A stretch of DNA of 64,000 bases from positions 434,001 through 498,000 of the forward strand of contig NW_026251395.1 in assembly GCF_025118155.1 (NCBI RefSeq). The letters run 5' to 3'. This stretch comes from Cokeromyces recurvatus (lineage: Eukaryota > Mucoromycota > Mucoromycetes > Mucorales > Mucoraceae). Each line of letters starts with the position of its first letter. The first letter of the stretch is position 1. The notes below the pieces were generated by a model. It saw nothing but the letters and a program-made list of their open reading frames with translations. It searched no databases and was not told where the DNA came from. A program made the position numbers and the translations under genes. Positions 1-64,000 of the stretch are shown in pieces.

Positions 1-397
1 TTTATTATGAAGATGGCTAACATTATTTAATAAATCAACATGTAGAATCATTATTGTAAAATAATAAAAAAAAAAAATAAACTAAATAGAATGATAATCG
101 TTCAATCAACTAGTAATATTAAAATGTATTATTTACACTTGCACACCCTTAATCATACATATCAATGAAATTAAAACGGCTATGTACAGCAATTAACCTT
201 ATAGTATGCTCAATAGATGTAAAAGAATAATAGTTATCATATCCATTTCTTATATTAGATCCCTTAAAATAATTCGTATTATACATGTATATAAGTAAGA
301 TACATTATTATTTACAGTTCATTATAACGTTTCTCTCTCTCTCTTTCTCTCTCTCTCTTTTAATAAAAAAAAAGAAAAAAAACACATATTTTGGAAA
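1..397. other. Upstream region of the first MFS gene
   Basis: AT-rich sequence with a CT-rich stretch at about 331-360 and an A-rich run just before the start codon at 398. Such pyrimidine tracts are common just upstream of fungal start codons. No coding sequence or RNA gene was recognised. Confidence 0.5.
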
Positions 398-806
398 ATG
401 ACTTGCTTATTGATTAAAAAGCGTCCAAAAACTTGGTATAGTATTACAAAAAATAGATCTGGTAATCAAGAACTGTCAAACGCCTATCATAGTACGTAAA
501 TATATACAATTAGAAATAAACTTTGATATTAATAATTATATTTCTATTTATCCCAATCTATTTAGAAAATGAATCTGATTTAGAAACATTACGTGATAGA
601 ACAAATCATGTTGATAAAGAGAATTCAAGTAATAGTATTCACCCATGGTTAGTAGTCGCAAGTACTTTTCTTGTTCTGATTGTTGGCCTAGGAGCCGGAA
701 CTGGCTGGTAAGGATAGAAAGGAGATCGTATATGTAAACTATAGTATATGGTTATAATCTAAATTATATCGAATACCTTTTTTTTTGTTGTTCTCTTTTA
801 TAGGGG

Positions 807-838
<32 letters not shown>

Positions 839-2556
839 ATATGTAATATTATTCTAACATTATTCTTGTATAAAAGGCGTGATGCAGAATTACTTTGAAC
901 AGCATAGTGATTTTAAGGGAGTAACTAATTTGTCTTTCAAACTAAGTTTTGTAGAAACTATTACAAATGTCTTGATGAATTTACTTGGCCCTTTTAGTCA
1001 ATTGATGTTGACCGTTTATAGTACAAGAACAGTTCTGTTTGTATCTATCGTTATTTGCTCACTTGGGCTTTTATTAGCAAGCTTTAGTACAGAGGTAGTA
1101 GAAGAAGAGGACGAGACAAAAAAAAATAAATAAACAAATAAGAATATTATATAATAATGCTCGTTTAATTTAACATTATATACGCATATAATAGATTTGG
1201 CATTTATACCTATCACAAGGTGTACTTTATGGTATAGGTTGCTCTACTATTTTCTATGTAAGTTTTTATATATTTAAAAACTTAGATATAGAAAAAAAGA
1301 GGTATCATCAAATTAAACTTGATTAGATTGCATTGACTGTAGTCCCAGTATGGTTTGTAAAACATAGAGGACTTGCATTAGGAATTATTTCTAGCGGTAT
1401 AAGTATTGGTGGACTTGTCATGCCTTTAGTAATGGAACCATTAAATACATATTTTGGAGCAGCTTGGTAAGACCCCCCCTTTTTTTTTGAAGTTGAAAGA
1501 ACTTTCTCTGTATATTTCACGTTGAGCTTATTATTGAATTCATATGACGATTAGGTGTTATAGAATTATGTGCTTAATATGTTTTGTGGTCGGTACATTC
1601 TCATGTTTAATGTTTAAAAACAAAAATTTAGCAGATAATTTCACAGATGAAAAACAGAAAAATAGCAGAAATGAGACTAGTGATATTAAGAGTAAATTAA
1701 CTATGATAATGAACATGTTTGACTTTAGCGTTGCAAAAAATTGGAGATTTCTTTTATGGGTAGTCATAGATATATTATTAGAAGCAGCATATAATGTGCC
1801 GTATTATTTCCTTCCATGTAAATAATATAATAATAACATACAAATATACTTCAATGGTAACTGAATATTATTTATAGCTTATGCTACTTATTTAGGATTG
1901 ACTCCATCACAAGGAGCTATTATACTCTCTGTAGGATGTGGTATGAATGCTCTTGGTAGAATTATATCAGGGTAATAAACTATATATATATATTAGTGAA
2001 TTAGATTGGTTTAAAATATCTATGTCTAATACACATACGGGGGGGATGTGTATGCTTTTTCATTCTTTTTTTTTCCCTCTAGGATTGTAGCAGATTATAT
2101 TGGTCATGTTAATGTTGCTATTATAAATTCTATCATATCAGGATTAGCGTGTCTTCTTATCTGGACTTATTCTAGTGATTTCCCTATTTTAATGACATTT
2201 GCTGTTGTATTTGGGTTTTTTGGTGGAACTTTCATTACATTTAGTAAAGTAGTCCTCATTATTTGAAATTATTAATATTTATTTACCAAGTATATATGTA
2301 TATGTAAATAGCGCCCACGATAACATTATTAATTACAGGTTATGAGAAATTCGAAACAGGTGTAGCTGTATTTTTAGTTCTTACAGTTATTTCAATGTTT
2401 GGGCCTAATCTTGCTGGTGCTATTGAAGTTTTATCACATGCTCCCAAAGCTTTTGACAGTTACAAGTATTTTACAGGCGCAGGTTATTTACTAGGTGCTA
2501 TTTTATTAATTATTTTTAAATTTTCTCTAAATCGTAATCTATTTGTAAAAATCTAA
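398..2556 (+). CDS. MFS transporter, monocarboxylate-permease-like (MCH/MCT type)
   Basis: A multi-exon gene for a predicted 463-residue membrane transporter of the major facilitator superfamily, probably at the plasma membrane; the substrate cannot be read from sequence. Exons: 398-461, 566-707, a proposed 2-base exon 804-805, 877-1094, 1195-1257, 1327-1466, 1555-1817, 1878-1971, 2083-2243, 2312-2556. Family marks are the first helix ending GLGAGTGWG followed by a QNYF-type segment, LYGIGCSTIFY, a WF-K-R-GLA-GI-SG-SIGG block, and NALGRIISG followed by IVADYIG. The variable loop near IKSKL separates the two six-helix halves. All exon phases agree except 707 to 877, which needs two extra bases; GG at 804-805, flanked by AG and GT, supplies them and restores the conserved W-G. 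The first exon is the least certain part. Confidence 0.85.
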
Positions 2557-3339
2557 TATTATGTAAAATCCTAAATCAAAGAAAAGGATTCATATTAAAG
2601 CACCTTATTAAACAAAAACAATTGAAGTATAGAATAAGTAAGTTACCTTATCACCTTATTGATATATAATATTAGATTAGATTATATAGCAAGGCCCGTG
2701 CACAGACGTTTTGTAGAATGTATGATCTGATAATTTAGAAGTTCAACATTCGGAGCTAAGCTAAATTTCCAATACGAACTTAAAACATATAAATAGGACA
2801 ATAATTCTGTAGTAGTAAAAAGCTCTTTACACTCTTTTATTCTATAATAAAATTCTTCAAAAGTTCTTTCTCATTAATTCATGTTTTTTTTTATTTTATT
2901 TATTTCACAAGTCAAATATCACATTTGAACCCACCCCTAAATCGAAAAAAAAAAATCCTTGAATTTGCACAGTTATAAATTAGTTTTCCATTGTACAGTT
3001 AAATTAACACCAAAAGATGGATTTCTTTTATAATGCGCTAGTTAAACCTTCTTAAGGTCGTTCGCAAATAGCATCTATGTAAGTGGTAAAAAAAAAAAAT
3101 AGCTAACCTGTTAGCCTACAGTTGCATTTTAGTTCGTCTAATATGTTGTCCTAATTTAATTTCTCGAGCTCCTATGTCTGATTTCCATTTTCGCTTCATC
3201 CAAAAAAGGTAAACAAACTATATGGAAATTAATTTTAATTCGTCCAAAAAAGTACTAACATCATCTGAATTTGAAGTAAAAAAAAAAAACTGTAAGCAGA
3301 ATGAAAATATTAACTATAAAAACTACAGCATTCATCTAA
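2557..3339. other. Intergenic region, no gene recognised
   Basis: AT-rich spacer with several A-runs. A short open frame of 12 codons starts at 3301 and ends just before the start codon of the next gene, so it may be an upstream ORF if the transcript begins early enough. Nothing else could be supported. Confidence 0.4.
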
Positions 3340-4008
3340 ATGTTTACAAGTGAAGACATTACTAAATTTGAAGCATTTGATAATTACAATTTTGATAAAG
3401 ATGAACAATTTCAGGTATTGTAATGTGTTGGAATATATGTATATTTTACTTTATGCTTCGTTTCATTTATTATGTTTCAAAAAAAAAAAAAAAGTTAGGT
3501 ATTTCGTCATTGTTGAACAATAAACAAGACAATGAAGTTGAATTAGTTGAAAGAGCTAAAATATTTTATTATACAAAGTAAATGAGAAAAGATAAGCAAA
3601 TGAAATAAAATAACAGTTATGTACTAAAGCCAATAATTAAATTCAAGATTTATAGAAAACTTTGATATTGAAGAATATAAAACGTGGAAAAAAGGGAGTC
3701 AAGAAACGATGATGAAAGGAAAGGATATGAATGAGAAAGGTATGATGTATAAAAAAAAAATGTGTATTCATGGTTAATTAAATTTGACAGTAGAAAATTC
3801 AGCTACAAGATTTACATTTCAAGAAATTGTAGATATGATTGAAAAGGGTATCGAAATTCCAGGTAAAATAATAATAAAAAGGAAATTTTAACGTATAAAT
3901 AATTGTAATTTATTAGGCATTAAACAAATTCCTAATGTTTTAAATGAAGGAACTCCAAGTGAGTCTAAAATGTTAGCAAGACCAAAACCATGGGAAATGA
4001 AAAAATAA
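3340..4008 (+). CDS. KPWE-motif protein, PEX39/PEX14-like
   Basis: A five-exon gene (3340-3414, 3495-3577, 3648-3739, 3791-3862, 3917-4008) with all phases consistent, encoding 137 residues. The C-terminal half reads F-F-EIV-MIEKG-EIPGIKQIPN followed about 20 residues later by RPKPWE near the C-terminus. A V-x-x-I-x-x-G-x-x-x-PGI segment followed by (R/K)PWE defines the KPWE domain found in PEX14-like proteins and in the small peroxin PEX39 (human C6orf226), a partner of the PTS2 receptor PEX7. The small size and lack of membrane segments favour a PEX39-like soluble factor over PEX14 itself; that assignment is inference. The N-terminal half is acidic and unfamiliar. It ends 9 bases from the convergent gene at 4018. 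Confidence 0.8.
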
Positions 4009-4017
4009 AAGACATGA

Positions 4018-4419
4018 TTATGTCGCTACCAAATGATAATGATGTAATTCTGGATCAGGAGTGCCTGGTACTGAAATTGAATATTTTGATTTAATAGTTG
4101 CTTTATAAGGTAATCTACTCAATGATAATGATGCTGAAGAAGGTAGATTATTTTTTCTTCTTATAACAATAGAGGGTCGTTCATGATTTTCTTTTTTTAT
4201 ATGTAAATATCCTTTTATTCTTTCTATACACGTTGATAATAACCAATTTGTTGATTCAATTGTTAAATCTGATATTATTTCAATTCCAAGTAATGTTAGT
4301 CTAAAGAATATAAAAGAAGAAGTAATCGTACTCGTGATTATCGCTAAGATTGCCAAAAATATAACAACTAATAATATAAATGGCGTAAACAATACACATC
4401 CAATTGTTGATAATTGCAT
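4018..4419 (-). CDS. Small predicted membrane protein, 133 residues
   Basis: A single open frame of 133 residues. Residues about 5-45 are strongly hydrophobic (two segments around FILLVVIFLAILAII and SSFIFFRLTLLGI), so it is probably anchored in a membrane. The C-terminal half is polar, with a basic IRRKNN stretch and a PGTPDPELHHYH tail that reads like a conserved, structured end. I do not recognise the family. The stop codon is 9 bases from the stop of the convergent KPWE gene, so the two transcripts must overlap in their 3' untranslated regions. It could be a false gene, but the clear hydrophobic/polar division argues for a real one. Confidence 0.6.
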   Translation of the reverse strand: MQLSTIGCVLFTPFILLVVIFLAILAIITSTITSSFIFFRLTLLGIEIISDLTIESTNWLLSTCIERIKGYLHIKKENHERPSIVIRRKNNLPSSASLSLSRLPYKATIKSKYSISVPGTPDPELHHYHLVAT

Positions 4420-7284
4420 CTAATATATAATAAAAATAAGGAAAAAGAAAAGAAAAGGAAAAGAAAAGAAAAGAAAGGAAAAGACAGGTTTTATATCTTC
4501 ATATTAAATAGAAACTACTACTGTAGGAGGATATAGATATTTGTATCACATGCAGCATTTGTTATATTCTTCCGATCTGACCCAACTGTTGTGAGACATT
4601 CTGATAGTAAGAATATTCATATTACATAAACATTCATGTTATATCTAGTCATTTATTACTAAAATCAAAGAATATATCTTCTTCTTGTCTTAATGAATAA
4701 GAAGTCTATATGTCCAACTTGACATAATATAAAGTCTAATCTATCCGAGAAATTTTAATAATACAACACGGATTATAAAAATTGATACTTTGAAAACACT
4801 TTATAAATACGTGTCTCTTATTACAGTCAATGCTTTAAACGTATTATTAAATTTAACTATCGACTGCAGTTTAATAACTTTTAGCCATTGTTTAGGAATG
4901 CTAGTCATGTATGCATTATTTCCCTTCTTTAATCATCTATTTTAGTATTACGGATAAATATACTCAGAAAAATATATCTTCTTTTGTTGAATATAATAAT
5001 AATAAAATTAAAAGAGGCTAATCATTTCCTCCTTTCTTTAGCCACTCGTGTCACTATTTCTTGGTCTCTTCTCCTTACTCTCAAAGAATCTTGAAGAATT
5101 AAATGGGGTTTTATTATATCTCCTAAAAAAGCAGCATATTATAAAATAGGGGGAAACTATTTTACTAAATCAGATATTCTTTTTTCTTTATCAGTACCCA
5201 TGGTTTTCTTATGTTCAGATGAATACTTACTATATAAATAGAATGGAATTTTTTGAAAGCATATTAATAATACTAATTAAGCGCTGCTTTACGAAAATAA
5301 AATAAAATAAATATGCTTGGAGACATTTAAGAGAAATGTAAATTTATTTATATCTTCTTGTTTAGTCTACAATCTGAAGTCATAGCAAATATTTTTAATA
5401 ATTTTTTTTATCTGTAAACAATTATCAATAGTGGGAAGATATTTAATTCATTATTTCATGAAGCATATGTTATAATGTAAAGAAAAAAAAATAGTACATA
5501 CTACATTTAACTTAGTTTCAATATTCTTAGTTATTCTGATAATGAAATGCACTCTTAATATGAGTTTCTTACCCTTTCAAGTCCAATACACATTTGAATT
5601 ATCTATTATCTATTTTCTTTTCTTTTTCGTCTGTACTCCCAATATAATAATAGTTCTGGGATTTGTATATAAAAGTTTAATAGAAACTTTTAGAAGGAAT
5701 TGTTAATTTCTAGAATTTATGATACAGAGTCCTTATTATTAAAGCAGTCTTTTAATACCCTTGTTTCAAATTTAAATTACTTTACTTATGCAGCTTTGCT
5801 ATCTTGTGTATATTTAAATACATTTGTATAAATGTATAAAGTGATGTATTTTAGTTGTAAAGGGAAAAAAATGATTCTGATAAAAATAAACTCGATTGGA
5901 TATATTTCCCTTGTAAGGAGAAGCGCATAATATAGGATAATACATAAATGCATCTTCTAACCTTTTTACTACTATTATTCAATATGTAAAATCTTGACAA
6001 ACCAATTATGGTAATTTTATATGTATTTATTATAATATGCAAGTAGGATTATGTGCATTGCATTATATTATATTTCTTTCTTCCTTTCATATCTTTTTGT
6101 TTGTCTGTATACATATATACTAATAAGAAAGAAAAGGATTCTATAGTAAAGTAAATATGAAATCATATAAACAGTGATTTTAATCGACTATGTTATCTTA
6201 CTTAGAGAATGAAGGGATGTTATTATTAATCATAACTCTCTTTCATTACCTATGTATATTATCATAAATCATATGTATGTAGTATATATGCATGACATAC
6301 TGCTTAAGGAGAAAATTACAATCACTTATAATAATAGTTTAAGAGCTTTGATAATTATATTCGAGGTCTATAATATCAAATCAATAATAATGTAATCGAG
6401 ACTCTGTAATTGACTCTGAATTATACAGTATACCTTCATATGAAGATATGAATATATATTAAATAACTCCTTCATGTAAAATGTCAGTTACTGTATATTT
6501 AAACATGAGAATATGTATTTGATATATAAGAAAAAAAAAGAGTATTCACGTTATTAGATATATACATTGATTATTGAACATGTATGCATATATGTATGTA
6601 TGTATGTATGTATGTACATATGTGAATAATTTCTCAGTCGTGACACTAAACAAATACTCTTTAAAAATTCTAAAAATGGTAAAATTATACTATTGTTACT
6701 GTCTGCTTACAAGGTTCTTTTTATAATATATTAACTTGTATTTTTACATACAAGTCTCTCTCTCTTATACAAAATAAAATACATATTTGTGAACATATAT
6801 ATCCAATAATACCTTGATTTACTACAACTAACTTATTCAAAAGAAATATATGTACATGGACAATCTTCGGATATCTAATATAGTTTAATGCACCTTTTTT
6901 TTTTCTATTTTTTTTTAGTCAATTTTTCTTATTAAAAGGAATAGCTATATAATCTTTAGTGGGCTCATTTATGATATCTGTTTATAAATGTACTCATAAA
7001 ATTTATAATTTGCCTAAATTTGGGAATTTCTTTCTTTACTGTATAAATTAAGAAAATTTATAAAATATAAAAGGCAATTACCCCTAAATTTCCTTGTTAT
7101 TATATCTTTAAATAGAAAGTCTTTTATTCATTAAAATTTACCTTTTTTTTTCTTTTTCTTTTTATTAACATTATCAATATTTTTCTTTTGTAATAAGTCA
7201 CTTGTAAATTATTATCGGTAAGAAATTAGAAAGAGTATATATATATATATATATATTTATATATCTTTTTTCTAAAATTCTATT
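4420..7284. other. 2.9-kb gene-poor region
   Basis: Very AT-rich, with stops in all frames at short intervals. It holds a purine run at about 4437-4487, a TATG microsatellite at about 6596-6616 and a TA run just before the next gene at about 7237-7255. No tRNA, rRNA or coding exon was recognised. It may include a long promoter for the Myb-like gene at 7285. Confidence 0.4.
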
Positions 7285-8025
7285 ATGATAGATATGGATC
7301 TTAAATATATTTTATGCGAACCTGTATCAAAACTTGCTGCCAAAGCAAATGAACAAGCTGCTTTGATGCAACAACATCAAAAACAGTTTGGTGTAGAATG
7401 GTCAAATAATCGTTTATATTCATCTAATCAACAACAAAAACAACAACAAGATTGGAATCACCCTTTAGTACCACCATTACTGACCCTTCATCATAGTCCA
7501 AAAAGTAGTTGTAGTAGCTTAAGCACATGTAGCAGTACAAGTTCAAATAATAGCCGTAGTAATGATGAGTTTATAGCAATCCCTAATAAAAGTAAAAGCC
7601 TTACTCCATTACATACTACTAGTAGTTCAAGTCAAAAATCATCAAGACGTCGAACTGCAAGTGATGTAAGCCTCACAAGACATCATATGTTCGTCTATAG
7701 TCACTTTAATCGTAGACCACGCTCAGAGTCCACAAGTAGTAACAATACTCAACATAATAATGTACAAACAAGAATCCCCTGGACACCTTTCGAAGATCAT
7801 TTACTTCAACAAGGATATGATCAAGGCTTATCATGGGCAATGATTTCTTCAACTTATCTTCCACATAGGTCCAGAGGCTGTTGCTGGGGAAGATATAAAA
7901 CTCTTCAAAATAAGAATATGATTGATCCGAATCATTCTCAATTGCGCCATTTTAGAAGACCTTGGAAATCAATTGATTTTAGTCATCATCATCACCATCA
8001 ACATAGTAAAAAATCATGCTTGTAA
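7285..8025 (+). CDS. Myb/SANT-like DNA-binding protein
   Basis: An intronless 246-residue gene. The recognisable part is one Myb-like helix-turn-helix repeat near residues 164-210, beginning RIPWTPFEDHLLQQGYDQG and continuing with W-MIS, RS-GCCWGRYKTLQ. The first and second helix tryptophans (W-T-x-x-E-D and LSW) are present; the third is replaced by the W of CCWGRY. The rest is low complexity: Gln-rich near residues 50-65, a long Ser-rich stretch near 75-150, and a His tract near the C-terminus. It is probably a nuclear DNA-binding protein of unknown target. The start at 7285 is the first ATG of the frame; 7294 is an alternative. No introns is unusual in this window. Confidence 0.75.
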   Translation: MIDMDLKYILCEPVSKLAAKANEQAALMQQHQKQFGVEWSNNRLYSSNQQQKQQQDWNHPLVPPLLTLHHSPKSSCSSLSTCSSTSSNNSRSNDEFIAIPNKSKSLTPLHTTSSSSQKSSRRRTASDVSLTRHHMFVYSHFNRRPRSESTSSNNTQHNNVQTRIPWTPFEDHLLQQGYDQGLSWAMISSTYLPHRSRGCCWGRYKTLQNKNMIDPNHSQLRHFRRPWKSIDFSHHHHHQHSKKSCL

Positions 8026-8418
8026 ATAGATAGCCTGGTAATCTCTTAACTTATTCCCCTCAATTATGCAACAACACTCATTAGAATATATAATATACGC
8101 ATATCAATATAAATTTTCGGTAAAACCGTCCAACCCCCTTAATATTAAAGCACATCTCACATTAAGAGTTTTTTTTGTTTCCTATCATTATATATATGAT
8201 TCAACATTTTCTTTCTTACTTATTTTTTATGTTATATGACAAGTAACTATAATTTGTACCCTCTTTATGTATATATAATATATATGACTTCTTTTTTTTT
8301 AAAAAAATAAAATAAAATAATATTTCTCTTATCCCTTTTCACTCCTTTTTTATATACATGTATATATGTTTCTGTATATCTTCTTTTCCTCCCTTCGGCC
8401 TCCTCTTACCCCTTCCTC

Positions 8419-8457
<39 letters not shown>

Positions 8458-9156
8458 CTCTTACCCCACTTTATGTCATTTATGTATTTCAGTTAGGTTG
8501 CATAAAAAAGACTACTCGTCCTTAATTCTTATTTAAAAATTAAAATCATTTGATTCAAAATGTGGCACTTAATATGATACATGTTTATTTTAAACATGAT
8601 TTGCAGAAAATCAAAAAGAATATTGAATGGAGAAGAGTTAAGGGATCAGAAAAAGAAAAGACGGGGGGTGGGGAGCAGGAGGAAGTAAGAAATATGATCG
8701 GAGAAAAATTGGATATGGAATATAACGTAATAGAGGTTTAGTATATCTACTGTAATTTTCTGTAAAACAAGAAATATTTAGTACAGTATTTTGCATTTGA
8801 AAATAGAATTTTTTTGTTTGCCCAAGTTATTAACCTATGGCTATATTTGTTGGTCTTGCTCCAAGAACCTTTACATTTTTGGCTTTAATACCCATTTTTT
8901 TTTTAATGGCTATATAACATTGATTACGAAAAATATATGTTTCTTTAAATACTCTTATAAAATTTTGTTGAATAAACTATTATATTCACTTTTATACATT
9001 TCAGTAAATTTATAAACCCTGCGATTTATCTAAGAAAATTATTTTTGATTTTCATGTCGGACAACTAGATTTTAACACTATCTCCCTTCTGGTCATTTTA
9101 TTTGTAATCGCTTAGATACAAAAGGACCTGATTATAAATCAAAAGAAACAGAGGAG
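8026..9156. other. Intergenic region with CT microsatellite
   Basis: Contains a CT repeat at 8425-8455 and several T-runs. Short open frames here (for example 8550-8741) have composition like random AT-rich sequence and no recognisable motif, so they are not called. Confidence 0.4.
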
Positions 9157-9541
9157 ATGTATTGTCCGAATATTTCAGTATCATTAGAGGAAGAGGAAGA
9201 AGAACTTTCTACACTTAACAGGCTTGGTTTTCATAATGTGCATATTGTTATGGATAATACCACGATGCACAAAATTGTAAAAGTCGTAACAGCAATTCGT
9301 AACTATGGAAATACCGCTTTGTTTCTACCACCATACTCGCTTTTTTTTTAAGAAAAAAATCCCATTAAAGAGTATTGATCAAAGATTAAGGGAGAAGCAC
9401 GTAAAATGCCTCTTTTGAAAAAAAAAACGAAATGATTACTGACAGAATTGAAGAGGCAGTCCAGAAAGTTACACCTGAAGACTATCAAGGCTGGATCCGT
9501 CACTCACGAAGATTATTTAATATTATACATATATAATTATT
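9157..9541 (+). pseudogene. Decayed Tc1/IS630-type transposase (DDE_3) fragment
   Basis: The conceptual translation contains HIVMDNTTMHK, then YGNTALFLPPYS, then NPIKEY and KIKGEARK. This is the C-terminal catalytic region of DDE_3 transposases (D-N-x-x-x-H, LPPYSP, NPIE-W). It is interrupted by an in-frame stop just after the LPPYS block, a TGA where the conserved Trp after NPIKEY should be, and a frameshift near 9430 before EMITDRIEEAVQKV. No intact transposase or inverted ends were found around it. It belongs to a different lineage from the transposase tail inside the element at 15841. Confidence 0.75.
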
Positions 9542-11684
9542 TATTTGTATATATCTTTAAATTTGCTTACTAGAATAAGAGTCTATAGCTTTTCTAGCTG
9601 ACAAATCTCTCTATATCTCTTTCTTTTTTTTTCTTTTTTCCTTTTAACAAAGGAATTTAAGAGATATTACCCAAAGAAAGCATTAGTCAGACATTAGTTA
9701 ATTTCAATACTAATAAAGTGAATGAATATTACAGGTCATTCATGGCTGTTTATTGATTGTGAAGGTGTATTTATATATATATATATATATATATATCGTA
9801 TCAATATATTGATGAATTCTGCATAATTTCAGTCAAAAAGATATTATTAGATATTATAATAATGTTCTTTTGTCCGAAGAATGAAACAAGAAGATAGACT
9901 GCTTAAAACTCAACTTGGAGTCAAATCAATAGGAAAAGTAAGCATCATATCATCTCCCAGAATAAAAAAGTAGTATTGACGCTATCATTATTATTACTAT
10001 ACTACTCAATGCGCCGTATGCAGCAAACATTGTTTGATTTCTATATTTTTTTGAGCAACGATTATCAAACTGAAATAATTACTATGGTAGACGAAGCGCA
10101 TTGAATGAATGTACAGTCACTCATGAAATAAAGATAATTCTGGAGGATACAAACAAAATACTATTTAGTTCTTTTTTTTTTTTTTTTTTTTTTTTTGTGA
10201 TGAATTGAAAATCAGGGATTATATTCAAGTTTCAAGATTTAAACGACAATACTACTGAGAAGGTTTCAAAGATATATAAAAGTAAAAGGAAAAAAAAACC
10301 AAAGGAAGCTCTCGTATCTGATATTCATAATACAATGATAAATACATAGACAAAATGATTAAAAAAAATAACTCAATTAAATAGATATATAATGGCTGTA
10401 AACAATATAGTTTAAGTAATTTTATAAGTATTATCTAATGGTAAATAACTTTATCAAATATTGGTTTGGAACTAATACAATAGCTTGTGGAATCCTAATA
10501 CCTTGGTTATATGAATTATGATGAACATTGCTAAAGATATTTGGTCAGTCTAAGGTCTGTTGCTAAACTTTTCTGTAGTACAACTACACAAACCAGCTTC
10601 AAAATCCAGATCCAGAAATAAAGCGCTATCACTAATATGACTGTTCCTTATTTAGAGAAGCAGACTTAAAGAGATACACAGATAAATATATATAAATATG
10701 TGTTTGTATTTCTATATTAAATTAAGTCGTCCTTATTCTACACTAACACAGATTGCTTCTTTGTCCAATTTGGAATAATTCTATTCATTTTCAAAAAGAA
10801 ATGCCTCGAATACTATATATAATATTTATTTATCTATCAATGTATGAAAAAAATTTTATATTCTACAAACAAAATGTTTATTCTATTCTTTTATATAATG
10901 ATACTTCATTATTTCGTTTATTCCTAAAGTTGTCAGGCCACAATGAAATAATCTAGTCTGGATAGACTACCAACCTGAAATACATTTCTCTAACACAGCT
11001 TGGAATAAAATAGAAAAAAAAATATTCCTAACTAGTCGAAATGACTAACACAGTTTAAGACTGAATTTATCATCAGATCTAGTTCGCTGGTTACTCATGT
11101 ATCTCGTTGATGCTTTAACTAATTACTTAATGATCAGGCAACTTGCTATTTCAAGTACTTTACATGACTATTTGTAAAGCAACATACCACTACTACTACA
11201 TGCCGTTTCCAAAATACACTGTTGATTTTAAGTATCTAGCACTATTGAATAACTCTTTCCATCCCCACCCCCCTTTTTTTTATATCCTTGGTCCTGAAAA
11301 AAATAAATAAATGAAGCAACCTTTTCTTTTATTAATGATTTAATCCAGGCAATTCTGATATATTCAATATTTTATGCCCAATTGAAAGTTTTTAAATAAA
11401 TGTAAGATAGATTATAAAAAATACGCTCAAAAATCTGATGCCACCCATTGTCTGTTGTTAAAAATACAACAATAGTATCTTTTACTGATCAACTATAATT
11501 GGCTGTAATAAAAAAAAATTTGATATTTACTTTAAAAGTAAATTTTATACATACGTATACAATCATCAAAAGTGAAAAAAAAAACCCGAAAAAGAAAAAC
11601 AATGCAAAAAAAAAAATTAATTTTTTATTCTTTTTCTCTTCTATATTCTTCTTTTTTATTTTTTTATTTTTTATTTTTTTCAAT
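9542..11684. other. 2.1-kb gene-poor region, possibly transposon debris
   Basis: Includes a TA repeat at about 9771-9796, a run of about 24 T near 10172-10196, and scattered fragments without an open frame. Some of it may be the remainder of the dead transposon upstream, but no end could be defined. The last 100 bases are T-rich and lead into the glutathione peroxidase start. Confidence 0.4.
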
Positions 11685-12489
11685 ATGACTACTTTATACG
11701 ACTTTACTGTTAAAAATATTCAAAACCAAGACTGGGCACTTTCTAGTCTTAAAGGAAAGGTAAATATATCGTCTTAATAGACTCTACTGTTGGCTGACTA
11801 AGATAGTATGACAGGTTGTCCTTTTTGTAAACGTAGCCTCTAAATGCGGATTTACTAAACAATATGCTGGTTTAGAAGAACTTTACAAGAAATATGAACC
11901 TCAGGGCTTTGTTATTGTTGGTGCCCCCTGTAATCAATTTGGCGGTCAAGGTATATATTATATAGAATAAATATTGCTTTAAAAGACATTAAATACATAT
12001 ATTTATTTATATGCATTTACTTTATATAGAACCTGGTTCAGAAGAAGAAATTCGTGACTTTTGTTCTAATACTTGGAGTGTCACTTTTCCTCTTACTGCT
12101 AAACTGTAAGTTTTTTAAAATAGAATAAAATAGACCCAAATTAAATCATGTATAAATAGTGAAGTAAATGGTAATAATGAAGCTCCTGTTTATAAGTGGA
12201 TGAAGGAGTCTCAACCTGGTATTCTTGGGTAAATTAAGATATTGAAAAGTCTATAGATATGAATATGAACTAACTCATTTTACGTAATAGCTTAAAGCGT
12301 GTTAAATGGAATTTTGAGGTAAAAGAGAAGGAAGAATATTTTTTTTTTCTTTTCTTTTAAATTACTAACTTTAATCTATATATATATATATAGAAATTCT
12401 TAATTGACCGTGAAGGAAAAGTCGTTAAACGTTTTGCTTCTACTACTGAACCCAAGTCAATTGCTGCCGAAATTGAAAAACTTTTGTAA
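11685..12489 (+). CDS. Glutathione peroxidase (cysteine type)
   Basis: Six exons (11685-11759, 11815-11950, 12030-12105, 12160-12228, 12291-12318, 12394-12489), all in phase, encode 159 residues, the usual size for the GPX/PHGPX family. The family reduces hydroperoxides using thiols; fungal members mostly use thioredoxin. Diagnostic motifs are [10 protein letters not shown] with the peroxidatic Cys in place of selenocysteine, [12 protein letters not shown] with the catalytic Gln, and [14 protein letters not shown] with the catalytic Trp and Asn. Short length and no evident targeting peptide suggest a cytosolic enzyme. It is convergent with the lipase gene that follows. Confidence 0.95.
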
Positions 12490-12678
12490 TGGAAATCTTA
12501 TCTTTTTATAATAATTAAACAAAGCTTGTCGCAATAATAAGTAATGAAGACAAATAAAATAAAATAAAATACCTTGACTATTTTTAAATTTATTATGATA
12601 TATGCTTTATATTTATACTACGTAATTTGATGATTTATTTGTGTATATACATTTGTGTTGATAATCATTTCTTCCACT

Positions 12679-15600
12679 TCAGCGAGAAGCCTTATGTCCT
12701 ATCACTTTACCATCTCCACCTGTTCTATCTGTAGTTCCTTTTAAACTTAATTTTGCAACTGTATCCCAAAGAGATTGGTTTGTGTCTTCTTTCATTTGAT
12801 CTTCTTGATGAGCTTGTTTTACTCTATCATCCAAACCACCTTCTTCTGTTATTGTAGGATCTAAGACACCGTTTGCAGCAGATGGTTTCTTAGTTTGAGG
12901 TAGAATTGAACTACCTCCTTCCATCATCAACGTTTCACGTGCTCTTCTAAATGCTATATCAAAATTGGTAGGAAGATGATCTAGTAGTATAGACTTCTTC
13001 ACTACAACTTCATTACATGCTGTAATAGCATTTGTTTTTTCAACGACAATACGTGTATCATTACTAGGTGTAGGGTCCTATATTTTTTTTTATAAAGCAA
13101 GCATTATATATATTTGAACTTTATCATAATTTATATGTAATTTTTACCAACCAGAACTGATATATTTGTCCTGCTACGTATAGCTAATTAACAAAGATTT
13201 AATATGTTATAAAAGTATATTATTATTATCATCATTTACTCTTGGATTTTCCATTGTCTTCAAGCAACGCTCCCGAACTTGAGCTATCTGCTTAAACGCA
13301 GCTTTCCATTTTTGACCATCTGGATCACTTGACCATAAAATCTCGCCAACACCCATATTTCGAACGGCTTCAGAACTGGCAATAATTAAATCTTTGACAT
13401 CCATCATCGAACCATAGCTCAATTTACTAACTATATCATCCGCAAATATATACGATTGAATAATGTCCTAGGAGAAAGTAAGTAAAAAAAAAAAAAAAAA
13501 AAAAAAATAAAAAAAAATAAAAAAAATTACTAATAAAAAATACGGTTTCTGTTTCTTGGGAGGAAATCTTTTTTTTTTTTCTTACCTTATATTTCTCAGC
13601 CAAGTCTAAACTTAATCCACATGCAGGCGCATAACCAAAACATTGTAACTTAAATTCATCTTTTCCTTTGCGAAATTCATCAATATAATCCATCAGCATA
13701 ATTGTTAAAATGGCTGCAGTTGCGCCACCTAAACTATGACCCACAATAATTAATCCTGTAGTAGAATGTTCATTTGTATAAGCAATAAGCTGAGGCGCAA
13801 CATGTCTCAAGAACCATATTGCTGAATTCTATATAAATATAAATAAACATACAATTTTTTTTTCTCCCCACATATATCGAATAATATAGAATACCTTCAT
13901 ACCACTATGAATAAACCCTCCTTTCCATGGCTCATATTCACATACTAAATCTGTAAGAGTATCCATAACACTCTGAAATGAAAGATGGAATTGTTAATAT
14001 ATACATATATACATGTTAAATAAGTTCCTTTTTACCATGGTTCCTCGAATAGATAAAACAATGGAATTTGTAAAACGGTCCCTTGCAATAAAATAACTTG
14101 GCCTAAATGCTTCTGCTGATCTAAACTCATATGCTAAAAGGTCTTCTTTTGGAATAGCTAAATATTCAATAATTGATCTTGCATCTGAATGCTCACGTAT
14201 TGCATCTGAAAAGATGCCATTCCCCTTTCCTATAAAATTCAAACCCTTCCAGCCATAAGATGCTATTGAAAATTTCCAAAATCGAGCACCCATATCAATC
14301 TCGGATAAATTTTCAACAAGATCCCAAGTTCGATTTCGTGGCAAGTCTGCATAAAACTTTTCCAATACTGTAAAACCTGTGATGACTTGCATATGAGTCA
14401 GCTCAAAGCCTTGGCCAAACGAAGCCAAGAGTTTTCCAATTGATTTAATAACTTGACTGATCTCAGCAGGACCATCCCAATTGCGGTGGTCTATGGTTTT
14501 TTTATTATTTCGATTATCCTCAGGGAGAGTTCTGATGTTCCCATTATCTGGTTTATGAACAGGATGTCGCTTTGTTTCTTGATGATAATTCATAGGTGTA
14601 GTGGTATCTTTATCTTTAGTAGAAGAAAAGTTGAACCAAGAAGAAGAAGAGGTTTGTTTAAAAACAAGCTCAGGTGCAGCTATCATTTCTCCAAACTCAT
14701 CATCGTCATCAAGTTTATTTCTATGATAGGAAGCTGTTTCTACTCTCTTTTTACTCATTTTTAAGGGTTGTATTAATGAGTCAGCCACATCTTCATGATT
14801 AGAATGTAGTTCATATTCGTCATATTCACTCAAATCACTTTCATCAGGGTAATCAAGACCTTGATTATAAATATCTTCATTTTCTTCATATTTCTTAAAT
14901 CTTATACCACCTTTGTTAGCTTTCTTTCGTTCACGATGAAATTGTAAATGACGTTTTAATTCAGCAGCCAATTGCTCTTCTGTCATGAGATTAGTCGATC
15001 CCACAGGCAAATCATGCATAATTGACTTTTCTAAAAGTTGTTCCTGCTGTTGTTGATCTTTGTTTGAAGTCTCTAAAGGTTTTTGAAATTGATAAGATAT
15101 TTTGATTTGCAAAGCACCTACGTTATTGACACCTGCTCTTTCGCGACCGATACTTGAACTTGCGCCTGTTGATAATTTCTTATCCCAAATCTCATAATAA
15201 CTCATAAAGGTCTCTGGCATAGTTGTAAGCGTGCTTAAACGAATTTCCGTACGTCCCACATGTTTATCTGGATAAATTGTATAATTATCATATAAATCGA
15301 GTTGAATAGTGCCAAACAATTGTACATGAAATGTTACAATAAATTCAAAATATTCATTCCAGCGTCCTTCACGAAATTCTGAAACAGATGTTTGATAACG
15401 TTGATCTAAATATTACGTAACATGGTTAATTATTATAACTCTTTTGTGTTGTATAAACTTGTCTTATCATTCGTACCTCCTAAAGTGAGAATAACATACG
15501 GTCTTTTTACTTTTACATTTAAAAAGCAATTAAGAATTTGAATCTATAATAATATGACAAAGTCAGAAAGATCTAAAGCACTTGTGGCTAGTAGTAATAG

Positions 15601-15697
15601 TCTTTACTCTCAATCTTCCATTCGATAATGGAGAAGCTGTATGAGTTACTGGACAAAGCACAGGAAGCAATTCATGTGGATCATTATTATTTGGCAT
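12679..15697 (-). CDS. C2-domain class-3 lipase (DAG-lipase-like)
   Basis: A multi-exon gene for about 850 residues. The first exon (15697-15611) is short; exon 2 opens a C2 domain (RIQILNC-LNVKVKRPYVIL-L-G), which continues through VQLFGTIQLDLYDN and ends before an acidic, low-complexity linker. The C-terminal half is a fungal lipase_3 domain: SIRGTM, then W-GGFIHSGM, the nucleophile elbow GLIIVGHSLGGATAA with its catalytic Ser, CFGYAPACGLS, and LYVAGQIYQFW. This order matches sn-1 diacylglycerol lipases, which act on membrane diacylglycerol, but without their N-terminal four-helix membrane part. The C2 domain probably gives membrane or calcium-dependent recruitment instead. Start ATG is at 15697, 144 bases from the mobile element at 15841. 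Confidence 0.88.
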
Positions 15698-15840
15698 TAT
15701 GTATTTATATTAGGAAAAAAAAAATAAATAAAAAAAATAAAATAAAAAAATTAAATATGTAAATGCACATGACAACATAAAAGTATCATTAATTAAAATA
15801 ATTCAATTTACGTACGATATGCAAAAAAATCATTTTATTA

Positions 15841-16814
15841 CAGTGAGCACGGTAAAATTTGACATTTTGAGAAAATTAAATGTCCGTAACCAAAAAAAAA
15901 AAAATGGATGGCACTAAGCCAAAAATGATTATTCCTTGATGTCTAGAAGCCTTGTTCTTTTGAAACGTTACAATAAGTTAAATCAAATTGATCTGAATAA
16001 TGATATTTATTTCTTGACTTCAAAGCAATTAGTAGAATGAAGTTTTATTATAACATTGAATGATTTGTCGTTTATAATAGGGTAACTGTTTGGACAGCTT
16101 TTGTCTTTTGTCCATTGCTTGAGAAAGACCCTAATGCATTATTAATTATCTTTCTTTTGTTCTATAGTTTACAAACCGAGTGTTATGCGGAACTGAATTG
16201 TTTTATATACCAATGTTACGGAAGATGTGATATAGGTCCATTCATCGTATAAAAGGATTTTTTATTGAATGTTTTTTTTTTTCTGCAAATCGAGGATACA
16301 AATGCGTGTACTTGCCACCTTATTCCCCTGAATTAAATCCTATAGAACAATTCCGGTCAGCTGTTAAGAGTAAGCTCAAGAGACAATCAGATTCTCGAAG
16401 AAAAAACTCTGCAAGACTGTATCACTGAAGCGTGTAGCCAGGTTCCTCAGATTCATCTTTATGGTTTTGCTAAGCATTCCCATTCGTACTTAGAAGATTG
16501 CTTGAATAAAAAAGCCATTTAAGATCTTTCTGATAAGCAAGATCTGAAAATATTTCTCATATAACTGTAATCAACTAACACTACATGTTCCAGATGAGTA
16601 TAACTAATTCGATGTATATTAAACAAAAATGTAAATGATTAAGTTAGGAATCTTCATGGTTGACAATGATGGGCACAGTGAGATCACTACTAAAACAACA
16701 AGACAAGTAAAATTTTAAAACGCAACTTGTTGATATGAAAAGACTGTATAACGTTTTATAAAAACGTTTTTTTTTTTTTATATTCATTTTAAAAGTAATC
16801 ATAAAACGTGTACG

Positions 16815-16847
<33 letters not shown>

Positions 16848-16894
16848 TTGTATTTATTTGAACATAGGAGTGAAATGAGGGCACTTGAGGTATA
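15841..16894 (+). repeat. Left long terminal inverted repeat arm
   Basis: This 1,054-base arm is repeated in inverse at 19276-20328. Stretches compared base by base (for example 16067-16127, 16248-16310 and 16369-16428 against their partners) are identical except for run lengths: A13 against A14, T11 against T10, T13 against T12, and nine against seven CA units. The match ends at GGCACTTGAGGTATA. Confidence 0.9.
16289..16522 (+). pseudogene. Transposase C-terminal fragment (DDE_3) in left arm
   Basis: Translation gives RGYKCVYLPPYSPELNPIEQ followed by KSKLKR, the last catalytic block of Tc1/mariner-type DDE_3 transposases with the final acidic residue in NPIEQ. Near 16388 the frame shifts; the expected tail resumes as ILEEKTLQDCITEA and ends AFAKHS-like with a TAA at 16520-16522. 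The N-terminal DNA-binding region and the first two catalytic Asp are absent. The identical break is present in the other arm, so it predates or was copied between the arms. Confidence 0.8.
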
Positions 16895-16917
16895 TATATT
16901 GATAGTAAGTTGTTTGC

Positions 16918-17527
16918 TCAGTAGTTTGTTTTACGTCTTTTGATTTGACCTTCTTTCGAACGAATTTCTGCTCGTAAACAGTGTATGGCTGCCTCATGCT
17001 CGTGAATTTTACTTTCTAAATCATCAATATATGCTTCCAGCAAGATAATTTTAACTTTATTGTCGTTTAACATGGTAGGCGTGACTATGATTTCTGACGG
17101 GTTCAATACTGGTTGTGGGTTAGATACTGATGGTGGGCTCGATATTGGTGGTGGATTTGATACTGGTATGTTTAAAGGGATTTCATAAGAGATTGGCCTT
17201 TTGTTCCAATCAATGGATGCCAATACCCTCGTGTTTTTTCCTTCATCAAGCTTTTTATTTCCATATCGCTGGAAGAATCTGCAAGCATTCTCCCTTGTAG
17301 CGAAATGTAGAAACCCATATCTAGAAAAATATACAACAAAAGCAATAAGTACAATGAAATTCCGTTATTTTGAATACTTACGGTTTATCTTTTAAGAACT
17401 TGAAATGTTGAAAGGGTACAGCAAGATTAAGATTTCGGAGCCATGATTCGATGCTATTAGCAAGGTCATTACAGTTAATTTCTGTTAACGTAACCGAAAG
17501 GTTACGATCAGTACAGCAAATTTCCAT
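16918..17527 (-). CDS. RRM-like plus coiled-coil protein, cargo of the palindromic element
   Basis: A two-exon gene (17527-17382 and 17320-16918), in phase across a 61-base intron, encoding 182 residues with no disabling change. Residues about 8-85 look like an RRM fold: LSVTLTEINCNDLANSIESW as the first strand and helix, and YGFLHFATRENACRFFQRYG as an RNP1-like strand followed by the second helix. A Pro/Ser-rich linker with repeated SNP-P units follows (about residues 102-124). Then comes a heptad-patterned coiled coil (about 132-170, LLEAYIDDLESKIHEHEAAI and onwards) and a basic tail KRRKTNY. The domains suggest an oligomeric RNA-binding protein. I do not recognise the family. It lies wholly between the two inverted arms, 23 bases from the left one. 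Confidence 0.7.
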
Positions 17528-17695
17528 TGTTGTAGTCAAGCTTAAAAGTAATAGCTTTTTTTTTCCAACTCTTGGCTATCTCTACTCCGTCTAATAGCCA
17601 AAAAGGACAAATTTTTAAAGAGATTTTATTGAATGAAAGAATTCTTAGTACGTCTTTTGTTTTTTTGTGGAATTTATGATAGACATTTTACATGC

Positions 17696-18913
17696 CACTG
17701 CAAAAAATTTGTCCGTCGTACGTATGGAGTACTATATAGCGTACGCGCGTACGACGTATAGCTTTTTACATTTGATGGGTTATTTCTTTGAAAACCATGA
17801 ACCATCATTGGTATTTTGCAGAATAAATCGCTTTTGAAATAATAGTAAAAAAAAGGATATTCCTTGCAATTAATAATAGAAAATAGGATTACACTTACCT
17901 TTACATCTTTAAAAAGAAATAGTACAATTACGTAGTAAATAGATACAAATAAATAAGAGAAAAAGACAGAGATAATAATGATAGGGGTCTAGGAAGCTAA
18001 ATTATAACAGTTAAACAGAAGCAAACAAACAATCTATAATAAACAAAATTGATTAGTTAGTAAATAAAAAAATAAAAAAGAGTATTGGTATTCAAAAGAA
18101 TAAAATGCTTACCGAATAAAAGGTAAGGTTGGTATATCTTATATTAGACAAAGAAAGTATACTTTTGGAATTAACAGATAAATGTTATGTTTATTTTACC
18201 TTTTTATATACATTTATTTACCTGTTTAAAACGTGTTTGATTAAAGATAATAGACAAGTTAGTATATGTGTTAATATGAACAATAGTTATTATCTTACCT
18301 TTAGCATATCACTGAAAAATGCTCTGTATAAAAAGTAGAAAAAGCTACTACCAACATAAACAAGACTCTTTTGCTAAGAAAGAAATAAAACTGGTCAGTA
18401 TAAATTCGTTAATAAGAATATTCTAAATCTTTATACTACCTTGAATATAATAAATATCTATAGAAAATAAAACAATTGTAAGTAAATAAGTATTAATCTA
18501 AAAGAATAAAAAAGAAATAACAATGAATGTGGAAAGCTAGTAATTTTCTTAACTTTCCCTATGATCATATGATTTTCTATAGATCCATTTTTGGAAAAAA
18601 AAAGTGTTTTTTTCTGCTGTAATTTCACAATGCAAATAGTGTGATTACTTTTTCTTTTTCTCTCCCTGTAAAAAAGACACAGCCAAAATAGCTGTAAATT
18701 TAAATATTAAAAAAATAATGATTATTAACAATAGAAATGTCTTTTTTTTTTATATATATTTATTCTATGATATTATATTGAACATAATATATTTTTTATT
18801 TGGAAGTTTTATTTTAAAAATTAGTAGAAATAAACAATTAAAAAAACCGCTGCTAAAATTGTAGCGTACGACGTATAAAAGTACTATCCGTCGTACGCCA
18901 ACTTTTCGCAGTG
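17696..18913. repeat. Nested 1.2-kb inverted-end element with CGTACGACG subterminal palindromes
   Basis: Inside the larger element, CACTGCAAAAAATTTG at 17696 faces AACTTTTCGCAGTG ending at 18913, an imperfect inverted pair. Just inside each end are two oppositely oriented copies of CGTACGACG: CCGTCGTACG near 17713 and GCGTACGACGTA near 17747 at the left, GCGTACGACGTA near 18864 and CCGTCGTACGCC near 18888 at the right. Both ends also share a central GTACTAT. The interior is AT-rich with no recognisable gene. No clear target duplication was seen, so the exact ends are uncertain. Confidence 0.55.
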
Positions 18914-19275
18914 ACACAGCCACACTACAAAACATATAAAAAGGGGTGAATATTCAGAATTTCAATAAATTATCCTTTCTCTGTCCTCTGTGGCAGCCTT
19001 CTCCTTATCTTAACGATAATGAAAATGAAAAAAAAAATTACATTAATTCTTGCAATTGTGTTGAATCTGATTTAACCTGTTTTCACGCTGTTTCCAGTCA
19101 AAAGTACGATTATCTTGCTTGACTAGTTGTGGATTCAAAGTTGTAATAAATAGAACTATGTATATTTATCTCTTTTTTTGAATACGTTTTCATTCCAGTT
19201 CTTTTTTAATCAACTTTACCGTCAATTCGTATTTATTATGGCTGACGTCGCTTATAAACTTTTTCTTTTGAAATG
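18914..19275. other. Unassigned segment of the palindromic element
   Basis: Between the nested repeat and the right arm. It has no open frame with recognisable motifs; a short frame beginning near 19178 runs out into the microsatellite of the right arm and is not called. Confidence 0.4.
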
Positions 19276-19322
19276 TATACCTCAAGTGCCCTCATTTCAC
19301 TCCTATGTTCAAATAAATACAA

Positions 19323-19355
<33 letters not shown>

Positions 19356-20328
19356 CGTACACGTTTTATGATTACTTTTAAAATGAATATAAAAAAAAAA
19401 AACGTTTTTATAAAACGTTATACAGTCTTTTCATATCAACAAGTTGCGTTTTAAAATTTTACTTGTCTTGTTGTTTTAGTAGTGATCTCACTGTGCCCAT
19501 CATTGTCAACCATGAAGATTCCTAACTTAATCATTTACATTTTTGTTTAATATACATCGAATTAGTTATACTCATCTGGAACATGTAGTGTTAGTTGATT
19601 ACAGTTATATGAGAAATATTTTCAGATCTTGCTTATCAGAAAGATCTTAAATGGCTTTTTTATTCAAGCAATCTTCTAAGTACGAATGGGAATGCTTAGC
19701 AAAACCATAAAGATGAATCTGAGGAACCTGGCTACACGCTTCAGTGATACAGTCTTGCAGAGTTTTTTCTTCGAGAATCTGATTGTCTCTTGAGCTTACT
19801 CTTAACAGCTGACCGGAATTGTTCTATAGGATTTAATTCAGGGGAATAAGGTGGCAAGTACACGCATTTGTATCCTCGATTTGCAGAAAAAAAAAACATT
19901 CAATAAAAAATCCTTTTATACGATGAATGGACCTATATCACATCTTCCGTAACATTGGTATATAAAACAATTCAGTTCCGCATAACACTCGGTTTGTAAA
20001 CTATAGAACAAAAGAAAGATAATTAATAATGCATTAGGGTCTTTCTCAAGCAATGGACAAAAGACAAAAGCTGTCCAAACAGTTACCCTATTATAAACGA
20101 CAAATCATTCAATGTTATAATAAAACTTCATTCTACTAATTGCTTTGAAGTCAAGAAATAAATATCATTATTCAGATCAATTTGATTTAACTTATTGTAA
20201 CGTTTCAAAAGAACAAGGCTTCTAGACATCAAGGAATAATCATTTTTGGCTTAGTGCCATCCATTTTTTTTTTTTTTGGTTACGGACATTTAATTTTCTC
20301 AAAATGTCAAATTTTACCGTGCTCACTA
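19276..20328 (-). repeat. Right long terminal inverted repeat arm
   Basis: Inverse copy of 15841-16894 (1,053 bases). It starts at TATACCTCAAGTGCC and ends CCGTGCTCACTA next to TA. It differs from the left arm by run lengths in simple repeats and by the outermost base. Confidence 0.9.
19648..19881 (-). pseudogene. Transposase C-terminal fragment (DDE_3) in right arm
   Basis: Mirror copy of the fragment at 16289-16522. It encodes the same LPPYSPELNPIEQ block on the minus strand and carries the same frameshift, so it is also non-functional. Confidence 0.8.
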
Positions 20329-20340
20329 TATTATTTCAAT

Positions 20341-21065
20341 TGACGATAATATTTATGACCCTCGTGCTTTTGCTGGTATCTGTAAAGCATACCTGAAAGA
20401 TAATCTTGGTGATCGACGAAACAGTAAGAATGCCGTTCTCTTGTCTGCTTGCCGTCCTACCCTAGGTATCGATCCTATCCTCTGGTTACCTATGTCAAAT
20501 GCAGAACGCAGCCGAATAGTCCGCTGGCGTCTAGGTTGGTTACCTGGTGGTGCCCCTAAACCGAGCATCTATCACCCTAATGCCTTGTTCACAAGATCTC
20601 ATGCTATATGGTGCCTACATATGCATCGACGACTACAAATGCCTTTGAGCGAACCCAACCCTTTGTCCTTCCTCTTGAATAAGCTGCCAAATAAACAAAA
20701 ACGCAGTCCATCAATCTCATCAGCTTTCAACTTGTCTGTCTTTTCCGCCTAGACGATTCGTTAGCCTTCTATGTGCCTTATACTTTTTGAACTTGACTAT
20801 CTCCATCATGGTAAACTTCCTCCAGAAACTGCACCCCTCGGTACAAAACTTGTAAACTGGTTACATAACTCTGAATCTAGTATTTATTGATATATCTTAC
20901 TTTTCCTCTTCCCTTCTCTTTCTTTTTTACCCTTTTGCCTATCAAAAGGTTTTTTAGTACACTTTTATCCTTTCTCGAACTGACCCGGGCAATCCAATAT
21001 GCCAGTATTATGTGCTCACATGGGTTGTTTAAATTTTTGTTATAAATAAAATAATTCTTAATCAT
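20341..21065 (+). mobile_element. 5'-truncated LINE (non-LTR retrotransposon) 3' fragment
   Basis: The frame from 20341 reads DPRAFAGICKAYLKDN, then RWRLGWLPGGAPKPS, then TRSHAIWCLHMHRRLQMPL and LSFLLNKLP. The C-H-H spacing and the LSFLLN-LP block are as I recall from the ORF2 C-terminus of LINEs in Mucorales. The frame breaks near 20700-20755 and continues as LFELDYLHHGKLPPE. The 3' untranslated region has CTATCAAAAGGTTTTTTAGT, CTGACCCGGGCAATCCAATA and AATAAAATAATTCTTAATCA; the same blocks occur at 52743-52862. The reverse transcriptase core is missing. Its 5' limit abuts the right end of the palindromic element. Confidence 0.75.
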
Positions 21066-21150
21066 ATTATTTCAAATTTGAAGAAATAGGTCAAGTCTAA
21101 CGCTATTTATAAAATAAAGTATATCTATTTTTAATTTTTTTCTTTTCTTT

Positions 21151-21204
<54 letters not shown>

Positions 21205-22666
21205 GGCAAAAGCTCTCTTGAATGGATTAAGTGACTGTAAATGAAATAAAAGATATTATGATGCAGATAAAGATGTCATACTCTTTTTATTTATATAAAC
21301 ATATAATAGGTAATATGTGTATGTAGATGTAGATGTAGCTTTTATATAATTATTCTTTTCAACTTGAAAACAGAAGCAAGTAGAATTCCAGTAAGTAAGG
21401 ATGTTTAAAATAGTAAACATTCATTTTGATTTAGTCAACTAGTAAATACATAGCAGCTACTACTTGAATACTACATCTACTGGGTAAAAAATTGAATTGG
21501 AAGACCCTTTTTTTTTTCCTACATGGGCTTTAGAAATGAGTAACAAAAGATTAAAATAAAGTTACACAATGACTCATTCACATTCTATCTGGAAATGTGC
21601 TATTGTAAGCAATAGAAAAGTGGTGGTAGTATTTAAAGGGATTTTATTTGTACTCTAGTAGTTAGAATTTATAATCAATTTAGTTGTTTAATAATTATTG
21701 TAGTACTCTTTTTTTTTTTTCGGACGATATTAAGACTATGTATCCGATATGTAACAAACAATTGGTATAACGTATAGCTATAGATGATAAGACTTTGATC
21801 TATGTTTTAAGAGGGAAAAAGTTCAAGATGTTTATGTAAGAAAAAAAAAAGGCTTCAATAGGTCACGATGGCAACTGAATTTTTCTATTGAATTCCGTAA
21901 TTAGCAATTTACACAACTCAATGTCAAGTATGATCTTCTTTCAGACCCTATCATTAAAAATTTAATGTACAGTAAAGATTCAAATAATCTTCCTTCATGT
22001 ATGTAAGCAATTGATGTGTTCCTATTATTGACATGAATTTAATCTATTTTTCAAATGATGCATAAATAACTTTATCACTTCTTTTTTTTTTTCATTAGTA
22101 TTTGATATACTGCTGTCTTATATCAATTAGCGCTCTTTTTGTATACTGTATTGTCAAATAATAATGAACTTCTTTCGCTAAAAGGTATATTTACAAGGAA
22201 TTTTATTCAAGTTCTTAAGTTCAATGTTTATTGTTATTTTCGGTTAGTGTCTTTTCTGTAAGAATTGCTTTTATATATACATATTTGACAGCTTAAAAAA
22301 TCTATTTATATTCAATAATCACCTAAAATTTTAATATATTTATTGCAATCTCTTTTCGTTCTACAGGTCGGGCATTCTCTAAAAGGTGATAATAAATCAG
22401 TCTTCATTTATCATGTAAGTGATTTATTTAAACATAATTTTTACTATATCTTCTCTTTTGCTACTGCTATTACTTTATGCACAGACTAATTATACCAATA
22501 CTGCCATTATTCATGATTATAGTCTTTATCTCTTTTAGCTCAAAAAATGTGATTTCTTATTTTATATTTGAGTGACTTGGACAATTTAGTAAAAACTTTA
22601 ATCAACATGAAAATACTAAATAAGAAAATGTGATTTTCTCTTTCTCTGTCTCTCTCTATCTCTGTG

Positions 22667-22699
<33 letters not shown>

Positions 22700-23168
22700 T
22701 TCTTTTTCCTTCTGCTATTCTCGATTATATGTACCATCTGCGTTTTGAATTTATTTAATAGTTAAAATAATCAAGTACTTTATATTATTCAATTGTATTT
22801 TGATATCATCTAAATAGTTAACATATAAAGAAAGTTACAAAAAAACAGTTTAATCACAAGATAGTAAAAAAGATGTGTAACTATTGCAAGCACAATTCGG
22901 AAAATACCATTTCCATAACATGTTCGCACACACACACGCACACACATACACATACACATACACATACACACGCACATACATAAACACATACTATAAATGA
23001 TCTTCTTCTCTAATGAAATAGTAGTAAAGATGAAATGTATCCCATATAAAGATTGTTGGCAGAAAAAAGAATTCTTAATTTTTTATACCTTTTTTTTTTC
23101 TTTTTCTTTTTCTTTCTCTCCTATTCTTTATTCTTCTTTTTCTTATTAATAAATAAAGCAAATATACA
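21066..23168. other. 2.1-kb gene-poor region upstream of the RhoGEF gene
   Basis: Includes a T-run of 38 at 21165-21202 within a longer T/C tract, a TA/GT microsatellite near 22666-22700, and a CA/TACACA microsatellite at about 22926-22985. The final 100 bases are pyrimidine-rich (about 23087-23146) and lead to the RhoGEF start. No exon or RNA gene was recognised. Confidence 0.4.
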
Positions 23169-23761
23169 ATGAGTTCTTCTATGACTAATAATTATAATGA
23201 AAGTAATTTATGGCGACAAGCGTCTATTGTATCAGCAAATAGTTATTCCAGCAGTAGTGGAAGAGATAATAGTTTTGATTATTCAGAAAAAGAATATTCC
23301 TTGGATTTTATAACACCTAAATCAGATAATTATTATCAATTGATTGATGATTTGGCTATTATTGACGAGATTTATCAAACATACAATGATGAAGTAGAAT
23401 CAGAACCTTATGGTACCTTTAATATCTATTTTAGCTCGAATATATCTTTTGTAAACAATTGCATTTTTTTTTTTTTTTTGTAGAAAGACAAGTGGCAGAT
23501 GCGGCAAGGAATGTAGCACATAAATTAAATACAGTTTCTCAAATATGTCAGACAGAAGAAGAATATATTATGGATCTCGAATTTTTTTTATTTTATTACA
23601 TGGAACCAATGGAAAGATGGATTCAAGAGACTAATAATGCTGATATATTCCAAAAATATCCTACTTTTTGTTTCAAAAATGCTTTAATCGATTTATTTGA
23701 AATATCAAAAGAATTAACCAGAGCACATAAATCATTTCATAAAAGTATACAAGAAAGGTAC

Positions 23762-23796
<35 letters not shown>

Positions 23797-25145
23797 TTAT
23801 TGATTTATTTTTTTTTTTTTTTTATAGATTCAAGATGTGGGGTCCAACACAATTCATATCCGATTTATTTACCAATTTTGTAAGAGAGATTACATGTCAA
23901 TATGTATAAAAACATATATATTTTTTTTTTCTCTTTTACTTACACGAATCATTATTAGTATGAAAAATCAATTATATATGAAAAATATTTAAATAATTTC
24001 CCAGATGTAATCGTTACAATAGATACTCTTTACAGAAGATCATCAGGGTTTCCTAAATTTATAGAAGTAATATATTTTTATATACAGATATATATATATA
24101 TATTAATAGTGTGTGTGTGTGACATGTCTGTATTTACATGTTCCTATAATAGCATTGTGTTTCCCGAGCAAATATACCAAATACGAAAGATTTTCTATTC
24201 TATCTAAAAAATCCTATTCTTCGGCTCTCTGCATATACATCTTTTGTATCGCAATTATCGACTGCAACAGAATTATCACATCCCGATTATCGGGCTTTAA
24301 TGGGAGTAAAAGAAAAGTTTGAACAACGTAACTTCCAATGGGAAGATGTGTAAGTATATAAATATATGAATATGCATATGTATATGTATATATAATAAGA
24401 AGCTTCCCTCCCCACCCCACCCCCAATCCAGACCACCCTCTTACATAATGTATATAATATATATATAACTAGAATAAAAGACCGTTTATCACACATTCGA
24501 GCCTTGGAAGCATTTCAAACAATACAAGATAATCCTGCAGCAGTAACAGCAACTCGAAGGCTAATTATCAATGGTCCTTTAACTAAAATTGATATCTCTA
24601 ATCCTCACTGTCTAAACGATATTCGCACTTATTTTTTATATAATGATCTCTTCTTCTTTTGTCAAAAAATGAAACAAAATAATAATAATAATCATAATCA
24701 TAATAACAGGTCAACTAATAGCAAAAAAAAATTAATATACAAAGGAACAATTAATTTGAGAAATGCAGAAATCATGCCTCTATCAGCCAAATATATCGCC
24801 AAAATGACAGAAGTGAAAAAATCATCGTTATCTTCTTTTAGTTCTTTCATGTCACGTAATAAGTCTCCAATCATCGATCCACGACAACAGTCGCCGTCTT
24901 CTTCTTTTTCTTCTTCCGAAGATCAGGCGTCCATTTTTGGGTTCGAGATGCATATCTCGAATGATATCGCTTCAGAGGTCATGTTCACTTCTCTTCGAGG
25001 CGAAGGTCTTTCTTTTGCCTCAGGAAATGGTACTGGTGATGGTAATAAACGTCTCTTTATTATGCGAACTCAAACTGAAGCTGAACAAAATGCTTGGATC
25101 ACTTTTTTACGCCAAATAAGTAAACACATATCACAGAAGAAATAG
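23169..25145 (+). CDS. Rho guanine nucleotide exchange factor (DH-PH)
   Basis: Six exons (23169-23412, 23484-23757, 23828-23879, 23959-24066, 24153-24349, 24473-25145), all in phase, encode 515 residues. A Ser-rich N-terminus of about 80 residues precedes a DH domain (about 90-300). It opens with TVSQICQTEEEYIMDLEFF and includes a late helix FLFYLKNPILRLSAYTSFVSQL at the place where the family usually has its conserved PVQR segment. A PH domain follows (about 310-510), opening RLIINGPLTKID and ending with the typical helix AEQNAWITFLRQI; it has an Asn/His-rich insertion. Such proteins load GTP onto Rho/Cdc42 GTPases at membranes to steer polarity and the actin network. Convergent with NFS1. 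Confidence 0.88.
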
Positions 25146-25354
25146 GGTTCTTTTCTTATTATTCCTGCCTACCTTATTCATTGTAAATTTATATTTATTA
25201 AATACTTTTATTATTATTATTATTATTATAGTAAGAACCAGTCTAAGGATAATGATTATGTAATAATAACAATAAATAATTATTATACTTATTTGGCTTT
25301 ATTTACTTTATTTCCTATATATATCTTATTTGTGTACTCTAATTGTACAAAATA

Positions 25355-27284
25355 TTAGTGCTGAGCCCATTGAATAGATTTAAGATCAATGCCTTCTTGG
25401 ACCTATAAAATAGCATGTCAACATACACATATACATATACATATATATTTTTAATAAACTTACCATTTCCCATAAAGGAGACATTTCTCTTAACTTGCCT
25501 ACATGTTGAGCTACCTTTTTGATAACAAAATCAATTTCTTCATCTGTAGTAAATCTACCAATACCGAAACGAATTGAACTATGAGCCATTTCATCATCTG
25601 CACCTAAAGCACGCAACACATAGGATGGTTCGAGTGATGCAGATGTACATGCAGAACCTGATGATAATGCAATATCTTTTAATGCCATTAATAATGATTC
25701 TCCTTCAACATATGCAAATGATAGATTAACACATCCTGGATAATTATGTTCAGGATCACCATTACGATGCACTTCTTCAACTTGAGATTGAATACCTTCA
25801 ATCAAACGCTTTGAAAGTCTTGAGATTCTAGCATGATCATACTATTTGAAGTGTTAGTAGCTAAATTTAAATAATCTTAAATGATCCTCAGAACCCCTGC
25901 ACATGGCTCATTATGAAAACCTTACTATCTACCTTTTTTTTTTTTCTGTTAAGAGAAAAAAAAAGGGGAGGTAGACTTGGTTGCAAGCAACCAAAACGTA
26001 ACTATTCACTCCCTTTCTTGTAAGGCCTTTGGAAGGCATTTTCATCATCGGATCAATATAAATATATATATAATAGTTTACCTCCATTTCTTCTTTAGCA
26101 ATTCTACAAGCTTCACCAAAACCTACAACTAATGGGTGAGGTACTGTACCGCTTCTTAAGCCTCTTTCTTGTCCACCACCACTTTGTACAGCTTCCAGAC
26201 GAACTCTTGGTCGTCTACGCACATAAACAGCACCAATACCCTTTGGACCATAAATTTTGTGACCCGAAATACTCATCAGATCGATGTTCATTGCATTCAC
26301 ATCTAATGGGATTTTGCCTACTGCTTGCGCAGCATCTGTATGGAAAAAGATCTTTTTTGATCGACATAATTTACCAATCTCTTCTATAGGTTGAATTACA
26401 CCAATTTCATTATTCACTGTCATGATGGAGACAACAGCTGTATCAGGTCGCATCGCTTCTTCCAACTGCTTCAAGTCAATACGACCATTGGATTGAACTG
26501 GAAGATAGGTTACATCAAATCCTTCTTCCTGTAACATTCTACATGATTCTAATACACATTTATGTTCCTACATAAAAAAAAAAAATGTATATTAGTAATA
26601 CATCACTTTTTTCTTTTATTGTTTTGCGACTTACGATTTGTGTTGTGATAATATGCTTCTTTTTGTTTTTATAGAATCTTGCAACACCTTTTATACTAAT
26701 ATTATTTGATTCTGTAGCGCCTGAAGTAAAGATAATTTCTTTGGGGTCAGCATTGATTAATTTTGCAACATGCTAAAAGAATTGTATTATTAATATAATA
26801 AATTTAATTTTTTTTTTTTGTCATCTAATTTACCTCACGAGCAAGCTCAACAGCTTTCTCAGTCTCCCAACCGTATGGATGAGTTCTAGAATGAGGATTA
26901 CCGTATAATTCAGTCATATAAGGAAGCATGGCATCTAAAACTCTAGGGTCGGTAGGACTTGTTGCTTGCATGTCAAGATAGATAGGCCTGTCATACCCCT
27001 TGACAACTTTTGATTCAAATCCCAAAGAATCTTTTTTTTAAAAAGAAAAAAAATAGTAAAACAAAACAAACACATTGTCAATATACATGTGTAATTATCC
27101 TCTTTTTTTTTTTGCAAATTATATTCTTACCAAGAGTAGGTTTGAGGGTTTCTGTGGTTGTTGTTTCTTGCTGTTGCTTTACATTGATAGAAAACAATCG
27201 ACTTGAAATGGGTAAAGTTGTTTTATATAAAGGTTCTGCTATAAAAGATCTTGTTAAAGAACGTTGAAATGCTTTTCTTAACAT
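25355..27284 (-). CDS. NFS1: Mitochondrial cysteine desulfurase
   Basis: A multi-exon gene encoding the class V aminotransferase that removes sulfur from cysteine for Fe-S cluster assembly in mitochondria. The N-terminus [14 protein letters not shown] is a basic amphipathic targeting peptide. The mature part opens [18 protein letters not shown], with [10 protein letters not shown], then [10 protein letters not shown], the PLP-lysine motif [26 protein letters not shown], and the mobile loop [21 protein letters not shown] bearing the catalytic Cys. The last exon is short and ends IQWAQH. First exon 27284-27131; second starts 27030. Length and all motifs match the eukaryotic family. Convergent with the RhoGEF gene, 209 bases apart. 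Confidence 0.96.
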
Positions 27285-27942
27285 AGTGTCCAGTCTTCTT
27301 CTTTTTTTGTATTAATAAATAAATAAAAAGAAAAAAGAAACATATACACAGCTCGGAAAATGAAAAAATAAAATAAAAAAAAAAAAAAAAAAAAGATGCT
27401 GTGCCAATTTTTAGTTGGACCACTAATAATGGTAAATCAGATTCATTTTTTGGAAAATGTTATACAGACTTTTAATCAACTTTATATGTATTTTATCAAT
27501 ATATCTTACATACTATTGAATAAATGAAAAAAAAATAAAATAAAAATAAAGCTCGTATCGATGTAATTATTACAATCGATTTTACACAATTAAAAAAAAA
27601 AAAGGAAAGCTATCTTTTATTACTATTGTCTCCTTGAAAGCCTATATATAAAAAAAAAAGACCAATAAAATAAATTATTAGTAATTATTGAAACATAAAA
27701 GAAGCGGGGAAAAAAGGAGATATTATAAAATCGTTGTAGCCATTTTACTACAAACAAATCGGAAATTGATATTCAAATGTTTCAAATAAATCTGATAAGT
27801 TAATCATCATTATCATGTAGCAATTTTTTTTTTCTTATTCTTTTCTACCATGCAATAGAATATAAAGTATTCTATAAATGTCCTCATAGTTGTAGACACA
27901 AGAAAAAAAAATGATAAAGTGAAAGCACTCATGTTTACTATA

Positions 27943-28023
<81 letters not shown>

Positions 28024-28084
28024 GCTTATTAATAATAAAAAGAGGCATCATTTATATAGTTTAGTTTAGTTATAGTTAATAAAT
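27285..28084. other. Intergenic region with a 75-T tract
   Basis: Lies between the NFS1 start and the stop of the zinc-finger gene. It contains A-runs near 27368-27394 and an unbroken run of T at 27945-28019. At about 27395-27426 there is a sequence whose reverse complement begins TAGTGGTCCAACTAAAAATT, which resembles a Tc1-like end, but no partner was found. Confidence 0.4.
27945..28019. repeat. 75-base poly(T) tract
   Basis: Seventy-five consecutive T on the plus strand, the longest homopolymer in the window. It lies 65 bases past the stop codon of the minus-strand zinc-finger gene, where it reads as poly(A) in the gene's sense. Confidence 0.9.
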
Positions 28085-30153
28085 TCAATTGTAGCTGTGG
28101 TGCATTTGTTGTGATGGTAATAAATATAAGTCATAAGACGGTTGTTGTTGACTATTATGAAAGACAAAAGAAGATTCTGAGGGAATAATGCAGGTGTTGT
28201 TATAGGCAGTACCAGCTGCAAATGTTTGTTGTTGTTGTTGTTGTTGTCGCCCAATCAAATTTGTTGTTCCGTTATATAAATGATTAGGTGAAATGTGTTG
28301 TATATCTCCTCGCATGACAGGTGTAATAAAATTGGGTACAAAAATCTCTTGGGACGATACCTGCAAGTCATGATTATTCTGTTGATAGATAGGATGACGA
28401 TCGTCTAGTTGCCGTTGCTTAGAATGAATAGGCAGAGAAGAATTGGGATCGATGATATTCACTTTTTCTGGTATCATTGTAGCAATGTGTAAGGGATCAT
28501 TCGATAATGACGAACCTGCGTTCTTTATGAATTCTTTAGTAGTATTTGATGATGATGATGATGGGTGTGATTTTGCATGCTTACGAAGTGATCTCGAATG
28601 AAAATAAGCTTTATTACAATTTTCAATCGGACATGTATAAGGTCGAGTATTTGAATGAGTCTTGATATGAGTATTTAAAGAATCTAACCTCGAGAATTTT
28701 TTATCACAGTCTTCAACATGACATTCAAAAGGTTTCTCACCCGTGTGAGTTCGCATATGATTTTGCATTTTATGTCGTTTTATAAATGGTTTATTTTTTC
28801 TAGGACAAGAAGACCATTCACAATAATAAGCAGCCTATTTACAAGAGTTAATGGTATGTAAGAAAAAGAATTTATATGAGAAGGCTCTGTTCTTTATTAT
28901 TATTATTCAAATATCAATACCTTTCCACTTCCTATGTGAATATCTTTTATATGAGTTATAAGTTGATTTAAGGTTGTTGAAGTAAAGTAACAGCCTATCC
29001 AACGACATAGATAAGTTTCTTCTTCATCTGACCCATCAGACTGAGTAGTATTACATCCTAAGATAGTAGTAGGTGATTTTAACTTATCTCCTAATATACA
29101 CAAGACCCAATATTAAAATAAGTTATATGACGAAAAAAAAACATGAATAACAATGAATAATATACCAGCTAATTTATTTAATGCTAATTGTTTTTCTCTT
29201 TCTAATTCAACTACACGCTGAATAAGCTCTTCCTTAGATAATTGAAAAAATGAATAGTCTTGTAAAGCTGCTTCTTCTTTCAATGAGAATGTGCCATTCA
29301 AAGACTGTCCCCCCTCTTTCGTCTTTTGACTTGCAGAGTTCCAGTCCTCATCAGAGTGAGGAAAACAAACTGTATTACAATGACTACTATTGCTACTATT
29401 TGACAAATCACACATACTTGAAGCACTCTCTTCTCTTGAATTATTTAAATCGACTTGATATTCTTCCTGACTTTGCATAGGAAAATCCTATAAACATACT
29501 ATGTTTATATCTATTTATATATGGTTGTATATATATATATATTTTTCCCTCTTCAATACCTCTTGAATATCTTTTATATCCTGTTTATAAAAATCTATCT
29601 TATTCTGAGGCCAACAAGATTCGATAGGATGATCAATACTAAATACATGTTGTTGGTATGTGTCCTTATGATTCCATTCAATAGTTGTCATTGAAGAACG
29701 TAATGGTTCGGCATTCGTCATAGCTTGTGCTACTGTATTTTCTAATGATGAAAGAAGATCGATTGTGTTTGTTGTCATAGTCATGTCGGAAACCGGATGA
29801 ATATCGGGACTATGAATTTCGATTATCGATGAAGCTTCAGATAAAGATAAGCCTTCTTTATTGTTGCATACAGTTTGACTGTGTAAGTTTGTAGTAGTAT
29901 AATCAATTGGCATAGTATGTCCTAACTCATTTTTATATGAATATGATTGTAATATTTTATTAATATTATTTTTTTTTTCATTACCTAAAGTCATTGTGTT
30001 ATTATAAGAAAGTGATGGCTCTAATAAAGTATCAGATAGATAGAAACAGTCTTCAGGAAAATAGATAAGATGAGAATGATGGATACATGAAGAGTTTTGC
30101 TGTTCTTGGTTTTCATAGCAGCATTGCATTATTTCTGTATTTTGGTATTCCAT
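28085..30153 (-). CDS. C2H2 zinc-finger transcription factor (GLI/ZIC-type finger layout)
   Basis: A multi-exon gene for about 615 residues. The N-terminal 300 residues are Ser/Asn-rich without known domains but include a predicted helix SKEELIQRVVELEREKQLALN. Four or five C2H2 fingers follow: a first atypical finger YLCRWIGCYF-H-H, a second YYCEWSSCPR with the wide Cys spacing seen in GLI/ZIC proteins, then HTGEKPFECHVEDCDKKFSR, RPYTCPIENCNKAYFHSRS and a closing H-K-H. The C-terminus is Gln- and Ser-rich, with repeated Gln near residue 560. It should be a sequence-specific nuclear regulator; the target is unknown. A 75-base poly(A) in sense orientation lies just downstream. Confidence 0.88.
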
Positions 30154-31592
30154 CTTTTAATTGTATATAATTTAGAGTGATGCGCGTTTATATGACTATA
30201 AATACAAGATACGCACACGCACACACCCTCTTACTCTCTGTCTCTCTCTTTTATTTATATGTATGTGTGTGTGTGTGTGTATATATTGAGAGAGAGAGAG
30301 TGGGTGGGTAATAAACAAATAGTGAAATCGTCTTTATGCTTGAGAAAAAGGATTATTGGCTTTTGATGTTGTTTGATATCTCGGAGGGTCAATGTAGTTG
30401 ATTCTGATTATACTATTTTGGATAAAATTGATTTATATATCTTTGTTTGTAAATATGCAATGCAACTTTAAAATAAAAAAAAAAAAAAAAGGAAAAAAAA
30501 AAGAAGGGATAGAGAGAGAGAGAGAGAATCTAGTCTTATTAAGCGGCTAATAGCATCTATATTATTGGGACGGGCTTATAACTATGATAGTTTAAACAAC
30601 TTTTTTTTTTTTGTCATATACACGTAGTATAACTACTAAACTAAATGTAATAATATATGTTGTGCATACGTTTTTATACACACATGAAAAAAAAAAAAGT
30701 TACGTGATACAGCAAAAAGTTTACACAAAAGTATAACTAATCTAATTCCCTTCAAAAAGAAGAAAATAAATAAATAAATAAAAAGGCGTTCTACCTTAAA
30801 GACATACATAAAGTATATACATATCTATTATAATAAGGATTTATCTATTCTTTGTCATATTTTAGAACATCAAATCATCCAATGTTACTTGATTATATTA
30901 GATAGTACAGCTGTATTATTATAAAATATTTTCACATGTGTATGACAGTAGCAGATAATAATAGTATGAAATAAATGCCCAAAAGGCAATCAAACATAAA
31001 AGATATTCTCTCGGTAACAAGTGATGATATTTGAAAGAAGAAGGGATAATATCCTTGAAGTAATTCCCCTCCCCCTCTTTTCTTTTTTATATATATATAA
31101 CTCATACGCGTATATTCATTATCTTTTTTATTTAGTCTTTTTTTTTAGTTTCTAAAATTTAACCGAAAGTTTGACTAAAATACGTATATATTATAATACT
31201 TGCTATAGGAACTAAATATACAGAAACAAACAAAAGAAAAAAAAAAAGGGAAGGGGAGGGTATTGTTATAGCAGAGAAACTTGATTTTGTCAGGAGGATA
31301 TACTACTTTTCTACTTATTAAAAACAATTAGCTCTAATTCTTTACTTATTCTCGATCCTATCTAAAAGAGACAATCCATCGTTTTTTCTTGTCATGTATA
31401 ACTATTCGGATTCATTCATTTGATTTGTACCGAATACTATTTTAATATCACTTTATATGTTAAAGAATAGTATATAATACTTGTATTGCTTTCATATTAT
31501 ACACACACACATATATATATATAAGCTTCTTTATCAGTCTATCTATCTTTATGTATCTTTTTCCATAATTTACTAATTAAATTAACAATCTT

Positions 31593-31628
<36 letters not shown>

Positions 31629-31817
31629 TACAAATCATTGAATGCAGTAATTTAACTTGCTTATACATGTATGGATTGGCTTGTTTGTATATGTACATTT
31701 TTTTTTTTTTAAAAAAAAAGCTTTCGTATAATTTCAAATCATTATATTTAGAATATGTATATACACATATATTTATAAATAAACAACTCCCCTCCCATCC
31801 CCCTTTTTTTTATAATT
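30154..31817. other. 1.7-kb intergenic region
   Basis: Between the zinc-finger gene start and the ATP3 stop. It has GT and GA microsatellites (about 30263-30299 and 30510-30527), several A-runs, and a 32-base A tract at 31594-31625. No coding sequence was recognised. It probably holds the zinc-finger gene promoter. Confidence 0.4.
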
Positions 31818-32991
31818 TTAAAGAGCAGAAGCACCAGTAATGATATCAATTAATTCATTCGTAATCACCGCTTGACGACCACGGTTGAAAGTCATGGTCA
31901 GCTTTTGGATCATTTCACCTGCATTCTTAGTAGCATTTTCCATAGCAGCACGTTTAGCACACATCTCAGCAGCATGACCTTCAACCATAGCCCAATAAAG
32001 GGTATTGGCAAAAGCAAATTCTTGAAGGTTAGCAAGGACATCGTCTTCGATTTCATAAACAGCAAAGTTAGGGGAGGCCTTGAAAGAAGATTCAGAATAG
32101 ACGGGAAGGATATTGGCTTCATAAGAAACAACAGAATTGAATTTGTTATATACAATATGGGCCGTATCGAATTCAGTTTCGGAAGATTTAATAATATCAA
32201 CAATAGATGAAGCTTCTTCAAAAGTAGGAACGTCCTTACCAATTTGATTAAAAGTAAGGGCAATGTTCTTACGGAGAATACGACCCAATTGTGCCTTAGG
32301 CTTATCACCAAGAACAATAAGATTTGATTCAGGCTGTTCAGCTATAGCCCTACGGGTAGCCTTGGAAACACTAGAGTGAATACCACCGCAAAGACCACGA
32401 TCAGAAGATGAAGCAATGTAAAGAGTTTTACCTGCTTCAGTAGCCTTAGTCTCAGCATTTGTGAAAAGAGCTATAATAAAAATGAATATATACGAGTTAT
32501 TCAGTTTTTTTTTCCTTAATAATTCTCTGTCTTTTCTCCTTTCGTTTCACCCCCTTTTCTTTTTCTCTTTATCTTTCTTTTTTTAATTTTCTAATATTTA
32601 CAGTTGGAAGCTTCACCAAAAACACGAGCAGATTCCATACTACGTTGAGCTTTGCTGACTTTAGTAGAAGCAATCATCTTCATGGACTTGGTAATCTTTT
32701 CAATATTTTGAACAGACTTTAAACGTTGTTGAACTATATATATTTTATAGGAGAGCAAGGTTAGAAAGCTAATCCAATTTCAAAAATCATATTCTAATCG
32801 TATGTTTGTTCTTACTTTCTTTAAGAGTGGCCATGTTACGGACCTGAACACTAATGGTCATTGTTGTTAAATAATCATTTTTGAACTAATTCTTCCCCTC
32901 CCCCTTTATATATATATATATATATATTATTTGTTTACCTCATAGGTGTCTTACAGGTTTGAACGGCATTACGAGCTACAATGTTCAACAT
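31818..32991 (-). CDS. ATP3: ATP synthase F1 gamma subunit, mitochondrial
   Basis: Multi-exon gene encoding about 300 residues. The gamma subunit is the rotor shaft of F1F0 ATP synthase in the mitochondrial matrix. The first exon (32991-32939) encodes a targeting peptide starting MLNIVARNAVQTC; exon 2 is 32850-32816 and gives NMATLKE. The coiled N-terminal helix ATLKEIQQRLKSVQNIEKIT is followed by MIASTKVSKAQ, SSSDRGLCGGIHSSV, and the C-terminal helix EMIQKLTMTFNRGRQAVITN, all hallmark segments. Third codon positions are less AT-rich than in neighbours, as expected for a strongly expressed gene. Its start faces COX20 across 412 bases. Confidence 0.96.
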
Positions 32992-33305
32992 GATTTATTT
33001 CGAAATGGTTGCAAAATATGAAAAAAAAGGGATAGAATTAAACTCATCCTTATTATCCTTTTCCCCAATAAAAAATTAGCTTTTTTTTTTTTTTGCCTGG
33101 GTCAATAATACCACCTCCACTTTTTATTTTATTTTATTTTTGAAAAAATAATAATGATAAAAAAAAAAAAAAAAAAAATGCCGATAAAAAAAATTGTGCC
33201 CTGAAAGTCTTTCTCTAGACATACTGAGGCGGGGGAGGAGAGGAGGGGCCGTGGTCGCATTATTGATGTCATTCGAAGCCTTTTAAACTCCATTTTTTTT
33301 TCAAG

Positions 33306-33341
<36 letters not shown>

Positions 33342-33403
33342 ATGCTGGTCAAAATAGGTGTATACCTTTAATGTATATATTTTTTGAATTACTTTAATAC
33401 ATA
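32992..33403. promoter_or_regulatory. Shared intergenic region of the ATP3/COX20 head-to-head pair
   Basis: 412 bases separate the two divergent start codons. The region contains long A/T runs (33082-33094, 33160-33178, 33309-33340) and a GC-rich island around 33229-33255 (GGCGGGGGAGGAGAGGAGGG), rare in this AT-rich window. It may act as a common promoter for two genes of oxidative phosphorylation; no transcription start was identified. Confidence 0.45.
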
Positions 33404-33979
33404 ATGTCTACATCAGAAGAAGATTCCCCTAAATTTATGGATGCCTTAAAGGTAAAATAATACAGATTGACTAAAAAAAAAATTTTTTTTCTTGACATGA
33501 ACATAATTATTCCCTTTTTTTTAATAATAATAATAATAATAAAAGACTATAAAACTTGAAGACTTTAAAGAGGTAAACAAAATCCCCTGTGCTCGTAACG
33601 CTTTATTGTATGGTATTGGTGAGTAAACATTCAATGGATAAAAAAAAAAAAGAAAAAGAAAAAGAAAGAAAGAGTCGAGACATATTGATATAGATAAAAA
33701 ATAGTGGCCGGTGTGACTATGGGTGCAATTCGTTTTGCTTTAAAACGAAAAGTCCCTACTTCTGCTAATTGGGCAGTAGGTACCTTTTGTGGTGTCTCAG
33801 CCGTTTCCTTTGAAGGATGTCAGATGGAAAGACAGCAAAAATTAGAAAAATTAAAACTTATAGTAAAAGCTACCAATTCTAAAGGAGAGGATACTAAAAA
33901 ATTAATTGTAACAGAGAAGGGTAAAAATGGTGCCTTTGGTGTAGTTATTGAAACGCCAACTGATAACAAAAGCCAGTAA
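33404..33979 (+). CDS. COX20: Cytochrome c oxidase assembly protein COX20
   Basis: Three exons (33404-33451, 33546-33618, 33705-33979), in phase, encode 131 residues. The family marker is IPCARNALLYGI followed by a first membrane helix (AGVTMGAIRFAL), a short loop with RKVPTSANW, and a second helix AVGTFCGVSAVSFEGCQMER. COX20 (FAM36A in animals) is an inner-membrane chaperone of newly made Cox2. The hydrophilic C-terminal extension of about 45 residues is Lys-rich and not conserved. Its start faces ATP3. Confidence 0.9.
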
Positions 33980-34209
33980 ATAAATAAAGGAATGTATAAA
34001 TACATGACTATAGATATTATATGACTATAGACATTATATGTATACACACACACACACACACATAAATATATTTATTTATATATATCATATTTATTCACAA
34101 AAAGAAAGAAAAGGAGAAAACATATATTTATATGCGTATATAGAAAAGCAAGAGTAAATATAAATATATAAATATTTATAAATATATCTGTACATACGCT
34201 CATATATGA

Positions 34210-35429
34210 TTATTGAGTTTTGATTTTTTGATTTAAACCAAAATAATGAACACGATAATTTAGTTGATGTTTGATAGATTCAATATAAGTATTGATATAT
34301 GAAACAATACTTTGAAGAGGAATCATAATACGGCCTGCAATATGTTTAAATTTATCGACAGTACTAATATCATTACGTAAAAATTCATTTCCAATTTCTC
34401 CAAGTTGTTGATAAACTAATTCTAAAACCTGTTCTAATTTTTGCTTCAACCAGTAAGGAGCTTGTGAGGATTGAGATTTAAGACTGCCTAATTGATTATA
34501 AAGTTTTAAAATAACCTGGGTGAAAAAGAGGGTTGTTTGATGAACATAGACAGTAACGGAGACAGGCAATCGATCTGCAGCAGCAGTACCATATACGTTC
34601 ATACTTTGAATGATAGTATCCTTGAAGAATATAAGTTGTTCAAGTATTTTCTTGATATACGAATTATTTTCAGCCATCTTTATCATTTCCTCACGCGTTT
34701 TAGGAGATGAATGACTGACTCTTTGGCCAATACGATGAGTTGCTTTACCCATTACATTGAAAGCTCTCTTAATTTGATTCTCATCAACATCATCTTGATG
34801 ATGATGATGATGTTGATGATCGCCAACAGGATTTTCATTATTCACTTCATTCTCTAAAGGAAGATAGACATCGACGGCATTTTCAAAGCTATCAACAACC
34901 AAACCAAGTCTTTTACTTGCTCCTTGGGTTACAACATGAGCAGGATGTGCTACAGTTTGAAGAGTAGAATAGATACCGACTTTTAAATCAATCATAGGTT
35001 GCTTGACAAAGGCATACATGATTTCAGAACTTGGCTGAGTAAGGATAGGTACTTTCTCTTGAATTACATCCAAAGAACGACAACCAAAATCATCTGCTAT
35101 TTTAACATAATCCTGAAGATATTTTGGTGGTTGTGTCATGCTCATAGCATGCTTTGCAGTAGATAAAGCCAATCTACCAATGAATGTCATATTGGCCATA
35201 TTTTGTGCATCTTTTATAATTGGAATAGATGAAACACGTTGAAAAAAATGACTTCCTGATGTTGTTTCGTTCATGGATACTATATTAAAGGGTTTAAACA
35301 AAGAAAGGAAGGAAGGAAAAAAAGGAAGTAAATTAGCACAAGTATGTAAATACAAATATAAATGCGAAAAAAAAAAGTTTTACATCATCACTTTATTATT
35401 ATTATTACCGTTGATGCTATTAGCCCCTT

Positions 35430-35481
<52 letters not shown>

Positions 35482-35603
35482 ACATATACGTATACACAAT
35501 CTCTCTTTCTCTAGCCCCTCTTAAAATAACCTCTATCATTTCTCTCTTTCACTTTTCACATACCATTTTCTGTTTGTAAACGTTCATTTGTTACTCTATC
35601 CAT
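34210..35603 (-). CDS. Perilipin-family lipid-droplet protein
   Basis: Two exons (35603-35564 and 35279-34210), in phase, encode 369 residues. Perilipins coat lipid droplets and control access of lipases. The conserved part begins FFQRVSSIPIIKDAQNMA and continues with DDFGCRSLDVIQEKVPILTQ and DLKVGIYSTLQTVAHP, typical of the PAT-like N-terminal region in fungi. Amphipathic helices follow through the C-terminal half (for example QLIFFKDTIIQSMNVYG). A His/Asp-rich insertion (DHQHHHHHQDDVDEN) lies near the middle. The 284-base intron carries a CA repeat at 35430-35476. Confidence 0.85.
35430..35476. repeat. CA microsatellite in perilipin intron
   Basis: An almost perfect CA repeat of about 23 units within the only intron of the perilipin gene. 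Confidence 0.9.
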
Positions 35604-36010
35604 GTTTTATTATTATATTAAGAGAAGGAAAGTTAGAAAGAAAAAATAAAATAAAAGTACAAGACGCAATAAAATAAAAGGCGTGAGAATGAATGACGTC
35701 CTCAGAGTAGAACGAAGGACTTGTATTGATTAAATATATATATATAATAGTAGTAATCGATAAAGCTTGTTTAATTCTAGTTCTATCGCGGACTTTTCTT
35801 TTTTTTTTTTTTTTTTTTTTTTATTATTATTATTACAAAAGGAGGTGGACAAACAAATATGAAATAATGTAAGCTGCATAACTGTCAGAAATTCCCGAAT
35901 GTATAAAGTTTGTGAAACTCTGATAAATGTTTATTATTTAATCATTCTATTCTTTAAAGAATGAGCATGCATGGTAAGAAATAAATAGATAAATAAATAC
36001 ATACATAAAA
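35604..36010. other. Intergenic region
   Basis: Upstream of perilipin and downstream of the MCH1-like gene. It has a T-run near 35798-35822 and no recognisable gene. Confidence 0.4.
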
Positions 36011-37773
36011 TTATAAGGTAGACCCTCTTTTATATAAGCCCTTTTTATAGATGGCTACAGCCATTATCATGTTACAAACAAGTGCAGATAAAATACCAAT
36101 CATAAACGTTGATTTGTAACAAGCTGATCCATAACAACTTTCTAATTCTCCTTGACGTTTAGATTCTTTTTCATAAACAGTTCCAAAAAGCACACTGAAT
36201 AATTGACTACCAATAGCTGGTGCACATAATAACCAACCCCAATTACGTGCAAATGTCTTGATATATATATATATAAATAGATGAATAAAGAGTCTACTAC
36301 TTTACTTTTGACTTGTTTCCTTTCTTACCTTTGTTCCAAATTCAGTGATCGTAGCAGGTGCTACACCAAATGTAATACCATATACAATAGCAGTCATAAC
36401 TGTACACAGGATGAGTTCATTTGAATTTGAGACTGAAGAGATTAGGAAGATCATGGAGATCATAAGGCCAATAGATGCAGTCCAAAAGAACCATATTCGA
36501 TGAATACCTACTTTTTTTTTAAAGAGATCACTCAATGCTCCAAAGAGAGCTCTTGAAAGACAATTAGCAATACTAAAGATTGAAACATGCGTATTACGTA
36601 AATGTTGAGCTTCACTAAAGGATATATCCTTAGGCGAAACTGAGGTCAGTAGCTGTCCTAGATTTGCAAAATAAACATATCCTAATCCAAGTATGACAAG
36701 CAATGCTGATGCTAATGAAAACCCAACAGGATCCATAAAGAAAGCAATTCCTGATATCTCTGTTTCCTCTTCATGTTGATATCTTATATTTTTTATATCA
36801 ATGGACGAAATAGTGTCCACAGACAGGATGACATTTTTTGACAGCAAAGGTCTTTCTTCGTTCATATCGTCTTCAACAAAACGTGTAGATGATGTACTGA
36901 AACTTCTTATACTCTGCGTATAGTAAGTTAAATCATTATCTTCTTGTGGCTGTTGTTGTTCTACTCTTCTTTTTTCCTCTTGCTTTAACGAATCTAATAT
37001 AAACGATCCAAATATATTTACAATAAAAGTACAAGAGCCAACAAAGATTAAGAAATTAAAAGTCGTATTATCCTCTTTATGATTTGATTTAAAGAATCGA
37101 TCATTTAATTGAGAGAATACTAATCCACTAATGCCTAAAGATGCACTTGTAAATCCCATACTCATTCCTCTATATTCTTTAAAGTTCTGTGCCTATATTT
37201 AAAACACACACACACACACACACACACACAGATAAATATATACATGCAAAATAGAAATAAATAGATGTATATATATTTTTGTACCTGTGAGTCAAGGGCA
37301 CAAAGATATGAAGCAGCACCGGCAGCACCAGTACAGGCTAAATAAAGGGAGCATAAAATGTAATGATTTGATAAATTTCCTACATATGTTTGTGCCAATA
37401 AAAATAGGGTTGTAAAGGCTGTGAAAGCGGCAATGATTAAAGTTCTACATGCATACATATATATACACACACATATATATATATATATATATACATATAT
37501 CATTTCATTTTATTATAAATAAGGTATATATATTTATTACCTTTGAATTCCTAAATGTTCAACCATCCATGCGCATAAGGGACCAGAAAATGATACGCCT
37601 ACAAAGGTTGCTGTACTCACCATACTGTTCTCTATACCATTCCAATGAAATCGATTTATTAAAGAAGTTCCATAAGTTGGATAAACATACTGAGGTCCAG
37701 ATACATTTGCTACAGCAAGCGCAATTATAAATGAGAAAATATGTCTTTTCTTTAATAAATTAAAAGGCGTCAT
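36011..37773 (-). CDS. MFS transporter, MCH1/nodulin-like
   Basis: Four exons (37773-37541, 37444-37285, 37192-36329, 36256-36011), in phase, encode 500 residues with about 12 membrane helices. The start FIIALAVANVSGPQYVYPTY, followed by a segment beginning GIENSMVSTATFVGV, is typical of nodulin-like/MCH1 transporters, vacuolar or plasma-membrane MFS proteins whose substrates are mostly unknown. The central loop (RSFSTSS, DDMNEERPLLS, HEEETEISG) carries an acidic-dileucine-type ERPLL motif that may direct sorting to the vacuole. The second half includes SRALFGALSDLF and the RNWGWLLCAPAIGSQLF block, both usual for the family. Confidence 0.88.
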
Positions 37774-38584
37774 GATATAATAATTCTTTTCAAGGAAAAA
37801 AAAAAAAGAGAGAGAGAGAGATAGAGAAAAAGAGAGATGAAGAAATGAATGGTAACTAAAATTATATAAGTAAAAAAAAAAAAAAAAAAAAAAAAAATCA
37901 GAAGGTGTGCACCTAATGACTAATTTTGCTCTTTATTGGTTACATACCCTTTTTTTTTTTTCTTGCTTCTACACTCATTTACTATCTCTTTGTTATTAAT
38001 ACAGCAAAAGAAAAAAAAATAGATAGATGTATACACACATACATGCATGAATACATACAAATACGTATAAATTTGTAAACAGCTATAGATTGCATGCATA
38101 CATCTTGATAACTAATATTAAAAATGTAGAATGATCAATGTCATCAATACACGCGGAGTTTATCCACTTGACGTCAATTTAATAATCAATACATTTAGGT
38201 TTTATGAAGCAACAGCAACAGCACGATTATCTTGTATAAACTCTATTATGCACTGACAGTTACATATTAAATTATTATATAACATGTGTATAAAACAGCC
38301 TTCTCTTATTATGACATAATATAAATATACACATGTTTATATTTATATCTTTGCCGATATAAGTGTGTACATATATATGTCGACTTGTCTGACTTTTTTT
38401 TTTTTTACCCCACATTTATGTGTTCATTTGACTTTTTTTTAAAAAAAAAAAATAATAAAAATAAAATTTTCACATCTCCATAAATTTAATAAAACACATA
38501 CATATAGCTTTATATAATTATAAACAGTATTTTTTATATGTAAAAAAAAAAAAAGAAAGAAAGAAAGAAAGAAAGAAAGGCACC
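37774..38584. other. Intergenic region between MCH1-like gene and PMA1
   Basis: Several A-runs (37796-37806, 37872-37897), a GA repeat near 37807-37823 and an AAAG repeat at about 38554-38579. No gene recognised. Confidence 0.4.
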
Positions 38585-41547
38585 TTATTGACGTGCAGCA
38601 TTTTGGAATGCAACAATAATTTGCAATGCCTGAACAGGTCTATATGAAAAAAAAAGGGGAAGGGATTAGAATCTCAAAAGTTATAAAAAATAAATAGAGA
38701 GAAATACTTACTCTGAAACCTTTTCCCAAGCAGTTTCCAAACGCTCTCTTTTGATAGCTTCCTTTTCACGAGCTTCTAATTTTGCACGACGTTTAGGAGT
38801 AGGAGATAGCTTAGCTGTAAGAGCAAAATTCCATCTTCTAAACATCCATACTTTGACGTAATCAAGAAGCATAAAATAGACAAGTGAGATGGCCAGGACA
38901 GAGATACCCCATGGCCAACCACAGGGTTCAACTCCTTCATCTTTACCAAATACACCGTATACTGAGAAAAATAAGGCAAGTACTTGTGTAGCCAGAATAC
39001 AGACAGTAAAGATCCAATGTGGCATGTTTTTATACCAATAACCGGGAACACGTGTAGAGAAGATAACAAAATGAGGAGCTATTTTCAGGCGTATAAAATA
39101 ATAAAAAAAAATGTGAGTCATCTGATTCGTTTTATATATGTATATCTTTATTTTACCTGAAGAGATATGCAAATACATAATAGAATGCAATTCATTGGGA
39201 TTAACATGGAACACATCACGAGCAACATAAAAATGAGCAAATGATAAAGCAGTAAGGAAAACAGCCAAGACAGTGGATAAGGTAAGTAATTGTCCAATTC
39301 TCCATTTATCTGGGCGTTCAGAAATTTCTGTATTATCAACCGAAATAACCAAGGTAGCGGCATCATTCTAGAATTAATATATGTATATTAGTCTTTTTTA
39401 TACTCTCTCTTTTTTTTTCTTTGAGTATACATGCATATGTATATATTTATATTTACCAATACACAAATCATAATCAATAAAATAGCAGGCATGTTCCAAT
39501 TTTCAACCAAAGTAATGATAAACATGAAGAGCAGGAAATGAATGGTTGAGGTAATACGATAGAGAGCATAAGAACGAAGACGTTGAAAGATAGCACGAGA
39601 CGTTTTGACACCATCAATGATAGTGGATAAACCAGGTGCAAGTAAGACAATATCAGCAGCGGAACGAGCAGCATCTGTACAACCTTCAACGGCGATACCA
39701 ACGTTAGCCTTCTTAAGAGCAGGGGCATCATTCACACCATCACCTGTCATACCAACCAAATAACCCTTATTTTGAAGTAATTCAACGACACGATATTTAT
39801 GTTCAGGGATAACTTGAGCGAAACCATCAGCACGACGACAATGTTCAGTGACTTCCTCCTCTGATTTAGTAGGATCCACGAGATGATTAGCATCCAGAAT
39901 GACACGGCCCATACCAAGACGAGCACCTACTTCTTTAGCAATAATAAGCTGATCACCTGTAATCATCTTGACATCAACACCAAGTCTATTACAATCACGA
40001 ATCGTGGCAGCAGAGTCAGGACGAGGGGGGTCTAATAAAGAAATCATACCAACCAATTCGAATTTATTCAAGTCACCAGGGATTGTCTTTGCAACACCAA
40101 GAGCACGAAGACCACGACGAGCTAGGGAATTAACAGCGTTAACGGCATCATTATCTCCACCAGCAAGCTTTGTGATAACCTGAGGGGCACCTTTAGCAAC
40201 ACGGAAAGATTGGTTTGTAGCGAGGTCAAGGATAGTGGCTTCCGTCATTTTTGTAACAGGATTAAAAGGCTGAAAGGCGGTGACTTTATAACCGGGAACC
40301 TCGATGGACTTGGCAGGACGATTCTTAAGGATATCAAGTGAACCTTCAGCAGCACGACGAACAGCAAATTCAATAGGATCATTAGCACCTGGTTCAGCGG
40401 CAAGATAAGAATAAAGAAGAATATCATCAGCCGTATAATCACCCGATAACCAAGGTTCATCAAAGGTAAGTTCATTTAAAGTCAATGTACCCGTTTTATC
40501 AGAGCAAAGAACAGAAACGGAGGCCAACTCTTCAACAGCAGTTAAACGCTTTACAATCACTTTCTTTGCTGCCAATTGTTTAGCACCAAGAGCCATAGTG
40601 ACAGACATGACAGTAGGAAGACCGACGGGGATAGCGGCCACCGTCAAGACAAGACAATGTTCAAGTACCTCCCTCCAGTCACCTTTAGGTGTATTACGGA
40701 AATGAACCAACTGATAGATGAGAATGATGAGCACAAGTACAATAGTAGACCAAATCAGGACATTACCAATTTTACCAATAATTTTCTGAAAGTGACCTTC
40801 TTCATTTGTAATAGCGATTAGATTAGCAGCACGACCAATAAAGGTATTGATACCTGTCTTCGTGACGACAGCCAAATTTTGACCTTGTTTAACAATACTA
40901 GAGGAATAAACGGTAGAACCCTTCTTTTTAGAGACAGGAAGTGATTCACCGGTTAAAGCACTTTGATCGATTTGAAGTTCAGTTTCATTTACTTCACCGT
41001 TTACACCTAAACCAAGCAATCGAGCATCAGCAGGAACGATATCCCCAATACGAAGCACGATTATATCACCTGGAACTAATTCTTTTACATTAATTTCAAC
41101 CAATTCATTGTTTCTCCAACATCGAGTCTTTAAAGCAAGGGTTTGACGTAATGCATCTAAAGCGGATTCAGCTTTTGCTTCTTCAATGAAACCGATCAAG
41201 GCGTTAATAAACAATAAAGCCAAGATGATACCAAAGTCTAACCAGTCACCTACAATAGCAGCAATAATACATGCAATTTCAATTAAATAAGCAATTGGAC
41301 CAGTAAAGTAAAGTAAGAATTTGAGAATAGGATTCCTTTTCCGTTCAGGTAATTCATTTAAACCAAATTTTTGAGTACGTTCTGCTACCTCAGTGGAAGA
41401 TAAGCCGCTAGAGGGATCAGTATGTAATAAAAGTTCTAATTCTGGTGATATTTCATCTTCATGTTCAACATGCTCATGCTCCTCAAATTGAGCTTCTCCC
41501 TTCTTTTCATCTTCAGGCTTTATATCAATCTTTTCATCAATAGTCAT
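38585..41547 (-). CDS. PMA1: Plasma-membrane H+-ATPase (P3A type)
   Basis: Four exons (41547-39457, 39367-39157, 39078-38712, 38639-38585), in phase, encode 907 residues, close to the usual length. The enzyme pumps protons out of the cell and energises nutrient uptake. Seen in order: an acidic N-terminus with HEHVEHEDE, ALTGESLPVSKK (actuator TGES), LCSDKTGTLTLNE with the phosphorylated Asp, the nucleotide-binding KGAPQVI, and GMTGDGVNDAPALKKANVGI at the P-domain hinge. About ten membrane helices flank these. The short last exon ends PVQALQIIVAFQNAARQ, in the position of the autoinhibitory tail of fungal pumps. Codon use is less AT-rich than in neighbours, matching high expression. Confidence 0.97.
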
Positions 41548-41753
41548 TTTCTTTTCCGTTTTTCTTTTCTTTTCTTGAAAAAAAAAATGTAGATGTATTA
41601 ATTTATTATTGATTCAACGTCTTCTTTTCTTCCTATTGTGATAAAACACAAGACTATGAAAAAATATCTTTTTTTTTTTTGTTTTGTTTCACTAAAAGTA
41701 AATGTAAAGAAAAAGAAAGAGAAAATAAATATAATAAATATAATAAAATATAA

Positions 41754-41790
<37 letters not shown>

Positions 41791-43543
41791 AGAATCGTAG
41801 ATATATCAACAATTTGATTTTTATATCACTACATTGTAAAACCAAAAAAAAAAAAAAATTATAATACGTAGGTTGTCGTATGATTAGTATTTTGCAGACT
41901 GATGATCAAAACGACTCCATGTATAAAAAAGGAATTTACGTCTGCAGGGATAATTTCTAAAGATTCAATTTGATGTAATAAGTTTAGAATCAATTTTAAA
42001 TGGCTACACATACAATGTGTGATGTTTAACTTATTATTACATACCCTAAAATATGGGAATATTTACAACAAATCAAGGAGAAACAAGCAAATTTTTTCCT
42101 TCTCTCCTTCCCCCAGACTTAAGAAATAATAAAGAAAGGAGGTGGAAGGGAGCAGGCGGGAGATGATATTAACTGATTTTCATAGTTATGTAATATTAGG
42201 GATGATTTCTTAAAGACTATGTTTCCAAATATTCTTTGATCGCTAAAGTGCATTTTTTCCTTTTTATATGTGAACAAGCCTAATAAGCATATCACATGTA
42301 TAGATTTTAAAACAAACAAGAATAATTAGAAACGGTTTCACATTCAATCAAATTTTTTTTTCTTTGTGAGAAAATAAATCAAATCAAGAAAAAAAAAAAA
42401 AAAAAAGAGAGAGAGAGAGAGACAGAGAGAAAGAGAGAGACAGACAGAAGGAAAGTCATGACCTATTACCGAGTTACCAGGGTTATACATCATGACTTTT
42501 ACAATGTCTTTTAAAATATCACAAAAGAAAGTTTGGAAGAAAACACACACGCACACACACATATACATACACCTATCTTTGTACGCTTCCTTTTATTTTA
42601 TTTTTTTATTCTCATTAGATATTTTTATTAATTCTTTTTGCTATGTAAGTGATGCAGACTATTATTATTTTGATCTGCATTAAATAATTTGTTAGCGCTG
42701 TTATAATTTTTTGGAAACATTGAAATAAAATAAAATAAAGTATAGAACAAAATAAGCAAAACTCAGGACCAGTGTTGTACAAAATCAGAAAGAGATACAG
42801 GTGAGAACTGGTTTATTATAATTGCTAAGCAGAACAGAAAATAGGTCATTAAATATAAGACTTTTTTTTTTTTTAATTGTATAAATTTTTTCTGTTTTTT
42901 TTTTCATTTAAGGAAATGAAGTTGAGGAGAGGGCAGTGGTAAGGGAGAGATGGGGAGGGGGCAAGATGAATAGGAGTAGTAAAAGAGAAAGAGTGAGAAA
43001 GTATTTCTGTTTTTAAAACGTGTAATGAATAAATCCAAGTACTACCACAACACATACTGGTATTTTCTAAACTCTAATATTAAAATAGTTCATTTTGTGC
43101 ATGTGTATTACAACTAAGAGAAAACCAAAAAAAAAAAAAAAAAAAAAGCATGTACACTAATAGTAAATGATGAAAAATGATGAACGTAGTATGCATGTTT
43201 GTTTTATCATTATAGTTATCTAGTATTATATACTCATATATAAGGCTATAATATATGTAAATATATGTTATATATATATTTATATATGCATATATAATGT
43301 ATAGTCTATGACTCTATTTATATACATACATATACATATATACATACACACATACACACATACACACATACACACATACACACATACACACATACATATA
43401 TCTATATATTAATATTATAAATTTATAATAACTTCTCCTTTATTTTTACTTATTTCTTTTATTTATTTCTTTTATTTATTTATTTATTTATTTATTTATT
43501 TTATTTTATTTTATTTTTTTTAGTATTATTTTTTTTTAAAATA
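41548..43543. other. 2-kb intergenic region between PMA1 and chitin synthase
   Basis: It includes an A-run of 31 at 41757-41787, a GA-rich stretch near 42397-42448, an ACACAT tandem array at about 43341-43395 and ATTT repeats at about 43478-43515. Part must be the PMA1 promoter. No coding sequence or RNA gene was recognised. Confidence 0.45.
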
Positions 43544-46084
43544 TTATTTTTTAGTGTCTGTTATAATCATATGAGGTTTGGGTATACTGAAAGATTTTGT
43601 TTGATATAAATCATGATTTGACCATAAGATAGTATCATCTTGTAAATCTACAGAATTATCTTCTCGATATAAATCTTCATTATCAAAATTGTTATTAGAA
43701 GAAATGACTAATCCCGCATGATAACTTCCCCGAGCTCTATAAGATGAAGAAGGCTCTTCTCTTGAATGATAGGAAGGAGATTGTATGGCTGTAAGTGGGA
43801 TATCTAGGCCTACTGATGAATCATGACTTGATGATGCAGGTGAAGGAGTTGGATTGATGTTAAGTATGTGTTGATCCTCAACAGTATTATTGTCTTGAGT
43901 ATAAGTATGTCTACTTTCTTTATTAATACCAGCAGGCGAATAACCCATTTGAGTTAATGGAACATCGCTATCAGTGGAACCTGCTGATCCTGTTTTACTA
44001 TAACGTTTTATATGAATTGAGTCACGGAATACATCTAGCCCGCCTGTCCTAGGTCTATCAATAAAACGTGGGATAGGTAGATTACGATTTAAAGCCTCTT
44101 GAATCCTTCTTTCCTTTTCATATTCACTCCATTTCTTCATCGTAATTGCACTACTATCAAATTCACCTTCTTTATCCGCATGTCCTCCCTTCTTATCCGC
44201 CTCTACTCCTTCAACCTTTCGTGTATCCCCCCATGAAAAATCATCAAAATGCCAGTAGGCGTAAGTAGGTAATACAAAATTCCAAATGGGTAAGCTAAAC
44301 AAATAAACGATCATCCAACCAACATACACAATCTTCCTACTCGTCATCACAATTAATACTGCAGGTAAACCAAGAATGATGGCTAATAAGATAAGAGGAA
44401 TAATGGCAGGTTGTCCAATAATCGCCATAATAATTAAATAAATTGTAAATGAAATAGCTGCTGGGAGTGCTAGAGTACCCACAAGTTCCATAAAAATAAC
44501 AAATTGCATTGAGAAACAAAATGTACCACATAAATCATGCACAAACAATAATTCCATTAAGTTATGAATTGTTGAATTAATCCACCTTCTACGCTGTGAT
44601 AAAAGGACCATGAATGTATCTGGCACAACTGTTTTACATCTATAATATATATATGTTATATAATTGTTGGAAGGAAAGGATATTTTTTTTTTTTGTTAGT
44701 TGGGGGGTTGAAACATATTTTTTAAAAAATAAATAAATAAAAGTAAATAAATAAACTTACACTGCTTGTGGAACAAATACCATCTTACGATTAGGAAAGG
44801 TACGAAGCATCAAAGTAGATAAATAACGATCTTCACCTAATAAAAGTAAATTCTTTTTATGGAGTGTATCGACTATATTTTCTGAATAACGCTCAACGAT
44901 ATCTGGATTAGCAAGAATAGGTACCCAATAACCATCTGGTCCCTTTGGAGCCTTTATACGATACATACAAAAGCAACCTGGAAGACAAGTAACACCTCCA
45001 AAGATAGATTCAAAGGCCTTAGACTGATGATGTGAGATATAATATTCAAAGACTTGTATCATTGTCACCCAACTATTTGTTTTGTTTGCAATTTTCGTTT
45101 CACCACAGAGACCAGAGATTTCAGGGTCCTTGACAGCACATGATATCATTCTAGAGAGAGCATCAGGGAAAAGCTTTGTGTCAGCGTCAACCATTAAAAC
45201 GATTTCATAAGCATCAGGGGGGACACCTGTCACGCGCCAGATACCATTGAAGAATTCATATTCCATCGCCGTCATTCGCTCATCAAAGATGACCTTTTGC
45301 ATAAATTGCATTAGAATAATCTGTGAGTCACGTTTGCCTCTATTTCCCGGTTTCCTGTCTGCAGCTCTTTCTTCTAAGGTACCACATTTAACAATCGTGA
45401 TCATTGGAACTCTTTGTTGATGGGCTTTATCGACCGTTGTATCGTCATATTTGTAATATCCTGCATATACTTTACCCATATTATTTTGACGCGAGCCATC
45501 TGCTAATGCCACATAAGAATAAGGCTCTACTTGATCTGGAGGTACGATCAAATCTCGCATCATACTTATACATATATCAGGTGTCGATTTACTTTCCCCT
45601 GAACCCGTTATCAACCCATCACAGATAACAAGTAGAAGCTTATGACTATTAGGGTAATCACTAGTAGCAATTGAATCAAGTGTAATACGAATACCTGCTT
45701 CTCCCTCTGAATAGCAAGTAACCAAACAAATGGTATGTGCAAGTGGGAAATTAAATGGCATATAATCAGATGGAGGCTGTCTAATGACATGTCTCGATAA
45801 AGGTAAAGGGCAAGCTGGCCCTGATGTGGTATGTGTATCTGTTGTGCTCGCTATATCAGAAGAAGCAAGCGAAGGACGGCGTAAATCATTTCCCAAGAAT
45901 CGAACAGAAGATTGAGGATTATTATAGAATACAGAGGCTCGACTTGAGTTAAATACATCAGATGATCCCATCATATATGAAGATTGCCGACTTATCCCAT
46001 CGGCACCAAATAGCATAGACTGTCTATTTACATGGCTTTCTAATGCACTATATATAAATATATGTATATGTATGTATATATGTA

Positions 46085-46116
<32 letters not shown>

Positions 46117-46863
46117 AGAAAAAAAAAATTGAAGTATTAGTGGTATCCTTATTTTTATAATTCCTTAACTCTCTTTCTCTCTTTCTTTCTTTCTCTTTTT
46201 ATCATTATTCTTTTTTTTTATACATACCTATTTGGGGTTTTCCATAGAGTGGAACCATTTAAAGGCTTATCTGTAGTAAATCGAGTTGAACCATGCATTG
46301 GCTGAGTAAAACGAGATGTTTGAGGGAACAAGCTTTTACGTTTATTAGATGCATTACCAAAATAAGTAGATTGAATCCGAGCCTTCGGTAAAGGAGCACC
46401 TGCTTGCATATTCTCTGTCCAGTTCTCGATTTCCGCTTCGCGCTTCATTCTTTCAGCATAGGAGTTACCTTCTTTAAAGTTACCCAATTTCCAAGATAGA
46501 AACCAGCCAAATATGACAGCTAAAGCAAATTTAACGATAATGACACCTAAAATGACGACAAGGGAGACATAAAGTACAATATCTGAAGCCATACAACCAA
46601 TACTGATTGTGTCTAATGAACCCACCTTAATGGTAGCAGATAGACATTTTGCTTCTTCAAACCATTTCCCCCCATTCATTCTATTTGCATTAATTGTTCT
46701 CGTGAGATCCTTTCCAGTAAAATCAGAAATGTTGGCAAATATAGCTGCTATTAATCCATCCTGCTTATATTGGTAATAATTAGTTGGTAATGAGGATAAT
46801 AATTTCAGGTTTAGAACATCTCTAATATATATATATAAAGTTTAAAATAGGATGAGAAAATGA

Positions 46864-46903
<40 letters not shown>

Positions 46904-48155
46904 AAAAAAAAGTTGTTATTCATTGTATAAACATACCCATTATATACAGTCAATGAATTTTCTGAAGTTATATCTTCCCAATCATAATAAACACGAGCAG
47001 CTTTATCAAATCCTCCGTCAGATCTAGGGACACCTTGGGTTTGAAAGCTATTATATACATTATAAGCAGTTGCTGATAAATGACAACTTGTTCTATTTAT
47101 AAATTGAAAAGGATCAGGTGGTATAGTTGAATTTGGATTAAATAGCTGACAAGGAAAATAAATGGGTTGATCGCCCTGCGTAGGTATAAACACAGAGGCG
47201 CATTCACTTTTAATTGTTTGAAACAAGAATGTAGCGTCCATACCGCCTGCGTTTATAGGTGGATAAAGAATATTAGTCATTTCATCCGTAGCACCTACTG
47301 GATGATCCCAAGAGGCTAACATGTATGCCCATCCGGAGATTATTAAATATCCTGGGCTGACCTGACCTCCACGAACACTTAAAGGTGGTATAGGACAAAC
47401 TGCTTGAGTGAATCCAAATGTTAAAAATCCAACACAACCCATGATGAAAAGGATGAATGAAACTAAGCCTATTTTTTCTCTCCAAGCCATTTGTGCTGGT
47501 CCATCAGGTATACCTTAAGTAAACAAGTAAATAAATAGATATACATATATAGTATAATGAAATGAAATAAAGAAGGTACTATAAGTAAAATGGAAAAAAT
47601 AATAATAATAATAATAATAATATAAATATTCATATATATATAAGTATATATGGTACCTGCACATCGTAATAAAGGTTTTGGTACGCAACAAGTAAGAATA
47701 CGACAATAAGTCAACCAAGGATGAAAATCTGAAAAATAACCATTTTTTTGATTTGCATCATATCCAATAGCATCTTCGGAGAATTCATCCTCCTGTTTTT
47801 CTTCTCTTCCTAAAATACTTTTGCCTCTTCGTAAAAGTTGTTCACGAGTTGTTGGTCTTCTTTCAAGAGGCCTTGATTGTGAAAACTTTCTTTCAAGAAC
47901 AGAGATATTTGGTTGATTTCCAGTTGTGCTTGGGGCTACTAAATCAGTAGTGTTATCATCATTTTGTACATTGCTAGCCCTCTGTCGATAATGATATAAA
48001 CGATTATTTGGATCATTTCTTTCTCGTTCTGGTCGAACTAGTGATTTTTGTCTATGTGGTTTTATTCCATCTACCCCAGTTTGTATTGTTTTAGATCTAT
48101 TTCGCCGTAAAGACCTTGATTGTAGAGGTAAACTAGTACGATCGTTGTTGCTCAT
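43544..48155 (-). CDS. Chitin synthase, class IV-type (CHS3-like)
   Basis: Five main exons encode roughly 1,350 residues. Chitin synthase is a processive family-2 glycosyltransferase at the plasma membrane that makes chitin from UDP-GlcNAc. The N-terminal 165 residues are basic and disordered. Next come a helix near [20 protein letters not shown], an extracytoplasmic cytochrome-b5-like region ([17 protein letters not shown]) and a second helix near 46560. The catalytic block has [59 protein letters not shown] and [12 protein letters not shown], the signature of division II enzymes. The C-terminal helices ([19 protein letters not shown]) end in a long hydrophilic tail. There is no myosin head, which separates it from class V/VII. 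A 32-T run lies in intron 2. Confidence 0.95.
46868..46899. repeat. 32-T run in chitin synthase intron
   Basis: A homopolymer within the intron between the second and third coding exons; in the gene's sense it is poly(A). Confidence 0.8.
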
Positions 48156-48217
48156 ATTATTGTATTAATTAGAATTTTATAAAGTATTGTAAATTTTACA
48201 CACTCGAATATATAGAC

Positions 48218-48250
<33 letters not shown>

Positions 48251-48930
48251 GATGTGTGTGTGGATGTATATATGTATGTATGTATGTACGTATGTATGTA
48301 TGTATGTATGTATAATGTATGTATATCAGTATAATATAATGTATCTATATATAAGTGTATATAAATAACTTATTATAAGAATCACTTCTCCTTTTATATT
48401 TTTCTTAAAAAAAAAAAGGTGAAAACTTAAAAAGAAGAGAAGAAAGGAAGAGAAAAAGAAGGAAAATAAAAATAAAATAAAAATGAAGTTGTACCAAAAT
48501 GATTAGCAAATCCTAATTTTTTTTTTTTTTTTTTTTTTTTTAGCTGTAAATGATATCTTAATACTTTTACAATAATCTGTATATGAAAACTATTAATCTA
48601 AAAAAGAAAAAAATGATTAGTTCTGGGATGCATTTAATCATTATCTTAATAAGTGAAAAGATTCTGCAGATATGCTTAATTTAAAAATCAAAATTAAAGG
48701 TCGTACTTTAACCCATTAAATAATAATAGTAGACAAATGTTTATTTAAATGTTTTAATATCTATTGTAAGAATTCACTTTGATATTGGACACTTTGAACA
48801 AATTAACCAAGAAATAAATACTGTAGATCATTGCCAATCACCAAATATCATACAGATTCTGATATTGAATCGGTAAAATTACTAACACTATTCATAGTAA
48901 CTACTCTTAACTAAAAAAATTTTTTACCTA

Positions 48931-48961
<31 letters not shown>

Positions 48962-51600
48962 AAAAACGCATGTTTTAGGCTGATATATGATAAGTTTAGA
49001 CATATTTATGCCTGTTTTACGTATACAACTTTTTTCGTATAAATAGATGTAATTAGAGTGTAAAAGACAATCAGGGGTTACTGTTAAGTTTACTTTATCA
49101 TTTTTTTTTGAAGCCAAAAAAAGAAAAAGAAGTTTAGCAGATAAATACATGTTTTATCAAAACTTCTTTAGACCATAAAGTCATCCATTCTATCTCATTT
49201 AATAAACAATCTTGGCATTAATATGACGCATGTCTTGTATAATACTAAATAAATAGATGTATATGTATATAAATATATAGGGTCGTACAAGAATATATTA
49301 TAAAAATAACAGCTGTGTAAAGAGATTGTAGTACTTTTTCTGACTTCACGATTAAATAGAAGAAGTAGGTGTTTATTTCTCCTACAAAGATAAAATATAT
49401 ATGAATATAAATATATAAATCTACCTTATTTAGATACATTCAATGCTATTTTAATTTTTGAAGAGTCGCTTTAAAGCTTAGGATTTGGGTATAAAAATGC
49501 AGGAGATGACTGCTTAGTACTGTAAAATTAAAATATATGAATGAAAATTTGTAACTATAGCAGTATGTAAAAACGACTCTTTTGTCTATTATAATATAGT
49601 AAAGCGCTTTTTTTTTTTTTTTTTTTTAGCACTTCAAAATATTTTGGTAAATTATTGGGTGAAATAATCAAATACGTATAGAATAAAAACAAGAAAAGAA
49701 GCTGAAAGACGATAAAGATTGAAATGTTCTTGAAAAAAATAATAAAAAAAAAGTAAATATTCAAATCAATAAAAAGAATAGCTATGAAATTCCTTTCATA
49801 AACTCTTGTGGTAACTCACAATTGTTAAGCTCTAATTCAGTTCGTAACATAGTGGCTTCTTCTCTTGTAAAACATAAAGTAAAATAAGAAAAAATGTAGT
49901 AAAACTAAGAAAAAAAAAGCTGGATGATTTTTAATAAATATCATTATTTTTTACTAAATTTACTATGGAGTAATAGGTACAACTATGCAATAAAATTCAT
50001 AAATATCTTTGACTCATTTAAAATTAGGGTAATACATGATTTAACGATAATATACTTATTAGGAAAAATGATGGATGGATAAAGTTCATTTAATTATCAG
50101 AAGATGTTTAATGCTGTCCGTTTGAACCATCATAAACTGTTTATTTTAGAACCGTCATTAACTGTTTATTTTAGATTCAGTATTTAGATATGAAGAAGAA
50201 GGAGAAGAACAAGCTTAGTTGAAAGAATCTATACCTTAATTAGAGATAATATAGGCTTTCTGATAGAAATAATCACTAATCTAGTTCATTTATACAACTG
50301 CTTTATTAAACAAATTCATGACTACTTTACATTAGATAGGATTGTAAGGCTAATAGTATAACTCGACAGGAGATTATTTAACTCATCATTAGCATTGAAG
50401 TAGATATACTGAAACAAATAATTTTGATTATTTAAGTATTTATATGTCGAAAAATAAACAAGATCAAAATAATTATCGATTAAAATATAAATGCTTATAC
50501 AAGACATTTATTAAATTACTGTTCAGATCAACTTGTAACAAAATGATTTATATGTTTTCTTATAAACTCTGTTGAAAGTACTTTAGTTGTCTTTTTTTTT
50601 TTTAATGATGTTTCTCATTATGCTTCAATCTTGTTTAATTAGATTTAATATAATAGAGTGAAAATACATTTTTATTTAAAGACATTTGATATAGATAAAA
50701 TGAACTGAGACATCCTCATATAATGCTAACTCTAGCTATACTCATGTTCCCGATCAAAAGTTCTTATTTATTAAAGCTTATATTAACTCTTCATATCAAT
50801 TCTACTTGATTCCATTCTTTTTTCTTTACTTAGAATACGTGTAGAAATGCTTCATCTTTTCCTCCCTCATATTAACTGACTATATATTGTATAAATCAAT
50901 TACTAGTAGGTCTAAAATGATCTTATTATCTTATCGTTCTGATGATACTCAATAGCTCAACTACACACCCTTTAATAATCATCCTATTCCTATTTATAAT
51001 AAGCTATTCGAGAGCAAACTTATGAGAAGAGAAATGAATTACTACCTTCTCCAGACTTCTAATGAAAATAATGTTTATCAACTATTTTTATTGATCATTT
51101 AGTTATTAAATCTACAACAGGGATCATCAAAGGGTTTGTTTCAAGCCATTGATTTACCAATCTTTCAATAAAAAAAAATATATACAAATATATTTTACAT
51201 GCATTAAAATATCTATTACCTGATTCCTTTGTTTAATATGCACATGAAGAAATTCATCGTAATAAGTAACTAATTAAAAAAAAATGCACATATAAAGAAT
51301 TCTTAGTATTTGCAAATAAGTGCAAGAAATAAAAAGTTAGAGGGGAAAATGATATTATTGTTGGAATGTAATAGTATTGATAGCTTTCACTCTGATAAGT
51401 GATAATTAATATAATTTATAATTTAAGTCAAATAGTTAGTAGTCGATATTATAAATATATATACATCAGGAAAAGAATATATAAAAAGAAGAAATGATTT
51501 CACGGAGAGGTAAGCTGAGATAACCATTCAATCAAAGAAGAGCCAGCAGCATTGGAGAGAAGAGGAGGAGGAACAAAGAAATGAGCCAGATAGTCTATTT
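48156..51600. other. 3.4-kb gene-poor region
   Basis: Upstream of chitin synthase. It begins with TA/GT and ATGT microsatellites (about 48216-48312) and long T-runs near 48520-48541 and 48931-48957. A 15-base unit ACTGTTTATTTTAGA occurs twice near 50137 and 50161. No exon with family similarity, tRNA or rRNA was recognised. Confidence 0.4.
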
Positions 51601-51619
51601 TATGCGAGATGAAACATAT

Positions 51620-51985
51620 GAATGAACCAAGGAGAAACTAGGTTAAGGAGTTTTTTTTTTGGGTAGAAAGGCTATTGAGATGAAGGCAAAGAGGTTCGTC
51701 AATTGTTCAAGGTAATGTTATTATCTGTAATCGTTGGTGGTACATATGCAGATAGTAAATGGAGTGAGGTTTACTAAATAAATGATCAGAGTGAAAAAGA
51801 CAGGATGAAAGATACAACAGTTATAGTCTTGATTCGTCACTGATAGCCATAGTATAGGGATATGACGTGATACATTCAAACTGAAAATGATTGACAGAAC
51901 GACTATTCTCTATCTCTGTAGTAGGTTCTTCCGTCCAATTAAACTGATGGTTTTGATTGGATAAAATGTCGGCTTAACCTATACA
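51620..51985 (-). pseudogene. Decayed LINE ORF2 C-terminal fragment
   Basis: Minus-strand translation contains SKPHSIYYLHMYHQRLQI, which lines up with SHAIWCLHMHRRLQM of the LINE at 20341 and has matching His and Leu spacing. EPLCLHLNSLSTQKK follows, in place of NPLSFLLNKLPNKQK. Several stops and no long frame show it is dead. The upstream part (HQFNWTEEPTTE) is duplicated in inverse at 52472-52553. Confidence 0.5.
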
Positions 51986-52553
51986 AACTACAGTAATTGG
52001 TCGATTACATATACAAATATATACATAGTTATATACATATTTACTAAAACAATGAAGTATAATATAAAGGACCTTTATCTTGATTGATTTTATGAATTGA
52101 TATTAATCGGTATTTATCTTGACTTCCAACAGTATTTTCACATGTTCTTCTTAAAACTTGGAATCGGAGGGAAACTGTCCAATTTCTACATTAGCTGTGT
52201 GGATGATTTGCAATTTGTAATCTGTGATTAAATTTGATAATCAATTTCCCTCCCCCCCTTTTTTTACCTTTTATATATAATTGTTGCGGACGTTGAAAAT
52301 AATAATTCTTCCCCGCCCCATATTATTTTTATATTCTTTTAAACCAACAAAAAGTTGTTAAATTATGTAAATTCAGGATTTGTGCCGTATACTACTTCAA
52401 ATTTAAAAATGACAATAACGTATTAGAGAAGGTAAGTATTGAAGCATCATAATCATCAATTTAACATCATGTTAAGCCGATATTTTATCCAATCAAAACT
52501 ATCATTTTATTTATACAAAAAGTATCAATTTAATTGGACGGAAGAACCTATTA
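51934..52553. repeat. Short inverted duplication around a 0.5-kb spacer
   Basis: AGGTTCTTCCGTCCAATTAA at 51934 reappears inverted near 52535-52553, and TTTTGATTGGATAAAAT with CGGCTTAAC at 51950-51980 reappears inverted near 52472-52495. The right copy has an extra segment of about 26 bases in the middle. Outside these limits the copies diverge. Confidence 0.7.
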
Positions 52554-52574
52554 CAAAATTAGAAAATAATCCCG

Positions 52575-52865
52575 TCAGCCATCATTATTTGTTGGTCTAC
52601 CCTATTGTAGCACACTCTTTGAACTTGATTACCTTCATCATGAAAAGATCCCTTCTGATGCCCTTCCCAACCACCACTCTTTCTTGTTAATGATTTGATC
52701 AAATGTTTATACAATTCTTTGTTCTTCTTTCCTTTTTTTTTGACTATCAAAAGGTTTTTTTAGTTTCTTTGTTTTTTCTTTTTTTGATCTGACCCAGGCA
52801 ATACAATATGTGTGTGTTAAAATGGGTTTTAAAATTCTATTCAATAAAATATTTAATCGTATCAC
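52575..52865 (+). mobile_element. LINE 3' end fragment
   Basis: The frame reads TLFELDYLHHEKIPSD, matching LFELDYLHHGKLPPE in the LINE at 20341-21065. The same 3' blocks follow: CTATCAAAAGGTTTTTTTAG, CTGACCCAGGCAATACAATA, ATGGGTT and AATAAAATATTTAATCGTAT. Only about the last 290 bases of the element are present. A T-run follows and the SDR gene starts 83 bases further on. Confidence 0.7.
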
Positions 52866-52947
52866 CTCATCTTTTTTTTTTTTTTTTTTTTTTTGGTTCT
52901 TCTTTCATTTCTATAATTATTTTTTATTCCAAAGTACTACTTTATAA

Positions 52948-54500
52948 ATGGTTCAGGAAAAGGCAAATGTACTCATTCTAGGTGGTGTTGGCTTCATTGG
53001 GAGAAACTTTATTCATTACTTGTTAATGAACAATCTCGTTTCAAATATACGTGTTGTTGATAAAGTTTTACCACAAACTGCTTATTTATCCGAGACATTT
53101 AAAAAGGACTTTTCTAAAATAGAATTTAAACAAGCTAACTTGATCAATCCAGGTAAGCATGTATTTATAGCTCTTCTCATCATTGTATTTATTTTTTTTT
53201 ATAATAGTGTCGATTGCAGCTTGTTTTAATACTGAGGATGGAAAAGAATTTGACTATGTTTTCAATTTTGCTGCAGAAACAAAATATTCGCAAGTACCTG
53301 AAATTTATCATGAGCGTATTTTTAATTTGTCAGTTAATTGTGCTAAAGAAGCAGCGAAAAGAAAAGTGAAATTATTTATTGAAATGTCAACTGCCGAGGT
53401 GTATGATAATAGTAATCGTGTAAGTAGAAGGAATGTAGACTATAAAGAAAGAAAGAAAAAAGAAGAAGTAGAGGGAAGAGAGATTCTTGTGATTTTAACT
53501 GTATATTTTAAATGCTAGGAAGCCTCTATAGAAACATCAAAAATTAAACCTTGGACTATTATTGCGGAACATAAATATAAAGCTGAAGAGGAGTTGAAAA
53601 AAATAAAAGGGTTTGTATGAATGAATGAATGACTTTATTGAATTGTATTCTAATGTCTAATACTATATAGTTTGAATCTATTAATTCTTCGTCCCGCAGT
53701 TGTTTATGGTCCTGGTGCTGTTTTAGGCTTAAGTAAGTTTTACAAATAAAATAAAATTAGCCTTTTTTTTTTCCTCAACTATTACATATATATATAGCGT
53801 CTAGATTGATTATTGGACGTATATATCAATATCTTAATGAAGAAATGAAACTGCTTTGGTCAAAAGATCTTAAATTGAATACAGTACATGTAGATGACGT
53901 TTCAAGAGCATGTTGGCATTTAACTCAATGGTATATAGAGAATGATATTAGTCTATCTGGTCAAATTCCTGTATTTAATTTGGTAGACAAACAAGATACA
54001 GGTAAATTGTTTTTTTTTTCTTTTTTCTTACCACAAAAAAAAATAATAATAACTCTTTTTTATAATAAAATATAGATCAAGAAGTCATTAATAAACAATT
54101 ACAATATATCTTTCATATTAAAACTGGCTACTATGGAAGCGTTGTTTCAAGTTTTGCAAAGGTAGGTTTATTTATGTTATATAATTTTTTTTTAAAAATA
54201 AATAAATATCAAGTATACTTTCTTTTGTAGATGAACTTGAATGATGTTATTGAAACTGTCAATGAAAAGCATTTAGCTCCTTGGGCAGAGTTGTTACATA
54301 AAAATGGTATAAGCGTTACACCATTATCACCTTATCTGGATGAAGAACTCTTATACAATAATGCATTATATGTTGACGGTTCAAAGATTGAAAAAGAAAC
54401 TAACTTTACTTATTCAGTTCCTTACCTTAAACAGGAAAAATTAATCGAGATCATTAATGAGTATGAATCATTAAATGTTTGGCCAAAGAGTAATAATTAA
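52948..54500 (+). CDS. Atypical NAD(P)-dependent SDR (epimerase/dehydratase-like)
   Basis: A multi-exon gene for about 390 residues. Checked exons: 52948-53152 and 53208-53419, with a third starting at 53519; the last exon is 54231-54500. The Rossmann start VLILGGVGFIGRNFIHYLL has the GxxGxxG motif of extended short-chain dehydrogenases. VFNFAAETKYSQ, KVKLFIEMSTAEVYD, LILRPAVVYGPGA and NTVHVDDVSRACWHL are the other family blocks. The usual YxxxK active site is at EHKYKAEEEL: the Lys aligns but the Tyr position is Glu. The fold should bind NAD(P), but normal dehydrogenase chemistry is doubtful; a binding or structural role is possible. I cannot name the ortholog. Confidence 0.82.
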
Positions 54501-55039
54501 AAATAATGCTTGTATATGTATGTATTAAACAAATAATAATAATAAAGGCCATTTTAAACCTTTATTTATACTGCATATTAAAATAAATAGTATCATGCTG
54601 TATTGCAAGGAATAAGTTTTATATGTGTATTTATAGTAAAAGCATTGTAATGATGGCGTGATAGAATTGTATGTACATATATGTGCGTGTGTTTGTAGGT
54701 ATACTACCATAAGACTATATGTTTTTAATGTCGTATATCATTTATATAAAGGCTTTTATGATATGAAAAGCTTTGATTCTTCTATTCTATATATACGATA
54801 ACACTATTCTGGGATACATACTTTGACTTATAAGTCTTTAAATTAATTAATATTAAATAGTAAATGTCTATACTATTGATATAAATATCATTAATGTAAA
54901 TCGTCTGAAAAAACGCTTTCAATTTTAAATCGTCACATAACTCTATAAACACACCGTTTTTTTTTTCTTTTTTTTTTTTAAAACTCTAATAATATTTTTT
55001 TTTTTTTTCTTTCAAACATACTATATATAAAATAAAACA
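54501..55039. other. Intergenic region
   Basis: A 539-base spacer between SDR and CSTF1. It has T-runs at 54957-55011 immediately before the CSTF1 start. No gene recognised. Confidence 0.4.
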
Positions 55040-56669
55040 ATGGGCGACATTTCTGAAGACGAAGTTTTATCGCTCATTATTAGGTATATATATATAAAAA
55101 CATCATAATTCATAAAGAATACAATACCAAGTAAAATCCATTATACATATTTTGATCTTGTAGTCAACTTATTGCTTATGGTTATTCAGCTGTTGCTCAA
55201 AGTGTAGCTGACGCGACAGGAGCTTCAAGTGATATGATGCCCAGTACTAGATTATCAGAATTAATACGAATTGCTAAAGAAAAGGGTATTTTATTTGTGT
55301 GTACATTGGTCTAAATAATTGTATAATTATTAACGTATTAAATATATAGGCGAAGAAGAAGAATCTGAAGATAATTATTCTGTTAAAGACTTTGATCATG
55401 AATTACCACAAGAAGAAATGGACGTAAGCACAACGGCTACTGGATTTGACATGGAATACATGCAAAACGCTCGTTCGTATTATTTATTTTTATTTTTCTA
55501 TTATTTTGTCTAAGTATTCCTCCCCCCCTTTTTTTTTTTTTAATTGTTGTTAGAGCCTAAAACTCCACCCGATTATAATCAATTATACTTTACTCAACAC
55601 AAAGGGCCATGCCGTACAGCTATTTTCAGTTCAGATGGCCGATTTGCAGCTACAGGTTCACATGATTCATCTCTTAAATTACTTGACGTTAGTAAAATGA
55701 AGAACAGATCTGGTGATGTTGGAGATAAACCTGTAATTCGTACTTTATATGATCATACAGAACAAGTCAATGATCTAAGCTTTCATCCAAATGGCCTAGT
55801 TCTTGCCAGTTGCTCTAATGATCAGAGTATTAAACTATTTGATTTATCAAAAGCAGGAGTTAAAAGAGCATTTAGGTATTTGCAGGTAATACATACATAC
55901 AGACAGACATACATTTATATATATTATAAAAGTTAAATACCATATATCTGACAAGTTTAATTAGGATGCTCAACCTGTTAATTCAATTTGCTTTCATCCT
56001 TCAGGCGACTTTTTACTAGCAGGCACAAAGGATGCATCTATTCGTATTTATGATGTGAAAACACTTCAATGTTATACAAATGCCAGTAGTGCAGAAATGC
56101 ATCATGGATCAATTTCACAAATTCGATATTCTAATTCAGGAAAGATATTTGCCACTTCTTCATTAGATGGAACAGTACGTATTTGGGATAGTGTATCATC
56201 TCAGTGTATAAAGACATTTGATTCTGCACATGGTGGAACCGCTGTTTCAAGTGTTCGATTTACAAATAATGAAAAATATGTGCTGACGGCAGGTTTAGAT
56301 TCGACCATTCGTTTATGGGAAATTACAAGTGGTAATATTTTGATGGAATATAAAGGTCATGACCAGCATTCACAGTTGCTTCAGCCTACATTTTCATATA
56401 ATGAGGACTTTGTATTGATTGGTGATGAATCATCGACGGATGCTATTTGTTATGATACATATACAGGTGTTTTATTAAAGAGAATTACTGGACATAATAA
56501 TATTGTTAGATGTATTGCTGCATCGCCTACAGACAATGGCTTTTTGACATGCAGGTAAGACCCTATATGTATTTATTTATAGGAAGAGACTAAGATTTTT
56601 TTTTTCTTTTTTTTTACTTTTAGTGATGATTACCGTGCACGTTATTTTAATTCACCCATTGAAACATAA
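55040..56669 (+). CDS. CSTF1: Cleavage stimulation factor subunit 1 (CstF50)
   Basis: A multi-exon gene for a WD40 protein of the mRNA 3'-end processing complex. The N-terminus GDISEDEVLSLII, QLIAYGYSAVAQSVA and RLSELIRIAKEKGEEE is the CSTF1 homodimerisation region. A spacer and PKTPPDYNQLYFTQHKGPCR lead into the WD40 propeller: GSHDSSLKLLD, ASCSNDQSIKLFD, AGTKDASIRIYD, ATSSLDGTVRIWD, TAGLDSTIRLWE and IGDESSTDAICYD, and it ends SDDYRARYFNSPIET. That is six to seven repeats, as expected. The last exon is short. It is convergent with the RCC1-like gene 123 bases downstream. Confidence 0.92.
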
Positions 56670-56792
56670 CATAATAATATTAGTAAATAAAGTGTATAAA
56701 AGATGTGTGTATATGTTGATACTAATTTATTTACTACAAAAATAAATATAATATGCTAATGAGTTGATATAAAAAAAAAAACTTTTTTTTAA

Positions 56793-58310
56793 TCAAAGGG
56801 TAGATACATCAATATCTTCAGCCATAATAAAAATTGAATAGGTTTCACCTGCAGACGCATTAACGACTTTACAAGTGAGTGAATCAATTAGAGTAGGCAC
56901 TATATTGTTATCTTTATGCAAAATGCTAGATTGATGATAGCATAAACGTCCGAATCCCCAAACATGACCTTCTTGAGACAATACTAATGAATGATTTGCA
57001 CCGCATACTACCTTTGTAATCCTTTCCTTACAACGCCATGGATGAATAATAGGACAGCCAATTGCATTTACTTTATCTGAATCTCCAAGCTTAAAGGAAC
57101 CAGGGTATAGAAAATTTGAATCTAATTCTAAGCCTAGTTGATCTTCTTCACCGAAACCCCAAACAGCGATTGTATTATCATTCATTAATGCAATAGAGTG
57201 ATAATCTCCTGTAGCTATAGATTTTACGGTTGGCATAAGAGTATGTGTCTATAATACAGGATATTAAACTCAAGTCTTTATGTATATATATATATATATA
57301 TATATAGATGTATATTTATTTACTAGCGAATTTTCATTGCTGCTCATAATGTCTGTCTCTTCTATTTTTATTTCTTCTGTGGTTTTCTGTTGATCCATAA
57401 TATTAATTGTCTCTATTTTTTTTCTGAGAGCTTCAATAAGTGATATTGTAGTAGTGTTGACTGAAGGAGCTTTCATTGTTTCCTTTTTTATATCATTTTT
57501 ATCTATACAAATTTGATTATTACTGGTATGATGAATTGTTTTCTTATTTTTAAAGCATGGAATTTGTCTTGGGAATTCAATGATATCAGGTTCTGCTCGA
57601 TAAAGATCATCATCCATACCTTCATTCACCATCTTCTTCTTCTCTGCTAGTCCACATTGTTGATAATGATTTAATCCCCAAGCGTATACCTGTCCAAATC
57701 GATCTAAAGCTAATGAATGAAAGGCACCAGAACTAATAGAAACAATATCATTTAACAGAGGAACCTGTGTAGGGGTTAAATTTTTAAGTTTTTCAACTTT
57801 TTCATCTGCAGTAGGTGTGGTAGTTGAACGACCTAACTGACAGAATTCGTTACAGCCCCATGTATAAACATGTCCATTCGTGTCAAGGGCAACACAATGA
57901 CTTGCTCCTGATGCAATATCTATGAAATTTAGTTTTGCGATTGACTTGGGAACACGAGGATGATTTTGAATATAAACATTTGGTAGATAGCCATAAATAT
58001 CTTTACTGGACTATACATCAGATTCAGTATACCATGTATGTATGCATGTATAATAATAACTCACTCTAAAAGTCCCCCATGTATATAGTTGTCCCTTTGT
58101 AGTAATTGCCATTGATATAGAGTTACCACAAGATACTTTTTTAAATTTAATATGTCGAATTGACGGATGAATAATGGGTCGTGGACATGACTCAATACCT
58201 GACCTTCCTAATGCTCCAAATTCACCACATCCCCAACTCCAAATCTATTCATATTATATCAAGAGAGAGAGAAAGAGAGAAAGCATAATAAATACTCTGT
58301 AAAATAGTTG

Positions 58311-58350
<40 letters not shown>

Positions 58351-58621
58351 GTTTTTTTACTTGGCCATATCTATTAATTGCAAGCGTATGAAGGCTACTA
58401 GATGCAATATCAATGATTGACTCATATTCCAATTCTGGAATCATTCTAGGAAAGGTAACATTTTGTATACCGTATATGCCTAGTTCATCAAACATTTGAT
58501 TATATCCTACAACATAGGCGGTGCCACCTTCTCTTTCTTTCAATATATGTGCTATATTCTGCAAATGAATATGGTTTCGTCTACTATAAATAATATCATC
58601 CTTACTGTCAAATGAGCCCAT
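56793..58621 (-). CDS. RCC1-repeat protein, Ran-GEF-like
   Basis: A multi-exon gene for about 540 residues built of RCC1 repeats: IWSWGCGEFGALGR, LYTWGTFR, VYTWGCNEFCQLGR, VYAWGLNHYQQCG, IAVWGFGEEDQLG, plus the matching SxGxxHxxAL halves (SSSLHTLAI, SGASHCVAL, SSGAFHSLAL, TGDYHSIAL, CGANHSLVL). A seven-bladed propeller of this type is the exchange factor for Ran (yeast Srm1, fission yeast Pim1), but other RCC1 proteins exist, so the name is left open. Between blades four and five there is a hydrophilic insertion of roughly 110 residues (from EKKKM to SSNENSLVN). The ATG at 58621 is chosen because upstream codons are not ATG. Head-to-head with the phosphatase gene. Confidence 0.85.
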
Positions 58622-58873
58622 ACACAACTTTTAGATAACAAAGGCTTGAAGCAAAATAATGATAAAAAGAAAGCCAATTATTTATTTATTTATTTTTTAA
58701 CAATACATATAAAAAAAAATTGATATATTACTTAATACGCATAAAAAGAAAACACATGCAGGTATAAAAGCTATTAATGATATATAAATTTTTATATTTA
58801 CAGCTTTATAAATGTATAAAAAAAAAAAGATAAAAATTTGTCCCTTTTTTTTCAGTATTGATTGAATTACAAA
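58622..58873. promoter_or_regulatory. Shared intergenic region of the RCC1-like/MDP1 head-to-head pair
   Basis: 252 bases between divergent start codons, AT-rich with ATTT repeats near 58680-58697. The distance makes a shared promoter plausible; no specific site was recognised. Confidence 0.4.
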
Positions 58874-59733
58874 ATGACTAAGGGTCAGTTAAAGAAAGTA
58901 CCCTCAGTTTTACCAAAGATGATCGTATTTGATCTAGATTACACATTATGGCCTGAATGGTAAAATAGATCATTATGTAATACATAATGCACATTGTATA
59001 CATATTATGTTGACATTTTAAATGTTTTTAGGATCGATTGCACTTATGGTAAACATCAAAACTAATAATGCTCATTCAGTAATACTTGAACATTTTGTTT
59101 CATCACTATTTAGGTCCACCTTATACATATGATAAAGTAGCTAACGAGATTCACAACGAGTAAAGTGAAATTACAAAATTATAAAAACAAGTAAACTGTT
59201 AATAATAATATAATAGACAGGGAGAATCATTAAGGCTTTTTGAGCATACAGCTTCTATCATTTCGCTAATTAAAGCTTTACCTGATGTTAAAATCGGCAT
59301 TGCTTCACGAACACAAACCCCTGACTGGTAAAAAAAAAGATACTACTGTATTACTGATCATGTTTTATTATATATCATACCATTAACATGTTTATGAATC
59401 CTTAGGGCTAGAAAGGCACTTCGTCTCCTACGTATACCTGAATTAGACAATACAACACTTTATGAGAATATTGATTATTTTGAGATTTATCCAGGAAGTA
59501 AAATGACTCATTTCCAATCTCTTTCCAAAAAATCTGGAATAGCTTGTCATAATATGCTATTCTTTGATGATGAAAGTAGAAATCGTGAGGTAACTCGTTT
59601 GGGTGTTCATTTTGTGAAAGTAGATGGAAGAACCGGCATTACACCTTTCCAGTTTGAAAATGCTCTACATGCATTCGCCAATAACTCGGGTGTAGTGCAA
59701 TCAAAAATGGATAAATACCTTAAAAAGATTTAA
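58874..59733 (+). CDS. MDP1-type HAD phosphatase (magnesium-dependent phosphatase 1)
   Basis: A multi-exon gene for about 185 residues. The N-terminal MIVFDLDYTLWPEW is HAD motif I (DxDxT), with the catalytic Asp pair and the LWP typical of MDP1. GPPYTYDKVANEIHN follows on a short exon, then KIGIASRTQTPDWARKALRL (motif II with the Ser-Arg-Thr) and MLFFDDESRNREVTRLGVHF (acidic motif for Mg). Mammalian MDP1 acts on phosphotyrosine mimics and fructosamine phosphates; the fungal substrate is not known. Two introns surround very short exons near 59032-59049 and 59116-59160. Start at 58874 gives a Lys-rich lead before motif I. Confidence 0.9.
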
Positions 59734-60308
59734 CAAACATAAATTAGAAGAGAATAGAATTAATATATTGTTACATTTGATGTTATGTTTTTTTTTCCTT
59801 ATATTAAGGAACTGCAGTCACCTTGAAGCTGCATCTAACTTTACCAAAATATATAAATATCAAAGAATGAGCACCAATTTTATAGAAAAAACCTAATGTT
59901 GACATATTTCATGTTGCCTTAATAAATTTCGCTTATATTATCAAACTTCTCCTATAAAATCACATAGAGTTACTTGCTGTTCGGTACTTCCAGTTCCTCT
60001 ATTATCGTTGTATAATTAGTATTATTCATATTGGATTATAACTGCCTTTAAGTAGCTATCTTCTTTCTATTTTATGTATCATTAGAACGGATTAAAATCT
60101 TTCCCTGAAAAGAAGAAAAAAAGAAACTTATACCTTGATTACTTATTATATGACGTAGAATTTAGAAATTAGAGGGACTCCTTCATGTTGTGGTACATAA
60201 AAAAAATCATCTTTTATCATTTATCTTTCTTCATAAAGTTATTAACTAAATTACATTATAATTATACCCCTCCCTTTTTTATTTATTTATTTATTTATAA
60301 TTGCTTTA
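59734..60308. other. Intergenic region
   Basis: A 575-base spacer before the alpha-SNAP gene, ending in TATT repeats at about 60279-60297. No gene was recognised. Confidence 0.4.
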
Positions 60309-61458
60309 ATGTCTGAACATCAGGCACAGGATCTACTTTTACAAGCCGAAAAAAAATTAAATAGTTGGGCTTGGTTTAATTCAAGTAACAAACATGAAGA
60401 TGCAGCAGAAATGTATGAAAAGGCTGGAAATACCTTTAAATTAGCTCAAAAATGTTGGTTTTATTTTCCTTATTCAGCACCATAAAAAAAAAAGGTTTAA
60501 TTCTTTATTTGAAATTATATTTTTTTTTTAGGGAATGAAGCAGGAAAAGCTTATATAAAAGCAGCTGAACTTTACAAGACAGCCCCTACTTTACAATATG
60601 AATCTTCAAAATCATTTGAAAGCGCTTCCAAGTGCTTAAAGCGAATTGATGCAAAAGGTATGAATATAATATATATTTATGCAGTGATAACAGTTTGTGT
60701 GTGTGTGTGTGTTTTTAATACTTAATCACTTGTTGTTGTAGCTGCTTTAGAGGCTTTACAAAAAGCAATTATTATTGATAAAGAAATTGCAAATTTTAGA
60801 AATGCAGCAAAACATCATCAAGAAATAGCTGATATTTATGAATCAGATATCATGGATTTGAAAGGAGCAAAAGAAAATTGGGAAGAAGCTTCTAAATTAT
60901 ACATGGCGGATGATTCAACAGCGTAAATCATTTTAATGTTAGTATAGAAGACTGTAATAATAAACTATATCTATGTACGATTAGGATGGTCAATAAATGT
61001 TTATTAAAAGTAGCTCATTTTGCAGCACAATTAGAACAATATGACGAAGCTATTGAGAATTTCGAAAGAGTGGCAACAGATTCTATGAACAATCAACTAA
61101 CAAAATGGTCAATAAAGGAATACTTTTTAAAGGCTAGTTTATGTTCTATGTGTATTGGGGTTTGTATATGATTTAGTATTGACGATAAAATAGATACTTA
61201 TTATATAACATGGATAAATAGGACTCGGTCAAGACACGTCAACTGTTAAATAAATATTATTCCATGGATTTATCCTTTGAAAATACTCGAGAATATCAGT
61301 TCTTATTAGGCATTTTAGACTGTTTTGATAATGGTGATCAGCCACTTTTTAGTCAAAAAATACATGAATTCGATCAAATATCAAAACTTGATAATTGGAA
61401 AATAGGAATATTGTTAAGAATCAAAAAATCAATGGATTCATCTTCTCTTTTGCTATGA
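60309..61458 (+). CDS. SEC17: Alpha-SNAP (Sec17)
   Basis: A five-exon gene for about 290 residues. Alpha-SNAP recruits the NSF ATPase (Sec18) to SNARE complexes so that they can be taken apart after membrane fusion. The all-helical, TPR-like sequence is diagnostic: [20 protein letters not shown] at the start with its membrane-binding loop, [45 protein letters not shown], and [21 protein letters not shown], ending in a C-terminal helix with Leu-rich tail SSSLLL, the region that stimulates Sec18. Length agrees with the family. Confidence 0.93.
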
Positions 61459-61653
61459 TGACATGAAACATTAGTAAACTAAATCTTATTGGGTGAAACT
61501 AAAATTATTTGTTTTCTTTTGCATACCCAATGTTTAAAGTGAAATTTCCAAATTAAAAGTTGTTTTATCTTTTTTTTTTTATCATCTTATTTTTTTTTTT
61601 TTTTTTTACACTTGTCAGTAGTGTAAATATACAAATATAAATATAAATATTTT

Positions 61654-63711
61654 ATGTCAATTCCAAGAAGACATAGAGCATCTATTTCGAATATTTTTAT
61701 CCCAATGCCTCCGCCAGAAACTCACTCACCTATACATATTGTACCCTCTCCAACCATAACTGACACTAACGTCAATACTTCAACAAATACTGATACAAAT
61801 AACACAGCTCAACAAAATTGCCTAACTGTCAGTCCAATTACTATCAATAGGTCTAGTGCGGATCATGATAGACATAGTTCGCAAGTTCAACTCTTTTCTT
61901 CTAGTGCACCTTCAATGGGGTCATTTTTGACAGCGACTCGCTTTGCTACTGCTGAACGAGCGTCCAATAGTACGAGTAATGCAAGAAGAGAAAGTGTCCC
62001 TAATTCTTCAGTAATATCATCATCATCTTCTTCTTCTTCTTCAAATTCCTCTATATTGACTATAGAATTTGAAGGCGGTAACAATATCATTTTACGTCCA
62101 AATCGTATTTATCGTGGTAAAGTCATTATGAAACTAGCTGAACCTATGCATATTACAAGAATCAGAGTTAAGGTATGACCATAATGATGTAAATATGTAC
62201 AACAATGAACCTTAATAATAAATGTCGAGTTTTTTTTTTTTTTTTTTGTTTTCTATTTAACACAAGTAGTTTCGTGCAGAAGAATCAGCTATGGTTAAAA
62301 TAGATGAAGGCGGGGCTGATGGAAGAGGAGAATGGATCCATGAAATGATTACTACCTTTTTTGAAACCGAATGGAAATTATATGGTCAAGAATCATCTCG
62401 TAAATATAAAGTTATAATATATCATCTGCATTATTATTATTATTAAAATAATAGTGTAATAGCCTATTCTCAGTCAGCTTGGGAAGAAATTGAAGCCGGT
62501 AATTATGAATATCCATTTGCTTTAAAGGTAATAAATAAGAGACGTAAATTCCATATCAAAAAAAAAAAAATTAAAACGGAAAACTTTATATGGGATATAG
62601 TTTCCAAATGTAAACTATCCTCCTTCTATGGAAGAGCCAGCTGGTTTTGGCATTCGATTTATATGGACTGCACAAGCAGATGGACCTGCTCTTCAATCTG
62701 GATTAAAGAGTAGAGAATTCATTACATCTTATAGACCTATTATAGTTTCATTAGCAGGTAAATTATATAAATATACAAGTATGCTTACTAAAAAAGAAAA
62801 AAAAAACTTGATCATTAATACGTACTTAATAGAGAAAGAATGGGTTTATAAAACCACTTTAATGAAAGATAAAAAACAAGCCTTGGCTGAAGTTCAAGCA
62901 AAAATTGATAAGCAAACTTACTGTCCAGGTAAAATTTTACTTTAATTTGTTTATAGTATACACTAAAACGTCATTGTGCTTATATATATGTATATACATG
63001 TTAGACGAAGTCTTTAAAATGATACTCAATATGACAGTATTACATTCTGATTCAAAAATTACAAATATCTCATATCGATTCCGTAAACATCATGAAGGCA
63101 AGATGCTAATTCAACAAGGCACAGCTTACAAGGAACATGTCCGAATAGTTCTTCAAGACACACTTCAACTTACATCCTCTACTTCAACACAAATATCGGA
63201 ATCACTTAAATTTAAAATCCCTACTCGACTTGTATCGCCCTCCTTTATCTCTCGTCATACTCGTGTTTATTATGATCTTCATTTTCAAGTTACAATTGAA
63301 CAAGGCCATATCTTCAAGACAAGCCATATCACAGAATTTACTGTTCCAATCGTGATTGCTAACTTGCCCAATATGCAAATTGCGCGAATTCCAGATTTGA
63401 CATCTATTATTAATTATCGTAACTCTTATGAATCTCCCTTGTTTTTCGATCCTTCATTAAATGAACCACCTAGACCTCAAGCATTTCCTAGTGAATTGAT
63501 TGGCCCCTTGACAGCTGCTCTTATGACGCCTAATAGTGAAGATCAGCCTCCAAGCTATTTTAGTTTGCCCGAGTTACCTCCACAATTTGAACTTCGAAAG
63601 GAAAGAAAGGAGCGTACGGTGTTTATGTCAAGACCAGCACGAGGTGCTTATAATGGGAATGAACTTGGTGAAGCTACTATCATTCCCGGATTATATGATG
63701 AAGATTGGTAA
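61654..63711 (+). CDS. Alpha-arrestin (ART family)
   Basis: A five-exon gene for about 590 residues. Alpha-arrestins link membrane transporters to the Rsp5/NEDD4 ubiquitin ligase for endocytosis. The first 130 residues are Ser/Thr-rich and disordered, with a Ser run near residues 122-130. The arrestin-N fold starts SILTIEFEGGNNIILRPNR and continues YRGKVIMKL and ITRIRVK. The third exon begins PYSQSAWEEIEAGNYEYPFAL, and FGIRFIWTAQADG closes the N domain. The arrestin-C half has HSDSKITNISYRFRKHHEGK. Near the C-terminus, EDQPPSYFSLPELPPQF contains a PPSY (PPxY) motif, the usual ligase-binding site. The region around EPPRPQAFP may add weaker proline sites. Confidence 0.9.
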
Positions 63712-63927
63712 ACATATCATCTTCATATTCTTTTATATATATATGTATATAATTTACTATATTTATACGTATATGAAAGGAAAAAAAAAAGTGTATATAA
63801 TAAAAAATGCTCTTTGTCTTTTTTATTTATTTATTTTTTTTTTTTAATAAAGAAAAAAAATATATATATTACAAAACATAATCATATATATACACACACA
63901 CAATGTTTCATACATACTACTATCAAT
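63712..63927. other. 3' region of the alpha-arrestin gene
   Basis: AT-rich with TA/CA runs near 63860-63902. It probably holds the 3' ends of two converging transcripts. No gene recognised. Confidence 0.35.
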
Positions 63928-64000
63928 CTAACTCCAACCCCAAACTTCCTTTACCCATTGACCCAGGTCCATTTGAACATTTTCCCATTTTAATATAAAT
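63928..64000 (-). CDS. Possible 3' end of a minus-strand gene (partial)
   Basis: An open frame enters from the window edge and ends at a TAG (63928-63930). Its last residues read WENVQMDLGQWVKEVWGWS, with four Trp in about 20 residues and no low-complexity bias, unlike nearby noncoding sequence. It may be the last exon of a gene that lies mainly outside the window. No family was recognised. Confidence 0.35.
   Translation of the reverse strand, partial: FILKWENVQMDLGQWVKEVWGWS

What the first reader, a model, noticed from the sequence alone, without database searches (positions are those of the whole stretch)
15841..20328. A 4.5-kb palindromic Tc1/mariner-type element with 1-kb inverted arms and an intact cargo gene
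The sequence shows TA on both sides, ends CAGTGAGCACGG / CCGTGCTCACTA, and two inverted arms of 1,054 and 1,053 bases that match almost perfectly. Tc1/mariner elements normally have inverted repeats of tens to a few hundred bases and one transposase gene. Here the whole transposase is absent except for a frameshifted tail in both arms, and the centre holds an intact intron-containing gene. This looks like a non-autonomous, gene-carrying element whose layout I do not recognise.
Basis: partly seen in the sequence, partly recalled or inferred. Interest (0 to 1): 0.85.

Follow-up and report, generated by a model that had tools for sequence, protein, structure and literature searches.

The report
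Fungal jumping gene with mirrored ends
In a mould of the order Mucorales, a worn-out Tc1-type jumping gene that surrounds a small intact gene has about a thousand bases of one end repeated, mirror-wise, at the other end; this is real, but the same kind of end-copying is already described for the fly element Galileo.

Summary
In detail: a TA-flanked 4,488-bp unit (15841-20328) with 1,054- and 1,053-bp inverted arms that differ by two substitutions and three 1-bp indels, and an intact two-exon gene inside. The host is Cokeromyces recurvatus (Mucorales). The ends belong to a Tc1-like family; of 19 end matches in the assembly, four inward-facing pairs form, none enclosing an intact transposase. 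Two other pairs are also long-armed (about 529 and 487 bp), with different inner arm sequence. In a tree of the terminal 250 bp (17 ends) the two ends of each long-armed element are sisters. Both window arms share changes absent from a partial copy on C1. The arms were therefore recently copied from one end to the other; the left, gene-side end is the likely donor. Each arm carries two transposase tails, one pointing outwards and one inwards. Half of the centre is a nested ~1.2-kb dispersed repeat. The gene's protein is weakly RRM-like with Mucorales homologues; the three places matched in this genome all lie next to Tc1 remains. Galileo (P superfamily) shows the same recruitment of inner sequence into long inverted repeats, so this is a new variant of a known kind. 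No empty site was found.

The parts
15839..15840 (.). left flanking TA (putative target-site duplication)
   Evidence: read directly
15841..16894 (+). left inverted arm, likely donor; contiguous with the gene as in the C1 copy
15841..16078 (+). family terminal region (TIR proper), shared in whole or part at about 69-82% with several other ends in the genome (93% with C1)
   Evidence: pairwise hits
16035..16079 (-). 15-codon remnant of the family's own transposase C-terminus, pointing outwards
   Evidence: tblastn of the C14 member's tail, 11 of 15 identical, E 3.6e-5 in a search of the 4.6-kb element
16288..16522 (+). frameshifted Tc1-type transposase tail pointing inwards (NRGYKCVYLPPYSPELNPIEQF...)
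   Evidence: its subtype is not settled
16918..17527 (-). cargo gene, exons 17527-17382 and 17320-16918, 182 aa, weakly RRM-like; C-terminal third looks like a coiled coil (by eye)
   Evidence: homologues; sub-threshold Pfam hits
17321..17381 (-). 61-nt GT-AG intron
17694..18916 (.). nested dispersed repeat of about 1.2 kb, matched in whole or part at 20 or more other places, CACTGC ends
18917..19275 (.). sequence between nested repeat and right arm, without other match; may hold what is left of the original right half
   Evidence: no other match (query ended at 19270); second half of the statement is inference
19276..20328 (-). right inverted arm, likely the copy
19647..19881 (-). mirror copy of the inward-pointing transposase tail
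20089..20133 (+). mirror copy of the outward-pointing transposase remnant
20329..20330 (.). right flanking TA
   Evidence: read directly
20337..20700 (+). adjacent part of a multi-copy, LINE-like repeat (not part of the element); homology starts at about 20335-20340
   Evidence: 38 other matches; LINE nature judged by eye, not tested

Best explanation
This is a dead (non-autonomous) member of a DD34E Tc1-like family of Cokeromyces recurvatus. Members share roughly 170-280 bp at their ends. Just inside one end this copy held a stub of the family's own transposase, a second, inward-pointing transposase tail, and the RRM-like gene. A double-strand break in or near the other end was then repaired from the element's own opposite end: the two similar inverted ends paired, and synthesis ran from the tip inwards for about 1,054 bp, past the terminal repeat into former inner sequence, before joining to the remaining centre. 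The result is an element with two copies of the same end and near-perfect arms. Shown: arm identity, changes shared by both arms against C1, per-element pairing of ends in a tree, continuity of the left arm with the gene in the C1 copy, and two more long-armed elements with other arm contents. Inferred: the break, the templated repair, its direction, and that the gene is a passenger.
For: Arms differ by 2 substitutions and 3 indels, while C1 differs from both together at 77 alignment columns (47 substitutions in 1,046 aligned arm bases). Tree of the terminal 250 bp from 17 of the 19 end hits: window ends sisters (0.999) on a 0.048 branch after the C1 split, C20 ends sisters (0.961), C12 ends sisters (0.742). 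C20:200920-206333 has 529-bp arms at 99.6% and C12:1314156-1317135 arms of 487 columns at 93.8%; both share only about the first 180-215 bp with the window arms. The C20 arm is found at full length only at its own two places. In C20 transposase homology continues beyond the right arm but not beyond the left, again one end placed on the other. Left arm and gene are contiguous in C1. A repair model of this kind is proposed for Galileo (passages of PMC3573991).
Against: No intermediate is seen. The C1 copy is truncated in exon 1, so its lost half could have carried a second arm; the palindrome may then be older than the C1 split and only homogenised later. Direction of copying rests on that one half-copy. 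No empty site was found, and the right flank turns into a truncated repeat about 5-10 bp outside the TA, so the right TA could be a coincidence. Three long-armed elements are few, and the support for the C12 pair is modest (0.742).
Confidence: 0.68

Rival explanations
1. The palindrome is an older, inherited structure that transposes as a unit; the arms stay alike by gene conversion between them rather than by a recent first duplication.
For: The C1 copy shares arm plus gene with homology ending at the terminus; it is truncated, so a lost second arm is possible. Arm identity alone cannot separate first copying from conversion.
Against: Only one palindromic copy with this inner arm sequence was found (lower-bound searches); arm contents differ in each of the three long-armed members.
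Confidence: 0.2
2. Composite origin: two copies in opposite orientation, or ectopic recombination between two copies, joined two like ends around a shared centre.
For: The family has dispersed ends (19 matches) and the genome has many Tc1-type transposase matches (184 to DDE_3).
Against: The arms are nearly identical to each other and clearly different from every other end found, C1 included; two separate donors would not give that. No inner ends are present.
Confidence: 0.06
3. Assembly artefact: one arm wrongly duplicated by the assembler.
For: No reads could be inspected.
Against: Different flanks, different inner junctions, five differences between the arms including a substitution at the first base of the end, and two more long-armed family members with other arms. 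The contig continues on both sides.
Confidence: 0.04
4. The inverted arms serve as a hairpin source of small RNAs that silence Tc1 transposases, comparable to Mu killer in maize (recalled, not searched).
For: Both arms carry transposase tails in mirror orientation.
Against: In one search, apart from C1 and simple-repeat matches, the inner arm has one other match in the genome, 84 bp at 80% (40 of 140 candidates scored), so there is hardly a target; a 2.4-kb spacer with a nested repeat separates the arms; transcription is unknown.
Confidence: 0.02

Closest known systems
Galileo 2RT copies (two extended or recombinant TIRs), P superfamily, Drosophila
   Same: Non-autonomous copies with very long TIRs (1,107 bp by recruitment; 1,260/1,241 bp with recruitment plus tandem repeats), inner sequence present inverted at both ends (TIR1-F1-F1-TIR2), pieces of the transposase ORF and of foreign elements inside both TIRs, a break-repair model (PMC3573991 passages; PMC4168063 section 10).
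   Different: Other superfamily and target duplication (7-8 bp, not TA); 170 and 191 copies in two fly genomes; no intact host-like gene mentioned in the passages seen.
CreTc1 and other Tc1 elements of Mucorales (PMC5630946)
   Same: Same host species; Tc1-like; long TIRs (CreTc1 1,672 bp, TIR 218 bp, 60 copies; passages).
   Different: One transposase between ordinary TIRs; no 1-kb arms or cargo gene in the passages seen. Whether the present family is CreTc1 was not tested.
Bari elements with identical long TIRs, Tc1/mariner, Drosophila (PMC4877112)
   Same: Tc1/mariner elements whose two roughly 250-bp terminal repeats are identical (abstract and passages).
   Different: TIRs a quarter of the length, around a transposase gene.
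Tc4 and Tc6 foldback elements of Caenorhabditis elegans (recalled; one search, brought nothing on them)
   Same: Long near-perfect inverted repeats on Tc1/mariner-related, non-autonomous elements, as recalled.
   Different: Short loop, no cargo gene, multi-copy, as recalled.

Membership tests
Tc1/mariner superfamily | insertion at TA with TA duplicated | tested here: inconclusive
   TA on both sides of the window unit and of the C20 and C12 members, but no empty site
Tc1/mariner superfamily | family transposase with DDE catalytic domain, DD34E for Tc1-like | tested here: met
   members C20, C11 and C14 carry broken relatives of a DDE_3-type transposase running towards the same end; spacing of 34 counted by eye in the related C40 ORF printed
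Tc1/mariner superfamily | transposase in this copy | tested here: not met
   only two tail remnants per arm; non-autonomous
Tc1/mariner superfamily | family-specific terminal inverted repeats | tested here: met
   19 end matches at up to 3 mismatches against 1 for the reversed control pattern
Galileo-type TIR extension (works like) | inner, non-TIR sequence recruited into both arms | tested here: met
   arms run past the shared terminal region into transposase tails and gene-flanking sequence
Galileo (member) | P-superfamily transposase and 7-8 bp target duplications | tested here: not met
   DDE_3/Tc1 relatives and TA flanks
RRM proteins | Pfam RRM_1 above gathering score | tested here: not met
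   window protein 11.9 bits and Mucor flavus homologue 14.3 bits against cut-off 20.7; RNP1-like YGFLHF motif is recalled; structure model of the homologue has pLDDT 43, not usable

The most novel reading that the evidence does not exclude
The RRM-like gene is not a chance passenger but an accessory gene of a mobile lineage that carries it between places, and perhaps between Mucorales genera, with end-copying as a regular way in which this Tc1 family rebuilds damaged ends. The three places matched in this genome all lie beside Tc1 remains. In the last 47 residues the gene tree does not follow genus: one Mucor flavus protein shares 38 of 47 with Cokeromyces but 31 of 47 with M. circinelloides, which in turn shares 42 of 47 with Rhizopus delemar; old paralogues would explain this too.
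Probability: 0.1. Interest if true: 0.6.

Novelty: new variant of a known kind. Interest (0 to 1): 0.36.

Why it matters
It shows that extension of terminal repeats by copying inner sequence from one end to the other, including pieces of transposase ORF (called so far unique to Galileo in PMC4168063), also happens in a fungal Tc1-like family, and that it can leave an intact gene inside. Three long-armed elements with different arms in one 28-Mb genome make a compact system for asking how inverted ends are repaired and homogenised. It does not overturn anything.

Tried and rejected
Empty site: the joined flanks found no contiguous site; the one match that ran across the joint (C47) proved to be A-rich low complexity on the left and the dispersed repeat on the right. 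Autonomous partner: none of the four inward-facing end pairs encloses an intact transposase. One unpaired end (C45) has an intact 477-aa Tc1-type ORF starting 237 bp outside it, on the wrong side. C11/C28 looked autonomous at first, but their nearly intact, frameshifted transposase belongs to a nested 2-kb element with other ends. Twenty transposase loci (L046-L065) and the C23 gene-homologue locus were scanned for the end at up to 8 mismatches of 26, with weak hits only (best 6 mismatches, C30, whose left tip is related and right tip degenerate). I first called the inward tail a foreign subtype; (79% over 33 aa to the C11 nested type, 81% over 36 aa to C1:703 kb, 62% over 34 aa to the own-type relative at C40) leans that way, but the own-type C14 tail matches its last 40 residues best (45%, against 37% over 43 for C11), so I leave the subtype open. 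Structure of the cargo homologue: low-confidence model, no fold search made. Transposon origin of the extra N-terminal part of the Sporodiniella homologue: one weak match here, undecided. Papers: one search returned nothing; one search returned three, of which I opened PMC5630946; one search returned five, of which I opened that same one; I found no account of long-armed Tc1 elements in Mucorales, which is a thin search.
Full report
What is there. The unit 15841-20328 is flanked by TA and begins CAGTGAGCACGG; its right end reads CCGTGCTCACTA, so its outermost base differs from the left end. Arms 15841-16894 and 19276-20328 are inverted copies. A three-way alignment with the C1 copy shows two substitutions (15841 and 16831) and three single-base indels (15891, 16272, 16767) between the arms, and 77 columns where C1 differs from both. 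These arms are the only inverted repeat of at least 120 nt found in the whole window with 18-base seeds.

Host. The protein encoded by the gene is held as 'uncharacterized protein BX663DRAFT_432901 [Cokeromyces recurvatus]' on a contig of 889,340 bases, the length of our contig C64. Taxonomy: Mucorales. The assembly has 28.05 Mb in 64 contigs.

The family of ends. The pattern TACAGTRAGMACGGTAAAWTTTG with up to 3 mismatches gives 19 sites, against 1 for the reversed control pattern. Eight of the 19 form four inward-facing pairs less than 6 kb apart: the window, C12 (about 3.0 kb), C20 (about 5.4 kb) and C63 (166 bp, a MITE-like palindrome). The other 11 have no partner at that stringency. The first three pairs have long arms: 1,054 bp, 487 columns and 529 bp, with 99.4, 93.8 and 99.6% identity. 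Window and C20 arms share about the first 180 bp, window and C12 arms about the first 215; beyond that no match was reported. None of the four pairs encloses an intact transposase; one unpaired end (C45) has an intact 477-aa ORF just outside it.

Arms were copied within each element. A FastTree tree of the first 250 bp of 17 of the 19 ends (I left out the C45 end and the left end of the 166-bp C63 palindrome before building it) joins the two ends of each long-armed element as sisters: window 0.999, C20 0.961, C12 0.742; the window pair sits on a branch of 0.048 after the split from C1 while the two arms are almost at zero distance. Changes in the tip (GAGCACGG where C1 and most others have GAGAACGG, TTTGACATTTTG where C1 has TTTGTCACTTTG) are in both window arms (alignment). 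Window and C1 differ at 47 of 1,046 aligned arm bases. The last copying is therefore much younger than the C1 split.

Which end was the donor. C1 (1354597-1356142) has the same terminus, the same arm and then the 3' part of the gene without a break, in the order of the window's left half; homology stops within a base of the TA outside, and inside exon 1. No second end was found in the 7-kb C1 locus. In C20 transposase homology continues beyond the right arm but not beyond the left. In both cases one end with its neighbouring inner sequence seems to have been placed on the other end. For the window this rests on one truncated copy.

Two transposase tails per arm. The family's own enzyme, judged by C14, C20 and C11, ends just inside the terminus and points outwards. 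The window keeps 15 codons of it, 20089-20133 (+) and its mirror 16079-16035 (-), 11 of 15 identical to the C14 tail. Its first 33 aa are nearer to the transposase nested in C11 (79%) than to the own-type relative at C40 (62% over 34), but its last 40 aa match the own-type C14 tail better (45%) than C11 (37% over 43); its subtype is open. The C11 transposase belongs to a nested 2-kb element with other ends, a truncated relative of which lies in C20.

The centre. The gene (ATG 17527, stop 16918, 61-nt intron) is intact. Bases 17694-18916 are a dispersed repeat matched in whole or part at 20 or more other places, up to 98% identical over 801 bases to a C63 copy. 18918-19270 has no other match.

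The gene. Two searches gave 4 and then 12 proteins; the seven that bear an organism name are Cokeromyces, Rhizopus delemar RO3G_11925, Mucor mucedo, M. flavus (two), M. circinelloides and Sporodiniella umbellata. Pfam RRM_1 is below its cut-off, so RRM is a suggestion only; the coiled coil is judged by eye. The deposited models P0001, P0003 and P0004 lack the nine residues around YGFLHF that the M. flavus model P0005 has; the window's upstream acceptor keeps them. In this genome one search matched C64, C1 and C23 only. C1 is cut in exon 1 and broken. C23:684922-685451 is diverged (70-79%) and lies beside a Tc1 tail, but also near ordinary-looking coding sequence, one stretch resembling a ribosomal protein (by eye). 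Between window and C1, exon 2 (21 of 387 bases differ) is no better kept than the inner arm (38 of 791), so no selection is seen on that branch.

Flanks. The right flank from about 20335-20340 is part of a multi-copy LINE-like repeat (38 other matches, 40 of 55 candidates scored); the left flank matched only itself apart from an A-rich stretch at C47, and no contiguous empty site was seen. Insertion of this copy by transposition is therefore likely from its ends and TA, not proven.

Comparison. Passages of PMC3573991 and section 10 of PMC4168063 describe Galileo copies whose TIRs grew by recruiting inner sequence, transposase ORF pieces and foreign elements, the longest being non-autonomous, and propose repair of a break from the other TIR. 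The window unit works like that but belongs elsewhere. Passages of PMC5630946 report Tc1 elements with 218-bp TIRs in this very species; abstract and passages of PMC4877112 report Bari elements with identical long TIRs. Passages of PMC8277862 describe gene capture in TIR elements by gap filling and template switching, a plausible route for the gene's entry, untested here.

Verdict. Real, not an artefact as far as sequence can tell, and well explained as end-copying in a dead Tc1-like element with a passenger gene. New variant of a known kind.

Noticed in passing
L010 1421-6834 (C20:200920-206333): A 5.4-kb long-armed member of the same family holding a left-truncated nested Tc1 element (92% to the C11 one) and further coding-like stretches (4273-5274) of unknown nature.
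   Followed up: partly
L011 1157-4136 (C12:1314156-1317135): A 3.0-kb long-armed member whose centre holds a dispersed repeat also seen in L009 2685-3296 and, in part, in L069.
   Followed up: partly
window 17694-18916: Nested dispersed repeat of about 1.2 kb with CACTGC ends and CGTCGTACG-rich termini, 20 or more other places; its class was not determined.
   Followed up: partly
window 17320-17294: The deposited gene model P0001 lacks the YGFLHFATR stretch, as if spliced 27 nt further downstream; the R. delemar and M. mucedo models show the same loss, M. flavus P0005 does not.
   Followed up: partly
L013 445-2476 (C11) and L014 (C28): Near-identical copies near the ends of two contigs (99.9% over 1.5 kb next to the family end), each with a nearly intact Tc1 transposase; in C11 it lies in a 2-kb element with about 97-bp TIRs.
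   Followed up: partly
C63:514115-514280: A 166-bp MITE-like palindrome with ends of the same family.
   Followed up: no
C45:1126558-1127918 region: Possible 1.4-kb family member with two weak inward ends, next to an intact 477-aa Tc1-type transposase ORF.
   Followed up: no
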